53,762 nucleotides of DNA. Source: Oscillatoriales cyanobacterium. Its GTDB lineage: Bacteria; Cyanobacteriota; Cyanobacteriia; CACIAM-69d. The notes beneath the pieces are model-generated. The model ran no database searches. It worked only from the letters and a program-made list of their open reading frames with translations, and was not told the origin of the DNA. Numbering within the stretch: the first letter of the stretch is position 1; every line of letters begins with the position of its first letter. The translations under genes were made by a program, and so were the position numbers. The DNA lies in contig RDXB01000038.1 in assembly GCA_004292515.1 (NCBI GenBank), positions 1 through 53,762 of the forward strand. Reading direction: 5' to 3'. Below are positions 1 through 53,762 of this stretch, in pieces.

Positions 1-60
1 AAACACCCGAGATCAGAGTCTTCAGACAAGATTCAGATTCTCGTCATTTGAGGACAAATC

Positions 61-1122
61 ATGTCAGCACTGAATGCTCTATTCGATGAAAACGTTTATC
101 TGGCTCGCAATCCTGACGTGGCAGCAGCCGTGCAAGCCAAGCGAATTTCGTCGGGATTTCAGCATTTTTTGACCAGCGGCATTCGTGAAGGCCGCACGAG
201 GTTCAGTCGTTTTTACGATCGCGCTTCGACGGAGTTTGAGTATCGGCAGGCCTATCCCGATGTGGACGCTGCAATTCGCCGAGGGAACCTGGTTTCGGGT
301 TTGCAACACTATGTGCAACCGGGCGAGGCTGAAGGTCGCACCCTCTTTCCCCAGGGATTTGATGAGCAATGGTATCAGCGACGCTATCCCGATGTGGTCA
401 ACGCCATCACCCAAAAGTTCTTTAGCTCCGGTCTAGAACATTACGTGCGGTTTGGTCGTGGAGAAGAGCGATCGGTCTCTGCCCTCTTTGAGTTTGATTA
501 CTTTAATCTCTATCCCGATGTCAAAAATGCGCGGGATTCAGGAGGCATTTATTTATCAGCAGCCGATCATTTTTTGCATGCTGGAAAATTTGAGGGACGA
601 GCAGCCACCTTTGCCGGTACGAAGGGCAACGATCTCGTGATTGGCAACGCGGCGATCGATACGCTCACGGGCGTGGAATTGGATGTGGGTGTTTGTGTGG
701 TGGGCGGCACGGTGACGGGTGGTCAATGTAAGGAATATGACTCCTTTGGCATCAATGAAATTGATACATTGGTGGGTGGCCCAGGCATTGACACTTTTGA
801 GCTAGGGCGATCGGTTACTGGGCGTGCCGGTGTGATCAATCAGATGTTTTATGCCAGCTTTAGCCAAGTCCAAGATCAGGACTTTGCTCGCATTCAAAAT
901 TTTGAAGTGGGCAAAGATCGCTTAATTCTTGGGGCAAAGAGTGGCGAACCCAGCACATTTAGCTTGGGATCGAGGTTTATCAGCCAGTCCGATGGCGTTT
1001 ATGTTTACGCTGTGCAGCCGGAAACCGTTGGCAGTCCGTTGCGCTTTACAGATTTGGTGGCAATTGTGGAAGGGGTGGCCAATGCTAGTGATGTGCTGGG
1101 GACGACAACCTTTTTAGGCTAG
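61..1122 (+). CDS. Repeat protein with RTX-like Ca-binding C-terminal half
   Basis: This 353-residue protein has two parts. Residues 1 to about 180 hold four copies of a roughly 45-residue repeat with the pattern YPDV...A...G.(F/L).SG..H(F/Y)...G..EGR. Such repeats are common in cyanobacterial surface or secreted proteins. The second half starts with a GTKGNDLVIGN motif and has IDTLVGGPGIDTFELG, a pattern like degenerate hemolysin-type (RTX) nonapeptides, then a beta-rich tail. No N-terminal signal peptide is visible, which fits type I secretion through a C-terminal signal, but that is inference. The ATG has a GAGG about 8 bases upstream. The only neighbour is ndbB, which is convergent, so the gene is probably monocistronic. 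The exact function is unknown. Confidence 0.8.
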   Translation: MSALNALFDENVYLARNPDVAAAVQAKRISSGFQHFLTSGIREGRTRFSRFYDRASTEFEYRQAYPDVDAAIRRGNLVSGLQHYVQPGEAEGRTLFPQGFDEQWYQRRYPDVVNAITQKFFSSGLEHYVRFGRGEERSVSALFEFDYFNLYPDVKNARDSGGIYLSAADHFLHAGKFEGRAATFAGTKGNDLVIGNAAIDTLTGVELDVGVCVVGGTVTGGQCKEYDSFGINEIDTLVGGPGIDTFELGRSVTGRAGVINQMFYASFSQVQDQDFARIQNFEVGKDRLILGAKSGEPSTFSLGSRFISQSDGVYVYAVQPETVGSPLRFTDLVAIVEGVANASDVLGTTTFLG

Positions 1123-1130
1123 ATGGCTGG

Positions 1131-2384
1131 CTAACGACTGGGGCGATTGAGATCGGCTAGGCGATCGAGGAGAGGCTTGGCCATCCAATTCAAACCGACC
1201 TTGAGTTGATGCTCTAGGGTGGGCATCCGGTAGAGATAGACCAGCCGCCGGGCCACGTAGGCGAGGGGGCCATCGAGTTGCACGCCTAGCCCCGTGAGGG
1301 TGGCGCTGGTGTTTCCGAGGGCCAACATTTCACCCAAATGCTGGTAGCGGAAGGGCAACAGGGGGCGATCGAGAATGGCGGCCCACAGGTTCCAGCCTAC
1401 ATAATCTCCGGCTTGCAAGGCTGCTTGCCCGGTGCTGGGTACGGGTTCGGCTGTTGCGTCACTGGCGGTGGCGCTGGCTGTACTCCGCATTTCGGCAATG
1501 TCGCCGAGGGCAAAGACTTCGGGGCGATCGCAGACCTGCAATGTGGGCTGCACTAACAGGCGATCGCCTCCATTCTTGGTCAGAGGGAGCGATCGCACCA
1601 GCTCCGGCACACGGTTGCCCACCGTCCACACCACCGCATCGACAGGAATTTCTTCGAGCCGCCCTCGGTAGTCCATCATCAGCCGATCAGGCCCAATATC
1701 TCGCACCGTCGTTTCCCAGTCGATCCAAACGCCGCGTTCTTCCAAGGCGCGATCGGCTGCCTGGCGATTGAAGTTCGGGGAATTGCGCAAAATTTGATCG
1801 CTCTGTTCAATCAGCCGCAATCGGCCGCGAGTTTGCAGGCGATCGGCCAGCTTGCAGGCCAGTTCCACGCCGCTGTAGCCACCACCCACCACGGCAATCC
1901 GAATTTTTTCGCAATCCGTGGCCTCCAGAGTCCGCAATCGTTCTTCGAGGCGATAGGCATCAGCGATCGAGCGGAATGGAAATGCGTGTTCCGCTGCACC
2001 AGGCACCCAATCCATCGGTGTTTCGCAGCCCAGGGCCAGCACCAACCAGTCATAGCTCAGGGTGGTGGTGTTTGGGTCGCCGAGGGTGACTTGGCGGGTA
2101 TCCAAATCGATCGCCTCCACTGTCGCCTGCACAAACCGCACGCGCGTGCCTGCTAACAGTTCCGAAAACGGCGGCGCAACCTCCCAGGATTGCAATTCAC
2201 CGGTCATCAGTTCATAGAGCAGCGGCAAAAAGACAAAGCGATCGCCGCGATCGACCAAGGTAATTTCCGGGTGATAGTCGCCCCAGTCCAACTGATTGAG
2301 GCGCAGGGCCGCGTGGAGTCCACCAAACCCCCCGCCCAGGATCGCAATTCGAGGACGCTTGTGGTCGGAAGTGGCAGTACCCAT
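1131..2384 (-). CDS. ndbB: Type II NAD(P)H dehydrogenase, NdbB-like (demethylphylloquinone reductase)
   Basis: This is a 417-residue FAD/NAD(P) oxidoreductase of the two-dinucleotide-fold family. The first Rossmann motif is GGGFGG near residues 17-22, the second is VVGGGYSGVE near residue 165, and an FAD-binding ALGD motif lies near residue 290. The C-terminus keeps the LVYLYRMPTLEHQLKVGLNW stretch I associate with cyanobacterial NdbB (Slr1743 type). In Synechocystis this protein reduces demethylphylloquinone before the last methylation of vitamin K1 synthesis. Other type II NADH dehydrogenases (NdbA, NdbC) are the alternative, but overall length and the C-terminal segment favour NdbB. It converges on the repeat protein (8 bases apart), and its promoter should lie in the 135-base spacer before hmpE. 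Confidence 0.75.
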   Translation of the reverse strand: MGTATSDHKRPRIAILGGGFGGLHAALRLNQLDWGDYHPEITLVDRGDRFVFLPLLYELMTGELQSWEVAPPFSELLAGTRVRFVQATVEAIDLDTRQVTLGDPNTTTLSYDWLVLALGCETPMDWVPGAAEHAFPFRSIADAYRLEERLRTLEATDCEKIRIAVVGGGYSGVELACKLADRLQTRGRLRLIEQSDQILRNSPNFNRQAADRALEERGVWIDWETTVRDIGPDRLMMDYRGRLEEIPVDAVVWTVGNRVPELVRSLPLTKNGGDRLLVQPTLQVCDRPEVFALGDIAEMRSTASATASDATAEPVPSTGQAALQAGDYVGWNLWAAILDRPLLPFRYQHLGEMLALGNTSATLTGLGVQLDGPLAYVARRLVYLYRMPTLEHQLKVGLNWMAKPLLDRLADLNRPSR

Positions 2385-2519
2385 AGAAATTGATCACCGG
2401 TTAAGAGAAGGGGTGCAAGTTATATCCCAAAGACCATGGGGGCTACCCAGCCTGATCGTACCGCGTTCAAAATCGGTCTGGTGATTTTTCCCTCAGCCCC
2501 TGCGATCGCTGGCACGACA

Positions 2520-5500
2520 CTAGGCATTCGTGGTGATCAAGATTTCACCCTTCAGCATCCGGCGCGCCGCATCCAACAAGGCCTCTTCTAGGTAGGGCTT
2601 GGTGAAATAGCCCTTAGCCCCCAGATCAACCGCCATTTTTCGGTGCTTATCAGCGCCGCGCGAGGTAAGCATCGCCACCGGCAGCTCGTTGAGCGGTTCC
2701 TCCGTTTGCAGACGCTGGAGCAACTGCAAACCATCCATGCGCGGCATTTCGATATCACAGAACACAATGTCGCAGGGCAAGCCCGATCGCAACTTCTCCC
2801 AAGCTTCTTGCCCATCGCGCGCCTGTTCGACCTGATAGCCCGCTTTTTGGAAGGTCATCTTCAGCAGTTCGCGTACCGTAATCGAGTCGTCCACGATCAA
2901 CACCATCGGATCCTTTTGTTCCGTGGGCGCTTCAATAATTACGGCTGTGTTGTCGGCTTCCCAGCGGCCACTGGTGGCATTGTGGCGAATTCGACCCTTA
3001 GCCAAATCGATCAATTCCAACACGTCGGCGATCGGCATCACGCGACCGTCACCCAACACGGTCATACCCGCAATCCCGATCGGCTTGGGCACCGGGCCTT
3101 CCGCCTGTTTGATCACGATTTCTTGTTCGCCCAAGATCCGATCGACCTCGATCGCAATGAACTCCCCGGCACTACGCAAAATCACAATCGCCAGCGAATC
3201 ATCTTCCTGGTTACCGCCATAGATATTGCCCCGGCTCAGGTGGCGGCTGTATTTCAGCAAATCCGGTAGCGGGTTCAGCGGCAAGATCCGATCGCGCCAA
3301 GCAATCGAGCGACGGCCATCTTTATCCAAGCTCACATCGCTAGGACGCACATCCGGCGGCATATCCTCGACCCCATCCATCGGAAAGGCGATCGTGGCAT
3401 GGTCACTCAAGCAGCGCAGGGCCTTACAAATACTCAGGTTCAGCGGCAACCGAATCGTGAACGTCGTGCCACGTCCCAACTCCGAGTCGGTGGTGATGCT
3501 ACCGCGCAACTCCTGAATCTTGCGCATCACCACATCCATCCCCACACCGCGACCCCCGAATTCATCGGCTTGATCCTTGGTGCTGAAACTCGGCAAAAAC
3601 AGGAGTTCGTAAATCTCCTGGCGTACCATCGTGCGCGCCTGCTCGGGACTAATTAGGCCTTTTTCAACGGCCTTTTGTTTCACCCGATCGGTATTAATCC
3701 CCGCTCCATCATCCGAAAGGGAAATGACCGTTTGGTTACCTTGATAAAAGGCCCGAATGGTCAACGTTCCCTGGCGGGGTTTCCCGGCGGCAATTCTAGC
3801 CTCAGGCGCTTCGATACCATGCACCAGCGCGTTGTTGATCATGTGGGTGATCGGGCTGGACAGTTCCTGGGACAGAAACTCATCGATCGCCGTGTCCTTG
3901 CCTTCCACCACTAGTTCAACTTCCTTGCCGCACTTGTCCGCCACCGTGCGAACGGCGCGGGGCAGCCGCTCCACCGTGCGCGCAAAGGTGACCATGCGCG
4001 ACTTGTTCAGGCTTTCTTGCACCTGAGTGGTGATTTGCCGCAGGTTGCGCACCAATTGATCTGTTTCTTCGACCACAAACTCGATGTCTGCTGAAGACTC
4101 CCGCACCCGCACAATCAACTCAATAATTTCCTGGGATTGGGTGTGGAATGGCGTGAAGCGATCAAGCTCTAGCTCGCCTAGTCCCATGCGGCCACCGCTG
4201 TGGGCATCGTGGCCAGCGCTGTCGCTACTGCTGCTGCCACCGCCACCGCTGCCTTGACGACGGCCGGCCAGTAGGGACATTTCCAGTAGCGATCGCTCGT
4301 AGAAGTCCTGCATTCGCTGGCCCACATCGCCCAACTGCTGCACACGCTGCATCAGATTTTCCAAGGACTGGCGCAGGCGTTCTTGGCTCTGTTCCAGGCT
4401 GTTGCGGTTGACCACCATTTCCCCCACCAAGTTGTTGAGGGTATCGAGGTTCCGCACCGGCACTTTGATAATCTGCTCGCCCCGCAGGTTCAGGCTGGCC
4501 TTGGCTTCTAGGTCACGCTGCCCAGCGGCGATCGCCGGTATAGTCGGGCGGGCAGCGGGCTGGCCACGGGTGGGGGCATTGGCCGGAGTCGGGTCCAGCA
4601 GTCGCGCCAAGTCATCAAAGTCAAGATCCGTCGTCCCAGATTGGCGCGGGGATGGACTAGCGCGCCGATTCGCTGGGTCACTGGCTTCAGGGTCCAGCAG
4701 GTCGAACAGATCATCAAACGTGTCAACATCGTTCGCGGCCGCCACATTGTCAGCCAACTCCGACAGCCCCAGCCCATTCAACAAATCATCAAGCTCGTCA
4801 CTGGTGCTGGCGGCGGCTGGGCTGGCCGTGCCGGCCGCATCTCCTAAAGACACCAACAGGCGATCGAGATCCGCCAACTCGGCGGCGGTGGCTGCGCTCA
4901 GGTCGGCACCAGACATCGAGCTAGTTGTGTTCCTGTCCCCTACCTCCAACAGACGATCTAAGTCATCCAGCCCCGCCAACAATGCGCTGGCCTCATCAGC
5001 CGACGCAGTGGGTTCGATCGCCCCGAACTGATCGCCCAGCAAGTTGTCTAGATCGTCAAGGTTGTCGTTGTCTCCAAATCCCTCAAGATCCAAATCCGTG
5101 ATCGTCCCATCGGCACCCAGCAGGACATCATCCAATTCATCGAAGTTGCTGAGATCTATGCTGGCACTGGCATCATTGGCATCGCCCCAGTCACCCAGAT
5201 CACCCATACCCAGGTCGTCCAGGTCACCCATACCCAGATCACCCAAATCACCTAGGTCGCCCAGATCACCGGTGGAGTCCGCGATCGCCATGGACTCGAT
5301 GCCCGCAACCGAACTCTCGTCTAGCCAGTTGTGCAACCCCGCAGGCTCTACAAAGGTTTCTGGAGTCCACAGATCCACCGCATCTCGCCCCGCCGAGGCG
5401 ATCGGGTCAGCATCCTCCTCTTCTTCGAGATCCGTTGCGCCAAAGGCGGTAGCAGCCTGGTCAGCAAACAGATCATCCAACCCATCAGAGGTGAGCGTGC

Positions 5501-8033
5501 TGCGATCGGGTCGGATCGCTTTTGCATAGTTCACGTCATAGCTGAGGTCAGCGGCTTCATAGACCGTTGGCTCTGGATCTTCGACCGAGAAAGGCTCATC
5601 CAGCAGCGTATCAATGTCGTCGATGAAGCTTTCTGCCGTCGATTCACTGGCACTGCTGGTTGCCGCTTCAGCCGGTTCGATCAACAAATCCGCAAAGGGA
5701 TCCCCAGTCTCGATTGACCCCACGCCCGAGCCGATCTCAACCGCCACAAAATCTAGCGGAGCCAGATTGAGCTCGTCGAAATTCCCCAAGTCGCCAAAGT
5801 CGCCCAGATCGCCAAAGTCACCCAGATCACCTAAATTACCCAGATCACTGGGAGCGCCAAACTCGCTTAGGTCTAGGGGATCGGCCAGGGAATCGGCGGC
5901 TCTGGCTCCGCTCTCCGCTCCTAGCTCTGCCGGTTCTGCATCCTCGGGCAAGCTGAAGTCACTGAGGCTGTTGAAGTCATCATTAAAGTCAAACTCAGAA
6001 TCCATTGACTCCCAATCGGGGAGAACTCGATCGCGAGATCCTAAGTCCTCGGCCCCCAAATCCTCAGCCCCCCCGAGGGACAGATTATCCAGGGAGTCTA
6101 AATCCAGATCGATCGCCCCCAAATCCCAATCCTTAGCCGCCGTTGCCCCCGTGTCTGAAGCATCCGCGACGGACGGACTGTTCCACAGATCCAGATCTGC
6201 GAGGTCGGTTGCAAAATCGATCGACAACTCCGCTGGCTGCCCTATCTCGCCCCCCGTGGTTCCATCGGTCAAGGGACTCAAATCAAATTCTGGCGGGGCG
6301 ATCGCCTCATTGAGTGGATCAACAAGTGGATCAACAAGTGGATCAATCGCGTCTAGACCCAACTGATGATTGCCAGTTGCCCAAGCAAACCCTTCCAAAT
6401 CCGCCACTTCCGCAGCCAGGTCGGCAAACTCCGGCAGCCCCTCACCCACCACGTGGGTAGGAAAGTCCAGATCTCCGGCCCACGCATCGGCCTCGCCCGC
6501 GGCCTCTGGAGCATCCAGCGGCTCTTGAATGCCACTGACGGCAGCTTCCGCTTCCCAAAGCAGTGCGTCTAAATCGGCCTCATCCGTTGCCGAGTCCCCA
6601 ACGCTGACCAAATCCGCATAGTCATCTGGCACGGAGCCGATCGCAGCCGCCCCATCACCAGCCGACTCCGTATCCAGGTCACTAAACCAATCACCCAAGC
6701 TGGCATCATCCGTTAGGAGATGGTTGTCCGTGAGATCCAAGGACTGGAACAGATCCTGATCCGAGGTCATGCTGGGCCCCGCTGCCATTGCTCGGGGATC
6801 GTCCTCGCTGTCAAACATCAAATCGTTGAGGTCATCGTAGTCCTCATCCGTACTGTCCGTAGCGCGGATGTTGTGACCACCGCTATCAACGCCGGGCCAA
6901 ACGCTATCAAGCTCCGAAACATTGCTTTCAAACAAATCCGCCAGGGTATGCAGCTCTGCGGCCCCCACTTCAGGGCCCGTGCCCGGCTCGGGACGGGGGC
7001 GATCGCGACCATCCGCACGCCCAACATAGGTGGGGGTGCTCGGTGCAGTGGGCAAGTCCAGCTCATCCATCCCCGTGGCCACGGTGGCTGCCGTTGCCTC
7101 AAACCAGTCAGCCTCAAAGCCATCGGTTTGGGTTTGAGTTTGGTAGAGATCCGTAGGCTCATCCAGCAGACTAAACAGATCCGCATCAATGCTGGTGGTG
7201 GCCAGCGCCGGCTTGACCGGCAACAGTGCCATCAAATCAGCACCAATACAAATCTCGCGGGCCCGATCGCACAGCACTAAATCCTGGGCTTGCTTGAGAT
7301 CCCGAATCACAATCGGGGCCAAATCCCGGTAGGAATTACTGGTGCAGCCGATCGCCTGACTAGCCGCATCCAGTAACTGAGTCCAACCCACTAGGCGATT
7401 GCTGTTTTGACCCAAATCACGCAGCCGTTGGCACATCCATTGCAACTGGGCGCGCTGCTGGGGACTGTCGCCCTGGCGGAACAGATCCAACATCTCCCGC
7501 AGCAGTTGAGGGACTTGTTGTTGGAAGAGGTGTTGGGTGCGATCGGTGGCCGATGAATCCCCTTCCGCCGCAAATCGCAGCACCGTGGGCATGGCATCGC
7601 CTTCAATACCCAACTGATTAACCGCCAACCCCAGACGCTCCGCCAGGGCATTAAACGCCGGTTCGGCCCCTTCAAGAACGCGCTGGCCCACATCGGCCGT
7701 CAGCCCAAAGGGGCCTTGCAGGTGGTCAATTAATTCCACCAGCGTGTCAAAGGCCCGCAAGAACAGGGTTTCCAGCTCCCGATCGATGTGGATTGGGTGC
7801 TCTTTTAGCACCTTAAAATAATCTTCGAGACGGTGGGAGGCCTGTTGAATGCTTTCAAATTCCAACATCCCCGCGCCACCCTTAATCGAGTGGGCAGCCC
7901 GAAAAACCTCGTCCATCAGTTCAGGGTCTTCGATCGTCCCCTGCAAGTTCATCAGGCCCTGCTCGATGGTCGTGAGGTAGTCTTTGGCTTCCTCAATGAA
8001 ATAACCGACGATGCGCTGCTGCTGGTCTTGCAT
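2520..8033 (-). CDS. hmpE: Giant CheA-type hybrid histidine kinase of pilus chemotaxis (HmpE/PilL)
   Basis: This is a 1837-residue CheA-response regulator hybrid. An Hpt domain sits at the N-terminus (phosphoacceptor His48 in AAHSIKGG). Residues from about 280 to 1150 form a very acidic low-complexity linker full of DLGDLGDF-type runs. The CheA dimerisation segment starts near 1180 (NLDTLNNLVGEMV), the ATPase near 1390 (MINNALVHG, DDGAGI, GGRGVGMD), a CheW-like domain near 1540-1690, and a C-terminal receiver near 1715-1835 (VDDS, CDIEMPRMDG, TKPY). CheA proteins of this class phosphorylate CheY partners to set pilus activity and direction. A GGAGG lies just upstream of the ATG. It is the last gene of the minus-strand cluster, after a 675-base spacer. 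The linker is far longer than in ordinary CheA. PixL of phototaxis is the alternative name. Confidence 0.88.
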   Translation of the reverse strand: MQDQQQRIVGYFIEEAKDYLTTIEQGLMNLQGTIEDPELMDEVFRAAHSIKGGAGMLEFESIQQASHRLEDYFKVLKEHPIHIDRELETLFLRAFDTLVELIDHLQGPFGLTADVGQRVLEGAEPAFNALAERLGLAVNQLGIEGDAMPTVLRFAAEGDSSATDRTQHLFQQQVPQLLREMLDLFRQGDSPQQRAQLQWMCQRLRDLGQNSNRLVGWTQLLDAASQAIGCTSNSYRDLAPIVIRDLKQAQDLVLCDRAREICIGADLMALLPVKPALATTSIDADLFSLLDEPTDLYQTQTQTDGFEADWFEATAATVATGMDELDLPTAPSTPTYVGRADGRDRPRPEPGTGPEVGAAELHTLADLFESNVSELDSVWPGVDSGGHNIRATDSTDEDYDDLNDLMFDSEDDPRAMAAGPSMTSDQDLFQSLDLTDNHLLTDDASLGDWFSDLDTESAGDGAAAIGSVPDDYADLVSVGDSATDEADLDALLWEAEAAVSGIQEPLDAPEAAGEADAWAGDLDFPTHVVGEGLPEFADLAAEVADLEGFAWATGNHQLGLDAIDPLVDPLVDPLNEAIAPPEFDLSPLTDGTTGGEIGQPAELSIDFATDLADLDLWNSPSVADASDTGATAAKDWDLGAIDLDLDSLDNLSLGGAEDLGAEDLGSRDRVLPDWESMDSEFDFNDDFNSLSDFSLPEDAEPAELGAESGARAADSLADPLDLSEFGAPSDLGNLGDLGDFGDLGDFGDLGNFDELNLAPLDFVAVEIGSGVGSIETGDPFADLLIEPAEAATSSASESTAESFIDDIDTLLDEPFSVEDPEPTVYEAADLSYDVNYAKAIRPDRSTLTSDGLDDLFADQAATAFGATDLEEEEDADPIASAGRDAVDLWTPETFVEPAGLHNWLDESSVAGIESMAIADSTGDLGDLGDLGDLGMGDLDDLGMGDLGDWGDANDASASIDLSNFDELDDVLLGADGTITDLDLEGFGDNDNLDDLDNLLGDQFGAIEPTASADEASALLAGLDDLDRLLEVGDRNTTSSMSGADLSAATAAELADLDRLLVSLGDAAGTASPAAASTSDELDDLLNGLGLSELADNVAAANDVDTFDDLFDLLDPEASDPANRRASPSPRQSGTTDLDFDDLARLLDPTPANAPTRGQPAARPTIPAIAAGQRDLEAKASLNLRGEQIIKVPVRNLDTLNNLVGEMVVNRNSLEQSQERLRQSLENLMQRVQQLGDVGQRMQDFYERSLLEMSLLAGRRQGSGGGGSSSSDSAGHDAHSGGRMGLGELELDRFTPFHTQSQEIIELIVRVRESSADIEFVVEETDQLVRNLRQITTQVQESLNKSRMVTFARTVERLPRAVRTVADKCGKEVELVVEGKDTAIDEFLSQELSSPITHMINNALVHGIEAPEARIAAGKPRQGTLTIRAFYQGNQTVISLSDDGAGINTDRVKQKAVEKGLISPEQARTMVRQEIYELLFLPSFSTKDQADEFGGRGVGMDVVMRKIQELRGSITTDSELGRGTTFTIRLPLNLSICKALRCLSDHATIAFPMDGVEDMPPDVRPSDVSLDKDGRRSIAWRDRILPLNPLPDLLKYSRHLSRGNIYGGNQEDDSLAIVILRSAGEFIAIEVDRILGEQEIVIKQAEGPVPKPIGIAGMTVLGDGRVMPIADVLELIDLAKGRIRHNATSGRWEADNTAVIIEAPTEQKDPMVLIVDDSITVRELLKMTFQKAGYQVEQARDGQEAWEKLRSGLPCDIVFCDIEMPRMDGLQLLQRLQTEEPLNELPVAMLTSRGADKHRKMAVDLGAKGYFTKPYLEEALLDAARRMLKGEILITTNA

Positions 8034-8708
8034 GGAACATGGCCTCCGAAGCGTTTGTCCTGCTCAACTTTCTAAAACTCAATCGCAGCGAGCGCTGAAG
8101 ACAAGAGCTGAAGTTGAAACAGGCCAGAACCGGTAGAGATGGAATGAACGGGCGAAGGGCGATCGTCCCTGACAAGGGGGACGAATGAGGGGCAAACCGC
8201 GCAGCGGGCGCAGGCAGTCCTGCCATCTTGCAATCTACTGTACTCGATCGCTTTGCAATCCACCGCCTGCTTCCTTCTTAGGCACACCCAAGTCGGGCCA
8301 GCCAACGCCCCCAAAGCTAACCAGAATCTCGGATCACCACTGATCCAATTTTCTCCTTCAGGGATAGCACGGCCTCGCTCAAATCGGCGAACGCTCCCGG
8401 TGCTCAAAGGTCAACATTCCACAACCCAATTCCACAGCCCAATTCCACAACCCAATGGGGGCAGCGATCGCCCAGCCGTGATCGCCCAGCCGTGTCATGA
8501 GGGTCAGGGCTATAGCCTGTTATCAAATCATCTGCAGCCCCGATTTCACCCCAGCGCGATCGGGTGGAACAAGGGGTTTAAAGCCCCTTATTACACCCTC
8601 ACTACACCCTTATTGCAACGGTTAGGGCGAGGAAAATCAACCAAAATCAACCGTCTTCACTGGCTCCCAGGCAGTGATGGCAGGTGCTACCCCCAATTAA
8701 TTAATTGA
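8034..8708. other. 675-base spacer between hmpE and hmpD with repeats
   Basis: I see no convincing gene here. The spacer holds a triplicated CCAATTCCACARCC unit (about 8417-8456), a doubled GATCGCCCAGCCGT (about 8467-8495), one copy of the CAAGGGG...CCCCTT palindrome (8568-8594) and an AT-rich palindromic run AATTAATTAATTGATTAATT at the hmpD end. Such a gap inside a chemotaxis operon suggests that hmpE may have its own promoter, but none is clear. Confidence 0.6.
8568..8594. repeat. Copy of dispersed CAAGGGG palindrome
   Basis: AACAAGGGGTTTAAAGCCCC and flank match the short inverted repeat also present at 33.6, 35.3, 35.4 and 44.0 kb. It can fold into a hairpin. This copy has an imperfect centre and right arm (CCCCTTATT). 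Confidence 0.65.
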
Positions 8709-11700
8709 TTAATTGCTATTGGACGTATCCACCCGGAACCGCTCCACGGAGGAGAGCAAGTCGCCCGCCACCTTCACCAGGCTTTGCAGGGATTCTGACA
8801 CCCGCTGGGATTCTTGGGAGGTGTCTTGGGCGGTTTTTTCGACCGATCGCACCACCTGCGCCACCGATCGAGAAGTTTCCGTTTGCTCCACCGTGTCTGC
8901 CGTAATCGATCGCACCAGCACGTCGATCCGGTTGGACACTTGGATGATGTCGTCGAGCGCGCGCTTGGCCTGTTCTGCCAGCTTCGTCCCTTCGAGCACC
9001 TGTTGCGTCCCATCTTCCATGGCGCGCATCACCAAGTTGGTCTCGCTTTGGATTTGCATCACGATCTTTTCGATTTCCTTGGATGCCTTGGCTGCCCGGT
9101 CGGCGAGTTGGCGCACTTCGTCCGCCACAATGGCAAATCCCTTGCCCGCTTCGCCGGCCCGCGCCGCTTCGATACTGGCGTTGAGGGCCAACAGGTTTGT
9201 CCGCGAGGCGATCGTGGCAATCAACGCCACAATCTTGGAAATTTCCTGGGTCGATTCCGCCAGTCGCTTCACCTTGCGAGCCGTTTCGGCCACCGTTTCG
9301 CGGATTTGCAAAATCCCGGCCACCGTCCGTTCCACCGCTTCGCCACCCTTGAGCGCCGTGGATGAAGCAGAACGCGCCACTTCCTCGGCTTCGCGGGCGC
9401 TTTCGGCCACCCGTTGAATCGAGTCGGTCATCACCTGCACCGAATTGAGGGTGACGGCCAATTCTTCCGCTTGGCGCAGAGCGTCGGAGGAGAGCGATCG
9501 CGCAAAGTTTTCGTTATCGGACGATCGCTTGTTCACCTGCAACGCCGCCGTCTTCACCTGCTGCACAATTTCTCGCAGGTTTTGAATCGTCAAGTTGAAA
9601 GAGTCAGCAACGGCCCCCAGCACGTCGGCGGTCACCTCCGCCTGCACCGTCAAGTCCCCACGGGCCGCCCCTTCCACGTCGTCGAGCAGGCGAATCACCT
9701 GGCGCTGCAAGTCTTCACGGGCTTGCTCTTGCTCTTGGGCCTTGCGTTGGGCCTCGCCCATGGTGCTCAAAATCACCCGCGTCATTTGGTTGAAGGAGGT
9801 GGCCAACTCCCCAAACTCATCATCGTTGAAGACCTTAGCCGTGGCCTGCAGACTGCCCTGGCAAACGGAATCTAGTTGCGATTGCAAATCGTTGGTGCAG
9901 CGCTCCACATGCTGGGCCGTGCGCCGGTTCAGAAACAGGGCCACGCCGCCGCCGGTAGCCCCTGCTAACAGGGACGACACCAAGCCGATCGTCCGCACAT
10001 CGCGCATCAGTTCCGGGGTGACACCGCGATCGCGCATGTAGGTCATGGTCAAGTGGGTGGTACCCGCCACCGCCAAGAACGACACGACCCCCGCCACCAC
10101 CGCAGTTACTGCCTGCTTCGTGGCCAAGCGCGCGTTATCAAAGGGCAATAGCCAACTTTCCTCAGCAGGCGCGGCTGGCTCTGCGGCCCGGCTTTCTGGC
10201 TGGTCGAAGCTCAGTAGCTCTTCACCGGCGGAACTGGCCGCAATGTTAAACACTTCGTTATCGCCACTGCCCATAAAGCTCGACAGTGGCTCACCCAGGC
10301 TTCCCAAGGACGGTTCAGCCAACGCAAACCCGTCATCGGCCTCAGAACGAGGCGTGGCAAAATCAACGGAAGCGTTGGTCAAGCTGAAGTCTGGCAGGCT
10401 GCCTAGATCATCAAACTCGTCGAAGTCGTCCATGAAGTCACTGGCTCCGGCGGCTCCATCATCGGCGATCGCCGACAGGGACGAATTTGACGCACCGGAC
10501 GGCTCATCGCTGCGATCGCTCCCCATAAACCGGGCCGCTGGAGCAGGCGCGATCGACTCCAGCGCAAAATCTTCTTCAGCAAACGGATTGCTCGCTGCCG
10601 ACGACCCTTCGGAAAGTTCAAAGCCATCGGCAAAATCACTGGTGCCAAAAACCTCACTGACCCCATCAAAGGCCTCAGCACCAAAGGCACTGGTGTGGGG
10701 TAATTCGACCGGCTCAAAACCATGCGGGGCGATCGAGTCCACCGCAAAGTCTTCGGCACTCAGTTCTGCCGCCCCAAAGGCCACAGCCTCAAAATCATCA
10801 TCGGCCGCCAAGTCCGCCAACCCTGGCCCCCCACCGCCGGCAAAGGCACTGTTGCTGGGCATCATAAACAGGGTTTCTTCAGACTCATCATCCAGGGCAA
10901 ACGCCACATCAACCGGCACTTCCACGGGGGCTGGTGGACTCGCCAGAGGCGGCTCGATCGCTGGAGTCGGGGGAGCTGCCATGGCTGGGGGCGGCATAAA
11001 CAGGGTGCGATCGTCATCGGCGCTGTCCCCAAACACCCCAAAGGGTTCATCGAAGGCCGAGGAGGATGACGATGCGGCCGCAGGAACAGCCCAGTCTCCT
11101 CCAAAATCCTCTACCGAATCGCTGCCAAAGGCGTGACCAACTGGGGCCACGGCATCTACCACAGGGGCGGCCGCAAAGCCATCCGCAAAGCCATCCGCAA
11201 AGCCATCACCGCCTCCAAAGGACTCATCTCCCAAAGACTCAAAGGAGCCAAACCTATCGGCCGGCTCTGCCGCTGCCATCGGCGCACTCGATCTGGGGGT
11301 CAAATCCAAATCACCTGTCCCAAACAAGTCCATGGCCTCCGCCTCTTCACCACTGCTGGCATGACCTAGACCGAAGTCACCACCGAATACGTCGGGAACT
11401 GGATCAAGGGCATCCGGGCGATCGTCGGTCAATGCCAAATCACCTAGATCCGCCGCGTCAAAGCCGGCCGATGCACTCAAATCCAAACCCTCAAAGCCAC
11501 CAGCCGCCTCTACGTCCGCAAAATCTGCATCAGCAAACTCTGCTGATCCAAAATCCATCGTCCCAAAATTGTCTTCCGCCTCGGACTCAGGGCCCGACGC
11601 ACTTTCGCCTAGGGCTGCCCCACTGAATAGATCGGCGGTGAAGGCATCCTCGACCGGGTCGATCGAACCAAAATGACCGGCAGAATCTGTCAGCCCCCCT

Positions 11701-12644
11701 CCGCTCCAAGCACCCAGGCCTGCAGTTACATCCTCTAACGCCTGATCACTAAGGGACTGATCATGCCCACCGATCGCCCCAAAGGGATCTGCTGCCTCGA
11801 TCGCCCCAGCCGCTTCTGGCTCATCGGTGACACTAAAGCCAAAGGGATCCAGTGCCAACGACTCACTGCCCGTGGTCACCAGTCCGTCATCCCCGAAGGC
11901 AGAGTTGCCCATGCCGAAGGGATCACTCGTGAACAAATCGCCCGCCGCGCTGTCCTCGATCGCCCCAGGTACTACAGCACCGCTGCCGGTCGCCGCCGCA
12001 AACGGATCATCACTGGCATAGGTCAATGCGCCTTCTGCCGCCGTATCCAAGGGGCCAAGATCCGCCGAGCCAAAGGCATCCCCCAAGGACATCGCGCCAA
12101 AGTCTCCCAGATCGCCATCAGTATCACTGCTATCTAGGGACAGATCACCAAAGTCAGCACTCGCAAAATCTCCTAAGGCTTCGGCCAAGGTGCTGGCCCC
12201 TGAGACTAGGCCCGTTTCGGTGCCGCGCAACTCAGCGTCAGCCGCCAAATCAAAGGAACCCAAACCAATGCTGGCATCACTCAGTTCTGCATTACCGTTG
12301 AGACCCAAGCTCAGGTCATCGCCAAAGTCAAAATCAGCAAAACTGCCACCATCACTGCCATTGCCATCGGGAGCTTGTTGGGTCGCCGCCAGACCCGATT
12401 GCGCATATTCCACAAAAGTTGGATCGCTGGTCAACCCCAACACGGATTGATACTCGGCACGGGCGGTGTCGTATTGGTTTAGCCCGTAGCAGTAGATGTG
12501 ACCTCGCAACAGGCGCACGCTGGGGTCTTCAGGGTAAATCTGAGCTAGCCGATCGATCGCCGCGGCGGCTTCAGGATAGTTACCGTTGATGTAGGCATCA
12601 TTAGCCTGTTGGTAATCCTGGTTGTAGTCCGTGCTGGATGCCAT
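8709..12644 (-). CDS. hmpD: Methyl-accepting chemotaxis protein of pilus chemotaxis (HmpD/PilJ)
   Basis: This is a 1311-residue transducer. Residues 1-90 look like TPR repeats ([20 protein letters not shown], then [13 protein letters not shown]). Residues from about 100 to 830 are an acidic, Gly/Phe/Ala-rich low-complexity linker. Two membrane segments follow near 845-865 and 885-905, then HAMP-like helices and the signalling domain, whose hairpin tip is near 1150 ([27 protein letters not shown]). No GAF or other chromophore domain is visible, so it resembles PilJ/HmpD and Slr1044 rather than the photoreceptor PixJ. It should organise HmpE and HmpC into a signalling array that controls type IV pili. 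A GGAGAAGG lies before the ATG. The linker is exceptionally long and compositionally matches that of HmpE. Confidence 0.88.
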
Positions 12645-12803
12645 TGACCTTCTCCGGGACGATCGAACTCTGGCGCTGAAGTGCTGAAATTGAGTGGCGG
12701 TTCACCAAGGGATACATCCGGTCAGGATTGCCAGGGCGATCGCTACTTTTGCTGATGCGGATCGGGTACGAGCATAGCCGCCCATTGCCCCCCGATGCTA
12801 CTC

Positions 12804-13340
12804 CTAAGCCGCAGATTGCCCCAGGCGATTGGAGCGCAGAATAGCCACATGGTCGAGTAGTTGCAGGGTGCGGTTGCTACTCAGTCGCCATTCACCGCGC
12901 AGAAATTCTCCCACGGGATCGTCGGAACGACTGACTGCTTCAATGTTATCGGGATCCAGCCAATACATGCCCGCGACCCTCGCAACCGCTAGGCCCAGCA
13001 TCGTATCGCCTTCTTCGATCGCAATTACAGGCACTTCCGCGCGATCGGTATTGAGGGGAACCGGTTCGCCCAGCAATTGCCCCAGTTCTGCTACCCAAAT
13101 GACTTGCCCCCGAATATTCAAGGTTCCCAGCAACAGGGGTGACACATTGGGCACAGGGGTAATGCGATCGGGCGATGGCTCCGTCACTTCCCGGATCACC
13201 ACCGCTGGCAAGGCCAACTCGCGTCCCGACGGTAGATAAAACCGCAGGTGCATCTCCCCTTCGGGACTGTCAAGCTCTTGCAGCTCCGGGGATTGGTCGT
13301 CAACGTTGGCACCGGTCAAAAAGTCTGGATTCCCGACCAC
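12804..13340 (-). CDS. hmpC: CheW-type coupling protein (HmpC/PilI)
   Basis: This 178-residue protein is one CheW domain: LRFYLPSGRELALPAVVIREV, then PLLLGTLNIRGQVIWVAELGQLLG, and a C-terminal half with DTMLGLAVARVAGMYWLDPDNI. Family members couple the MCP to the CheA kinase. The first codon is read as GTG at 13340, with GGGAG just upstream; no in-frame ATG fits the domain start. It lies 159 bases upstream of hmpD on the same strand, so cotranscription is likely. The spacer to hmpB on the other side is 692 bases, so a separate promoter before hmpC is plausible. Confidence 0.85.
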   Translation of the reverse strand: MVGNPDFLTGANVDDQSPELQELDSPEGEMHLRFYLPSGRELALPAVVIREVTEPSPDRITPVPNVSPLLLGTLNIRGQVIWVAELGQLLGEPVPLNTDRAEVPVIAIEEGDTMLGLAVARVAGMYWLDPDNIEAVSRSDDPVGEFLRGEWRLSSNRTLQLLDHVAILRSNRLGQSAA

Positions 13341-13498
13341 GGAGTCTCCCTCAATTGTTGCAACTGGGTCGATAACGAGCGATCGCCCCGAATACCTTCC
13401 CGCTCAGGAAGTGTAGATGGAGTCTCGTATCGAATTTTCACCTATTTTCCCGCATCGATCGCGTTGCTTCCCGTCGAGGATACTCGATTCGTCCGAAG

Positions 13499-13596
13499 AA
13501 GGTGTCTGCCCAGTATCTTCCAGCACGGGCCGAGCACCAACAGCCAAGGGGGCAAGATGCTCAAGCCCCTCGTCTACGTTGATTGTTCAGACGTGT
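13499..13596 (+). repeat. MITE family 2, copy 1 (partial)
   Basis: GGTGTCTGCCCAGTATCTT, then a shared GAGCACCAAC block and GGGGGCAAGATGCTCAAGCCCC, align with the reverse complement of the element at 30310-30468. The far end has a degraded GTTCAGACGTG that could be the second inverted end. Confidence 0.6.
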
Positions 13597-13699
13597 AGAT
13601 TGTTCAAACGTGCAGAGTCTCAACTTTGACTGCCCAGGCATCCTCATCAGCACAAACCAAAATCCATCCCCCCTACACCCACAGGAATAAACCCACAGG

Positions 13700-13816
13700 A
13701 ACCAGCGATCGATTCGCGATGGATGGGGTTGTCATGGATTCACGATGGATGGATTCGCAATGGGTAGATTCGTAGTGGGTAGATTCGTAATAGATGGATT
13801 CGCGATGGATTAATTT
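13700..13816. repeat. Degenerate tandem repeat array
   Basis: About seven imperfect copies of a 14-16 base unit (GATTCGCGATGGATG variants such as GATTCGTAGTGGGTA and GATTCACGATGGATG) follow one another. No coding sense is apparent. Confidence 0.7.
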
Positions 13817-14032
13817 TGGCTTGAGATTAGCCGAACGGGTAGAGCCTGAGCTACTTGAGCCTGGGGCCGTGGGCCAATCGTCCTATGCAGGATTCACCGC
13901 AGCAGCCCACGCGGCTCTCACCGGCACACCACCCCGGCTAGAGCATCACCGGCCAGAGCATCGCCATCCTAACGAGCAGCCCAGCGCCTCATCTCTACCA
14001 CCCATCACCGGCAACCACCGATCGAGCCGCCG

Positions 14033-14398
14033 CTAGCCTCGCAGCAACTGCTTGACAGTACCGACCAGCTCTTGGGGCTGAAAGGGCTTGGCAATGTAGG
14101 CATCGGCCCCCTGACGCAGCCCCCAATAGCGATCGAACTCTTCCCCCTTTGATGAGCACATCACCACAGGCACATCCTGGGTGCTAGGGTCTGACTTCAA
14201 GCGACGGCACACTTCATAGCCGTTCATTCGGGGCATTACGATATCCAGCACGACTAAGTCCGGACGCTGCTTTTGCAGACATTCGAGCGCCTCAACACCA
14301 TCGGATGCCATGTTGACGGTCAGCCCACTGCCCTGCAAGAGCTCGCCGATCATCTCTCGCTGAGCAACGCTGTCTTCGACAACTAACACTAGACTCAT
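14033..14398 (-). CDS. hmpB: CheY-like response regulator (HmpB/PilH)
   Basis: This is a 121-residue single receiver domain: VVEDSVAQREMIGELL at the N-terminus with the acidic pair, phosphoacceptor Asp in LVVLDIVMPRMNGYE near residue 52, the conserved Ser in VVMCSSKGEEF, and Lys in AKPFQP near residue 104. It has no output domain, so it probably acts by binding pilus or motor partners after phosphorylation by HmpE. It is flanked by long spacers (692 bases to hmpC and 913 bases to hmpA), which is atypical for a tight chemotaxis operon. Confidence 0.85.
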   Translation of the reverse strand: MSLVLVVEDSVAQREMIGELLQGSGLTVNMASDGVEALECLQKQRPDLVVLDIVMPRMNGYEVCRRLKSDPSTQDVPVVMCSSKGEEFDRYWGLRQGADAYIAKPFQPQELVGTVKQLLRG

Positions 14399-15311
14399 GG
14401 CTGTCTTTCTCGTTTCACTCTGCCTGCCAAGGGGTCGATCGGGGTGCGCTGGGCTAACGACTCAGACCAGATGACTGGTCATTAGGATAAGGTGGCACTA
14501 CCGGTAATGACTAGCAACTGCAACCGATCCAGATGGCGCGGACTGGGGCGCGATCGGGGCTGCTGATGCTGATTTTGTCCTGATGTTAACCGCTTCGATC
14601 GAGTCTCCCAAGCATGGGTCACCCATAGCCAGCACTATCGGTTTAGACGAAACGAGCGGAATCATCAGACGGGAAACTGGTGAGTGAGCGCGAGCGGTCA
14701 GGTTGAGGCGACCTCAGCCGTCATCGATCATGATCTGAGTGGTTGAGAAACCTAACGGTTGGCATCCTCCCCAGCCTGGAGAAGTGGGGATTTTGGCTCT
14801 AGTTAAACAACAAAGGCTGCTTGCCTAGACCACGGGTTGATGCTTCATCGACCGCTACCAGAAGACTGGTTGTACGCAGGGTTGTACGCAGGTCTCCACA
14901 TCCGTTTAGCGTCTCGGGCTGCCCACCCGCGACTGGCAAGACAAGCCTTGCAGTGTACCAATACTCTAGTGCAAGATCGCAGGGTCTTCGACAGCAAGAC
15001 TCGGTAAGCTTTACTATCGCTTTGTCAGTGCGATGGCACTGATTATAGCCTTGTGATGGACGAGCAACGGATGCGATCGCGGTGAGTCAAGGGTTACAAG
15101 CTTGTCCTATGACCTGACCACCCCCATGGGGACAACACCCAGCCCGCCGCCTGTCCTACCGGCTCACGCGCACAGACCAGTTGGGCAAGCGTAAACGATG
15201 CCGGTACGCTTTTACAACTCTTGACGGCCAGCTCGGCAATGTCCTAGCACCGGTTGTGCCGGTTTGCGCAAGAGGCTAATCAACAGTCTATTCTCTGACA
15301 GTCCCTGAACA
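14399..15311. other. 913-base spacer with an IS200/IS605-like remnant
   Basis: No intact gene is supported. The centre (14755-15060) looks like the 3' end of a tnpB element on the minus strand. A direct repeat GTTGTACGCAGG occurs twice (about 14869-14892). A hairpin CACCGGTTGTGCCGGT (about 15246-15261) lies downstream of hmpA on the minus strand and may attenuate readthrough. Confidence 0.5.
14755..15060 (-). mobile_element. Probable IS200/IS605-family 3' remnant (tnpB tail and right end)
   Basis: Read on the minus strand, the segment ends in CCCCACTTCTCCAGGCTGGG followed by GAGGATGCC. That is the hairpin plus GGGGAGGATG signature usual at right ends of IS200/IS605 (tnpB) elements. Just before it a frame reads CGDLRTT...LLVAVDEAST, reminiscent of OrfB/TnpB C-termini and overlapping where a guide RNA would lie in an active element. 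No zinc-finger or RuvC coding remains. The assignment rests on pattern memory of these ends, not on an alignment. Confidence 0.4.
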
Positions 15312-16580
15312 TCAGGCCTGAGCTGTGGCCGACGAAGCCGCCGACGAAGCCGCCGATGAAGCCGCCGACGTTTGGGCCAACGCCGGGTCAGCAGCCCCCG
15401 CCAGACCGTTGACTGTGGCTCCATCGAGATGATGGCAATGGGCATCGCCGATATACCGTTCCACCAAAATCTTCAGCTCGTGTTTTTTGAAGGGTTTCGT
15501 GAGGTAGTCCGTGGCTCCGGCGAGACGGGCCCGAGCGCGATCGAGCAGGCCATCCCGCCCCGTAATCATCACGATCGGGGTCTGGCGAAAGAGATGCGAC
15601 TGGCGCAGCATGGCGCAAAGGTCATAACCATCCACATGGGGCATGGCAATGTCGCACAGGATCAAATCTGGCCGCAGCTCAAATAATTGGCCCAGCGCTT
15701 CCACGGAACTGAGGAAGCCGGTTACGTCATAGCCCAGCAAACGCAGCCCCTGCTCGATCGCCCGACAAACCGCTGGACTGTCTTCAATGCAAGCAATCCG
15801 GGGTGGACGATCCACATCGGGGGCAACGATCACCTGCTGCCAGCGCGATCGGGCCGCCGGATGCTCCAGCGGAGGCTCCACCAACTGCACTAGCCCCTCT
15901 TGGATGTAGGGATAGAGCACTTGGGCCACAGACACCAGGGGGCGCAAGCGATAGCGGGCAATTTGGCGCAGGGCGATCGACCCGGTGGCCCATTCGCTAA
16001 AGGTTTGCAGCGTCTTGGGCGGCAGCACCTCGCGCAGGCGCTGCACATCCGTCAACACAGGGCACAAGTCCGGTGATGGAATGTGGGGATAGAGCTGCTT
16101 CCAGGTGTGTAATTCTTGGGCTACCTGCGTCAACAGGGGACTCAGGCTAAAGCTGGCCAGGTGGGGGGCGATCGCTGCCCCTGTGTGCAAGATAAATCGC
16201 CCTTCATGCAAATTCAGCAGATCAAACAACGCCTCATGAACCATCGCTTGCAGAATTTTGCGGGCCTGGGATGGCTCCAAGCGATGGGCTTCAATCAATG
16301 ACCATAGATAGCCATATTCCAGCTCGCCGAGGGCCGCATGGTCTGTGGTGAGTTCGTTGAGGGTCGTCCCCAGTTGGTAGTGATGCAAGTAGTCCCGTAG
16401 CCGAGTTGTGCCCACCTCTGTGGAAGTGCAGTAGACGATCGCCCCCTGTTGCAGAAACACAAACCAACAGCGGCGATCGCCCTCGGTTTGGGACTCCACA
16501 TAGAGTTCACCCGTGCGTTGGCCCAACTCAATTAGGTGCAGGAGGCTGCGAATATCAATCTCGCTCAGTTGTCCTTGCAT
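15312..16580 (-). CDS. hmpA: PatA-family response regulator (HmpA/PilG)
   Basis: This 422-residue protein has an N-terminal PATAN/DUF4388-type domain (MQGQLSEIDIRSLLHLIELGQRTGELYVES), a middle helical region, and a C-terminal receiver at about 260-380 (IEDSPAVCRAIE, phosphoacceptor Asp near 308 in LILCDIAMPHVDG, TKPF). This PatA-like architecture is typical of the first gene in cyanobacterial pil/hmp/pix clusters, where it acts with the CheY partner. The last residues are an Ala/Ser repeat (ASSAASSAASSA) encoded by a short tandem repeat at 15329-15371. hmpF is divergent, 810 bases away. Alternative names are pilG and pixG. Confidence 0.83.
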   Translation of the reverse strand: MQGQLSEIDIRSLLHLIELGQRTGELYVESQTEGDRRCWFVFLQQGAIVYCTSTEVGTTRLRDYLHHYQLGTTLNELTTDHAALGELEYGYLWSLIEAHRLEPSQARKILQAMVHEALFDLLNLHEGRFILHTGAAIAPHLASFSLSPLLTQVAQELHTWKQLYPHIPSPDLCPVLTDVQRLREVLPPKTLQTFSEWATGSIALRQIARYRLRPLVSVAQVLYPYIQEGLVQLVEPPLEHPAARSRWQQVIVAPDVDRPPRIACIEDSPAVCRAIEQGLRLLGYDVTGFLSSVEALGQLFELRPDLILCDIAMPHVDGYDLCAMLRQSHLFRQTPIVMITGRDGLLDRARARLAGATDYLTKPFKKHELKILVERYIGDAHCHHLDGATVNGLAGAADPALAQTSAASSAASSAASSATAQA

Positions 16581-17390
16581 GGGGATGGGATCATGGGGCA
16601 GTCAAAGCGTAGGGTCTATCAACCGTTAACCGTCAATGCCAACGATGCAGCACGGCCCGATGCTGCCCCCATGCTAGCCGATCACCCATCCCCCGATCGC
16701 GGGTCGCCGTTCCCCACAAGCCCTGAGCGATCCTGACCCCCTGTCCCGGCGATCGATCCCTATCATTAGAACAATCCCGAGAACGATCTCAAGAACGATT
16801 TCAATCGCAACGACAACCTGCATCACGACCCGCATCACGACGCACATCACGTTGATCCGGTGACGGAGATCGATGGTAGAGAGTTTCGAGCCTCGCATAG
16901 AATGTGGGGAAGCATGGGTCGATGTCAGGGGCGATCGAAGTGCTCAATGGAGTCCTCTGGACAATCGGGGGGCTGCCCATCGCTCGGTCTTGGGTGCTGA
17001 TTTGCCGGCGGATGTCCTGAACCCGATGGCCAACGCCCAGGGCTGCCGCCGCCACTGCCTAGAATCAAGACCAAGCCCCAAGACCAAGACTCAAGACCAA
17101 GACTCAAGACCAATCACTGTTGCTCGGATTCCAACACCCCAAAACTGTTGAATAGCCTAAAATCCCTCGGGATTTTTTGGTCGATCCATCAAGTTTTGGA
17201 TCTATTCTGAACGTGGCCGGTCTAGAGTAGATCGCCGTGGTAGAGTCCTGGCGGGTTCCGGACGACCTGGGGACTCATTCCCCAAGAACCCAAAACCACG
17301 CATTCTAAGACCTTAGGGTGGCTTCCGAGTCACGGTTATTCATCAGCCATAGCGCGAAGATCTCACTGAACGAACGAGGGGAAGGGCAGC
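16581..17390. other. 810-base divergent spacer between hmpA and hmpF
   Basis: It should contain promoters for both motility operons. Visible features are a CATCACGACSCRCATCACG repeat near 16820-16850, a tandem CAAGACCAAGACT array near 17068-17112, and a stem-loop with a T run at 17159-17178. A 92-codon plus-strand frame ending at 17151 just before that stem-loop has no recognisable domain, and I do not call it a gene. Confidence 0.55.
17159..17178 (+). terminator. Stem-loop with T run in hmpF leader region
   Basis: AAAATCC-CTCG-GGATTTT followed by extra T residues forms a 7-bp stem with a tetraloop and a T tract, about 210 bases before hmpF. It could be an attenuator or the end of a short leader RNA; no coding gene precedes it on this strand. 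Confidence 0.5.
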
Positions 17391-19130
17391 GTGCTGTATC
17401 TTGCGGAAGTCGTCCAAAAACGCGGCTTAATGGGATCAAAGTCGGAGTTGAAGCTGCTAGCTTGTCAGAAGGGCGAACAGTGGAGCGCGATCTCCAATGA
17501 AGATCCCATTCCTTCAGACGAAGCCAGCAACTATAAGGACGGAGCCTTAGTGCTGGTGGATGCGATCGGGTCAGGAGCCGATCGCAAAATTAAGAATATT
17601 CAAGACGGGGCGCGCCAGATTGTCACCTTGTTGCAGGGCTACTCGCGCCAGCAAGAAAAAAGTAAGAGCCAAGAAGAAGAAATCCAACAATGGATGGAGT
17701 CCCTGACTTTTCAGAGTCAGGAGTTGAATCGGCGTGAGATGGAATTGGAGTCTAGCCGCGAGCAGCTAGAACACATGCAACAGGAGTTGCAGCAGCTCGA
17801 TCGCCAACGCCAGGAAGTGCAACAGTCGCGCGAGGCGATCGAACGTCTGAAACAGGAGTCCCAGCAAAAATCCCAAGAAGTGGAACAGGCCTGGGCGCAG
17901 TTGCGAGCAGAGCAAGAACGCCTGCAACAGGAACGGGCTAACCTGCACCAGCAAGCGCAACAGGCGGCCGAGTCCGCTGGGCTAGATCTGGCCCAAGCAC
18001 AGCAGCTCCAGCAGTTGTTGCAGCAAACGGCGGAAGGTGTCGTGGCAGCAGATTTTCTGCGATCGTCCGTGGAAACCTGCTTGCAAATCACCGCTGCCCA
18101 AGAAAGCCTACTGCAAAGCCCAGATGAAGGCAGTGGTGGCTTGAGTCCGGAGTTGCGCGATTGGCTCACGACCGAAACCCAAGCCCTGGCGGAGGCCTGG
18201 CGCGCCTGGACTGAACAACGCGATCGCCTCGATCAAGCTCGCAGTGAATGGCGCGGTCGGCAGGCCACCCTGGAAGCCAAGCAGGAGCAACTGGAGGCGA
18301 TCGAGGCGCAAGTTGCCACCCACCAGGCCCTGAAGGCCTTGGTTGAACAAACCGTTGGAGGGGAAAGTGCCAGTGAGTCCGTCCAGCGCATTCGCCAAGA
18401 TGCGGAGGTGATGGAACTCAGCGAGTTGCAAGAAAAGGTCTCTCAACTGGAGCGAGATCTCAAAAAACTCTCGGGGTTGGTTAGCGATGAGGAAGAGGAG
18501 CTGACCGCCAAGCGCCAGGCGATCGAAGATTTGCAAAATCAGTTGTCACATGCCAGTGAGTATGATCGCCTCAAGCTCGAGGCTGACATTACCGATGAGC
18601 GCGATGGCTGCCAAATGCTGGAAGAAACCCTGGTGGGTCAGCGGCGTAACCTGCAAGAGCGCCAAGACATCCTACAGGTTCACCAAGCAGTCCTGTGCAA
18701 GCGTCAAGGATTAGCAGTGCCACGTCCTGATGGGTCGGTCGATCTATCACCCATTGTGGAGCAGGTGACCCAGGAACTCCAGTCCCTCGAATCCCTCCAA
18801 GGGCAGTTGCGCGATCGCATCAGCACGCTGCAATCAACTGTCCAAGAGGCTGAAATGACGGTGAATCAACAATCTGGCGACTTGCAAGCCCAGTGGGAAG
18901 CGCTGCAAGAACGCGAGCGGCAACTCCAAGCGCAGCAGGCCGAAGCGTTGGCCAGCGGTGGCGGCGCGGGTGGCAACAGCTTGGTGCAGCCCATGGCCGA
19001 GCAGGTAGATGGCTTGCGCCAGCACCTCGAAGCGTTGCTCAGTCACCTCGGCCATGCCGTCGAAACCAGCCACAGTCAGCAGGAAGCGATCGGGCAAATG
19101 CAGCAAATCATCGCCACCCTCACACGCTAG
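17391..19130 (+). CDS. hmpF: Pilus motility taxis protein HmpF
   Basis: This 579-residue protein starts MLYLAEVVQKRGLMGSKSEL, the conserved N-terminal block of HmpF. A short globular region with LKLLACQKGEQWSAI and an ALVLVD segment is followed from about residue 85 by long Gln/Glu-rich coiled coil almost to the C-terminus. In Nostoc punctiforme HmpF localises dynamically to the leading poles and is needed for type IV pilus activity; its gene neighbours the hmp chemotaxis locus, as here. The start is a GTG at 17391 with GAGGGGAAGGG upstream. It converges with tilS, and the last four bases of the two genes overlap. Confidence 0.9.
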   Translation: MLYLAEVVQKRGLMGSKSELKLLACQKGEQWSAISNEDPIPSDEASNYKDGALVLVDAIGSGADRKIKNIQDGARQIVTLLQGYSRQQEKSKSQEEEIQQWMESLTFQSQELNRREMELESSREQLEHMQQELQQLDRQRQEVQQSREAIERLKQESQQKSQEVEQAWAQLRAEQERLQQERANLHQQAQQAAESAGLDLAQAQQLQQLLQQTAEGVVAADFLRSSVETCLQITAAQESLLQSPDEGSGGLSPELRDWLTTETQALAEAWRAWTEQRDRLDQARSEWRGRQATLEAKQEQLEAIEAQVATHQALKALVEQTVGGESASESVQRIRQDAEVMELSELQEKVSQLERDLKKLSGLVSDEEEELTAKRQAIEDLQNQLSHASEYDRLKLEADITDERDGCQMLEETLVGQRRNLQERQDILQVHQAVLCKRQGLAVPRPDGSVDLSPIVEQVTQELQSLESLQGQLRDRISTLQSTVQEAEMTVNQQSGDLQAQWEALQERERQLQAQQAEALASGGGAGGNSLVQPMAEQVDGLRQHLEALLSHLGHAVETSHSQQEAIGQMQQIIATLTR

Positions 19131-20119
19131 GGATTCGGGGTCACCGGGGGAATCCATTCCAGCCAGTGATCGTTCGCGATCACTTGGGCCCCGCCCGTAA
19201 AAGATTCGGTCTGCGATCGATTGGGGGCATCGATGAGGGCCATGACGGCCATGACTTGGCTGTAGGTCGGTGATCGACCCGATCGCGCCCCTAGCCACTG
19301 CCGAATGGCGCGCCGCTGTAGGGCAAGATGCTCATTACGAAGGGCTTGGCGATCGAGCCGATCGGCCGAATCCACATGGGCCGCCAACCAAGCGGCACTC
19401 AGGCTGGCCAACCAAGCAGCTTCTTCTTGTAAGAGATCAGCCGTTTGGGCTAGGTGACGCTCCACCTGCGGATTAAAGCGCGATCGCAATAGGGGAATCA
19501 CCTCACCCCGCAGGCGGTTGCGCGTGTAGCGGTGATCGTCATTAGTGGAGTCTAGCCAAAGGGGTAAATTGCCCTCCCGACAAAACTCCGCTGTCCAGTC
19601 GCGCGTCCAATCCAGGAGCGGTCGCACCAGTTGTCCCCAGTCCATGGTTCGCTGCCAGGTTAGGGAGCCTAGCCCTTCGCGCCCACTGCCACGAATCAGG
19701 TGATGCAACAGTGTTTCAGCTCGATCGCTGGCCGTGTGACCCGTCACCACAATTGGACAGGACTCCTCTTGGGCCAAGGAGCCCAAGGCCCCATAGCGCC
19801 AACGTCGGGCGGCGGCTTCCGTCGGTTTCGGATCGTCCCATTGGGCTACCCGGCAGGGTAGTTGCCAAGCCCGGGCTAACTCAACGACGAATTGGGCATT
19901 GGCCGTCGCGTCCGATCGCCAGCCATGGTTGCAATGGGCCACCACCAGGGGCCAGTTCCACAGTCGCTGCAAATCTAGCAATAGCCGTAGCAAACAGACG
20001 GAATCTTGCCCACCGGACACGGCCACCAACAACCGCGTGCCGGCTGGCAACAGGTGACGCGATCGCAAGCCTTGATGAAACTGGGCGTGGCGATCGCTCC
20101 AGGGCGGGCGATCTCGCAT
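19127..20119 (-). CDS. tilS: tRNA(Ile)-lysidine synthetase
   Basis: TilS converts C34 of tRNA-Ile(CAU) to lysidine so that it reads AUA. The N-terminus has the PP-loop ATPase motif AVSGGQDSV near residues 35-43, followed by VVAHCNHGWR and VVTGHTASDRAETLLHHLIRGSGREGL, the usual TilS blocks, and LDSTNDDHRYTRNRLR. At 330-332 residues it is a normal cyanobacterial form with a short C-terminus. The ATG at 20119 shares a base with the TGA of the upstream coiled-coil gene (TGATG), which suggests translational coupling; a GTG two codons earlier at 20125 is an alternative start. A tRNA with anticodon CAT, a possible substrate, lies at 42.4 kb. Confidence 0.9.
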   Translation of the reverse strand: MRDRPPWSDRHAQFHQGLRSRHLLPAGTRLLVAVSGGQDSVCLLRLLLDLQRLWNWPLVVAHCNHGWRSDATANAQFVVELARAWQLPCRVAQWDDPKPTEAAARRWRYGALGSLAQEESCPIVVTGHTASDRAETLLHHLIRGSGREGLGSLTWQRTMDWGQLVRPLLDWTRDWTAEFCREGNLPLWLDSTNDDHRYTRNRLRGEVIPLLRSRFNPQVERHLAQTADLLQEEAAWLASLSAAWLAAHVDSADRLDRQALRNEHLALQRRAIRQWLGARSGRSPTYSQVMAVMALIDAPNRSQTESFTGGAQVIANDHWLEWIPPVTPNP

Positions 20120-21711
20120 CACCACTGGGGCAATTCGACGGCCGCCAGTGACGATCGCCGCTTACGGGGGAGTGACAGGGTCGGTGCGGGCCAACGGCTG
20201 CTAGCGGCTGGGGTCACTGGCGGCTGGGTAGGCCAGTCCATCAGTTCTGCTTCGATCAACAGCAACTCAGCCAAGGGAGGAGCCAAATCCAGCCGTTCAG
20301 GTTCCAAATCAGCCAGGGGTGATCCGGAAGCTGCCTGCTCTGCCTCACTATCACTAACCCCCGACCGTTCTGTGGGCGCTAGCGGCCTGGGCCAATCACC
20401 CAGCCAAAGGGCCTCAGCCAGTGCATCCAGTCCGTCTGGATCATCGAGCGGATTGGGACTGTCATCCTCTGGCTGATGATGATTCGGGGCATTTTGATCA
20501 CCCAGAGAGTTTTGATCACCCAGAGAGGGCGCGATCGCCCGCTGGTGGTTAGTTGGCGATTGATGGGCAGGACGCGGGCTGCTCGATCGCACCGGGGCAA
20601 TTCGAGGAGCAATTCGAGGGGCAATTCGATAGGACGGATCGGACTGGGGAGACAAATCCCAATTCAGCAAAGCCAAAATATCTTCTGTCCGAATGGTTTC
20701 GGTACCGGGCATGGGGGACTGAGCATCAGCGATCGGGGTCTCCGGCTCGGCTGGCTCGGCTGGCTCGGCTGGCTTTGCCAATTCCAGCGCTTCCTCAGCG
20801 ATCGGGGTCAGCTCCAGGGCGGCGAGTGAGGATAGATCCGTTGGCTCGATCGGCTCAGTCCCAGCCAGCGCCGCCTGTGCCCACCGATGATCCACAGCAT
20901 CGCTTGCAGCATCAGCATCACTCGCTAGAGAATCATCCCCGAGGGCTGAGATGTGGGCCACGGACTCCCCGCGCCGATAATCCTGTTCTAGGCACTGCTC
21001 TAAGGCGGCCCGAAGCTGCAACGTTTGGCGCTGCTGCCGATCTAGGCGATCGCGCAAATCCTGCACCGTATTGCAGGACTGATTGAGTTGATCGGACTGA
21101 CGCAGGCAGCGCTCCTGCAACAGCGCACACGATCGCTCCAGATTGGCAATTTGTCCCTCAGCCTGTTGCTGTTGTGCAGTCCAATCGGCCCGCTCAACCC
21201 CATACTGCGCCAGGGCATCCCGCGCAGCCGTTAATTCTGTGGCCAGGTGCTGGGCTTGTTGGTGGGCAATTTCCAAGTCCCGCGATCGCGCATCGTAGAG
21301 CGACTGCTGGGTTTGGGAGCGCATCTGCTGCAATTCCAAAGCCGCCCGACATTCCGCCACAGCCGATTCCAGTCGATCAACTTGCTGCTGTAATTGGGTA
21401 TTTTCCTGCTGGAGCGCTTCGGCCGCCGCCACCAACTGCGCCACATCCACCGGGCGAGATCGGGCGATCGAGCCACCGTCTAAGCGGGAAGTGCTGTGCA
21501 ACTCCGAGCCTAAAACCGCCGCAGTCCGCACAGGGGGCAGCGACTCCGACCAAAAGGGACGCAATACATCGGGACTGCCCTCGGTCGCCACAACACTGGG
21601 TTGTGGCTCATCATCCTCCACCAAACCTTCCAAAGGCAGCGTGCCAGGAAAGTTGACGACAGTCCAATCATGGTCGGGATTGGGCAGCGGGTTTGCGTCC
21701 ATGTTTTGCAT
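20119..21711 (-). CDS. Coiled-coil protein of unknown function
   Basis: I do not recognise the family. From the likely start (MQNMDANPLPN at 21711, or the ATG at 21702) it has about 530 residues. An N-terminal segment HDWTVVNFPGTLPLEG is followed by a Gln/Leu-rich coiled coil (about residues 85-260: VAAAEALQQENTQLQQQVDRL and on), then an acidic, proline-rich disordered region with short tandem repeats (PAEPAEPAE, RIAPRIAPRIAP, SLGDQNSLGDQN) and a basic end (LSLPRKRRSS). An in-frame extension to 21909 would overlap the upstream T-component gene, so I reject it. It is coupled to tilS by TGATG. A cell-envelope or cytoskeletal role is possible but unsupported. Confidence 0.7.
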   Translation of the reverse strand: MQNMDANPLPNPDHDWTVVNFPGTLPLEGLVEDDEPQPSVVATEGSPDVLRPFWSESLPPVRTAAVLGSELHSTSRLDGGSIARSRPVDVAQLVAAAEALQQENTQLQQQVDRLESAVAECRAALELQQMRSQTQQSLYDARSRDLEIAHQQAQHLATELTAARDALAQYGVERADWTAQQQQAEGQIANLERSCALLQERCLRQSDQLNQSCNTVQDLRDRLDRQQRQTLQLRAALEQCLEQDYRRGESVAHISALGDDSLASDADAASDAVDHRWAQAALAGTEPIEPTDLSSLAALELTPIAEEALELAKPAEPAEPAEPETPIADAQSPMPGTETIRTEDILALLNWDLSPQSDPSYRIAPRIAPRIAPVRSSSPRPAHQSPTNHQRAIAPSLGDQNSLGDQNAPNHHQPEDDSPNPLDDPDGLDALAEALWLGDWPRPLAPTERSGVSDSEAEQAASGSPLADLEPERLDLAPPLAELLLIEAELMDWPTQPPVTPAASSRWPAPTLSLPRKRRSSLAAVELPQW

Positions 21712-21817
21712 GTCGATCGGGCGGCAATTCACCGGGACAAGTCTTTTCAGTAACGCACACAATTTTCTGGAGTGCAATTGTGCGCCACCCACGATCGCCC
21801 TTGTGGCCCACCTCTCA

Positions 21818-22762
21818 TCAAGACTGACCGCCCCACCACAACCGCGCACCCGCCAACAGGAGCAACAATCCCCAAGCCCAGCGATCGCGCCCCGTCGATC
21901 GCGGCTCAAACAGGGGCAAGGAGTGGCGATCGGGACTCGTGAACCCCCGCACCTGCATCGCCGAGGCCATTTGGTCAGCTCGCATCAGCAGGTTTTCGAG
22001 CAAGCGTTCAGCCAAAATCAGCCAGATTTTGATCGTGCCGCGCCAGCCCAGCCGCTGCCAGTTAATCGCCCGCGTGCGAATCGATCGCACCAGGTTTTGC
22101 ACCTCTTCTAAGACCAGGGGAATAAAGCGCAACGACAGGGTCAGGGTCAACGTCACCTCCGCCACCGGCAACCCCCAGCGCCCCAGGGGAGCCATCAGCC
22201 ATTCCAATCCCGCCGCAATCTCCTCGGGAGCCGTGGTCAGCAACAACAAGGTGGTGCTGTAAATCAAAATAAAAACCAAACTGCCCACCCGCAGTCCCAT
22301 ATCCAGCGATCGCCGCGAGACTTGGATCGGCCAACGCTGCAGCAACCAGTAGCGATAGGTGGTGGGCTGGGACAGGGTGGGGGCGATCGGGTTGGGCTGT
22401 CCCGCAGGCACAACCGTCGATTGCGGGGATACTGTGCCATTCACTGCCCCATCAGTCGGCGATCGGGCCTGATATTTCAGCCCATAGCCATCGGGAGAAA
22501 TTGCCGTCAGCAGCGTGGCAAAAAACGCCACCAACAACAGCCACACCATTTGCTGTCGCCACACACGCCAGGGAATGCGGGCCGCCAGGGTGATCACAAC
22601 CAACAGGCTCACCAACACCAGTCGCGTCGCCGATCCGGCCAAGATAGGTGTTAATAGAAACGCCAGCAACCAAGCCAACTTGACCCGCGCATCGAGGCGG
22701 TGCAGCCAGGTAACCGGCTGCTCCAAATACAGCCCCAATGGGAGTGATCGCATTAAATCCAT
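21818..22762 (-). CDS. ECF-type transporter transmembrane T component (CbiQ family)
   Basis: About 314 residues starting MDLMRSLPLGLYLEQPVTWL, followed by RLDARVKLAWLLAFLLTPIL and several membrane segments, then the EcfT/CbiQ region with two Ala-Arg-Gly-like cytoplasmic motifs (SIRTRAINW near 215 and MQVRGFTSP near 265). T components couple a substrate-binding S protein to paired ATPases for vitamin or metal uptake. No S component or ATPase is adjacent, so the substrate is open. An upstream ATG at 22855 would add 31 poorly conserved residues; I chose the ATG at 22762 because the conserved start begins there. Confidence 0.8.
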   Translation of the reverse strand: MDLMRSLPLGLYLEQPVTWLHRLDARVKLAWLLAFLLTPILAGSATRLVLVSLLVVITLAARIPWRVWRQQMVWLLLVAFFATLLTAISPDGYGLKYQARSPTDGAVNGTVSPQSTVVPAGQPNPIAPTLSQPTTYRYWLLQRWPIQVSRRSLDMGLRVGSLVFILIYSTTLLLLTTAPEEIAAGLEWLMAPLGRWGLPVAEVTLTLTLSLRFIPLVLEEVQNLVRSIRTRAINWQRLGWRGTIKIWLILAERLLENLLMRADQMASAMQVRGFTSPDRHSLPLFEPRSTGRDRWAWGLLLLLAGARLWWGGQS

Positions 22763-22998
22763 CGACAGTGACCGGAAATGACGGGTTGCATCGAAGACCG
22801 GGCACAACCACCCCAGTAATATCGGGCCGAGCGACTCGACCCCGGCTGTTGTCATCAGGGGGCTAACGCTGTTGCCCCCAAGCTACCGGTGCCAGCCAAG
22901 CAACCGGAGCTAATGGGGGTGCTGCCCTGCTGAGGCGTTTCTAACCCGCGACCAAAATTGAGCGCAACAAATCTGAGCGCGACAAAATCGGGAGCAAT

Positions 22999-24228
<1,230 letters not shown>

Positions 24229-24245
24229 AGGGCAAGCGCAGAAAG

Positions 24246-24842
24246 TTACAAGAAGAGTCGGGGTGGTGTTAGCCAAAAAAGCTGGCTGCGACCGAGGGGC
24301 GATCCCACGGGGGGCAAAATCAAACCAATGATACCTGCTTTTTTCAGCACGATTGTGTTCCGTGTTTCATTCAACACTTCATTCACCGGGGATGGGGCAT
24401 TCTCAATTGCGCTGGGCAGCCCCAGTAATTGCATGGCCCACTGGCTGAGGGTGGGTTCGTGGCCCACGAGGGCCAGCCGATGGGAGGGGCGGTTGGGCGG
24501 TGGGGTGGGGTGGGCTTGCCGCCAGCGATCGAGGTGGGCCAGCCAAGGTTCAATGGGGCGATCGGGACTCAGGGCCGGATCGATCGCCCAGCGCTCCACC
24601 AGGCCGGCTGCCTGCAAAATTTCGGCGGTTTGGCAAGCACGCACCAGGGGGCTGCTCCAGAGGGCATCCCAGCCACAGTCAAGCTGCCGCAACCGTTCGG
24701 CCACTGCTTGGGTCTTGTGCTGGCCGGCCACCGTCAGGGGGCGATCGGCATCCTCAGAATAGTTACCGCGTTCGGCCGCGATGCCGTGACGAATGAGATA
24801 CAACTCTAGAGCCAACTCCAGTTCCATGGGCAAGGGGGCCAC
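24246..24842 (-). CDS. sixA: Phosphohistidine phosphatase SixA-like
   Basis: This is a histidine phosphatase superfamily protein of up to 198 residues. The catalytic RHG is at residues 18-20 (LYLIRHGIAAERG), then DRPLTVAGQHKTQAVAERL, WSSPLVRACQTAEIL, and the second catalytic His in LALVGHEPTLSQW. SixA enzymes dephosphorylate Hpt domains of phosphorelay kinases. The window has an Hpt-bearing CheA (HmpE), but a link is only a suggestion. A second ATG (MELELALEL, residue 6) may be the true start. It lies just upstream of gltA. Confidence 0.85.
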   Translation of the reverse strand: MAPLPMELELALELYLIRHGIAAERGNYSEDADRPLTVAGQHKTQAVAERLRQLDCGWDALWSSPLVRACQTAEILQAAGLVERWAIDPALSPDRPIEPWLAHLDRWRQAHPTPPPNRPSHRLALVGHEPTLSQWAMQLLGLPSAIENAPSPVNEVLNETRNTIVLKKAGIIGLILPPVGSPLGRSQLFWLTPPRLFL

Positions 24843-24863
24843 AGCTCGGCCCTTGAAACGGCT

Positions 24864-25010
24864 TAGGGGCTGTCATCAAATCCCTGAAACCCTGATTCTT
24901 GCGTTGCTTGATCGTGAGGGGCAAGGGGCTTGAGCCAATTGTCTAGGGCGGTTGGGCTAGGAAAATGGGTTGTTCCAGCCCCAATCAAGCTCATTTGATG
25001 ACACGCCCTA
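24864..25010. repeat. MITE family 1, full copy
   Basis: A 147-base element bounded by inverted ends TAGGGGCTGTCATCAAAT and ATTTGATGACACGCCCTA. Its inner block AAACCCTGATTC...GGGGCAAGGGGCTTGAGCC recurs at 29980-30098 and 44020-44100. It has no coding capacity. Confidence 0.7.
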
Positions 25011-25052
25011 GGGATGGGAGGAAATCGCCAATTCGCCAATCGCCAATTCGCT

Positions 25053-25072
25053 AATTGATGACACGCCCTAGG
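25053..25072. repeat. Solo end of MITE family 1
   Basis: ATTGATGACACGCCCTAGG repeats the right end of the preceding element 62 bases further on, after short tandem copies of CGCCAATT. Confidence 0.6.
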
Positions 25073-25097
25073 ACTCATTGTTCATTAGCTGAGTTGA

Positions 25098-28000
25098 TTA
25101 GCTGAGGGGGTTGGGCGGATCGGCCAGCAGGTCAAGTGAGAGTGGGGCTGTGGAATCCACAGGCCCTGGAACTTTCACGCAGTAACGATCGCGACCGCTG
25201 TGCTTGGCTTCGTATAGGGCCATATCCGCAAGGGCAATGGCGCGATCGGGGGTCGAACCACTGCCGGGCATGACGCAGGTGACCCCCAAGCTGACGGTGA
25301 CGATCGAAGCGGCGATCGAGCGTTCATGGGGAATTTGGCAGGCCCGCACCTGTGATCGCACATCGATCGCCACGGTAATTGCCCCTTCGAGCGGTGTATC
25401 CGGCAAGATCAGCACAAATTCTTCACCACCATAGCGGGCCACCAAATCTGCCGGCCGCCGGGCCACCTGCGACAGCACCCGGGCCACTTCGATCAAGCAG
25501 CGATCGCCTGAGGGATGACCGTAGCGATCGTTGTAGGCCTTGAAGCAATCCACATCTAACAAAATCAAACTTAAGGGTTGGTTCGATCGCAGCATCCGCA
25601 TCCATTCCTGGGCCAAATGCTCGTCAAAACAGCGCCGGTTGGCCAACTGCGTCAGACCATCCAGTTGGGCCAAGCGGGCTAGCTCCTGATTCAGCAAGCG
25701 CAGGGACTCTTCGGCCCGCTGGCGTTCGAGCACTTGAATTTGTAGTTGTTGATTCGTGTGAATCAAGGCCGCTGTGCGGGCTGCCACTTCGGTTTCTAGC
25801 GATCGGGAATAGTCCTGCAAGATTTGGGCTGTTTTGCGCCGCTCCGTAATGTCCTGGAAGGCGACCACGGCATAGTCCACCTCACCCTTGCCATTCTGGA
25901 TGGGGACGGCGCGCACTTCGCAGGGTAGCCGCTTGACCCCACAATCAATTTCAATATCCTCTGTGACGAACGGTTGACCAGCCATCGCCATCTGACAGGG
26001 CCACCGATCATGCGGATAGCGGCGATCGCTGCCAGCCAGGTAGAGCCGATCGCCCAAGGGCACATCCCGCAAAAAAGGATGGTCGGCATCAGGCTCTAGG
26101 AGTTGCTGCCCCAAACTGTTGACGTATAACAACTCGCCATTGGCCTGGTAAACCGCCACACCCACCGGCAGGGCATCCAAAAACAGGGCCAGACGCTGCT
26201 CATGCTCGGCGGCAACCCGCCGATTTTCGATCTCCAGAGCGCGAATGGTCAGATGGGCCCGCACTCGGGCCAGCAGTTCGCTTTGGTTAATCGGCTTTTT
26301 CAGGTAGTCGTTGGCTCCGGCGGCAAATCCGGCCACGATGTCGGCGGGGCGGGTTCGATCGCACATCAAAATCACTGGCAAATCCTGGGGCGATCGGGTT
26401 TGGCGCAGTTGTTCGAGCACCTCATAGCCTGTGCATCCGGGCATCAACACATCTAGCAGCACTAAGTCTGGCGGCTCGGCCTGGTTCAGTTGTTCCAAGG
26501 CCGATTGCCCACTGGTGGCCACGGTGACTTGAAACCCAGGCTCCAAGGTCAACCAATTTGCAATACCTTGCAACACGAGCGCATCATCATCCACCACGAG
26601 TACCCGCGCTGAGTGGCTCGGGGCATCGACCGGGAGGGCCGGCAACTGTAGCTCTGGCACTGACCAATTCAGCAGGGACGGGGAGGATTGGGGATGCATG
26701 GTCTGCTGATTGCGCATCCAAGCGATCGGCAGCGTAAATTGAAACACCGTGCCCCCGCCCACGCGCGATCGCACCGATAGGGATCCCCCATGTAGCTCCA
26801 CCAACCGTTTGGTGATGGTTAGCCCCAACCCCATGCCGTAGGGATAGGCCGTGCCTCCAGTCATCGTTGGGCCATCGAGCAGGCGTTGTAATTGCTGGAT
26901 GTTGGTTCCGCACCCCGTATCCGATAACTGCACACAGGTGAGATCAGTCTGACTATCATATTCAGCACTCAGGGTGATGCTGCCACTGGTGGTGAACTGA
27001 ATCGCGTTATCAATCAGGTTGATCAGAATTTGTTGCAGACGATAGGGATCTGCCATCACGGGCGGAAGAGTGGAGGGAATGTCGATGATCAAGTCCAGGT
27101 CTTTGCGATCGGCAAGGGGGCGCAACACGGTGCAGGCCACTTGAGTTGCCGATCGCAGGTCGATCGGTTGGGATTCCAATTGCAGATCGCCATAGCGCAG
27201 CCGCGACAAGTCCAACAGATCGCTCACCAAATGGTGTAGGCGCTGATGGGTGGTTAGCAGCAACTCAAAATTGCGTGTTTGCACCGCATTCAAGGTTCCC
27301 CCGCTGCCCTGCAACAGGGATTCGATCACGCCGATCGCTCCGGCCAGGGGCGATCGCAACTCATGGGAGGTGCTGGCCAGGAATTCATCCTTGAGCCGAT
27401 CGAGCTTGCGTAGTTCTTGGTTTTGGGCCGTGAGCTGTGCAAAAGACCCCTCCACACAGTCCGCCATGAAGTTGAACGCTCGCGCCAAGTCACCCAGCCG
27501 ATCAAGCCGTTGGCCACCCGTGACCCGGCGGCTCCACTGCCCCCGGGCCAATTCGCGAGCTGCGCCATACACTTCCTCGATCGGTCGGGTCAACCACCGC
27601 GCCGTGAGCCAACCCGTACAGCCCAGCAGCCCAATCACCACCCCGCAGATGGCGATCGTTACCCACAGGTTTTGATCCAGCGCGCCACTGTAGGCCGCCT
27701 GGGGCATCACCGCAACCAGCAACCAATCCAACCCGCGATCGTCACGAAACGGGCGAATGTAAAGCCCAAAGTACTGGCGATCCAACTCGATCAACAATTG
27801 GCGATCTTCAAACAGATCGCTCACACGCAGTTCCTGCATCACCCGCCGGGCCGCCGCCGCCATCAGCGGATCGCGACTGTTAACCGCCGCCAACTGCCGC
27901 GCCCCAAAGGCCCGGTTCGATCGCGCCACCACCGGCTCCCCCGTGGAATTAGCCACCAACTGGCCGCTGCGATCCAACACAAAGACCTGTCCCGGCTTAT

Positions 28001-28706
28001 TGCCTTGAATTTGACCCAAAATGCGGCTAAAGGCCGAAAGGTTGATATTGGTGAGCAACACCCCCAAAAGCTGGCGATCGACCGTCCAAACCGGCTGCAC
28101 AGCTCCCAAATAGGCAGTTTGCCCTTGGGTGTGGGGATAAATTGGACTCCACACGGGCTGTCCCGCCGCTATGGATGATCGATACCAAGGACGCTTGCGG
28201 GGGTCAAAGTTCGGTGTGCAGTGGAAGGGAGGAAATTGGCGCTCACCCCGATCGGTAGCGCCATAGGTACAAAACAATTCCCCAGCGCCCTTGCGCCGAA
28301 TCGTCATCAAATCGCGCTGATCTCGCTCCGCCCCAAAGGTTTGACCATCGGGCAAGGCAATGCCACTAAACGTAACGTTGCGCTGCTGTTTAACCGTTTG
28401 CCAAAAAAATTGATCAATTTGCTCACCCGATCCCAGGGTCAGTTGTCCCCCCTGCAAGGCCATCGCATGGCGGGCATTGGTGTCGTGCAACTCATCCAGG
28501 GTGCGCCGCAGCAAGTCATCGACCCGATCGACCACTTCTCGTTGCAGTTGGTCGATCGCTAAGTTCACCGACTCATGACCGTTGCGATAGGACAGATAGC
28601 CCACCAAGCTGATCGCCACCACCATCTGGGCCACGAAGGGCAAAACAAGGGCCACAGGAAGCGGCAACGACCGTAAGCGATTGTTGATCGATTCGGGGAA
28701 TTGCAT
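25098..28706 (-). CDS. Hybrid sensor histidine kinase / diguanylate cyclase
   Basis: This is a 1202-residue membrane sensor. A TM segment lies near residues 14-38, an extracytoplasmic Cache-like sensor at about 40-340, a second TM near 345-372 and HAMP to about 425. HisKA follows (phospho-His near 447 in STSHELRSP) with an HATPase (NLIDNAIQF, DTGCG, GMGLGLTITKRL). A receiver starts near 700 (VVDDDALV, Asp in LVLLDVLMPG near 750). A PAS domain lies near 845-965, then a coiled linker and a C-terminal GGDEF domain with an intact GGEEF near 1093. RPAD five residues upstream of it matches the RxxD inhibitory site. It should link a periplasmic signal to both phosphotransfer and c-di-GMP synthesis. 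It is preceded by a gene-poor region and followed by MITE copies. Confidence 0.88.
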   Translation of the reverse strand: MQFPESINNRLRSLPLPVALVLPFVAQMVVAISLVGYLSYRNGHESVNLAIDQLQREVVDRVDDLLRRTLDELHDTNARHAMALQGGQLTLGSGEQIDQFFWQTVKQQRNVTFSGIALPDGQTFGAERDQRDLMTIRRKGAGELFCTYGATDRGERQFPPFHCTPNFDPRKRPWYRSSIAAGQPVWSPIYPHTQGQTAYLGAVQPVWTVDRQLLGVLLTNINLSAFSRILGQIQGNKPGQVFVLDRSGQLVANSTGEPVVARSNRAFGARQLAAVNSRDPLMAAAARRVMQELRVSDLFEDRQLLIELDRQYFGLYIRPFRDDRGLDWLLVAVMPQAAYSGALDQNLWVTIAICGVVIGLLGCTGWLTARWLTRPIEEVYGAARELARGQWSRRVTGGQRLDRLGDLARAFNFMADCVEGSFAQLTAQNQELRKLDRLKDEFLASTSHELRSPLAGAIGVIESLLQGSGGTLNAVQTRNFELLLTTHQRLHHLVSDLLDLSRLRYGDLQLESQPIDLRSATQVACTVLRPLADRKDLDLIIDIPSTLPPVMADPYRLQQILINLIDNAIQFTTSGSITLSAEYDSQTDLTCVQLSDTGCGTNIQQLQRLLDGPTMTGGTAYPYGMGLGLTITKRLVELHGGSLSVRSRVGGGTVFQFTLPIAWMRNQQTMHPQSSPSLLNWSVPELQLPALPVDAPSHSARVLVVDDDALVLQGIANWLTLEPGFQVTVATSGQSALEQLNQAEPPDLVLLDVLMPGCTGYEVLEQLRQTRSPQDLPVILMCDRTRPADIVAGFAAGANDYLKKPINQSELLARVRAHLTIRALEIENRRVAAEHEQRLALFLDALPVGVAVYQANGELLYVNSLGQQLLEPDADHPFLRDVPLGDRLYLAGSDRRYPHDRWPCQMAMAGQPFVTEDIEIDCGVKRLPCEVRAVPIQNGKGEVDYAVVAFQDITERRKTAQILQDYSRSLETEVAARTAALIHTNQQLQIQVLERQRAEESLRLLNQELARLAQLDGLTQLANRRCFDEHLAQEWMRMLRSNQPLSLILLDVDCFKAYNDRYGHPSGDRCLIEVARVLSQVARRPADLVARYGGEEFVLILPDTPLEGAITVAIDVRSQVRACQIPHERSIAASIVTVSLGVTCVMPGSGSTPDRAIALADMALYEAKHSGRDRYCVKVPGPVDSTAPLSLDLLADPPNPLS

Positions 28707-28919
28707 CAGTCAGATTCAGACATCGAATAGGAAGCGGTCACACTCAGTCGCACCATTGCCCCTAACACCACCATTAAGGTTCTCCTAAGGTTCTCCCGGT
28801 GATTATGAATTCAAATGAACTCAATGAGCTTGGACTCCGTTATCTCACTTAAAATAAACCCTGCCCTTCGCCAGTCCAGCCATCATCGGTGATCAGTCCC
28901 CAGTCTTCAACAATAGAAG

Positions 28920-29467
28920 AGGCGATCGATTTCGCATACCTAACGCTGCAAAGTAGCAATTCACCGCATCTTTGATCGTCGTGACCGATGACGAGTCTGA
29001 TGAAAGCTCCCGTGACCACTTAACTCGTACGTAACCAAGCTTGGCCAGGTAAACCGAATGAGGTTTAACCCAAAAGCCATTGGTGGTAAATCGCGGGTAA
29101 ATCGCATCAATGGAGTTGAGGACTTCTTTTGGAACTTCAGAAAGTCAACTTTATATCCTTTCCATTCACCCTTCAGACTTTTAAAGAAATTACAAAAAAC
29201 TAGGTGAGCATTTTGCAGGAACTGCACCAGCGGTACGGATGCCGCCCCTGACAGCCAGCAACGCTCGATCGCGAGCTTGGCTTGGGTAATCACGCGCTTC
29301 TGAAGCTCAGTGTCGCGAATCTTCTCCTCTTGTCGATAGGGTGCTCGACACAACCGAATTGCATCATTATTGACAACACAATCACAACCACAACCAAATA
29401 TTTTCACCAGCATTAATCTTTGCAGACAACTGAGATAGATTCGGTAGCAAGATCGTGCTTTCATCAA
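28920..29467 (-). pseudogene. tnpB: tnpB (IS200/IS605 OrfB) 5' fragment, frameshifted
   Basis: The first frame encodes an OrfB/TnpB N-terminal half: MMKARSCYRIYLSCLQRLML, then NNDAIRLCR, VPLVQFLQNAHLVFCNFFKS and LKGEWKGYKVDFLKFQKKSS. At 29084-29105 an 11-base tandem duplication shifts the frame. Removing one copy restores RFTTNGFWVKPHSVYLAKLG and then YVRVKWSRELSSDSSSVTTI and KDAVNCYF, the usual TnpB continuation. A second shift near 28941 would give VCEID. The RuvC and zinc-finger parts are missing, so about 180 of some 400 residues remain. TnpB proteins are RNA-guided nucleases of IS200/IS605 elements; this one cannot be active. Confidence 0.8.
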
Positions 29468-29488
29468 TCACATCATGAAATGGAGTTA
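29457..29488. repeat. 32-base direct repeat, copy at tnpB 5' end
   Basis: GCTTTCATCAAT, then CACATCATGAAATGGAGTTA matches 29570-29601 with two mismatches. This copy covers the start codon region of the tnpB fragment. Confidence 0.75.
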
Positions 29489-29569
29489 CAGCCTTTACCT
29501 CAAACAGTTAGTACATCAGATTGCAGATGATATGAAGCTGTTATTCAGTGGGCATTGCCCACCCTACAG

Positions 29570-29601
29570 GCTTTCATCAAAAACATCATGAAATGGAGTT
29601 A
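29570..29601. repeat. 32-base direct repeat, second copy
   Basis: GCTTTCATCAAA, then AACATCATGAAATGGAGTTA lies 113 bases beyond the first copy. It may mark a partial duplication of the element end or a second insertion of a related element. Confidence 0.75.
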
Positions 29602-29979
29602 ATTGAAAAGCGGCCCTAAAAAGGCGGGGCTTATGCCCATTTTTTAGTCAGCTTCTTGAGGAACATCACCAAATGCCTACTCTCCCTAGATTTCAGTTAG
29701 ATCATAGTTACCCTTATCCCCCAACTCCTCCCCCCAAGCTGAGAGCAAGGGGTTGAATTCGCCCTTCTTCCGACTTGAGAAAGGAGTTGGAGTAAGAGAA
29801 ATCGACGATGCACCAGATTAACCCATTGACCTTATACTAGCCAGTAACGGTTTCAACCCTAAATTCTGCACCGACCCTTCCCTGGGGAATCATCACTCTG
29901 CCAATTTCACTCTGCCAATTGTTGCTGGCCCAGATCAGGAACTCAAAGGCATTTTCGTTTGCTATTGCCAGAATCAACC

Positions 29980-30098
29980 TAGGGACTGTCATCATTGCCC
30001 ACGCCTCAATTGTCGTCACAAGATGCTCAATCCTCTCACTCCTCATGATTTGGGCATGGTGGAATCAGGGTTTGAGGCTAATTGATGATAGTCCCTAA
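29980..30098. repeat. MITE family 1, second copy
   Basis: Ends TAGGGACTGTCATCATTG and AATTGATGATAGTCCCTA are near-perfect inverted repeats. The reverse complement shares CATCAA...AAACCCTGATTC and GGATTGAGCATCTTG with the copy at 24864. Confidence 0.7.
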
Positions 30099-30309
30099 TA
30101 TTTCCATCAGGTTCTAACTTTTCCCAGTCCCATCACAATTGCGGTATCAAACAAGAAACATCTGTATTGTAACCAGAACTATTTTTATTTTCAGGTTGTT
30201 CACTAGAAACATTCAGACACGGTCAAAATCGGTGTCAAAAGTTTGTGCAGTCTTCACACAATAGATTAGTAATTCAGTTTCGGTTTGCTCTTTATGGATT
30301 CTTTACCTA

Positions 30310-30468
30310 GAGGATGTCTGAAAAGCCAAATTTGGTACTCTGCAAGCCCCATCGATCGGTGTGGATGAGAGGCTGTAGATGAGGGTCTGTAGATGAGGGG
30401 CTTGAGCATCTTGCCCCCATGACTATTGGTGCTGGGACTGGGCCAAAAGATACTTTTCAGACATCCTC
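30310..30468. repeat. MITE family 2, copy with perfect inverted ends
   Basis: A 159-base element with perfect 16-base terminal inverted repeats GAGGATGTCTGAAAAG and CTTTTCAGACATCCTC. Inside are GTAGATGAGG direct repeats and GGGGCTTGAGCATCTTGCCC. Related copies lie at 13499 and 43889. Confidence 0.8.
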
Positions 30469-30653
30469 GGTAGATCGGTGTCAAACAGGTTGATGTCAAA
30501 CAGATCGACGGCTCATACACAGCCAGTGGTGGTGCGTTAACCCAGCGGATTGGTCTAGTGATGACGCTACTGTTCGACTGGTTTATCTAGCTTTCAGATT
30601 GGGTCAACCCAGCGCCTTGAGCTGACTATACTCCTACGCCGCTGATCGCCAGT

Positions 30654-31349
30654 TCAGGGTTGATTCACGGCTGCTTGCAGGTCGGCGGTGCGCTGATCGG
30701 ACAAGCGGATCGCGCACCGATCGCCCGTGGGTTGCAGGCTCCGCTCAAAGGTGCAGGCCCGATCGCGGAATCGAATCCAGGCTTCTTCGGCCGCAATCAG
30801 GCGCGATCGCTGCTGGCCCGACTGCGATCGCAACAACACTTGATAAACCCGGTTGAGGGCGGCATCGGCAGCGGCCAGGCTTTGGCCCCGAGCGGGCACA
30901 ATCGTGCCGCGTCGGTAGGCTTGCAAATCATTCAGCCGTTCTTGGGTGGTGCTTTCCTTGCAACTCCACTCGATCAGCGGCTGCATTGACCCACCCTCAA
31001 AGTTTCCGGCCGCAAAGGTGCAGTGGCGATCGCGAAACATGATCCAGGCTTGTTGGGCCGCCACCAGTTGCCGTTGTTGGGCGGGGTTCAAGCGGGCGAT
31101 CGTGCTTTGGTAGGTTTGGTTGAGGGTGCGATCGACCCGCTCCCAGCTTTCGTAGGCACAGCGGTTCATGGTCGATTGATCCTGCGGATCGGTGCAGGCA
31201 CTGGTCTGGGCAGCGGCCGGCGCCCCCCCAGCTAGAGCGATCGGCAGCAACAAGCCCAATCCCTGCATTGCCAACCCGCCAACCCAAGCGACTCCAGCGA
31301 TCGCCCCCCTTGTCGTAGTCCGCATTCGGTCGCGTTGCGTCATCACCAA
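30654..31349 (-). CDS. Exported LprI-like protein with two DUF1311 domains
   Basis: This 231-residue protein has an N-terminal signal peptide (basic start, hydrophobic GLGLLLPIALAGGAPAAAQT, probable cleavage after AQ or QT). Two lysozyme-inhibitor LprI-like units follow. The first has ACTDPQDQSTMNRCAYESW and QQAWIMFRDRHC, with further cysteines. The second, at about 150-230, lacks the first cysteine pair but keeps EEAWIRFRDRACTFE. Members of the family are periplasmic or secreted, and some inhibit lysozyme; the role here is not known. It is divergent from ndhF3, with 364 bases between. Confidence 0.8.
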   Translation of the reverse strand: MVMTQRDRMRTTTRGAIAGVAWVGGLAMQGLGLLLPIALAGGAPAAAQTSACTDPQDQSTMNRCAYESWERVDRTLNQTYQSTIARLNPAQQRQLVAAQQAWIMFRDRHCTFAAGNFEGGSMQPLIEWSCKESTTQERLNDLQAYRRGTIVPARGQSLAAADAALNRVYQVLLRSQSGQQRSRLIAAEEAWIRFRDRACTFERSLQPTGDRCAIRLSDQRTADLQAAVNQP

Positions 31350-31713
31350 GACCCCTAATCGAGTTGAGCATGCCTTGAGCCTGTGTGATCAGGCCCTATT
31401 ACTTCCAAGCCCTTCCCATCGATCGCGCTCCGGACTGTTCGGTGCCCCCCGCTTCGGGATCAGGACAGGGATCGCAGGGCGATCGCTCCGCACCACCAAC
31501 AGCAATAAGCCGCACTTAGAACGTCAATCGGAGTTTCCAAGCATTAGCTTATAGATTTTCCTTCGTAAACCCAGTAATGTTAAAAACAACAAAAACATTT
31601 CTAAAGTTACATAGCAAAATTCCGCTGCCGCATGATCTGTTTTCAGATTTTGCAGCCCGGAGTTCTGCGCCCAAAACCTGCTATCCACGCCCTGACTTTC
31701 ATGGAAACCGCCT
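31350..31713. promoter_or_regulatory. Divergent regulatory spacer upstream of ndhF3
   Basis: It is AT-rich from about 31545 to 31640 (AAAACAACAAAAACATTT, then CTAAAGTTACATAGCAAAAT) and should hold the ndhF3 promoter. In other cyanobacteria this operon is repressed by the LysR-type NdhR/CcmR under high CO2. I cannot assign a specific operator with confidence, and no ndhR gene is in the window. Confidence 0.4.
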
Positions 31714-33558
31714 ATGGATCGCTGGATTATCGATAACCTCTGGCTTGTGCCCACCTACGCCCTTTTTGGGGGGCTGCTGGCCTTGCTTTGGTCGCCGGCC
31801 TTCATTCGGCGCACTGGCCCCCGACCGGCGGGCTACTTCAACATTTTGTCTACGGGTCTGGCGTTTTTACACAGCGCGATCGCCCTGCCCCTGATTTGGA
31901 ACCGACCAGAAGCCACCATTTCCTTCAACTGGCTGGATGCCGCCGGTTTGAACGTGGATTTAGACCTCAAGGCCTCCGTGGTGAATGTGGGCACGATGGC
32001 CCTGATTTCCGGGATCACCTTTTTGGCGCAACTGTTCGCCGTGGGATACATGGAAATGGACTGGGGTTGGGCCCGGTTCTATTCGCTGCTCGGCCTGTTT
32101 GAAGGCGGCATGAGCCTGCTGGTGCTCTGCGACTCGGCATTTTTTACCTACATCGTGCTGGAAATCCTGACCCTGGGCACATATCTGCTGGTGGGGCTGT
32201 GGTTCAGTCAGCCGCTGGTGGTGACGGGGGCGCGAGATGCGTTCTTGACCAAGCGAGTTGGGGACTTGGTGTTGCTGATGGGCGTGGTGGCCCTGCTGCC
32301 GATCGCCGGCACTTGGAACTTTACGGACTTGGCTGAATGGGCCAAGACGGCGGAACTCGATCCAACGGTGGCGACTTTGTTGGGTTTGGCCCTGGTGGCC
32401 GGCCCGATCGGGAAGTGTGCCCAAATTCCGCTGCACCTGTGGCTGGATGAGGCGATGGAAGGGCCGCTGCCCGCGTCGATTTTGCGGAATGCGGTGGTGG
32501 TGCCGATCGGGGCTTGGGTATTGGTGAAATTCCAGCCGGTGATTGCCCTGTCGCCCGTGGCGGTGACGGTGGAATGGGTCGTGGGCTTGGTGACGGCCCT
32601 GCTGTGCAGTGCGATCGCGATCGCCCAAATCGACATCAAGCGCGTTTTGTCCTATGCCACCAGCGCTTACATGGGCTTGGTGTTCGTGGCGATCAGCTTT
32701 GGCCAATTGAATTTGGCTCTGTTGCTCTGCTTCACCTATTCCGTAGCCATGGTGTTGCTGACCATGAGTGCTGGCTGCGTGATTTCCAACTGTGTCACCC
32801 AGGATGTGACCCAACTGGGCGGCCTGTGGCCCAAACGGCCCGCGGCCGGCCCGGGTTTCTTGGTGGGGATGCTGGGTTTGGTCGCTGTGCCGCCCTTGGG
32901 TTGCTTCTGGGCCCTGGCGGCCCTGGGGGGTGCTTTGCTGGAAGCCAATCAGCCCTTGATTTTTGCGGCGCTGCTACTGATTAACGCCATGAACGGCTTT
33001 AGTCTGATGCGGACATTTGGGCTGGTGTTCTTTGGTTCCGAGTCGCCCATGACCCAGCGCGCGCCGGAGGTGTTGTGGCCCATGAGCTTCCCGACGCTGG
33101 TGATGACGGGGCTGGTGTTGCACACACCGTTGCTGTTGATTCAATGGCAGATTTTGCCGAGCCTGGGGATGACGGAGGCGATCGCCCTGGCAACTTCGTC
33201 CCTGATTGGTTTGGGGGCGGCGGCGGCGCTGTACCTGAACCCACAGGTGGCCAAGCCGATTCACTCGATTCCGGCTCCAATTCGCGATTTCTTTGCCTAC
33301 GACCTCTACACAGCCCAGCTCTACCGCAACACGATCGTGCTGGTGGTGGGCGCGGTGTCGGGGGTGCTGTTCTGGATCGATCGATTCATCGTCGATGGGT
33401 TTGTGAATGCGGTGGGGGCGCTGACGGTGGTGGGTGGCCAAGGCTTGCGCTACAACACCACGGGCCAAGTGCAGTTCTATGCCCTGTCGATTCTGTTGGG
33501 GGTGGTGCTGTTTGGGGCGCTGGTCGCTTGGCCGATTTTGGCCCCGGCAGTTCCCTAG
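31714..33558 (+). CDS. ndhF3: NDH-1 subunit F3 (CO2 uptake complex)
   Basis: This 614-residue, multi-spanning subunit belongs to the antiporter-like NdhF group. GPIGKCAQIPLHLWLDEAME and GPLPASILRNAVVV carry the membrane-embedded charged residues. ILRN in place of the LIHAAT of respiratory NdhF1 is typical of the F3/F4 paralogues. With ndhD3 and cupA immediately downstream in the order known for the inducible high-affinity system, this is NDH-1MS (NDH-1-3), which hydrates CO2 at the thylakoid using electron flow. The ATG at 31714 fits the conserved N-terminus DRWIIDNLWLVPTYALFGG. Confidence 0.92.
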   Translation: MDRWIIDNLWLVPTYALFGGLLALLWSPAFIRRTGPRPAGYFNILSTGLAFLHSAIALPLIWNRPEATISFNWLDAAGLNVDLDLKASVVNVGTMALISGITFLAQLFAVGYMEMDWGWARFYSLLGLFEGGMSLLVLCDSAFFTYIVLEILTLGTYLLVGLWFSQPLVVTGARDAFLTKRVGDLVLLMGVVALLPIAGTWNFTDLAEWAKTAELDPTVATLLGLALVAGPIGKCAQIPLHLWLDEAMEGPLPASILRNAVVVPIGAWVLVKFQPVIALSPVAVTVEWVVGLVTALLCSAIAIAQIDIKRVLSYATSAYMGLVFVAISFGQLNLALLLCFTYSVAMVLLTMSAGCVISNCVTQDVTQLGGLWPKRPAAGPGFLVGMLGLVAVPPLGCFWALAALGGALLEANQPLIFAALLLINAMNGFSLMRTFGLVFFGSESPMTQRAPEVLWPMSFPTLVMTGLVLHTPLLLIQWQILPSLGMTEAIALATSSLIGLGAAAALYLNPQVAKPIHSIPAPIRDFFAYDLYTAQLYRNTIVLVVGAVSGVLFWIDRFIVDGFVNAVGALTVVGGQGLRYNTTGQVQFYALSILLGVVLFGALVAWPILAPAVP

Positions 33559-33595
33559 GTTCCGATCGTTTTTGGTCGCAATGGGGCCAACCTGG

Positions 33596-33617
33596 GGGGC
33601 GCACGGCGGTGCGCCCC
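33596..33617. repeat. GC-rich hairpin after ndhF3
   Basis: GGGGCGCAC-GGCG-GTGCGCCCC is a perfect 9-bp stem with a tetraloop. It resembles the GGGGCGCAC...GTGCGCCCC repeats common in cyanobacterial spacers. With no T run, it more likely acts as an mRNA-processing or stabilising hairpin than as a terminator. Confidence 0.65.
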
Positions 33618-33630
33618 TACCCGGAACCCA

Positions 33631-33702
33631 ACCCAGACAAGGGGCTTAAGCCCCTTGCCCCCCACCGTTGACCCAGACAAGGGGTTTCAGCCCCTTGCCC
33701 CC
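33631..33702. repeat. Two tandem copies of the CAAGGGG palindrome (ndhF3-ndhD3 spacer)
   Basis: ACCCAGACAAGGGGCTTAAG, then CCCCTTGCCC occurs at 33631 and, with two changes, again at 33671, a 40-base period. Each can form a hairpin. A shorter tandem CCACAGTAAAAG pair (about 33755-33778) lies directly before the ndhD3 ATG, which has no clear Shine-Dalgarno site. Confidence 0.75.
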
Positions 33703-33781
33703 GGTGATTCAGATTTAGACCGTCGTTTGATCACAGCCGTCAATCGCAGCAATGCCACAGTAAAAGCCACAGTAAAAGCCT

Positions 33782-35308
33782 ATGTTGAGCGCATTGATTT
33801 TAATTCCGGCGATCGGGGCGGCCCTGGTGGGTCTGTGGCCCGGTCAGCCCAACGCCGCCCTCCTAAAAAAGGTGAGCCTGGCCATTGCCAGCGCGATCGC
33901 CCTGTGGACGTTGTATTTATTTGCCCAGGTCGATGTGAATGCGATCGGGGCGCAAATGACCGAATATTTGCCCTGGGTTCCCCAACTGGGCTTGAGCTAC
34001 AGCCTGGGTGTGGATGGCCTGTCGCTGCCCTTGGTGGGTTTGACCGCCCTGCTGGCCTGGATCGCCATTTGCAGCAGCGATCGAGACTTGCAGCGACCCC
34101 GGCTCTACTACGCCATGATTTTGTTGGCGATCGCCGGGATTAACGGCGCATTCCTCGCCCAAAACCTGCTGCTATTCATCATGTTCTACGAGCTGGAACT
34201 GATCCCCTTCTACCTATTGATTGCGATTTGGGGCAGCGAACAAAAACGCGGCTATGCTGCCACCAAATTTCTGATCTACACCGCCATTTCCGGCATTTTG
34301 GTGCTGGCGGGCTTCCTGGCCCTGACTTGGCTGAGTGGCTCCAGCAGCTTCGACATTGGGCAAATTGACATCACAAAGCTGTCTGACAACGCCCAATTGA
34401 TCTGCCTGTTGTTGCTCGTGGTGGGCTTCGGAATCAAGATTCCCCTCGTGCCGCTCCATACCTGGCTGCCCGATGCCTACGTCGAATCATCGCCCGCCAC
34501 CACCGTCTTGCTAGGTGGCGTGTTGGCCAAGCTGGGAACCTACGGTCTGCTGCGCTACGGCTTGGGTCTGTTGCCCGACGCTTGGGGGACGATCGCCCCA
34601 GGCCTCGCCCTGGTGGGTGTGGTCAGCGTCATGTATGGCGCATTGACCGCGATCGCCCAAAAAGACATCAAACGGATGGTGGCCTACAGCTCGATCGGCC
34701 ACATGGGCTACATCATCGTCGCCGCCGCCGCCCTCAACCCCCTCTCGTTGCTCGGTTCCGTCGCCCAAATGGTCAGCCACGGCTTGATTTTGGCGATTTT
34801 GTTCTACCTCGTCGGCGTGATCGAAAAGAAAGTCGGCACTCGCGATCTCGACAAGCTCAACGGCCTGATGAGTCCGATTCGCGGCTTGCCCCTCACCAGC
34901 GGCCTGTTGGTGCTGGCGGGCATGGCCAGCGCGGGCATTCCCGGCATGGTCGGCTTCGTGGCCGAATACATGGTGTTCCAAGGCAGCTTCACCACCTATC
35001 CCGTAATTTCGCTGCTCTGCATCCTGGCTTCCGGGCTGACGGCGGTGTACTTCGTGATTTTGCTGAATCGCACCTGCTTTGGTCGCCTAGACAGCGCCAC
35101 CGCCTACTATCCCGCCGTCCGGTTTGATGAACACCTGCCGGGTCTGATTTTGACCGGGCTAATCCTCTGGCTGGGGATTCAACCGAGCTGGCTGGTGAAG
35201 TGGATCGAGCCAACCACAGACGCAATGATCGCCGCAATTCCGACGGTCAACCAATCGGTGGCGATCGCCCCAACCAAACCAGCCCTGAAAGCCCCTGCGA
35301 TCGACTAA
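33782..35308 (+). CDS. ndhD3: NDH-1 subunit D3 (CO2 uptake complex)
   Basis: This 508-residue proton-pumping membrane subunit of the NuoM/NdhD type has about 14 membrane segments. Conserved blocks include MFYELELIPFYLLIAIWG with the functional Glu, KIPLVPLHTWLPDAYVESSP, and QKDIKRMVAYSSIGHMGYI with a Lys-containing helix break. Its position between ndhF3 and cupA marks it as the D3 form of the inducible CO2-uptake NDH-1 rather than respiratory NdhD1. Spacing is 223 bases from ndhF3 and 139 bases to cupA, both filled with repeats, yet all three genes share one strand and probably one transcript. Confidence 0.92.
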   Translation: MLSALILIPAIGAALVGLWPGQPNAALLKKVSLAIASAIALWTLYLFAQVDVNAIGAQMTEYLPWVPQLGLSYSLGVDGLSLPLVGLTALLAWIAICSSDRDLQRPRLYYAMILLAIAGINGAFLAQNLLLFIMFYELELIPFYLLIAIWGSEQKRGYAATKFLIYTAISGILVLAGFLALTWLSGSSSFDIGQIDITKLSDNAQLICLLLLVVGFGIKIPLVPLHTWLPDAYVESSPATTVLLGGVLAKLGTYGLLRYGLGLLPDAWGTIAPGLALVGVVSVMYGALTAIAQKDIKRMVAYSSIGHMGYIIVAAAALNPLSLLGSVAQMVSHGLILAILFYLVGVIEKKVGTRDLDKLNGLMSPIRGLPLTSGLLVLAGMASAGIPGMVGFVAEYMVFQGSFTTYPVISLLCILASGLTAVYFVILLNRTCFGRLDSATAYYPAVRFDEHLPGLILTGLILWLGIQPSWLVKWIEPTTDAMIAAIPTVNQSVAIAPTKPALKAPAID

Positions 35309-35326
35309 TCGGCTACACGGCGACCC

Positions 35327-35440
35327 AACCAGACAAGGGGCTTGAGCATCTTGCTCCTTAACGAGATCTTTGGTTGGAGCCAATTGGATTGATGTTCGTT
35401 GACCACTGACTAGACAAGGAGCTTAAGCCCCTTGCCCCCA
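35327..35440. repeat. Two CAAGGGG-type palindromes in the ndhD3-cupA spacer
   Basis: Copies lie at 35327-35357 (with the variant core GGGGCTTGAGCATCTTGCTC) and 35411-35440 (CAAGGAGCTTAAGCCCCTTG). The second ends 7 bases before the cupA ATG and contains the only AAGGAG nearby, so a hairpin here would lie across the ribosome-loading region. Confidence 0.7.
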
Positions 35441-35447
35441 CAACATC

Positions 35448-36758
35448 ATGGTTCAGACCCCAATCAAACCGGACACCACCCCCAAAATTCCGCCCTCACA
35501 ACATGAATTTGCGGAAGTGATTCATCGCCTCGAAGCAGGCGGCGCAATGTTGCCCGACACGCCCGAAAATCTGATGCAAATCATCGGGATTTACAAGGCC
35601 TATGCGGTGCCGATGGACTTCTATTGGCGCGACTTGCTCTACATTGCCGAAGAAGTTTTTCTGAATCCCTTTCCCTTCTTTAAATATTTCCTACCTCAGA
35701 AATATTTAGACCTGCCCAACCACTACGCAGGCGACACCGCCGACCTGCGAATTTGGCGCGGGATTGCCACGGCACACCCGGAATTGCTCGAGTTTATGAG
35801 CAAGGGTGAAACGATCAAAATGCCGAAGCTGTTCCATCACCTGTGGCACGATCGGGTGAATATGGAATTCGCCGAAGCCTGCATGAACGCCATGCTTTGG
35901 CATCGCAAAATGTATGCGGGTGTGAATCGGTTTGATGATTTCCTGAACACCGAGGAATATCGCCAAAACTGCGATCGGGCAATCAAAGCCTACTTCAAAG
36001 GCAATCCAATCATGTTGGGGATGTACAAACTCTTCCCCGAAGCCTTCATTGAACAATGCCGAATGCTGTCCTACTACAGCAACTTGGGGCTGTTTTGGGA
36101 AATTATGGCTCCCGTGTTCTTTGAGATGTCGGACATCTACGATGAAGGCGGCTTCAAGGGTGTACCCGATGCCATGAACTTCCTGATCAATGGCATCTTC
36201 GCGATTTCCGGCCGCCCGATCTATCACCGGGTAAACATTCGCGGCGAATGGTTTGATTTGGTTCCCAAGAATAAGGGCTTTATGTGGCTCTATGATGCGG
36301 CATTGCCCTACGTGGAAGCGGTGTTTTATCGCACGGCTCCCTTTCGGGGAACCAAGTCCTACAACGCCCAGGCAGGTCAAGTGCCCACAGAGCAAGCGGA
36401 CTTCCATTACGGCATCCTATACGCCGACGTATTCCCCGTAGGAACCGCCGGAATTCCGCCCACGCAGTTGATGCAAGATATGTTGCATTTCCTGCCCCAA
36501 TATCTGTTGGATTACTATCACCAACATTGCCGGGGCGAAGACGATATGTTGATTCAGCTTGGGATTACTTTCCAGCGATCGATGTATTGTGTCACCTCCG
36601 CCGTAATCCAAGCGCTGCGGGCGGCGTTGCTCTATCCCTTGGATGACGAAAACCCAGAGCACCTGATGGCCAACCGCAAATTCTTTGAGGCGCAAATGGA
36701 TCGTTTCAAGCGCCCCGAAGCTCGCCTGCGCGACATCCAAAATCGCGATTATCGCTAA
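35448..36758 (+). CDS. cupA: CO2 hydration protein CupA (ChpY)
   Basis: This 436-residue soluble protein is of the CupA/CupB family, found only in cyanobacterial NDH-1 complexes. Recognisable segments are MLPDTPENLMQIIGIYKAYA, MDFYWRDLLYIAEEVFLNPF, KLFHHLWHDRVNMEFAEACM and a C-terminal MDRFKRPEARLRDIQ. CupA docks on NdhF3/NdhD3 and is thought to turn CO2 into bicarbonate coupled to proton pumping. Length and neighbours favour CupA over CupB. The small cupS gene that usually follows is absent; an IS4-type element begins within two bases of the TAA. No clear Shine-Dalgarno is seen at the usual distance. Confidence 0.93.
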   Translation: MVQTPIKPDTTPKIPPSQHEFAEVIHRLEAGGAMLPDTPENLMQIIGIYKAYAVPMDFYWRDLLYIAEEVFLNPFPFFKYFLPQKYLDLPNHYAGDTADLRIWRGIATAHPELLEFMSKGETIKMPKLFHHLWHDRVNMEFAEACMNAMLWHRKMYAGVNRFDDFLNTEEYRQNCDRAIKAYFKGNPIMLGMYKLFPEAFIEQCRMLSYYSNLGLFWEIMAPVFFEMSDIYDEGGFKGVPDAMNFLINGIFAISGRPIYHRVNIRGEWFDLVPKNKGFMWLYDAALPYVEAVFYRTAPFRGTKSYNAQAGQVPTEQADFHYGILYADVFPVGTAGIPPTQLMQDMLHFLPQYLLDYYHQHCRGEDDMLIQLGITFQRSMYCVTSAVIQALRAALLYPLDDENPEHLMANRKFFEAQMDRFKRPEARLRDIQNRDYR

Positions 36759-36759
36759 G

Positions 36760-38185
36760 TAGGAGCGGGTTTGAAACCATTGGCTTCAACTTAAGAAAGT
36801 TAAGCTGTAGCCATCAATCCTGTAGACAGTTGAGCAATGGCTCGTAGTCGCCCCTACTCAGATGCCAATCCTGATTTGCGTCGGCGCTGCCATGGGGCAG
36901 CGCCCGCCATCGAAGAAATTGAAAAACTGATGTTGAGCTACCTGACTCCCGGGAGCTTTAAGCCTCTGAAGTCAGAGGTGAGTCAACAAGGGAAACGACT
37001 GCGTGACCGATTGTTGACCTTGCCGGTTATGGTAGCCATCGTCTTGGGCTTAGTGTATCGACAACTGCCGAGCCTGAGCGAATTGAGGCGGTTATTGGAG
37101 CGAGAAGGCCTGCTGTGGGTCAAGCCGCTGAAGATTAGCGTGGAAGCCCTGAGCAAGCGGTTGCGAGTGCTCCCAGCCAGTCTATTTCGGCAGTTGCTAT
37201 GGGAAGTGCAAGAGCGACTACCCAACCATCAGTCCGTGAGGGTTCCCCCTTGGAGCGGAGCACCAGACCAGTTCACCGCTTGGTGGATTGCTGACGGTTC
37301 TACGTTGGAAGAGCTGCGTCGGACGCTGAAGATTGAGCGGGCTGTAGAGTCTACGGTACTTGGCGGCAAAATGATGGCCGTGGTGGAAGCCTTCAGTCAT
37401 CAACCGGTGGAGATTCTCTACACCCCGGATGAGAAAGCCAATGACAAGCGGTTTGATGCAGCGTTACTGGAACGATTGCCCCAAAACAGTCTCTTGATTT
37501 TCGACTTGGGCTTCTTCAAATTTCCCTGGTTTGACGAGTTTAGCGAACAAGGGAAATTCTTTGTGACGCGATTACGAGAAAAAACAGCCTATCGCACGGT
37601 GCAATTACTGTCGGAGGGTCAGTTCTACCGAGATGAAATCATTCAGATGGGCCAGTATCGGTCGAATCCTTGTGATCACCCCGTGCGATTGGTGTCTGTG
37701 CGTTGGTCAACCGTCTGGTATCACTACCTGACTAATGTCCTCGACCCCCAACGCTTGACTCCGGAGCAAGTCTGCGAGCTGTACCGCCGCCGTTGGCGGA
37801 TTGAGGATGCGTTTGCCCTCACCAAGCGACTGTTGGGACTGTCCTACTTGTGGGTGTCTGACCGTAATGGAGTGGAAATTCAGATTTACGCGACCTGGAT
37901 TTTTTATCTCTTACTTAATCAGCTGTGCGCGGAAGTGGCTTGGGGGTTGCAACTGCCCTTGGAGCGGATTTCCGTGGAGATGGTGTTTCGAGGGTTTTAT
38001 CACTATGCCCATGCCTATCTCACCGGGGAAGCCGGTCGAATTGTGGACTTTTTCGTAGAGCATCATCAGTTGCTGGGGTTAGTTAAAAACATTCGTCGGC
38101 GACATCGGTTACGAGAGGCTCAACTCAAGGAGATTTGGGCTGCTTCTCCTTAAGTTAAAACCAGTGCCAAACTCACGCACTCCTA
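36760..38185 (+). mobile_element. IS4-family insertion sequence
   Basis: This 1426-base element has imperfect terminal inverted repeats of about 36 bases. The left end is TAGGAGCGGGTTTGAAACC and the right end, reversed, is TAGGAGTGCGTGAGTTTGGC; both run into AACTTAAG. It encloses one transposase gene. The 8-base flanks TCGCTAAG and TTCCCAAG match at only five positions, so no clear target duplication remains. It sits directly behind the cupA stop codon. Confidence 0.75.
36837..38153 (+). CDS. IS4-family transposase
   Basis: This 438-residue DDE transposase appears complete. First catalytic Asp in WWIADGSTLEE near residue 150, second in LLIFDLGFFKF near 222, and a full Y(2)R(3)E(6)K signature in YRRRWRIEDAFALTK near 315-330. 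An N-terminal helical domain (SYLTPGSFKPL, LPSLSELRRLL) precedes the catalytic core. All key residues are intact and there is no frameshift, so the element may still be active. The start ATG at 36837 lies 77 bases inside the left end. Confidence 0.88.
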   Translation: MARSRPYSDANPDLRRRCHGAAPAIEEIEKLMLSYLTPGSFKPLKSEVSQQGKRLRDRLLTLPVMVAIVLGLVYRQLPSLSELRRLLEREGLLWVKPLKISVEALSKRLRVLPASLFRQLLWEVQERLPNHQSVRVPPWSGAPDQFTAWWIADGSTLEELRRTLKIERAVESTVLGGKMMAVVEAFSHQPVEILYTPDEKANDKRFDAALLERLPQNSLLIFDLGFFKFPWFDEFSEQGKFFVTRLREKTAYRTVQLLSEGQFYRDEIIQMGQYRSNPCDHPVRLVSVRWSTVWYHYLTNVLDPQRLTPEQVCELYRRRWRIEDAFALTKRLLGLSYLWVSDRNGVEIQIYATWIFYLLLNQLCAEVAWGLQLPLERISVEMVFRGFYHYAHAYLTGEAGRIVDFFVEHHQLLGLVKNIRRRHRLREAQLKEIWAASP

Positions 38186-38243
38186 TTCCCAAGCCAAAAC
38201 CAAGCGGCGCTAGGCCGAGTCGGGCCGTCCAGGAGGCGATTTA

Positions 38244-39172
38244 TAGTAGATTCAGATAAGAACGAGACGCTATAACCTACAGCAAAGACCTCAGACAACG
38301 AGTCTTGGCAGCAGTCGCGCAGGGGATGCCGCCCAGGACCGCTAGCCGCACCTTTCAGGTCAGTCGGGCTACTCTGTACCGCTGGCTGGCGAATCCAGAC
38401 CCCAAACCCCTGCCCAAGATTCGCAAACGCAAACTCGACCCCCAACAGCTCCTCGACCATGTGCGACGTTACCCGGATGCCCGCCTACGAGACCGGGCTA
38501 CGGAGTTTGGGGTATACCCCAGCGCCATCAGCTATCGGCTCAAGCAACTGAAAGTGACGCGTAAAAAAAACAGTTTCGTTATCGGCAACGCTGTCCTCAA
38601 AAACGGCAGCGCTACCTTCGTCAACTGAGACTCCTTAAACAACAGGGTGGATCGATCATCTACTGCGATGAAAGTGGATTTGAGCCAGATGCCCCTTGTT
38701 TGTTCAGTTGGTCTCCTAGAGGCGTACCGGTCTATGGAGAGCGAAGTGGCGAGCGTCGCCCCCGAGAAAACTTGCTGGTAGCCCGTAGCCGTTACGAATG
38801 GATTGCCCCGGTGTTATTGCAGGGTTCTGTGACTGCGTCGGTATTTGAGCAGTGGTTAACGGAGCAGTTGCTCCCGTCCCTGAGTCAACCCTCCGTGCTC
38901 GTGCTGGATAATGCCGCCTTTCATCGACCAGCTGTGGTGACGGCACTGATGGAGCAGGCCGGTCATCGAGTCTTGTTCTTGCCGCCGTACTCTCCCGACT
39001 TAAACCCAATTGAAGGGGATTTTGCAGCTCTGAAGAAGACTCGCGCCTACGGGTCTTCAGACACCTCAATTGATCAGCTAGTGGCATCGTACCAGCCCAA
39101 AGCGGGCAGACCAGCTCATTCCTACAAGCGAGTCAAACGAATCAAGTGGCTCATTCCTAATTGAAACTACTA
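38244..39172 (+). mobile_element. IS630-family insertion sequence with TA target duplication
   Basis: This 929-base element has inverted ends related over about 25 bases (TAGTAGATTCAGATAAGAAC at left; TAGTAGTTTCAATTAGGAAT reversed at right) and is flanked by TA on both sides (38242-38243 and 39173-39174), as expected for the Tc1/mariner-like IS630 family. It lies between the IS4 element and the primase gene and separates an AGGAGG at about 38231 from the primase GTG at 39184. Confidence 0.75.
38305..39164 (+). CDS. IS630-family transposase, two frames joined by -1 slippage
   Basis: The first frame (to 38628) encodes a helix-turn-helix domain (ASRTFQVSRATLYRWLANP, then AISYRLKQLKVTRKK). At the A8 run 38563-38570 a -1 shift continues into QFRYRQRCPQKRQRYLRQLR and the DDE core: Asp in IIYCDESGFEPD, Asp in LVLDNAAFHR, Glu in YSPDLNPIEGDF. 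Programmed -1 frameshifting on an A run is known in this family. Relatives begin MxYSxDLRQRV; here the homologous codon is ATA (38272), so translation must start at ATA or at the TTG at 38305, which suggests weak or lost expression. The C-terminus carries about 22 extra residues after LVASYQ. Confidence 0.75.
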
Positions 39173-39183
39173 TAGAAGGCCAA

Positions 39184-41241
39184 GTGGCCCCCAAAAAATC
39201 CAAGGCAGAGCCACCCAAGCCCAGCGAAATCGCCCGCGACTTAGCCGAACGCTATCGCCCATTTCTGTCCTACGACCCCGATCTAGAGCAGTGGTATCGC
39301 TACGAAGCCAAAACGGATGGCATGTGGTCGCCTGAGACGCAACACCACATCAACGCTATGCTGCAAGCCGAACTGGACAGCAAATCAGACTGTGCAGGCT
39401 ACAACGCGGGCTTTGTTCGATCGGTGCGTGAGTTGCTACAGGCCTATTTGCTCGTCAGCGACTGGGAAGAACCCGATGGCGTTCTCCCCTTCCGCAACGG
39501 CGTGCTTAACCTCAACACCATGCAGCTCCATGGCCACGCACCCAGCAATCGGCTGCTGTGGTCATTGCCCCGCGATTACGACCCCACGGCCACCGATTGG
39601 GACACGATCGGCGATTGGCTCGACTATGCCACCGGGGGCGATCGCGGCCTGCAAAAAATCCTGCTTTGCTTCCTGAATGCCACCCTCAAGCGCCGTGCTG
39701 ACTTGCAACGATTCCTGCATTTGACCGGGCCCGGTGGCACGGGTAAGGGCACATTCACCCGGTTGGCGATCGCCTTGATTGGCCAGCAAAACACCCACAG
39801 CACCAGCCTCAGTGCTATTTGCTCAGACAAGTACGACCTGGCCAACTGCTACCGCAAACGCCTGGTGGCCTTGCCTGACGAAGACACATTCCATGGCGGG
39901 CTATCGAAGTTCAAAAGCCTGACAGGGCAAGACCCCCTACGCGCTGAATTCAAGTTCAAATCAGCCTTTGCCTTCACCTACGACGGCATGGTGTTGGTCG
40001 GGTCAAACTTCCCGATTTTCAGCGGCGATCACAGTTCCGGCATGAGCCGCCGCGCCCTGGTAGTGCCCTTCACCAAAACAGTGCCACCGGGCCAGCGCAA
40101 AAACCTCGATCGCGCCTTCCAACCCGAGCTGTCCGCCCTGACAAATTTCGTTCTGAGCATTCCCGATCTCGAAGTGACTGACGTGCTGTTGCAACTCAGC
40201 GACCCGACCCCAGCGGCGATCGCCCAAACCTGGGAATATCGGATGCGATCGGACAATCTAGCCTCATGGGTCAACGATCACCTCATCCCCACCGACGATC
40301 TAAACGATTGGGTCTTTGTTGGACAAACCCGCGACGATGCTGGTAGCCTGTACGCAAGCTACTCAGCAATCACGTTAGCCACAGGTGGCAAGCCGCGCAG
40401 CAACCGCGAGTTTTCCCCGGCGCTAATGGATCTACTGAGCAACCAATTGGGCTGGGAAGTAGAGTTGGCCCGCTCCACAGACAGCACCTCGCGGCGAAAA
40501 GTCCTACGCGGGGTGCGAGTTCGCATGGAATATGACCGAGCGCCCTACCCCATCGAGGCACTTGGTGAAACGCCTGCCCACGCAAAACCAAGCATTTCAA
40601 GCACTGAATCTATAAGAGTTGGGAGTGATCGGATCACCGGATCACCTCAAGCCCCAAGCGGGTTTGAGGGCGATCCCTATCGGATCAGTGATCCGATCAC
40701 TCTCAGCGATCGCCTGATCGCCCAAAAAAGTGATCCTGAGACGCACCGGATCACTGATCCTCAAAAACAGCCCTCAAACCCTTACCCAGTAAGCGGTGAT
40801 CCGGTGATCCGGTCAACTTATCCACTTGCGGAAAATTTTTCCGAAGGAAAAAACGCGCATTTAACGGCCGAAATTTCTGACGACCAAAATCCCAAAACCT
40901 TTGAGCCACAACCATTTGCCCAGCATCAAGAGAATGGTGCAACAGCAGGGGCAAGTGATGAGGCGGGCCGCGATCGAGTGAATGAGTTGCTGTCTCGGAT
41001 TCGCTCAATGCCAGACAGGGCAAGCGGTGATCATGTGAAGCCGCCAAAACCGAAAACTGTTGAGGAATTGAACGCCCAAATCAAAAATCGTCGCTATCGG
41101 TTAAACGCACCCAAGCACAAACGCAACGGGGCGATCGTCCGAGTGATTGGGCAGCCAGGGGAAAAGACCCGCGTGGAAGAGTGCGGCAAGTTTGGGTCAT
41201 TCGTGGTCGATTTCGCGCACCTGGAGCCGATCGATGAGTGA
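39184..41241 (+). CDS. P4-type phage/plasmid primase-helicase (SF3, D5 family)
   Basis: This 685-residue protein has a D5_N-like region (LPFRNGVLNLNTMQLHG, then LPRDYDPTATDW) and an SF3 helicase core: Walker A GPGGTGKGTF near 181-190, Walker B LVALPDED near 228, motif C MVLVGSNFP near 269, and an arginine-finger-like MSRRALVVPF. No primase TOPRIM or zinc domain is present, so it may act only as an initiator helicase. Residues 479-545 are a linker encoded by DNA full of GGATCAC/GTGATCC repeats. The C-terminal 50 residues form a small basic and then beta-rich domain. The GTG at 39184 is preceded by GAAGG; an upstream in-frame TAG lies beyond the IS630 insertion. It overlaps the integrase gene by 8 bases. 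Confidence 0.82.
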   Translation: MAPKKSKAEPPKPSEIARDLAERYRPFLSYDPDLEQWYRYEAKTDGMWSPETQHHINAMLQAELDSKSDCAGYNAGFVRSVRELLQAYLLVSDWEEPDGVLPFRNGVLNLNTMQLHGHAPSNRLLWSLPRDYDPTATDWDTIGDWLDYATGGDRGLQKILLCFLNATLKRRADLQRFLHLTGPGGTGKGTFTRLAIALIGQQNTHSTSLSAICSDKYDLANCYRKRLVALPDEDTFHGGLSKFKSLTGQDPLRAEFKFKSAFAFTYDGMVLVGSNFPIFSGDHSSGMSRRALVVPFTKTVPPGQRKNLDRAFQPELSALTNFVLSIPDLEVTDVLLQLSDPTPAAIAQTWEYRMRSDNLASWVNDHLIPTDDLNDWVFVGQTRDDAGSLYASYSAITLATGGKPRSNREFSPALMDLLSNQLGWEVELARSTDSTSRRKVLRGVRVRMEYDRAPYPIEALGETPAHAKPSISSTESIRVGSDRITGSPQAPSGFEGDPYRISDPITLSDRLIAQKSDPETHRITDPQKQPSNPYPVSGDPVIRSTYPLAENFSEGKNAHLTAEISDDQNPKTFEPQPFAQHQENGATAGASDEAGRDRVNELLSRIRSMPDRASGDHVKPPKPKTVEELNAQIKNRRYRLNAPKHKRNGAIVRVIGQPGEKTRVEECGKFGSFVVDFAHLEPIDE
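40625..40843. other. Iteron-like repeat cluster with DnaA-box-like site (putative origin inside the primase gene)
   Basis: Repeats of GTGATCC or its complement occur as GTGATCGGATCAC (40625-40637), CGGATCACC (40638), the perfect palindrome CGGATCAGTGATCCG (40681-40695), CGATCAC (40694), GTGATCC (40730), CGGATCACTGATCC (40747-40760), and two tandem GGTGATCC (40795-40810). TTATCCACT, eight of nine matches to the E. coli DnaA box TTATCCACA, follows at 40818, then the palindrome CGGAAAATTTTTCCG (40829-40843). Origin function is inference from this layout and the helicase gene that contains it. Confidence 0.5.
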
Positions 41242-42319
41242 AGCTGCTGAAATCCGCCTAAAGCAGGCCAACGGACGGCTCAATCGAGACAAAACCCGGG
41301 TCTCGATTGCCGCGATCAATGGCTGGCTCTACCTCACAGCCATCCTGCCCCCGCTCCCCTCTGAATCTGGTACGCAAAACAAGCAACGCCGGCTCTCCCT
41401 CAAGCTGCCCCTAACCATCGAATGCGTCTCCCTCGCCGAATCTCGGGCCCGAGACCTGGCCCGATCGCTCAGGGATGGCTCGTTTCACTGGGGTGATTGG
41501 CGGCCCGAATTCAAACAGTCCCCAGTCAGTGACGCGATCGGCGCATGGATCGATCGGTTCGAGGTGGACTACTTCCACCGGCGCAAACGCAACCCCAAAA
41601 GCCTCACCACCTGGCGACACGACTACCGCAAGATTTTCGATAAGTTGCCGCTCGATCGCCCCCTCAGCGCCGATGAATTGCGGGCGATCGTCATCGCCAC
41701 CGAACCCGACAGCCGCACCCGACAGCGAGCCGTCAAAGTCTTGAGCGCCCTGGCCCGCTTTGCCGGTCTGGACATCAACCTCAAGCCCTACCTAGGGAGC
41801 TACGGCATCCTCCAAGCCGCCCCGCGCGACCTGCCCGACGATGCCACGATCCTCCATTGGCGCGATCGCATCCCCAATGAGTCCTGGTGTTGGGCCTATG
41901 GGCTAATTGCAGCCTATGGGCTACGGCCTCACGAGCTATTCCACGCACGCTTCATCAAGCCGCCCCGCCTCGACATTCTGGACGGCAAAACCGGCCCCCG
42001 CATCACCTTCCCCTTGCTGCCCACCTGGTTTGATGACTGGGATTTAGCAACATGGCGGTTGCCAAAGTGCAGCGGCCCCGACAATTCCGCCCTGGGCAAT
42101 CGCGTCACCCACGCCTTCCGCCGCTACAAAATCCCCTTTTCGCCCTATTACTTGCGCCACGCCTGGGCCGTGCGTGCGATCGGCCTGCTCGATGTCAGCT
42201 TGGCGGCCCAGCAGTTGGGCCACTCGGTCGAGGTGCATACCAAGGTCTACCAGCACTGGATTAGTGCTGAGGTGCATCAACGGGCCTGGGAAGCGATCGC
42301 CCACCGATCACCTAAATAG
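41234..42319 (+). CDS. int: Tyrosine-family site-specific integrase
   Basis: This 361-residue recombinase, starting MSEAAEIRLKQANGRL, has an N-terminal DNA-binding region and a C-terminal catalytic domain: Arg in AYGLRPHELFHAR near 228, box II as YYLRHAWAVR (the usual first His is Tyr; Arg and the second His are kept) near 305, GHS at the third box, and the nucleophile Tyr in TKVYQHW near 338. It overlaps the primase gene by 8 bases (GATGAGTGA), so the two are surely cotranscribed. Its 3' end points at a tRNA gene 87 bases away, the classic arrangement for an element integrated in a tRNA. The sequence upstream of the ATG is the primase tail, so the longer in-frame start at 41147 is unlikely. 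Confidence 0.85.
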   Translation: MSEAAEIRLKQANGRLNRDKTRVSIAAINGWLYLTAILPPLPSESGTQNKQRRLSLKLPLTIECVSLAESRARDLARSLRDGSFHWGDWRPEFKQSPVSDAIGAWIDRFEVDYFHRRKRNPKSLTTWRHDYRKIFDKLPLDRPLSADELRAIVIATEPDSRTRQRAVKVLSALARFAGLDINLKPYLGSYGILQAAPRDLPDDATILHWRDRIPNESWCWAYGLIAAYGLRPHELFHARFIKPPRLDILDGKTGPRITFPLLPTWFDDWDLATWRLPKCSGPDNSALGNRVTHAFRRYKIPFSPYYLRHAWAVRAIGLLDVSLAAQQLGHSVEVHTKVYQHWISAEVHQRAWEAIAHRSPK

Positions 42320-42346
42320 TCCCTTTGCTTGTTTTTTGCTTAAAAA

Positions 42347-42377
42347 TGGCGACACCCCCAAAATCGGGGCATCGCCA
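42347..42377 (-). terminator. Hairpin terminator between int and the tRNA
   Basis: TGGCGA-CA-CCCC...GGGG-CA-TCGCCA forms a strong two-part stem. On the minus strand it is followed by TTTTT, so it should terminate the tRNA transcript; it may also stop int readthrough. Confidence 0.75.
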
Positions 42378-42406
42378 AAAGTCTTGTTTCTACTGGGTTT
42401 CAAGGA

Positions 42407-42479
42407 TGGCTCAGGCGGGATTTGAACCTGCGACCTTGGGCTTATGAGTCCCCTGCTCTAACCACTGAGCTACTGAGCC
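42407..42479 (-). tRNA. tRNA with anticodon CAT (tRNA-Ile2 or elongator tRNA-Met)
   Basis: A 73-base cloverleaf: acceptor GGCTCAG pairs perfectly with CTGAGCC, D arm GCTC...GAGC, anticodon loop CTCATAA, T loop TTCAAAT, discriminator A, and no encoded CCA. The D arm and start of the anticodon arm (TAGCTCAGTGGTTAGAGCAG) match E. coli tRNA-Ile2 (CAT) as I remember it, so it may be the TilS substrate; elongator Met is the alternative. The anticodon stem has G27-A43 and A31-G39 mismatches and the T stem an A51-C63 mismatch. Together with the neighbouring integrase, these raise doubt that it is a fully normal tRNA. Confidence 0.8.
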
Positions 42480-43888
<1,409 letters not shown>

Positions 43889-43960
43889 AAGGCTGTCTGA
43901 AAGGTGCTTTTCGTCCCTGACTAAGCACCAATCAATGGTCGTGGAAGGGGCTTAGGAGGT
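43889..43960 (+). repeat. MITE family 2, third copy (partial)
   Basis: GGCTGTCTGAAAGGTGCTTT, then AGCACCAATCAATGGTCGTG and GGGGCTTAGG align with the reverse complement of 30310-30468. The far end is lost. Confidence 0.55.
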
Positions 43961-44019
43961 GTCGTTATTATCCTGGGGTCAAGCTAAAACGGTTGATTTC
44001 CCTTGCCCCAATGGTCGTA

Positions 44020-44100
44020 ACAAGGGGCTTAAGCCCCTTGCTTCCCACGATCCGCTAACGACGGAGTCAGGGTTTCGGGCAAAACGACGACAGGCCCTAA
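44020..44100 (-). repeat. MITE family 1, half copy with perfect palindrome
   Basis: The reverse strand starts TTAGGGCCTGTCGTCG, has AAACCCTGACTC and ends GCAAGGGGCTTAAGCCCC, matching the left half of the 24864 copy. Confidence 0.6.
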
Positions 44101-44375
44101 GTCTCCTGTTTTCATTGATCGAACCGCACGTCCCCAGTTGTGCTGATTTGGTGCTGATTTTCCCGAACCCCAACCCCTGATCGTTCTAAGGCGATCGGGG
44201 GTTGATGGCTAATGGCCCGCGATCGCCCCTGACTTCCTGATCCATTGGTGCGCAGCAGTAAATGCTTCCTAGAAGCGATCGCCCCGAACCAAACCAATTC
44301 GGAATCACCGCGTTCGGGCCTGTCAGGTTACACTGTTTGGATAATTTGCAAGCACGTTGGAGTTGTAAACGCTCT

Positions 44376-45515
44376 GTGACCGCTCGTTTACCCGTCGTCG
44401 AACCCGCCTCAATTGTCGATCCTCGCACGGCCAGTACGGCACAGGTGCCATCGCCGCCAGGCGGTTGGCGCGGCCTGATCGAAACCTATCGCCGCTATCT
44501 CCCCGTCACCGACTCCACTCCGGTGGTGACCCTACACGAGGGTAACACCCCTCTGATCCCCGTCCCGTCGGTGTCCGAGCAGATCGGTCGCGGGGTCAAG
44601 GTCTATGTCAAGTACGACGGGCTAAACCCCACCGGCAGCTTCAAAGACCGGGGCATGACCATGGCGGTCACCAAAGCCAAGGAAGCTGGGGCGAAAGCGG
44701 TGATCTGTGCCAGCACCGGCAACACTTCGGCTGCTGCTGCTGCCTATGCGCGCCGAGGTGGTCTCAAAGCCTTTGTCCTGATCCCTGATGGCTATGTGGC
44801 CATTGGGAAGCTAGCCCAGGCTTTGCTCTACGGTGCAGAAGTGTTGGCTATTCGGGGCAATTTCGATCGCGCCTTGGAATTGGTGCGACAAATGGCCCAC
44901 GACTACCCGATTACCCTGGTCAACTCGGTCAACCCCTATCGGCTCCAGGGTCAAAAAACCGCCGCCTTTGAAGTGGTGGATGCTTTGGGCGATGCCCCCG
45001 ACTGGCTCTGCGTTCCTGTGGGCAATGCGGGCAACATCACGGCCTATTGGATGGGCTTCTGTGAATATCATCAGGAGCAACGGTGCAAACGCCTGCCCAA
45101 AATGATGGGTTTCCAGGCGGCCGGCTCTGCGCCGCTGGTGGTGGGTCATCCGGTGCTCGATCCCCACACGATCGCCACGGCAATCCGCATCGGCAAGCCC
45201 GCAAGTTGGGATAAGGCCCTGGCGGTGCGTGATGCTAGCCAAGGGGGATTTGAGTCGGTGACCGATGACGAAATCCTGGAGGCCTATCATTTGCTGGCTT
45301 GCAATGAAGGTGTGTTCTGTGAACCGGCGAGTGCAGCTTCGGTGGCAGGCCTGCTGAAGGTGCGTGATCAGGTTCCTTCGGGGGCCACGGTGGTTTGTGT
45401 CTTGACCGGCAATGGCCTCAAGGATCCTGACACAGCCCTGAAGACTTCCCAGAATCAATATCACCAGGGGATTGATCCCGATTTGACGGCAGTGGCGAAG
45501 GCGATGGGCTTCTAA
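44376..45515 (+). CDS. thrC: Threonine synthase
   Basis: A PLP enzyme converting O-phosphohomoserine to threonine. Key blocks: [14 protein letters not shown], the PLP lysine in [32 protein letters not shown] with the phosphate-binding loop, and [16 protein letters not shown]. From the GTG at 44376 ([10 protein letters not shown]) it has 379 residues; an ATG at 44262 gives 417 but adds an unconserved stretch. I prefer the GTG, which has GGAG about 15 bases upstream, although that spacing is long. A strong hairpin follows the stop codon. Confidence 0.92.
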
Positions 45516-45539
45516 ACGGTTTTGCTAATCCTAATTGCA

Positions 45540-45574
45540 ATGGGGTAGGCGATCGAGTCGATCGTCTACCCCAT
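45540..45574 (+). terminator. Long inverted repeat after thrC
   Basis: ATGGGGTAG-G-CGATCG...CGATCG-T-CTACCCCAT is a nearly perfect 16-bp stem with a tiny loop, placed between the convergent thrC and the exported-protein gene. It is followed by only a short T stretch, so it is a likely bidirectional terminator of modest T content. Confidence 0.7.
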
Positions 45575-45640
45575 TTAGTTGCTTGAGATCGTGATTGGAT
45601 GAGATCGTGATTGGAATCGAGGTCAACCAACCCCGGCCGC

Positions 45641-46000
45641 CTAGTTGGGGCGCGTGTTGCCGTCAGGACGATTGTTCGTAGCACCAGACGAGCCGCTATT
45701 GCCTGGTTCGAGGCGCTGTTGGCGCAGGCGAAAAAATTGATCGGCGGCGCTGTCAATGCGGTCAGACTGTTGGCGATTAAAGTCGTCCATGCTCTGGCTG
45801 GGGGCCAGCATCACGTTGCGGATTAAGTCTTGAGCGGAAACGCCGGAGCCGCTGACAACTTCGTTTTGGCGCACGTCACCGGACGGATTGTTGGCATTGG
45901 GATCGCCGAGCAGGGTGGACTGGGCAACGGCGGGGGCGATCGCACTTCCCAGCAACAGGGTGGCAATGACAGTGGCGATCGAGCGGTAGTGAGAACTCAT
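45641..46000 (-). CDS. Small exported protein, unknown function
   Basis: A 119-residue protein with a clear signal peptide (SIATVIATLLLGSAIAPAVA, cleavage before QSTLL). The mature part has SGVSAQDLIRNVMLAPSQSM, a helix DDFNRQQSDRIDSAADQFFR and an Asn/Gly/Pro-rich tail. I do not recognise the family. Its ATG overlaps the TGA of the upstream gene (ATGA), so the two are translationally coupled. Confidence 0.7.
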   Translation of the reverse strand: MSSHYRSIATVIATLLLGSAIAPAVAQSTLLGDPNANNPSGDVRQNEVVSGSGVSAQDLIRNVMLAPSQSMDDFNRQQSDRIDSAADQFFRLRQQRLEPGNSGSSGATNNRPDGNTRPN

Positions 46001-46656
46001 GGTCGAGCTAGCTCCAAATCAGATTCGGAAATCGTGACAGGTTCAGGCGAATGAACCATCAAATCGGACAGGGGAACGGCGAACAGGGTGTCGGTGTGGG
46101 GATCGCCCGAGGTCGATCGCGCCACGATCGGGGACTGGGGATGGTTGCGTTCATAGCCCACCAACACCAGCGGCACACCCCCCACATCACCAATCACGCG
46201 GATTTCATGTTGGGGTAAAAAGCTGGCCTTTGGCTCCCAATGATCGCGGTTGACGATCTTGGCGGATCCTGGTTTCTGGGCCTGCGCCGCTAGGGCCGCA
46301 TCCTCGATCGCATCGCGGCTGAGGTCTGGCCCTGGCTTGTGCAGCTCCAACTCTCGCCGAAACCGGGCACTGGTGCTGGCCAAGAGCGATCCCCGCCGGG
46401 ACAGCAACAGCGACATGGTTTTGCGATCGGTTTCGAGGGTGCCTGCATCGGTCAGGCTGTTGAAAATTTCCAGGGATTCACCACCCAGATCGAGCATCTC
46501 TAGGAACCAATCCGGCAGTCGATCGAGCTGTTCAGCCTGTTCGCAGCACTGAATCGTAAAATCCCGCGCCTTTAGGTAGGCATACTCACCCAGCATCGTG
46601 CGGCCATAGGGCGAACCCAGGAAGCAATCTAACCGTTGTTGTAATTCCCGCTCCAT
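45997..46656 (-). CDS. Conserved-looking cytosolic protein, unknown function
   Basis: From the ATG at 46656 (MERELQQRLDCFLGSPYGR) it has 219 residues. The N-terminal half is helical (EYAYLKARDFTIQCCEQAEQ, LPDWFLEMLDLGGESLEIFN); the second half is more beta-like, with HEIRVIGDVGGVPLVLVGYE and an ending VPLSDLMVHSPEPVTISE. There is no signal peptide or membrane segment. I recognise no domain. An ATG at 46686 would add ten residues and nearly reach the ABC permease stop at 46692. It overlaps the exported-protein gene by four bases. Confidence 0.7.
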   Translation of the reverse strand: MERELQQRLDCFLGSPYGRTMLGEYAYLKARDFTIQCCEQAEQLDRLPDWFLEMLDLGGESLEIFNSLTDAGTLETDRKTMSLLLSRRGSLLASTSARFRRELELHKPGPDLSRDAIEDAALAAQAQKPGSAKIVNRDHWEPKASFLPQHEIRVIGDVGGVPLVLVGYERNHPQSPIVARSTSGDPHTDTLFAVPLSDLMVHSPEPVTISESDLELARP

Positions 46657-46691
46657 TCTGTCTACAGTTCCGAGTTGGCAAGCCAATGATG

Positions 46692-47558
46692 TTAGGACAT
46701 CCGCCGTTGCAACAGCGGACGAACCAAGGCAATCGCGATCGCATCAAAGATGAATAGCAAGCCGAGGGCTGCCCCAAAGCTAACCGATCCAAAGGGGGCT
46801 TGCAGCACAATGCTGCTGAAGCTCCAGTCGGTGTGCAAGTACAAGTACCGAATCGGTTCGATCGCGTAGGTCAGCGGATTAACGACCGCAACCCACTGTA
46901 ACCAACTCGGCATGAATGACAAGGGGGCCAGGGCGGTGCTGGCAAACAAGAGGGGCAAGTTGGTGATGAAGATAGCGGCGATCAGTTCCACGTGGCCCGG
47001 CAAGGCAAAGGCTAGGCCCAAACTCAACCCGGTCACGCCGGTTACGAGCAAGAGGACGATCGTGACCATCACCAGCAAGCCGCCCAAACCGGGCAGGCCA
47101 GCCCCGAGCAGGGCCGCCACCGTGACGATCGCCAGGGTTTGCACCAGGGCCAGCAAGCCAATGTAGAGCGCTGAGGCCGCCACGATCGAAAACCGGGAGA
47201 CCAGGGGAGCCACCAGCAACCGGTTGAGGAAGCCAAATTCCCGATCGAACATCACCGGCAGCCCCGCATTCAAAGCGCCGCTAAAGGCTGCAAAGGCGAT
47301 CGTCCCGGCTCCCAAAAACTGACCGTAGCCCACATCGTTGCCGAACAGGCCTTGGGGGGCGTTTTGGAACAGGGCCCCAAACAACACTAGCCACATCAGG
47401 GGTTGAATCGTGCCTGCAATCAGCGTTACGGGCCGCCGCTGCAATTGAATCAACAGGCGACGCAGCAGGGCGCTGGTTTCTTGGATAAATTCGGCGACCT
47501 GGGAGGGTTCAGCCTCGATCGCACGGGTGGTCGGTGGCGTGGGAAGGGTGGTGCTCAT
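46692..47558 (-). CDS. ABC-2 type exporter permease
   Basis: A 288-residue protein with about six membrane segments of the ABC-2/DrrB type: LIAGTIQPLMWLVLFGALFQ near 45, GFLNRLLVAPLVSRFSIVAA after the characteristic DREFGFLN, and VVNPLTYAIEPIRYLYLHTD near 225. It pairs with the ATPase gene 66 bases upstream. DrrAB-type pumps export drugs or lipids, but the substrate here is unknown. Both genes run on the minus strand and are likely one operon. Confidence 0.88.
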   Translation of the reverse strand: MSTTLPTPPTTRAIEAEPSQVAEFIQETSALLRRLLIQLQRRPVTLIAGTIQPLMWLVLFGALFQNAPQGLFGNDVGYGQFLGAGTIAFAAFSGALNAGLPVMFDREFGFLNRLLVAPLVSRFSIVAASALYIGLLALVQTLAIVTVAALLGAGLPGLGGLLVMVTIVLLLVTGVTGLSLGLAFALPGHVELIAAIFITNLPLLFASTALAPLSFMPSWLQWVAVVNPLTYAIEPIRYLYLHTDWSFSSIVLQAPFGSVSFGAALGLLFIFDAIAIALVRPLLQRRMS

Positions 47559-47624
47559 GGGGAATTGAGGGCGGGCAAGTCAGTAGCTGAGGCAATCACT
47601 GAGACGATCGAGCGGGGCGAATCC

Positions 47625-48641
47625 CTAGCGCATATTTTGTTTGCGGGCCAGCTTGGGATCGCGATCGCCTGCGGCCAGTTCCGCATCCAGCAGCGTGCGA
47701 CCCGTGGCGGCTAAATACACATCATCCAAACTGGGACGGGACTGGGCAATCCCAAACACGGGTAGGCCGGCCGCCTGGAGGGCCTGTTGCACCGTTGCCA
47801 AGCCCTGGTCGAGATCGTTCACCACTAGGTTAATCGCGTTGCCTTGGGCCCCGTTGACGATCGCATCCTTGACACAGGGTAAGGTGGCCAGCAAGGTTTT
47901 GGCGGTTTCTGCTTCCGAGGGGGGCGTAAATTCCCGAATCCGCAGGGTGATTCGATCGCCGCCCAGCCGGGCCTTCAGCTCCGAGGGTGTTCCTAGGGCG
48001 ATCGTCTCGCCCCGATCCAAAATGGCCACGCGATCGGCTAGTGCGTCGATTTCTTCCAGGTAGTGGCTGGTGATCAGCACCGTGGTTCCCAGGGCGGGCA
48101 GCTTGCGCAGAAAGTCCCAGACGGCCAGGCGGCTTTCGATGTCGAGGCCCACCGTGGGTTCATCCAAGACCAACACATCTGGCTCATGGAGCAGCCCCGT
48201 GGCCAAATCCAGACGCTTGCGGATGCCGCCGGAATAGGTGCCGGTTTTGCGATCGAGCCAGTCGCCCAAATCCAGCAAATCTGCCATGGCCGCGATCCGT
48301 TGGGCGATCGCGCTGCGGCTGAGGTGATAAAGCGCCCCATGCAGCTCCAGCATTTCTCGACCGGTCAGCACCTTGTCGAGGGCCACTTCCTGGGCCACGT
48401 AGCCCAAGCGTTTGCGGGCGGCGCGCGGCTGATCTAGCACCGAAAGACCCGATACGCTAATATCCCCGGCATCCGGTCGAGCCAGGGTACACAAACAGCG
48501 AATGGTGGTGGTTTTGCCTGCGCCATTGGGCCCAAGCAGCCCAAAAATCTCACCGGCTTCAACGGTTAAGGAAATGTTATTGACCGCAACCACGGAGCCG
48601 TAGGACTTGCGGAGGTTTTGAATCGCAATTGCAGGGGTCAT
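47625..48641 (-). CDS. ABC-2 type exporter ATPase (DrrA-like)
   Basis: A 338-residue ATPase: Walker A LLGPNGAGKTTTIRCL near residue 36, Q-loop in GYVAQEVALD, signature YSGGIRKRLDLATGL near 138, Walker B VLVLDEPTVGLD near 160 and H-loop LITSHYLEEI. A C-terminal extension of about 100 residues (LRIREFTPPSEAETAKTLLA and on) is typical of DrrA-type subunits. It forms a transporter with the downstream permease. Confidence 0.9.
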   Translation of the reverse strand: MTPAIAIQNLRKSYGSVVAVNNISLTVEAGEIFGLLGPNGAGKTTTIRCLCTLARPDAGDISVSGLSVLDQPRAARKRLGYVAQEVALDKVLTGREMLELHGALYHLSRSAIAQRIAAMADLLDLGDWLDRKTGTYSGGIRKRLDLATGLLHEPDVLVLDEPTVGLDIESRLAVWDFLRKLPALGTTVLITSHYLEEIDALADRVAILDRGETIALGTPSELKARLGGDRITLRIREFTPPSEAETAKTLLATLPCVKDAIVNGAQGNAINLVVNDLDQGLATVQQALQAAGLPVFGIAQSRPSLDDVYLAATGRTLLDAELAAGDRDPKLARKQNMR

Positions 48642-48796
48642 ATCGCACGAAGGTCGGGGCGATCGCCCGCACCCAGAGTCTCAACAAATCTTCAAATTAG
48701 GCATTCACACTCATTCTAAACCTGCCCGGTGATCGCCGAGCGGATCGGCGGCGGGGAAGGGGTCAGGATTCGGCGGCTTTGGCCCGCCCGATCGCC

Positions 48797-50737
48797 CTAG
48801 GGGCCGGGCACGGGCAGTTCGCTGGGGCTGGGCGAGGGGGCGCGATCGGGTTGGCGACTCGTTGGCCGCAACAGCAACACCCCAGCAATCACCGCCAGCA
48901 AGAGCCCGATCGCTCCCACCCCCAACCATTGGCCCCGCGACAGGGTGGGGGTCGATCGGCGGCGACGGTGGGTGCGGGGCGATCGCGGCGCGGTTTGCAG
49001 CAGGGCCTTGGAAGCTTCCGACATTTCCGATTCCCAGGTGGCCGGAGCCAGGGCCAGATCCTCGGGAGCCGCCGTCCAAGGATCGGGGATCGCCGCCGCC
49101 AAGGGCACTAACCGACAGAGCAGGGCACTGGCGCTGGTGTTGTCGCTGCCATTGGCGGCCACGGCGGCGGCCACCCAGGTTTTCAGGGTTTCATTGAGCG
49201 ATCGCTGGCCCGTGACGATTCCCAGCCCGTATTCTCGCCAAGTCTGTTCCACCCAGCCCGCATCACTGAAACCGTCGGTACAGAGCAACAGCAGCCCATC
49301 TTCATCGACAATCCAGCGCTGGACGTGGGGTTGCAAGAAATCCGCTTCCTTCGCACCGAGGGCCTGGGCGATCGCCCCGCCATTGGGTTGGCCCAGGGCT
49401 TCGCGGTAGGGGCGCAGGCCCGCTGCCACTTCCCGTCCAGCCAGATCATCATCCACCGTTAGGGGAATGCAGCCACTAGCAGAAATCCAGTAGGCTCGGC
49501 AGTCTCCCACATGGGCCAGGTAAAGATCGCGGGCGATCGTCGTGTTTTCCACAAAGGGGGGCCGCAGGGGCTGGGGCAGGGCGATCGCCAGGGCGGTGGT
49601 GGTGGCCATCCGTTGGCGGGCTTCCCGGCCTTGGCTGTCGTTGTGGGTAACGATCAGATTGTTGGCGACCCGGACGATCGCCTGCACTTGCTCCATGACG
49701 ATCGGCGGATCGATCAGCTCGCCATTGTTAATCGCTTCCGAAATCAGGGCCTGGGCTTGCAGTTGCAGCGATTGCACGGCCATTTGGCTGGCCACCTCGC
49801 CCCGCTCGCGCCCACCCAAGCCGTCGCAAACGATCGCCAGGCCGGGATCGATCGCCCCCGTTGGCGGCAAGGCCGAAAAAGTATCGGGATAGCAAGTGTC
49901 TTCGTTGTTCGATCGCTGGCGGCCCGCATCGGTCAGGCCCGCAGCGGCGATCGAGAGGTCGTATTGGGCTTGGGCCTCTTGAATCAGCCGATCGAGGGAC
50001 TGGGCCGCTTGGGCCGGGTCGATCGTCCCCTGGCGAATTTGGCTGCACCAATCCTGGAGCCGCACCCCCAACAGAGCCTCACTTTCCGCCGACACCTGGG
50101 GCAACCAGCCCGTAAACCAGGCAAACCACAGATCGCCAAAGCGCCGAAAATTCCCCTCGGCCTCGCTGTCGTCGGCAATCAACTCCCGCAACCACAGGCG
50201 ACCGCCCTGGACGCGCAAATTTTGCATCGATAGCAGGCTGGAAGTCACCGCCTCGCCCGCCAGGGCCGGCCACAGGCTGACTAATTGCCGCAGCCAATGG
50301 AGCCGCCGCAGGTTGCGGGCCGCGCCCCAAGCCTCACTGATCGCTGGGTAGAGTTGACCGCGATCGTCTAGGGGCACATTTTCCAGCAGCAACACATCAG
50401 GAGAGCGATCGCCCATTAGGCAAAGGCCATAAAACTGCGGCAAATGGCGCGCCAGCCGATGCAAATGCAAATAGGGCAAAGCGCGATCGGGCATCTCCGG
50501 TGGCTGGGCCGCCACAAGTCCCGGCTCCGTTTCCAGCCAGACGGACGGGGCCTGAACATAATAGCGACCGGCCACCATGCTGCCCGCTGGAATCGCCGCT
50601 GCCACATCCCCCACGGCCCACAAGTAGCGGTAGAGCAGGGGGGTTTGGCACTCGCTGCACCGTTCCCGCCCGATCGCATTGCGGGGCTGGGGACAACTGG
50701 GATTAACGCAATAGATGGGCGGCTCGAGTCCGTTCAT
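48797..50737 (-). CDS. PP2C-type serine/threonine phosphatase with zinc ribbon and C-terminal membrane anchor
   Basis: From the ATG at 50737 (MNGLEPPIYCVNPSCPQP) it has 646 residues. A CxxxxC...CxxC zinc ribbon occupies the first 35 residues. A region of about 220 residues follows with a degenerate kinase-like or other fold (YLHLHRLARHLPQFYGL). The PP2C catalytic domain spans about 268-510 (GLTDAGRQRSNNEDTCYPDT, VCDGLGGRERGEVASQMAV, HVGDCRAYW, LLCTDGFSD), and one TM helix sits near 602-620 (WLGVGAIGLLLAVIAGVLLL) before a Pro/Ser tail. The metal-binding aspartates are all present. In cyanobacteria, such PP2Cs reverse Ser/Thr kinase signalling; no kinase is adjacent. Divergent from the restriction gene. 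Confidence 0.87.
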   Translation of the reverse strand: MNGLEPPIYCVNPSCPQPRNAIGRERCSECQTPLLYRYLWAVGDVAAAIPAGSMVAGRYYVQAPSVWLETEPGLVAAQPPEMPDRALPYLHLHRLARHLPQFYGLCLMGDRSPDVLLLENVPLDDRGQLYPAISEAWGAARNLRRLHWLRQLVSLWPALAGEAVTSSLLSMQNLRVQGGRLWLRELIADDSEAEGNFRRFGDLWFAWFTGWLPQVSAESEALLGVRLQDWCSQIRQGTIDPAQAAQSLDRLIQEAQAQYDLSIAAAGLTDAGRQRSNNEDTCYPDTFSALPPTGAIDPGLAIVCDGLGGRERGEVASQMAVQSLQLQAQALISEAINNGELIDPPIVMEQVQAIVRVANNLIVTHNDSQGREARQRMATTTALAIALPQPLRPPFVENTTIARDLYLAHVGDCRAYWISASGCIPLTVDDDLAGREVAAGLRPYREALGQPNGGAIAQALGAKEADFLQPHVQRWIVDEDGLLLLCTDGFSDAGWVEQTWREYGLGIVTGQRSLNETLKTWVAAAVAANGSDNTSASALLCRLVPLAAAIPDPWTAAPEDLALAPATWESEMSEASKALLQTAPRSPRTHRRRRSTPTLSRGQWLGVGAIGLLLAVIAGVLLLRPTSRQPDRAPSPSPSELPVPGP

Positions 50738-50986
50738 AAACCAGCGGGCAACAGCAGCAGATACCGCTCGATTGTATCCCCCGCTGCTGTATCCCCCGCT
50801 GCCTGGCCCACTGGCAAGGACGATCGGCAATTGGCGGGAGTTGCCGCCAGGATGTAGCTCGGAGCACAGAAAGGGGACAGCAGATAGCCCCTACCTCACA
50901 AGCCTTCCGCAGGATTTGAGCTAATCTTGCATAAGTCCTGATGTATTGATTGACTGACTCGATCGACCGATCGAGCACACCCACCC

Positions 50987-53762
50987 ATGGCTACCACCCT
51001 GCGCAGCATCCTTCAAGAATTCCAAGCCGCCGCCAGTTCCACCCGAGATCTGGGCGATCGCTTTGAATTGTTGATGTTGAGCTACCTGCGCAAGGAGCCG
51101 CTCTATTACGAACGGTTCTCGAATGTGTGGATGTGGATGGATTGGCCCCGGCGCAATGGCAGACCGGACACGGGGATCGATTTGGTGGCCCAGGAGCGGG
51201 CCACGGGGGACTATTGCGCGATTCAGTGCAAGTTTTATGACTTTGGTCACTATCTCGACAAGGGCGATATTGACTCGTTTTTCACCGCGTCGGGCACCAA
51301 GGAATTTAGCAGCCGAATCATTGCTTCCACCACGGATAAGTGGACCAAACACGCCGAAGCGGCCCTGAAAAATCAGCAAATCCCCGTAACGCGGTTGAGC
51401 CTACGGGATTTGGAAGAAAGCGCGATCGATTGGGGCCAGTTCAGCCGTCGGGGCCAGGCGATCGCCCTGACCCTGAAACCCAAGAAAACGCCGCGCCCCC
51501 ACCAAGAGGAGGCGATCGCCCAGGTGATGGCCGGGTTTACCCAGGCCGATCGGGGCAAATTGATCATGGCTTGCGGCACGGGCAAGACCTTCACGGGTCT
51601 GAAAATCGCCGAGGCCTTTGGGGGCAGTCGGGGTGAGGGCCAACCGGCACGGGTGTTGTTTTTGGTGCCGTCGATCGCCCTGTTGTCGCAAACGTTGCGG
51701 GAGTGGTCGGCGGAAACCACGGTGAAGCTCCAGAGCATTGCGGTCTGTTCCGATGCCAAGGCCAGCAAGGGCAAGGCCGACAGCGAGGACATGAGCGCCC
51801 AGGATTTGGCGCTACCGGCGACGACCGATCCGGCGGTGATTGCCCAGCAGACCCAGGCGATCGCCGCGTCGGGCCAGTGCGATCTATTGGTGGTGTTTTC
51901 GACCTATCAATCGCTTCAGGCGATCGCCGAGGCCCAGCAGTTGCGGGATGGATTAGGCGAGTTTGATTTGATTTTGTGCGACGAGGCTCACCGGACGACG
52001 GGGGCGACGATCGCGGACAAAGAAGAATCCTATTTTGTGCGGATTCACGATCAGCAGTTCATCCGGGCGCGCAAACGGTTGTATATGACCGCTACGCCGC
52101 GTTTGTATGGCGACAATGCCAAAACGACGGCGAAAGAGAACAATATTGTGCTCTGTTCGATGGATGACGAGGCGCTCTACGGCCCGGAGTTTTATCGGCT
52201 GGGGTTTGGGGATGCGGTGGCCCAGGGGTTGTTGGCGGACTATCGCGTGATGGTGTTGGCGGTGGACGAAAAGGCCGTGAGCCAAGCGTTTCAGCACCAG
52301 TTGGCTGACGAGAACAATGAACTGAAGCTAGAGGATGCGGTCAAGATCGCGGGTTGTTGGAACGGTTTGGCCAAGCGGATCGCAGGAGACGGGGAAGAAG
52401 CGGAGACCGATGGGTACACTAGCGCCGATCGCGAGCCAATGCGGCGGGCGGTGGCTTTTGCGCCGTCGATCAAAAAATCCGAAGCGATCGTGCGGATGTT
52501 TTCGGACATGGTGGCCGAGTACAAGCGCACGCACCCGGACGATGAAGCGCTGTTGGATTGCGAGCTAGACCATGTGGACGGCAAGCAAAACATGCTGGAG
52601 CGCCATGCCAAGTTGGATTGGCTGAAGGCGGACACGAGCGGCGAGGGGAATGTTTGCCGCATTTTGTCGAATGTGCGCTGTTTGTCGGAGGGGGTGGACG
52701 TGCCCGCGTTGGATGCGGTGATGTTTTTGTCGCCGCGCGGGTCGGTGGTGGATGTGGTGCAGTCGGTGGGGCGGGTGATGCGGCTGGCGACCGGCAAAAA
52801 GTATGGCTACATCATTTTGCCGATCGGGATTCCGGCGGGGATCACGCCCGAGGAAGCGCTGAAGGACAACAAGCGCTATGCGGTGGTGTGGGAGGTGTTG
52901 CAGGCGTTGCGGGCCCACGACGATCGCTTCAATGCGACGGTAAATAAGTTGGAGCTGAACCAATCGAAACCGGCGCAAATTGGCGTGATTGGGGTGGGGA
53001 TGGGGGAATCGGGCGAGTTGGAGGTGATTGGCGATCGCCCGGCCGGGGGTGGCGGCAACACGACGCAACTATCGCTGAATTTCCCCGATTTGGAGGAGTG
53101 GCGAAATGCGATCTACGCCAAGATTGTCCAGAAGTGTGGCGATCGCCGCTATTGGGAACAGTGGGCGGCGGATGTGGCGCAAATTGCCGATGGGCATATT
53201 TCGCGGATCAAGGGGTTAATTGAACGGGCTGATCAACAGCATCGCGGGGCGTTTGATGAGTTTTTGGCGGGGTTGCGCGAAAACCTGAATCCCAATGTGT
53301 CGGAACTGGATGCGATCGAGATGTTGGCGCAACATTTGATCACGAAGCCGGTGTTTGATGCGTTGTTTGAGGGCTATGCCTTTACGGAACATCGATTTGC
53401 TGGAGCGCGAATCGTTGCAAAAGGACACGGCAAAACTGGCAAAGTTTTACGACAGTGTGCGGCAGCGGGCGAGCAAAATCGACAATGCGGCGGGCAAGCA
53501 AACGGTTGTTTTGGAGCTATACGACAAGTTTTTTCGGAATGCGTTTCCGCGTATGTCCGATCGCCTGGGGATTGTCTATACGCCGGTTGAGGTGGTAGAT
53601 TTCATTATTCACAGTGCCGACCAGGCCCTGAAGCAAGAATTTGGCGTGGGGTTGACGGATCAAGGGGTGCATATTCTCGATCCGTTTACGGGCACGGGGA
53701 CGTTTATGGTGCGGTTGTTGCAAAGTGGTTTGATTCGGCCGGAGGATTTGGCGCGGAAGTTT
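50987..53762 (+). pseudogene. Type ISP restriction-modification enzyme, frameshifted and running off the window
   Basis: The first 802 codons encode an Mrr-like nuclease (GIDLV near 62 and AIQCK near 80), an SF2 helicase (ACGTGKTFT near 194, CDEAH near 331, MTATP near 367, LSEGVDVPALD near 566) and a linker up to YAFTEH. At about 53390 the frame changes: reading +1 from 53391 gives IDLLERESLQKDTAKLAKFY, ELYDKFFRNAFPRMSDRLG, YTPVEVVDF and methyltransferase motif I DPFTGTGTF, open to the window end. Relatives have about ten more residues (an NPVSxAMQ-like segment) here, so a short deletion removed them and the frame. In family enzymes one polypeptide cuts, translocates and methylates. The nuclease-helicase half without the methyltransferase could be toxic or inactive. 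A sequencing error alone would not explain the missing codons. Confidence 0.8.

Follow-up and report, generated by a model that had tools for sequence, protein, structure and literature searches.

The helper-dependent satellite phage P4 encodes a primase-helicase initiator of the P4 family, the alpha protein, and has an iteron-based origin, the main ori and the crr iterons being located outside the alpha gene. The origins of SaPIs include iteron sets around an AT-rich region. The C-terminal domain of SaPI Rep helicases recognises an iteron origin located directly downstream of the rep gene and, in the same way, Cch2 of SCCmec, which also has a Primase_Cterm domain, binds through its C-terminal domain direct repeats located downstream of its own operon; the Rep of SaPI5 is a primase-helicase fusion (PMC7581432). 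In phage lambda, the origin iterons and then the AT-rich region are both found within gene O (PMC5043065).

Concerning cyanobacteria, CyRepA1 and CyRepA2 (pSYSA, pCC5.2, pAQ1) are plasmid initiators in which a primase-like domain, DUF3854, is present; the CyRepA2 gene with short flanks replicates, and pCC5.2 is reported to replicate by rolling circle (PMC10079941, PMC6066503). For the plasmids of cyanobacteria, the mapping of origins is still poor, the cited vector papers dealing with other Rep types. No report of in-gene iterons in the primase-helicase family considered below was found in the open-access literature.

Repeats inside a helicase gene of the window

The window, i.e., the whole 53,762-nucleotide stretch analysed here, comes from contig RDXB01000038.1 of an Oscillatoriales cyanobacterium. 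A preliminary description had proposed a replication origin embedded in the reading frame of a primase-helicase. The gene and the features that it contains are the following:

39184..41241, + strand: P4/D5-type helicase gene fragment, 685 aa (TIGR01613, D5_N + DUF5906), N-terminal primase half missing
40573..40974, + strand: linker coding region (residues 464-597), predicted disordered, between the winged-helix region and the C-terminal beta domain
41059..41238, + strand: small C-terminal beta-domain (residues 626-685, AlphaFold2 model)
40621..40815, no strand: iteron array, nine GTGATC/GATCAC units in 3 frames and both orientations
40631..40646, - strand: tandem iteron pair GGTGATCCGGTGATCC, inverted copy, one of two exact genome copies
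40795..40810, + strand: tandem iteron pair GGTGATCCGGTGATCC, direct copy, one of two exact genome copies
40774..40792, + strand: CAAACCCTTACCCAGTAAGC region, window version of the AACCCTTGC box, which lies between iteron sub-clusters in homologues
40812..40925, no strand: candidate unwinding region, moderately AT-rich (56% AT vs 44% for the ORF), containing TTATCCACT and CGGAAAATTTTTCCG

The encoded protein reaches 119.3 bits with the curated HMM TIGR01613 (P4-family phage/plasmid primase, cut-off 108.7) and is in this respect like P4 alpha; D5_N and DUF5906 were found in it, DUF3854 and DEXDc being absent. Its AlphaFold2 model (mean pLDDT 74.9) is ordered up to residue 463 and displays at residues 389-446 a winged-helix-like helix-helix-strand-strand pattern, a putative DNA-binding region. 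Among PDB structures, 7OLA, the primase-helicase of SaPI5, comes closest (Foldseek E 6e-20; profile E 1e-27). The protein thus shares with SaPI Rep its helicase fold as well as the association of D5/Primase_Cterm with a predicted C-terminal DNA-binding region. Beyond it, the linker has a mean pLDDT of about 28-48 per 10-residue block (<50 throughout), in agreement with the preliminary remark that this part of the protein is low in conserved motifs.

The nine GTGATC/GATCAC units are found at 40625-40809 (185 nt) inside the reading frame, their starts and strands being 40625+, 40632-, 40640-, 40688+, 40695-, 40730+, 40749-, 40796+ and 40804+. Seven of them are exact GTGATCC/GGATCAC, and the repeat cluster described previously is real. 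They are spread over the three reading frames and encode about residues 480-542, entirely within the predicted disordered linker. GATC occurs 14 times in 195 nt of the array.

The preliminary description had suggested judging the heptamer against codon-shuffled controls. In 20,000 synonymous-codon shuffles that kept the peptide and drew the codons from the gene itself, the top 7-mer count averaged 2.4 and never exceeded 6 (7 in the array), GTGATC averaged 1.2 with a maximum of 6 (9 in the array) and GATC averaged 5.0 with a maximum of 11 (14 in the array); 0/20,000 shuffles reached any of the three observed values. Across the 53.7 kb of the window, no other cluster of a 7-mer or of GATC is as dense as the array. 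Furthermore, the tandem pair matches the 3.98 Mb genome perfectly at two sites only, which are both within the array and mutually inverted. The array is not a dispersed repeat.

These data make it very improbable that the units result from chance, from a host GATC/HIP1-like bias or from a mobile palindromic repeat inserted in the gene. It is true that GATC-rich words are common in the genome and that 8 GTGATCC are expected in the window. However, the array exceeds the codon-matched shuffles, has the highest density of the window and is unique in the genome, and in many further genomes arrays of other sequences occupy this position (see next section).

After the array, the palindrome reported previously is present (CGGAAAATTTTTCCG at 40829-40843, with an odd centre). 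The window box, AAACCCTTACCCAGTAAGC at about 40775, is located right ahead of the direct iteron pair. In addition, GGGTTTGAGGGC (40660-40671) and GCCCTCAAACCC (40770-40781) form a perfect 12-bp inverted repeat, the conserved box being thus paired with a reversed partner. If the two iteron pairs are included, the array is framed by one large inverted repeat, an arrangement not noticed among the examined homologues.

Linker arrays of homologous primase-helicases

The helicase domain was the sole criterion for gathering homologues, which were drawn from whole genomes, plasmids, phages, genome_contigs and viral contigs. Scanning genome_contigs and viral_contigs with a single sequence gave no close relatives of the window protein, whereas an alignment query recovered relatives. 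After removal of near-duplicates, 72 homologues from genome, plasmid or phage records were retained, including the window and several metagenome-assembly records, all with a tail of 240 nt or more beyond the helicase domain. The 480 nt following this domain were searched for a 7-mer present at least 5 times and compared with codon shuffles (p floor 1/301).

Such a 7-mer is found in the linker of 62/72 homologues, mostly cyanobacterial plasmids, and p<=0.01 was obtained for 62/72, leaving 10/72 homologues with no significant array. Where these genes encode the helicase, the 7-mer maximum is just 2-4 copies. Among the viral-contig homologues with a usable tail, 2 of 5 non-redundant ones are significant. 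Many carriers are complete circular plasmids in which this primase-helicase is the evident replication gene.

The repeated sequence varies from one replicon to another (GTGACGG, GTGATGG, GTGTGTA, GTGGAGG, GTGACAACC, CTGACAACC, GTAACAACC, ATGTAGGGT and others). A GTGA-type core is frequent, and GTGATCCG of the window is consistent with it. The spacings between iterons cluster near 9-12, 22-24 and 31-34 bp. Exactly one orientation switch is seen in 42/62 arrays, the repeats facing each other across an AT-rich gap (median 113 bp). In 42/42 cases the AT content of this gap exceeds that of the arrays (0.64 vs 0.47), a contrast that is partly accounted for by the GC content of the iterons themselves. 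These 42 homologues display the SaPI-type arrangement of iteron sets flanking an AT-rich region, whereas the window shows iterons, box and a modest AT-rich part. Its array is atypical: the orientations are mixed ahead of the box, no second facing cluster follows the AT-rich part, and this part has an AT content of only 56%.

The AACCCTTGC box (<=1 mismatch) is found in 23/62 linkers, whereas the coding DNA upstream has a background of 0.053 per 500 nt. For the near-perfect DnaA box noticed previously, only the motif itself holds: TTATCCACT is present at 40818-40826, but DnaA boxes are found in 4/62 homologous linkers, at a density of 0.14/kb vs 0.17/kb in upstream coding DNA. The DnaA box was rejected as an origin part common to the family on the basis of this lack of enrichment.

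Synonymous conservation, another control mentioned in the preliminary description, was examined at identical-residue codons among homologues, the window protein being without a relative close enough for it. For 59 pairs of related homologues from 39 loci, the pairs being non-independent, the synonymous difference is 4.9% for iteron codons, 18.4% for linker codons outside the iterons and 25.8% for those of the helicase domain. As iteron codons seldom change synonymously, selection appears to act on the DNA. It was already suspected that the DNA rather than the protein was selected, and several features of the family bear this out: arrays of differing sequence at the same place, mixed frames, an origin-like architecture and reduced synonymous change.

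Could the peptide nevertheless be what is selected, a repetitive disordered linker being maintained with DNA repeats as a by-product? Short peptide repeats do exist in some homologues (GDGSGDGS, DDPGDDPG). However, one and the same 7-mer uses 2-3 reading frames in 59/62 arrays, usually on both strands, shuffles keeping the peptide fail to yield the array, and iteron codons resist synonymous change. This explanation is therefore hardly credible.

Partition sites also consist of repeats. The in-gene array could be a centromere, or else an incompatibility or copy-control locus, the origin being elsewhere: iteron arrays also act in copy control, partition proteins bind repeat arrays, and several carriers encode ParA, ParM or ParG. 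Nevertheless, in some carriers par genes and other repeat arrays lie at a distance from the in-gene array, an example being TGAAACA in C057 and HK-02, which precedes rep by about 1.4 kb. Moreover, the array keeps its position behind the helicase domain whichever the par type, and facing arrays flanking an AT-rich gap resemble origins. A partition or copy-control locus is thus unlikely. Analysis of GC skew in 12 complete or near-complete plasmids gave small amplitudes (210-475) and scattered extrema, none of them consistently at the linker, and so lent no support to an origin there.

Several homologues call for individual comments. L115 (Magnetococcales) and L125 (Beggiatoa), titled as non-cyanobacterial metagenome assemblies, have significant facing linker arrays; the in-gene array design may reach beyond cyanobacteria, or these bins may be contaminated. 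Plasmid p4 of Nostoc sphaeroides (L220) carries two full rep genes (14852-17917 and 22239-25502) whose last 1000 nt have the repeated 7-mer CCGTCAC in common. In plasmid3 of Chondrocystis sp. NIES-4102 (L049, 2999-5914), rep is annotated as two genes and the linker holds 3 copies with no significant array, which suggests that this rep gene is decaying. On other plasmids with this Rep, there are genes that look like defence cargo: a CBASS phospholipase and TIR proteins on pP742404 (L046/L217), DpdA and a DndB-like gene on pMIC7113.07 (L219), and PIN/DUF499/DUF1156 genes on pMIC7113.06 (L216).

A candidate origin and its proposed working

The repeats are quite probably the iterons of a replication origin located inside its own initiator gene, from which theta replication would start, the window holding a truncated relic of such a system. 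On the model of SaPI Rep and Cch2, a primase-helicase resembling SaPI5 Rep would bind the short iterons through its C-terminal winged-helix region. Binding would occur at the two facing arrays flanking the AT-rich segment, where the protein could be loaded as two hexamers before the DNA melts, and theta replication of the plasmid or excised element would then start.

Which part of the protein might read the iterons was approached by correlations. Iteron similarity tracks protein similarity (rho about 0.2-0.4). In partial correlations between iteron type and protein domains, no domain stands out as the reader, residues 401-450 giving a weak signal and the AAA core (165-260) the highest value.

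Compared with SaPIs, the putative origin differs by its position, since SaPI iterons are downstream of rep whereas here they are within the gene, ahead of an extra C-terminal domain; furthermore, the carriers are mostly plasmids. These replicons also differ from P4, whose main ori and crr iterons lie outside alpha and which depends on a helper, whereas the carriers here are mostly plasmids. At the sequence level, the iterons share with the lambda origin their position inside the initiator gene. However, lambda O is unrelated, is not a helicase and recruits DnaB via P, and the lambda iterons are four 19-bp inverted-repeat units, whereas here 5-11 units of about 7-10 bp vary from one replicon to another. 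CyRepA proteins likewise act as initiators of cyanobacterial plasmids and have the primase-like domain DUF3854, but their helicase part is DEXDc and not D5/Primase_Cterm, and in-gene iterons are not described in the passages cited.

The simplest reading would be that a downstream origin was absorbed into the gene, as in phage lambda. The segment in which the origin would lie encodes the disordered linker and would therefore tolerate nearly any sequence. These homologues probably form a broad replicon class, mostly of cyanobacterial plasmids, with a SaPI-like origin in the rep linker; the iterons, with their loose GTGA-type core, would diversify between replicons, which presumably makes the plasmids compatible, while the peptide drifts freely.

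An origin inside the rep gene would mean that a single gene brings together initiator, helicase, primase and origin, and one gene fragment would then make up a whole portable replicon. Sequence would be enough to read the origins and iteron types of many plasmids together, and one could directly test how an initiator co-evolves with sites in its own gene. The trick of phage lambda would extend to helicase-type initiators, in a recurrent and diversifying form. As a practical consequence, vectors built with recoded versions of such genes would lose the origin.

An element truncated beside a tRNA-Met gene

The surroundings of the helicase gene comprise the following features:

36778..38166, + strand: DDE_Tnp_1 (IS4-like) insertion sequence, in place of the remaining left arm
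38242..39174, + strand: IS630-family element bounded by TATAGTAG terminal repeats (about 38242 and 39174), which abuts the helicase gene and truncates it
41234..42319, + strand: tyrosine recombinase/integrase (phrog_1 E 4.7e-10; below Pfam cut-off)
42407..42479, - strand: tRNA-Met(CAT), probable integration target, adjoining a synteny break

Full-length homologues (n=63) have a median of 308 more N-terminal residues (minimum 231), which are missing from the window gene. The lost part includes the N-terminal primase domain (DUF3854/Toprim or AEP), the IS630 element abutting the D5_N region. The IS4-like element fills the space up to the end of a CO2-hydration-like gene at 36758. No recognisable primase remnant was seen in the 77 bp separating the two insertion sequences, and no primase N-terminus was found elsewhere in the same genome with a query that is distant.

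Among relatives, the primase module differs: several homologues carry DUF3854, including the full-length L014, L017 and L044, while L048 has DNAG_N/Toprim and the N-terminus of L002 (G020:C10) looks AEP-like by eye. The module appears to have been swapped among helicase relatives.

On the right side, the integrase and helicase genes overlap by 8 nt at the helicase stop codon, and the integrase ends 88 bp short of the tRNA-Met(CAT) 3' end. Synteny with the same-genus genomes L235 and L236 stops at 42397, 10 bp beyond the tRNA 3' end. An integrase adjoining a tRNA 3' end at a synteny break is what is found for mobile elements integrated in tRNA genes. In same-genus genomes, the two flanks of the element are on different contigs, so that a simple empty site cannot be demonstrated. 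The window holds no further copy of the 18-nt tRNA 3'-end stretch (<=3 mismatches) that could be a second att.

The proximity of the integrase raises the question of an operator, through which Rep or another regulator would control the integrase or its own transcription, all the more so as the integrase begins only about 430 bp beyond the array. Yet the array is kept in homologues that often have no direct downstream gene or a gene on the opposite strand, and 6-11 units with an AT-rich centre are more than usual operators contain. This role is thus quite improbable.

The missing primase region, the left arm filled by insertion sequences and the failure to find a second att indicate that the element is a truncated remnant, reduced to helicase and integrase. 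For this copy, the same observations leave unsupported the self-contained excise-and-replicate unit put forward in the preliminary description, of which the in-frame iteron array under DNA-level selection stands. As the gene is truncated, the window copy, a damaged relic probably integrated at the tRNA-Met gene, may be inactive. The same genome encodes two further relatives of the integrase, G000:C98:19945-20982 (L248, 49% identity) and the fragment G000:C80:4946-5206 (L249, 46% identity), which possibly mark other elements of the same kind.
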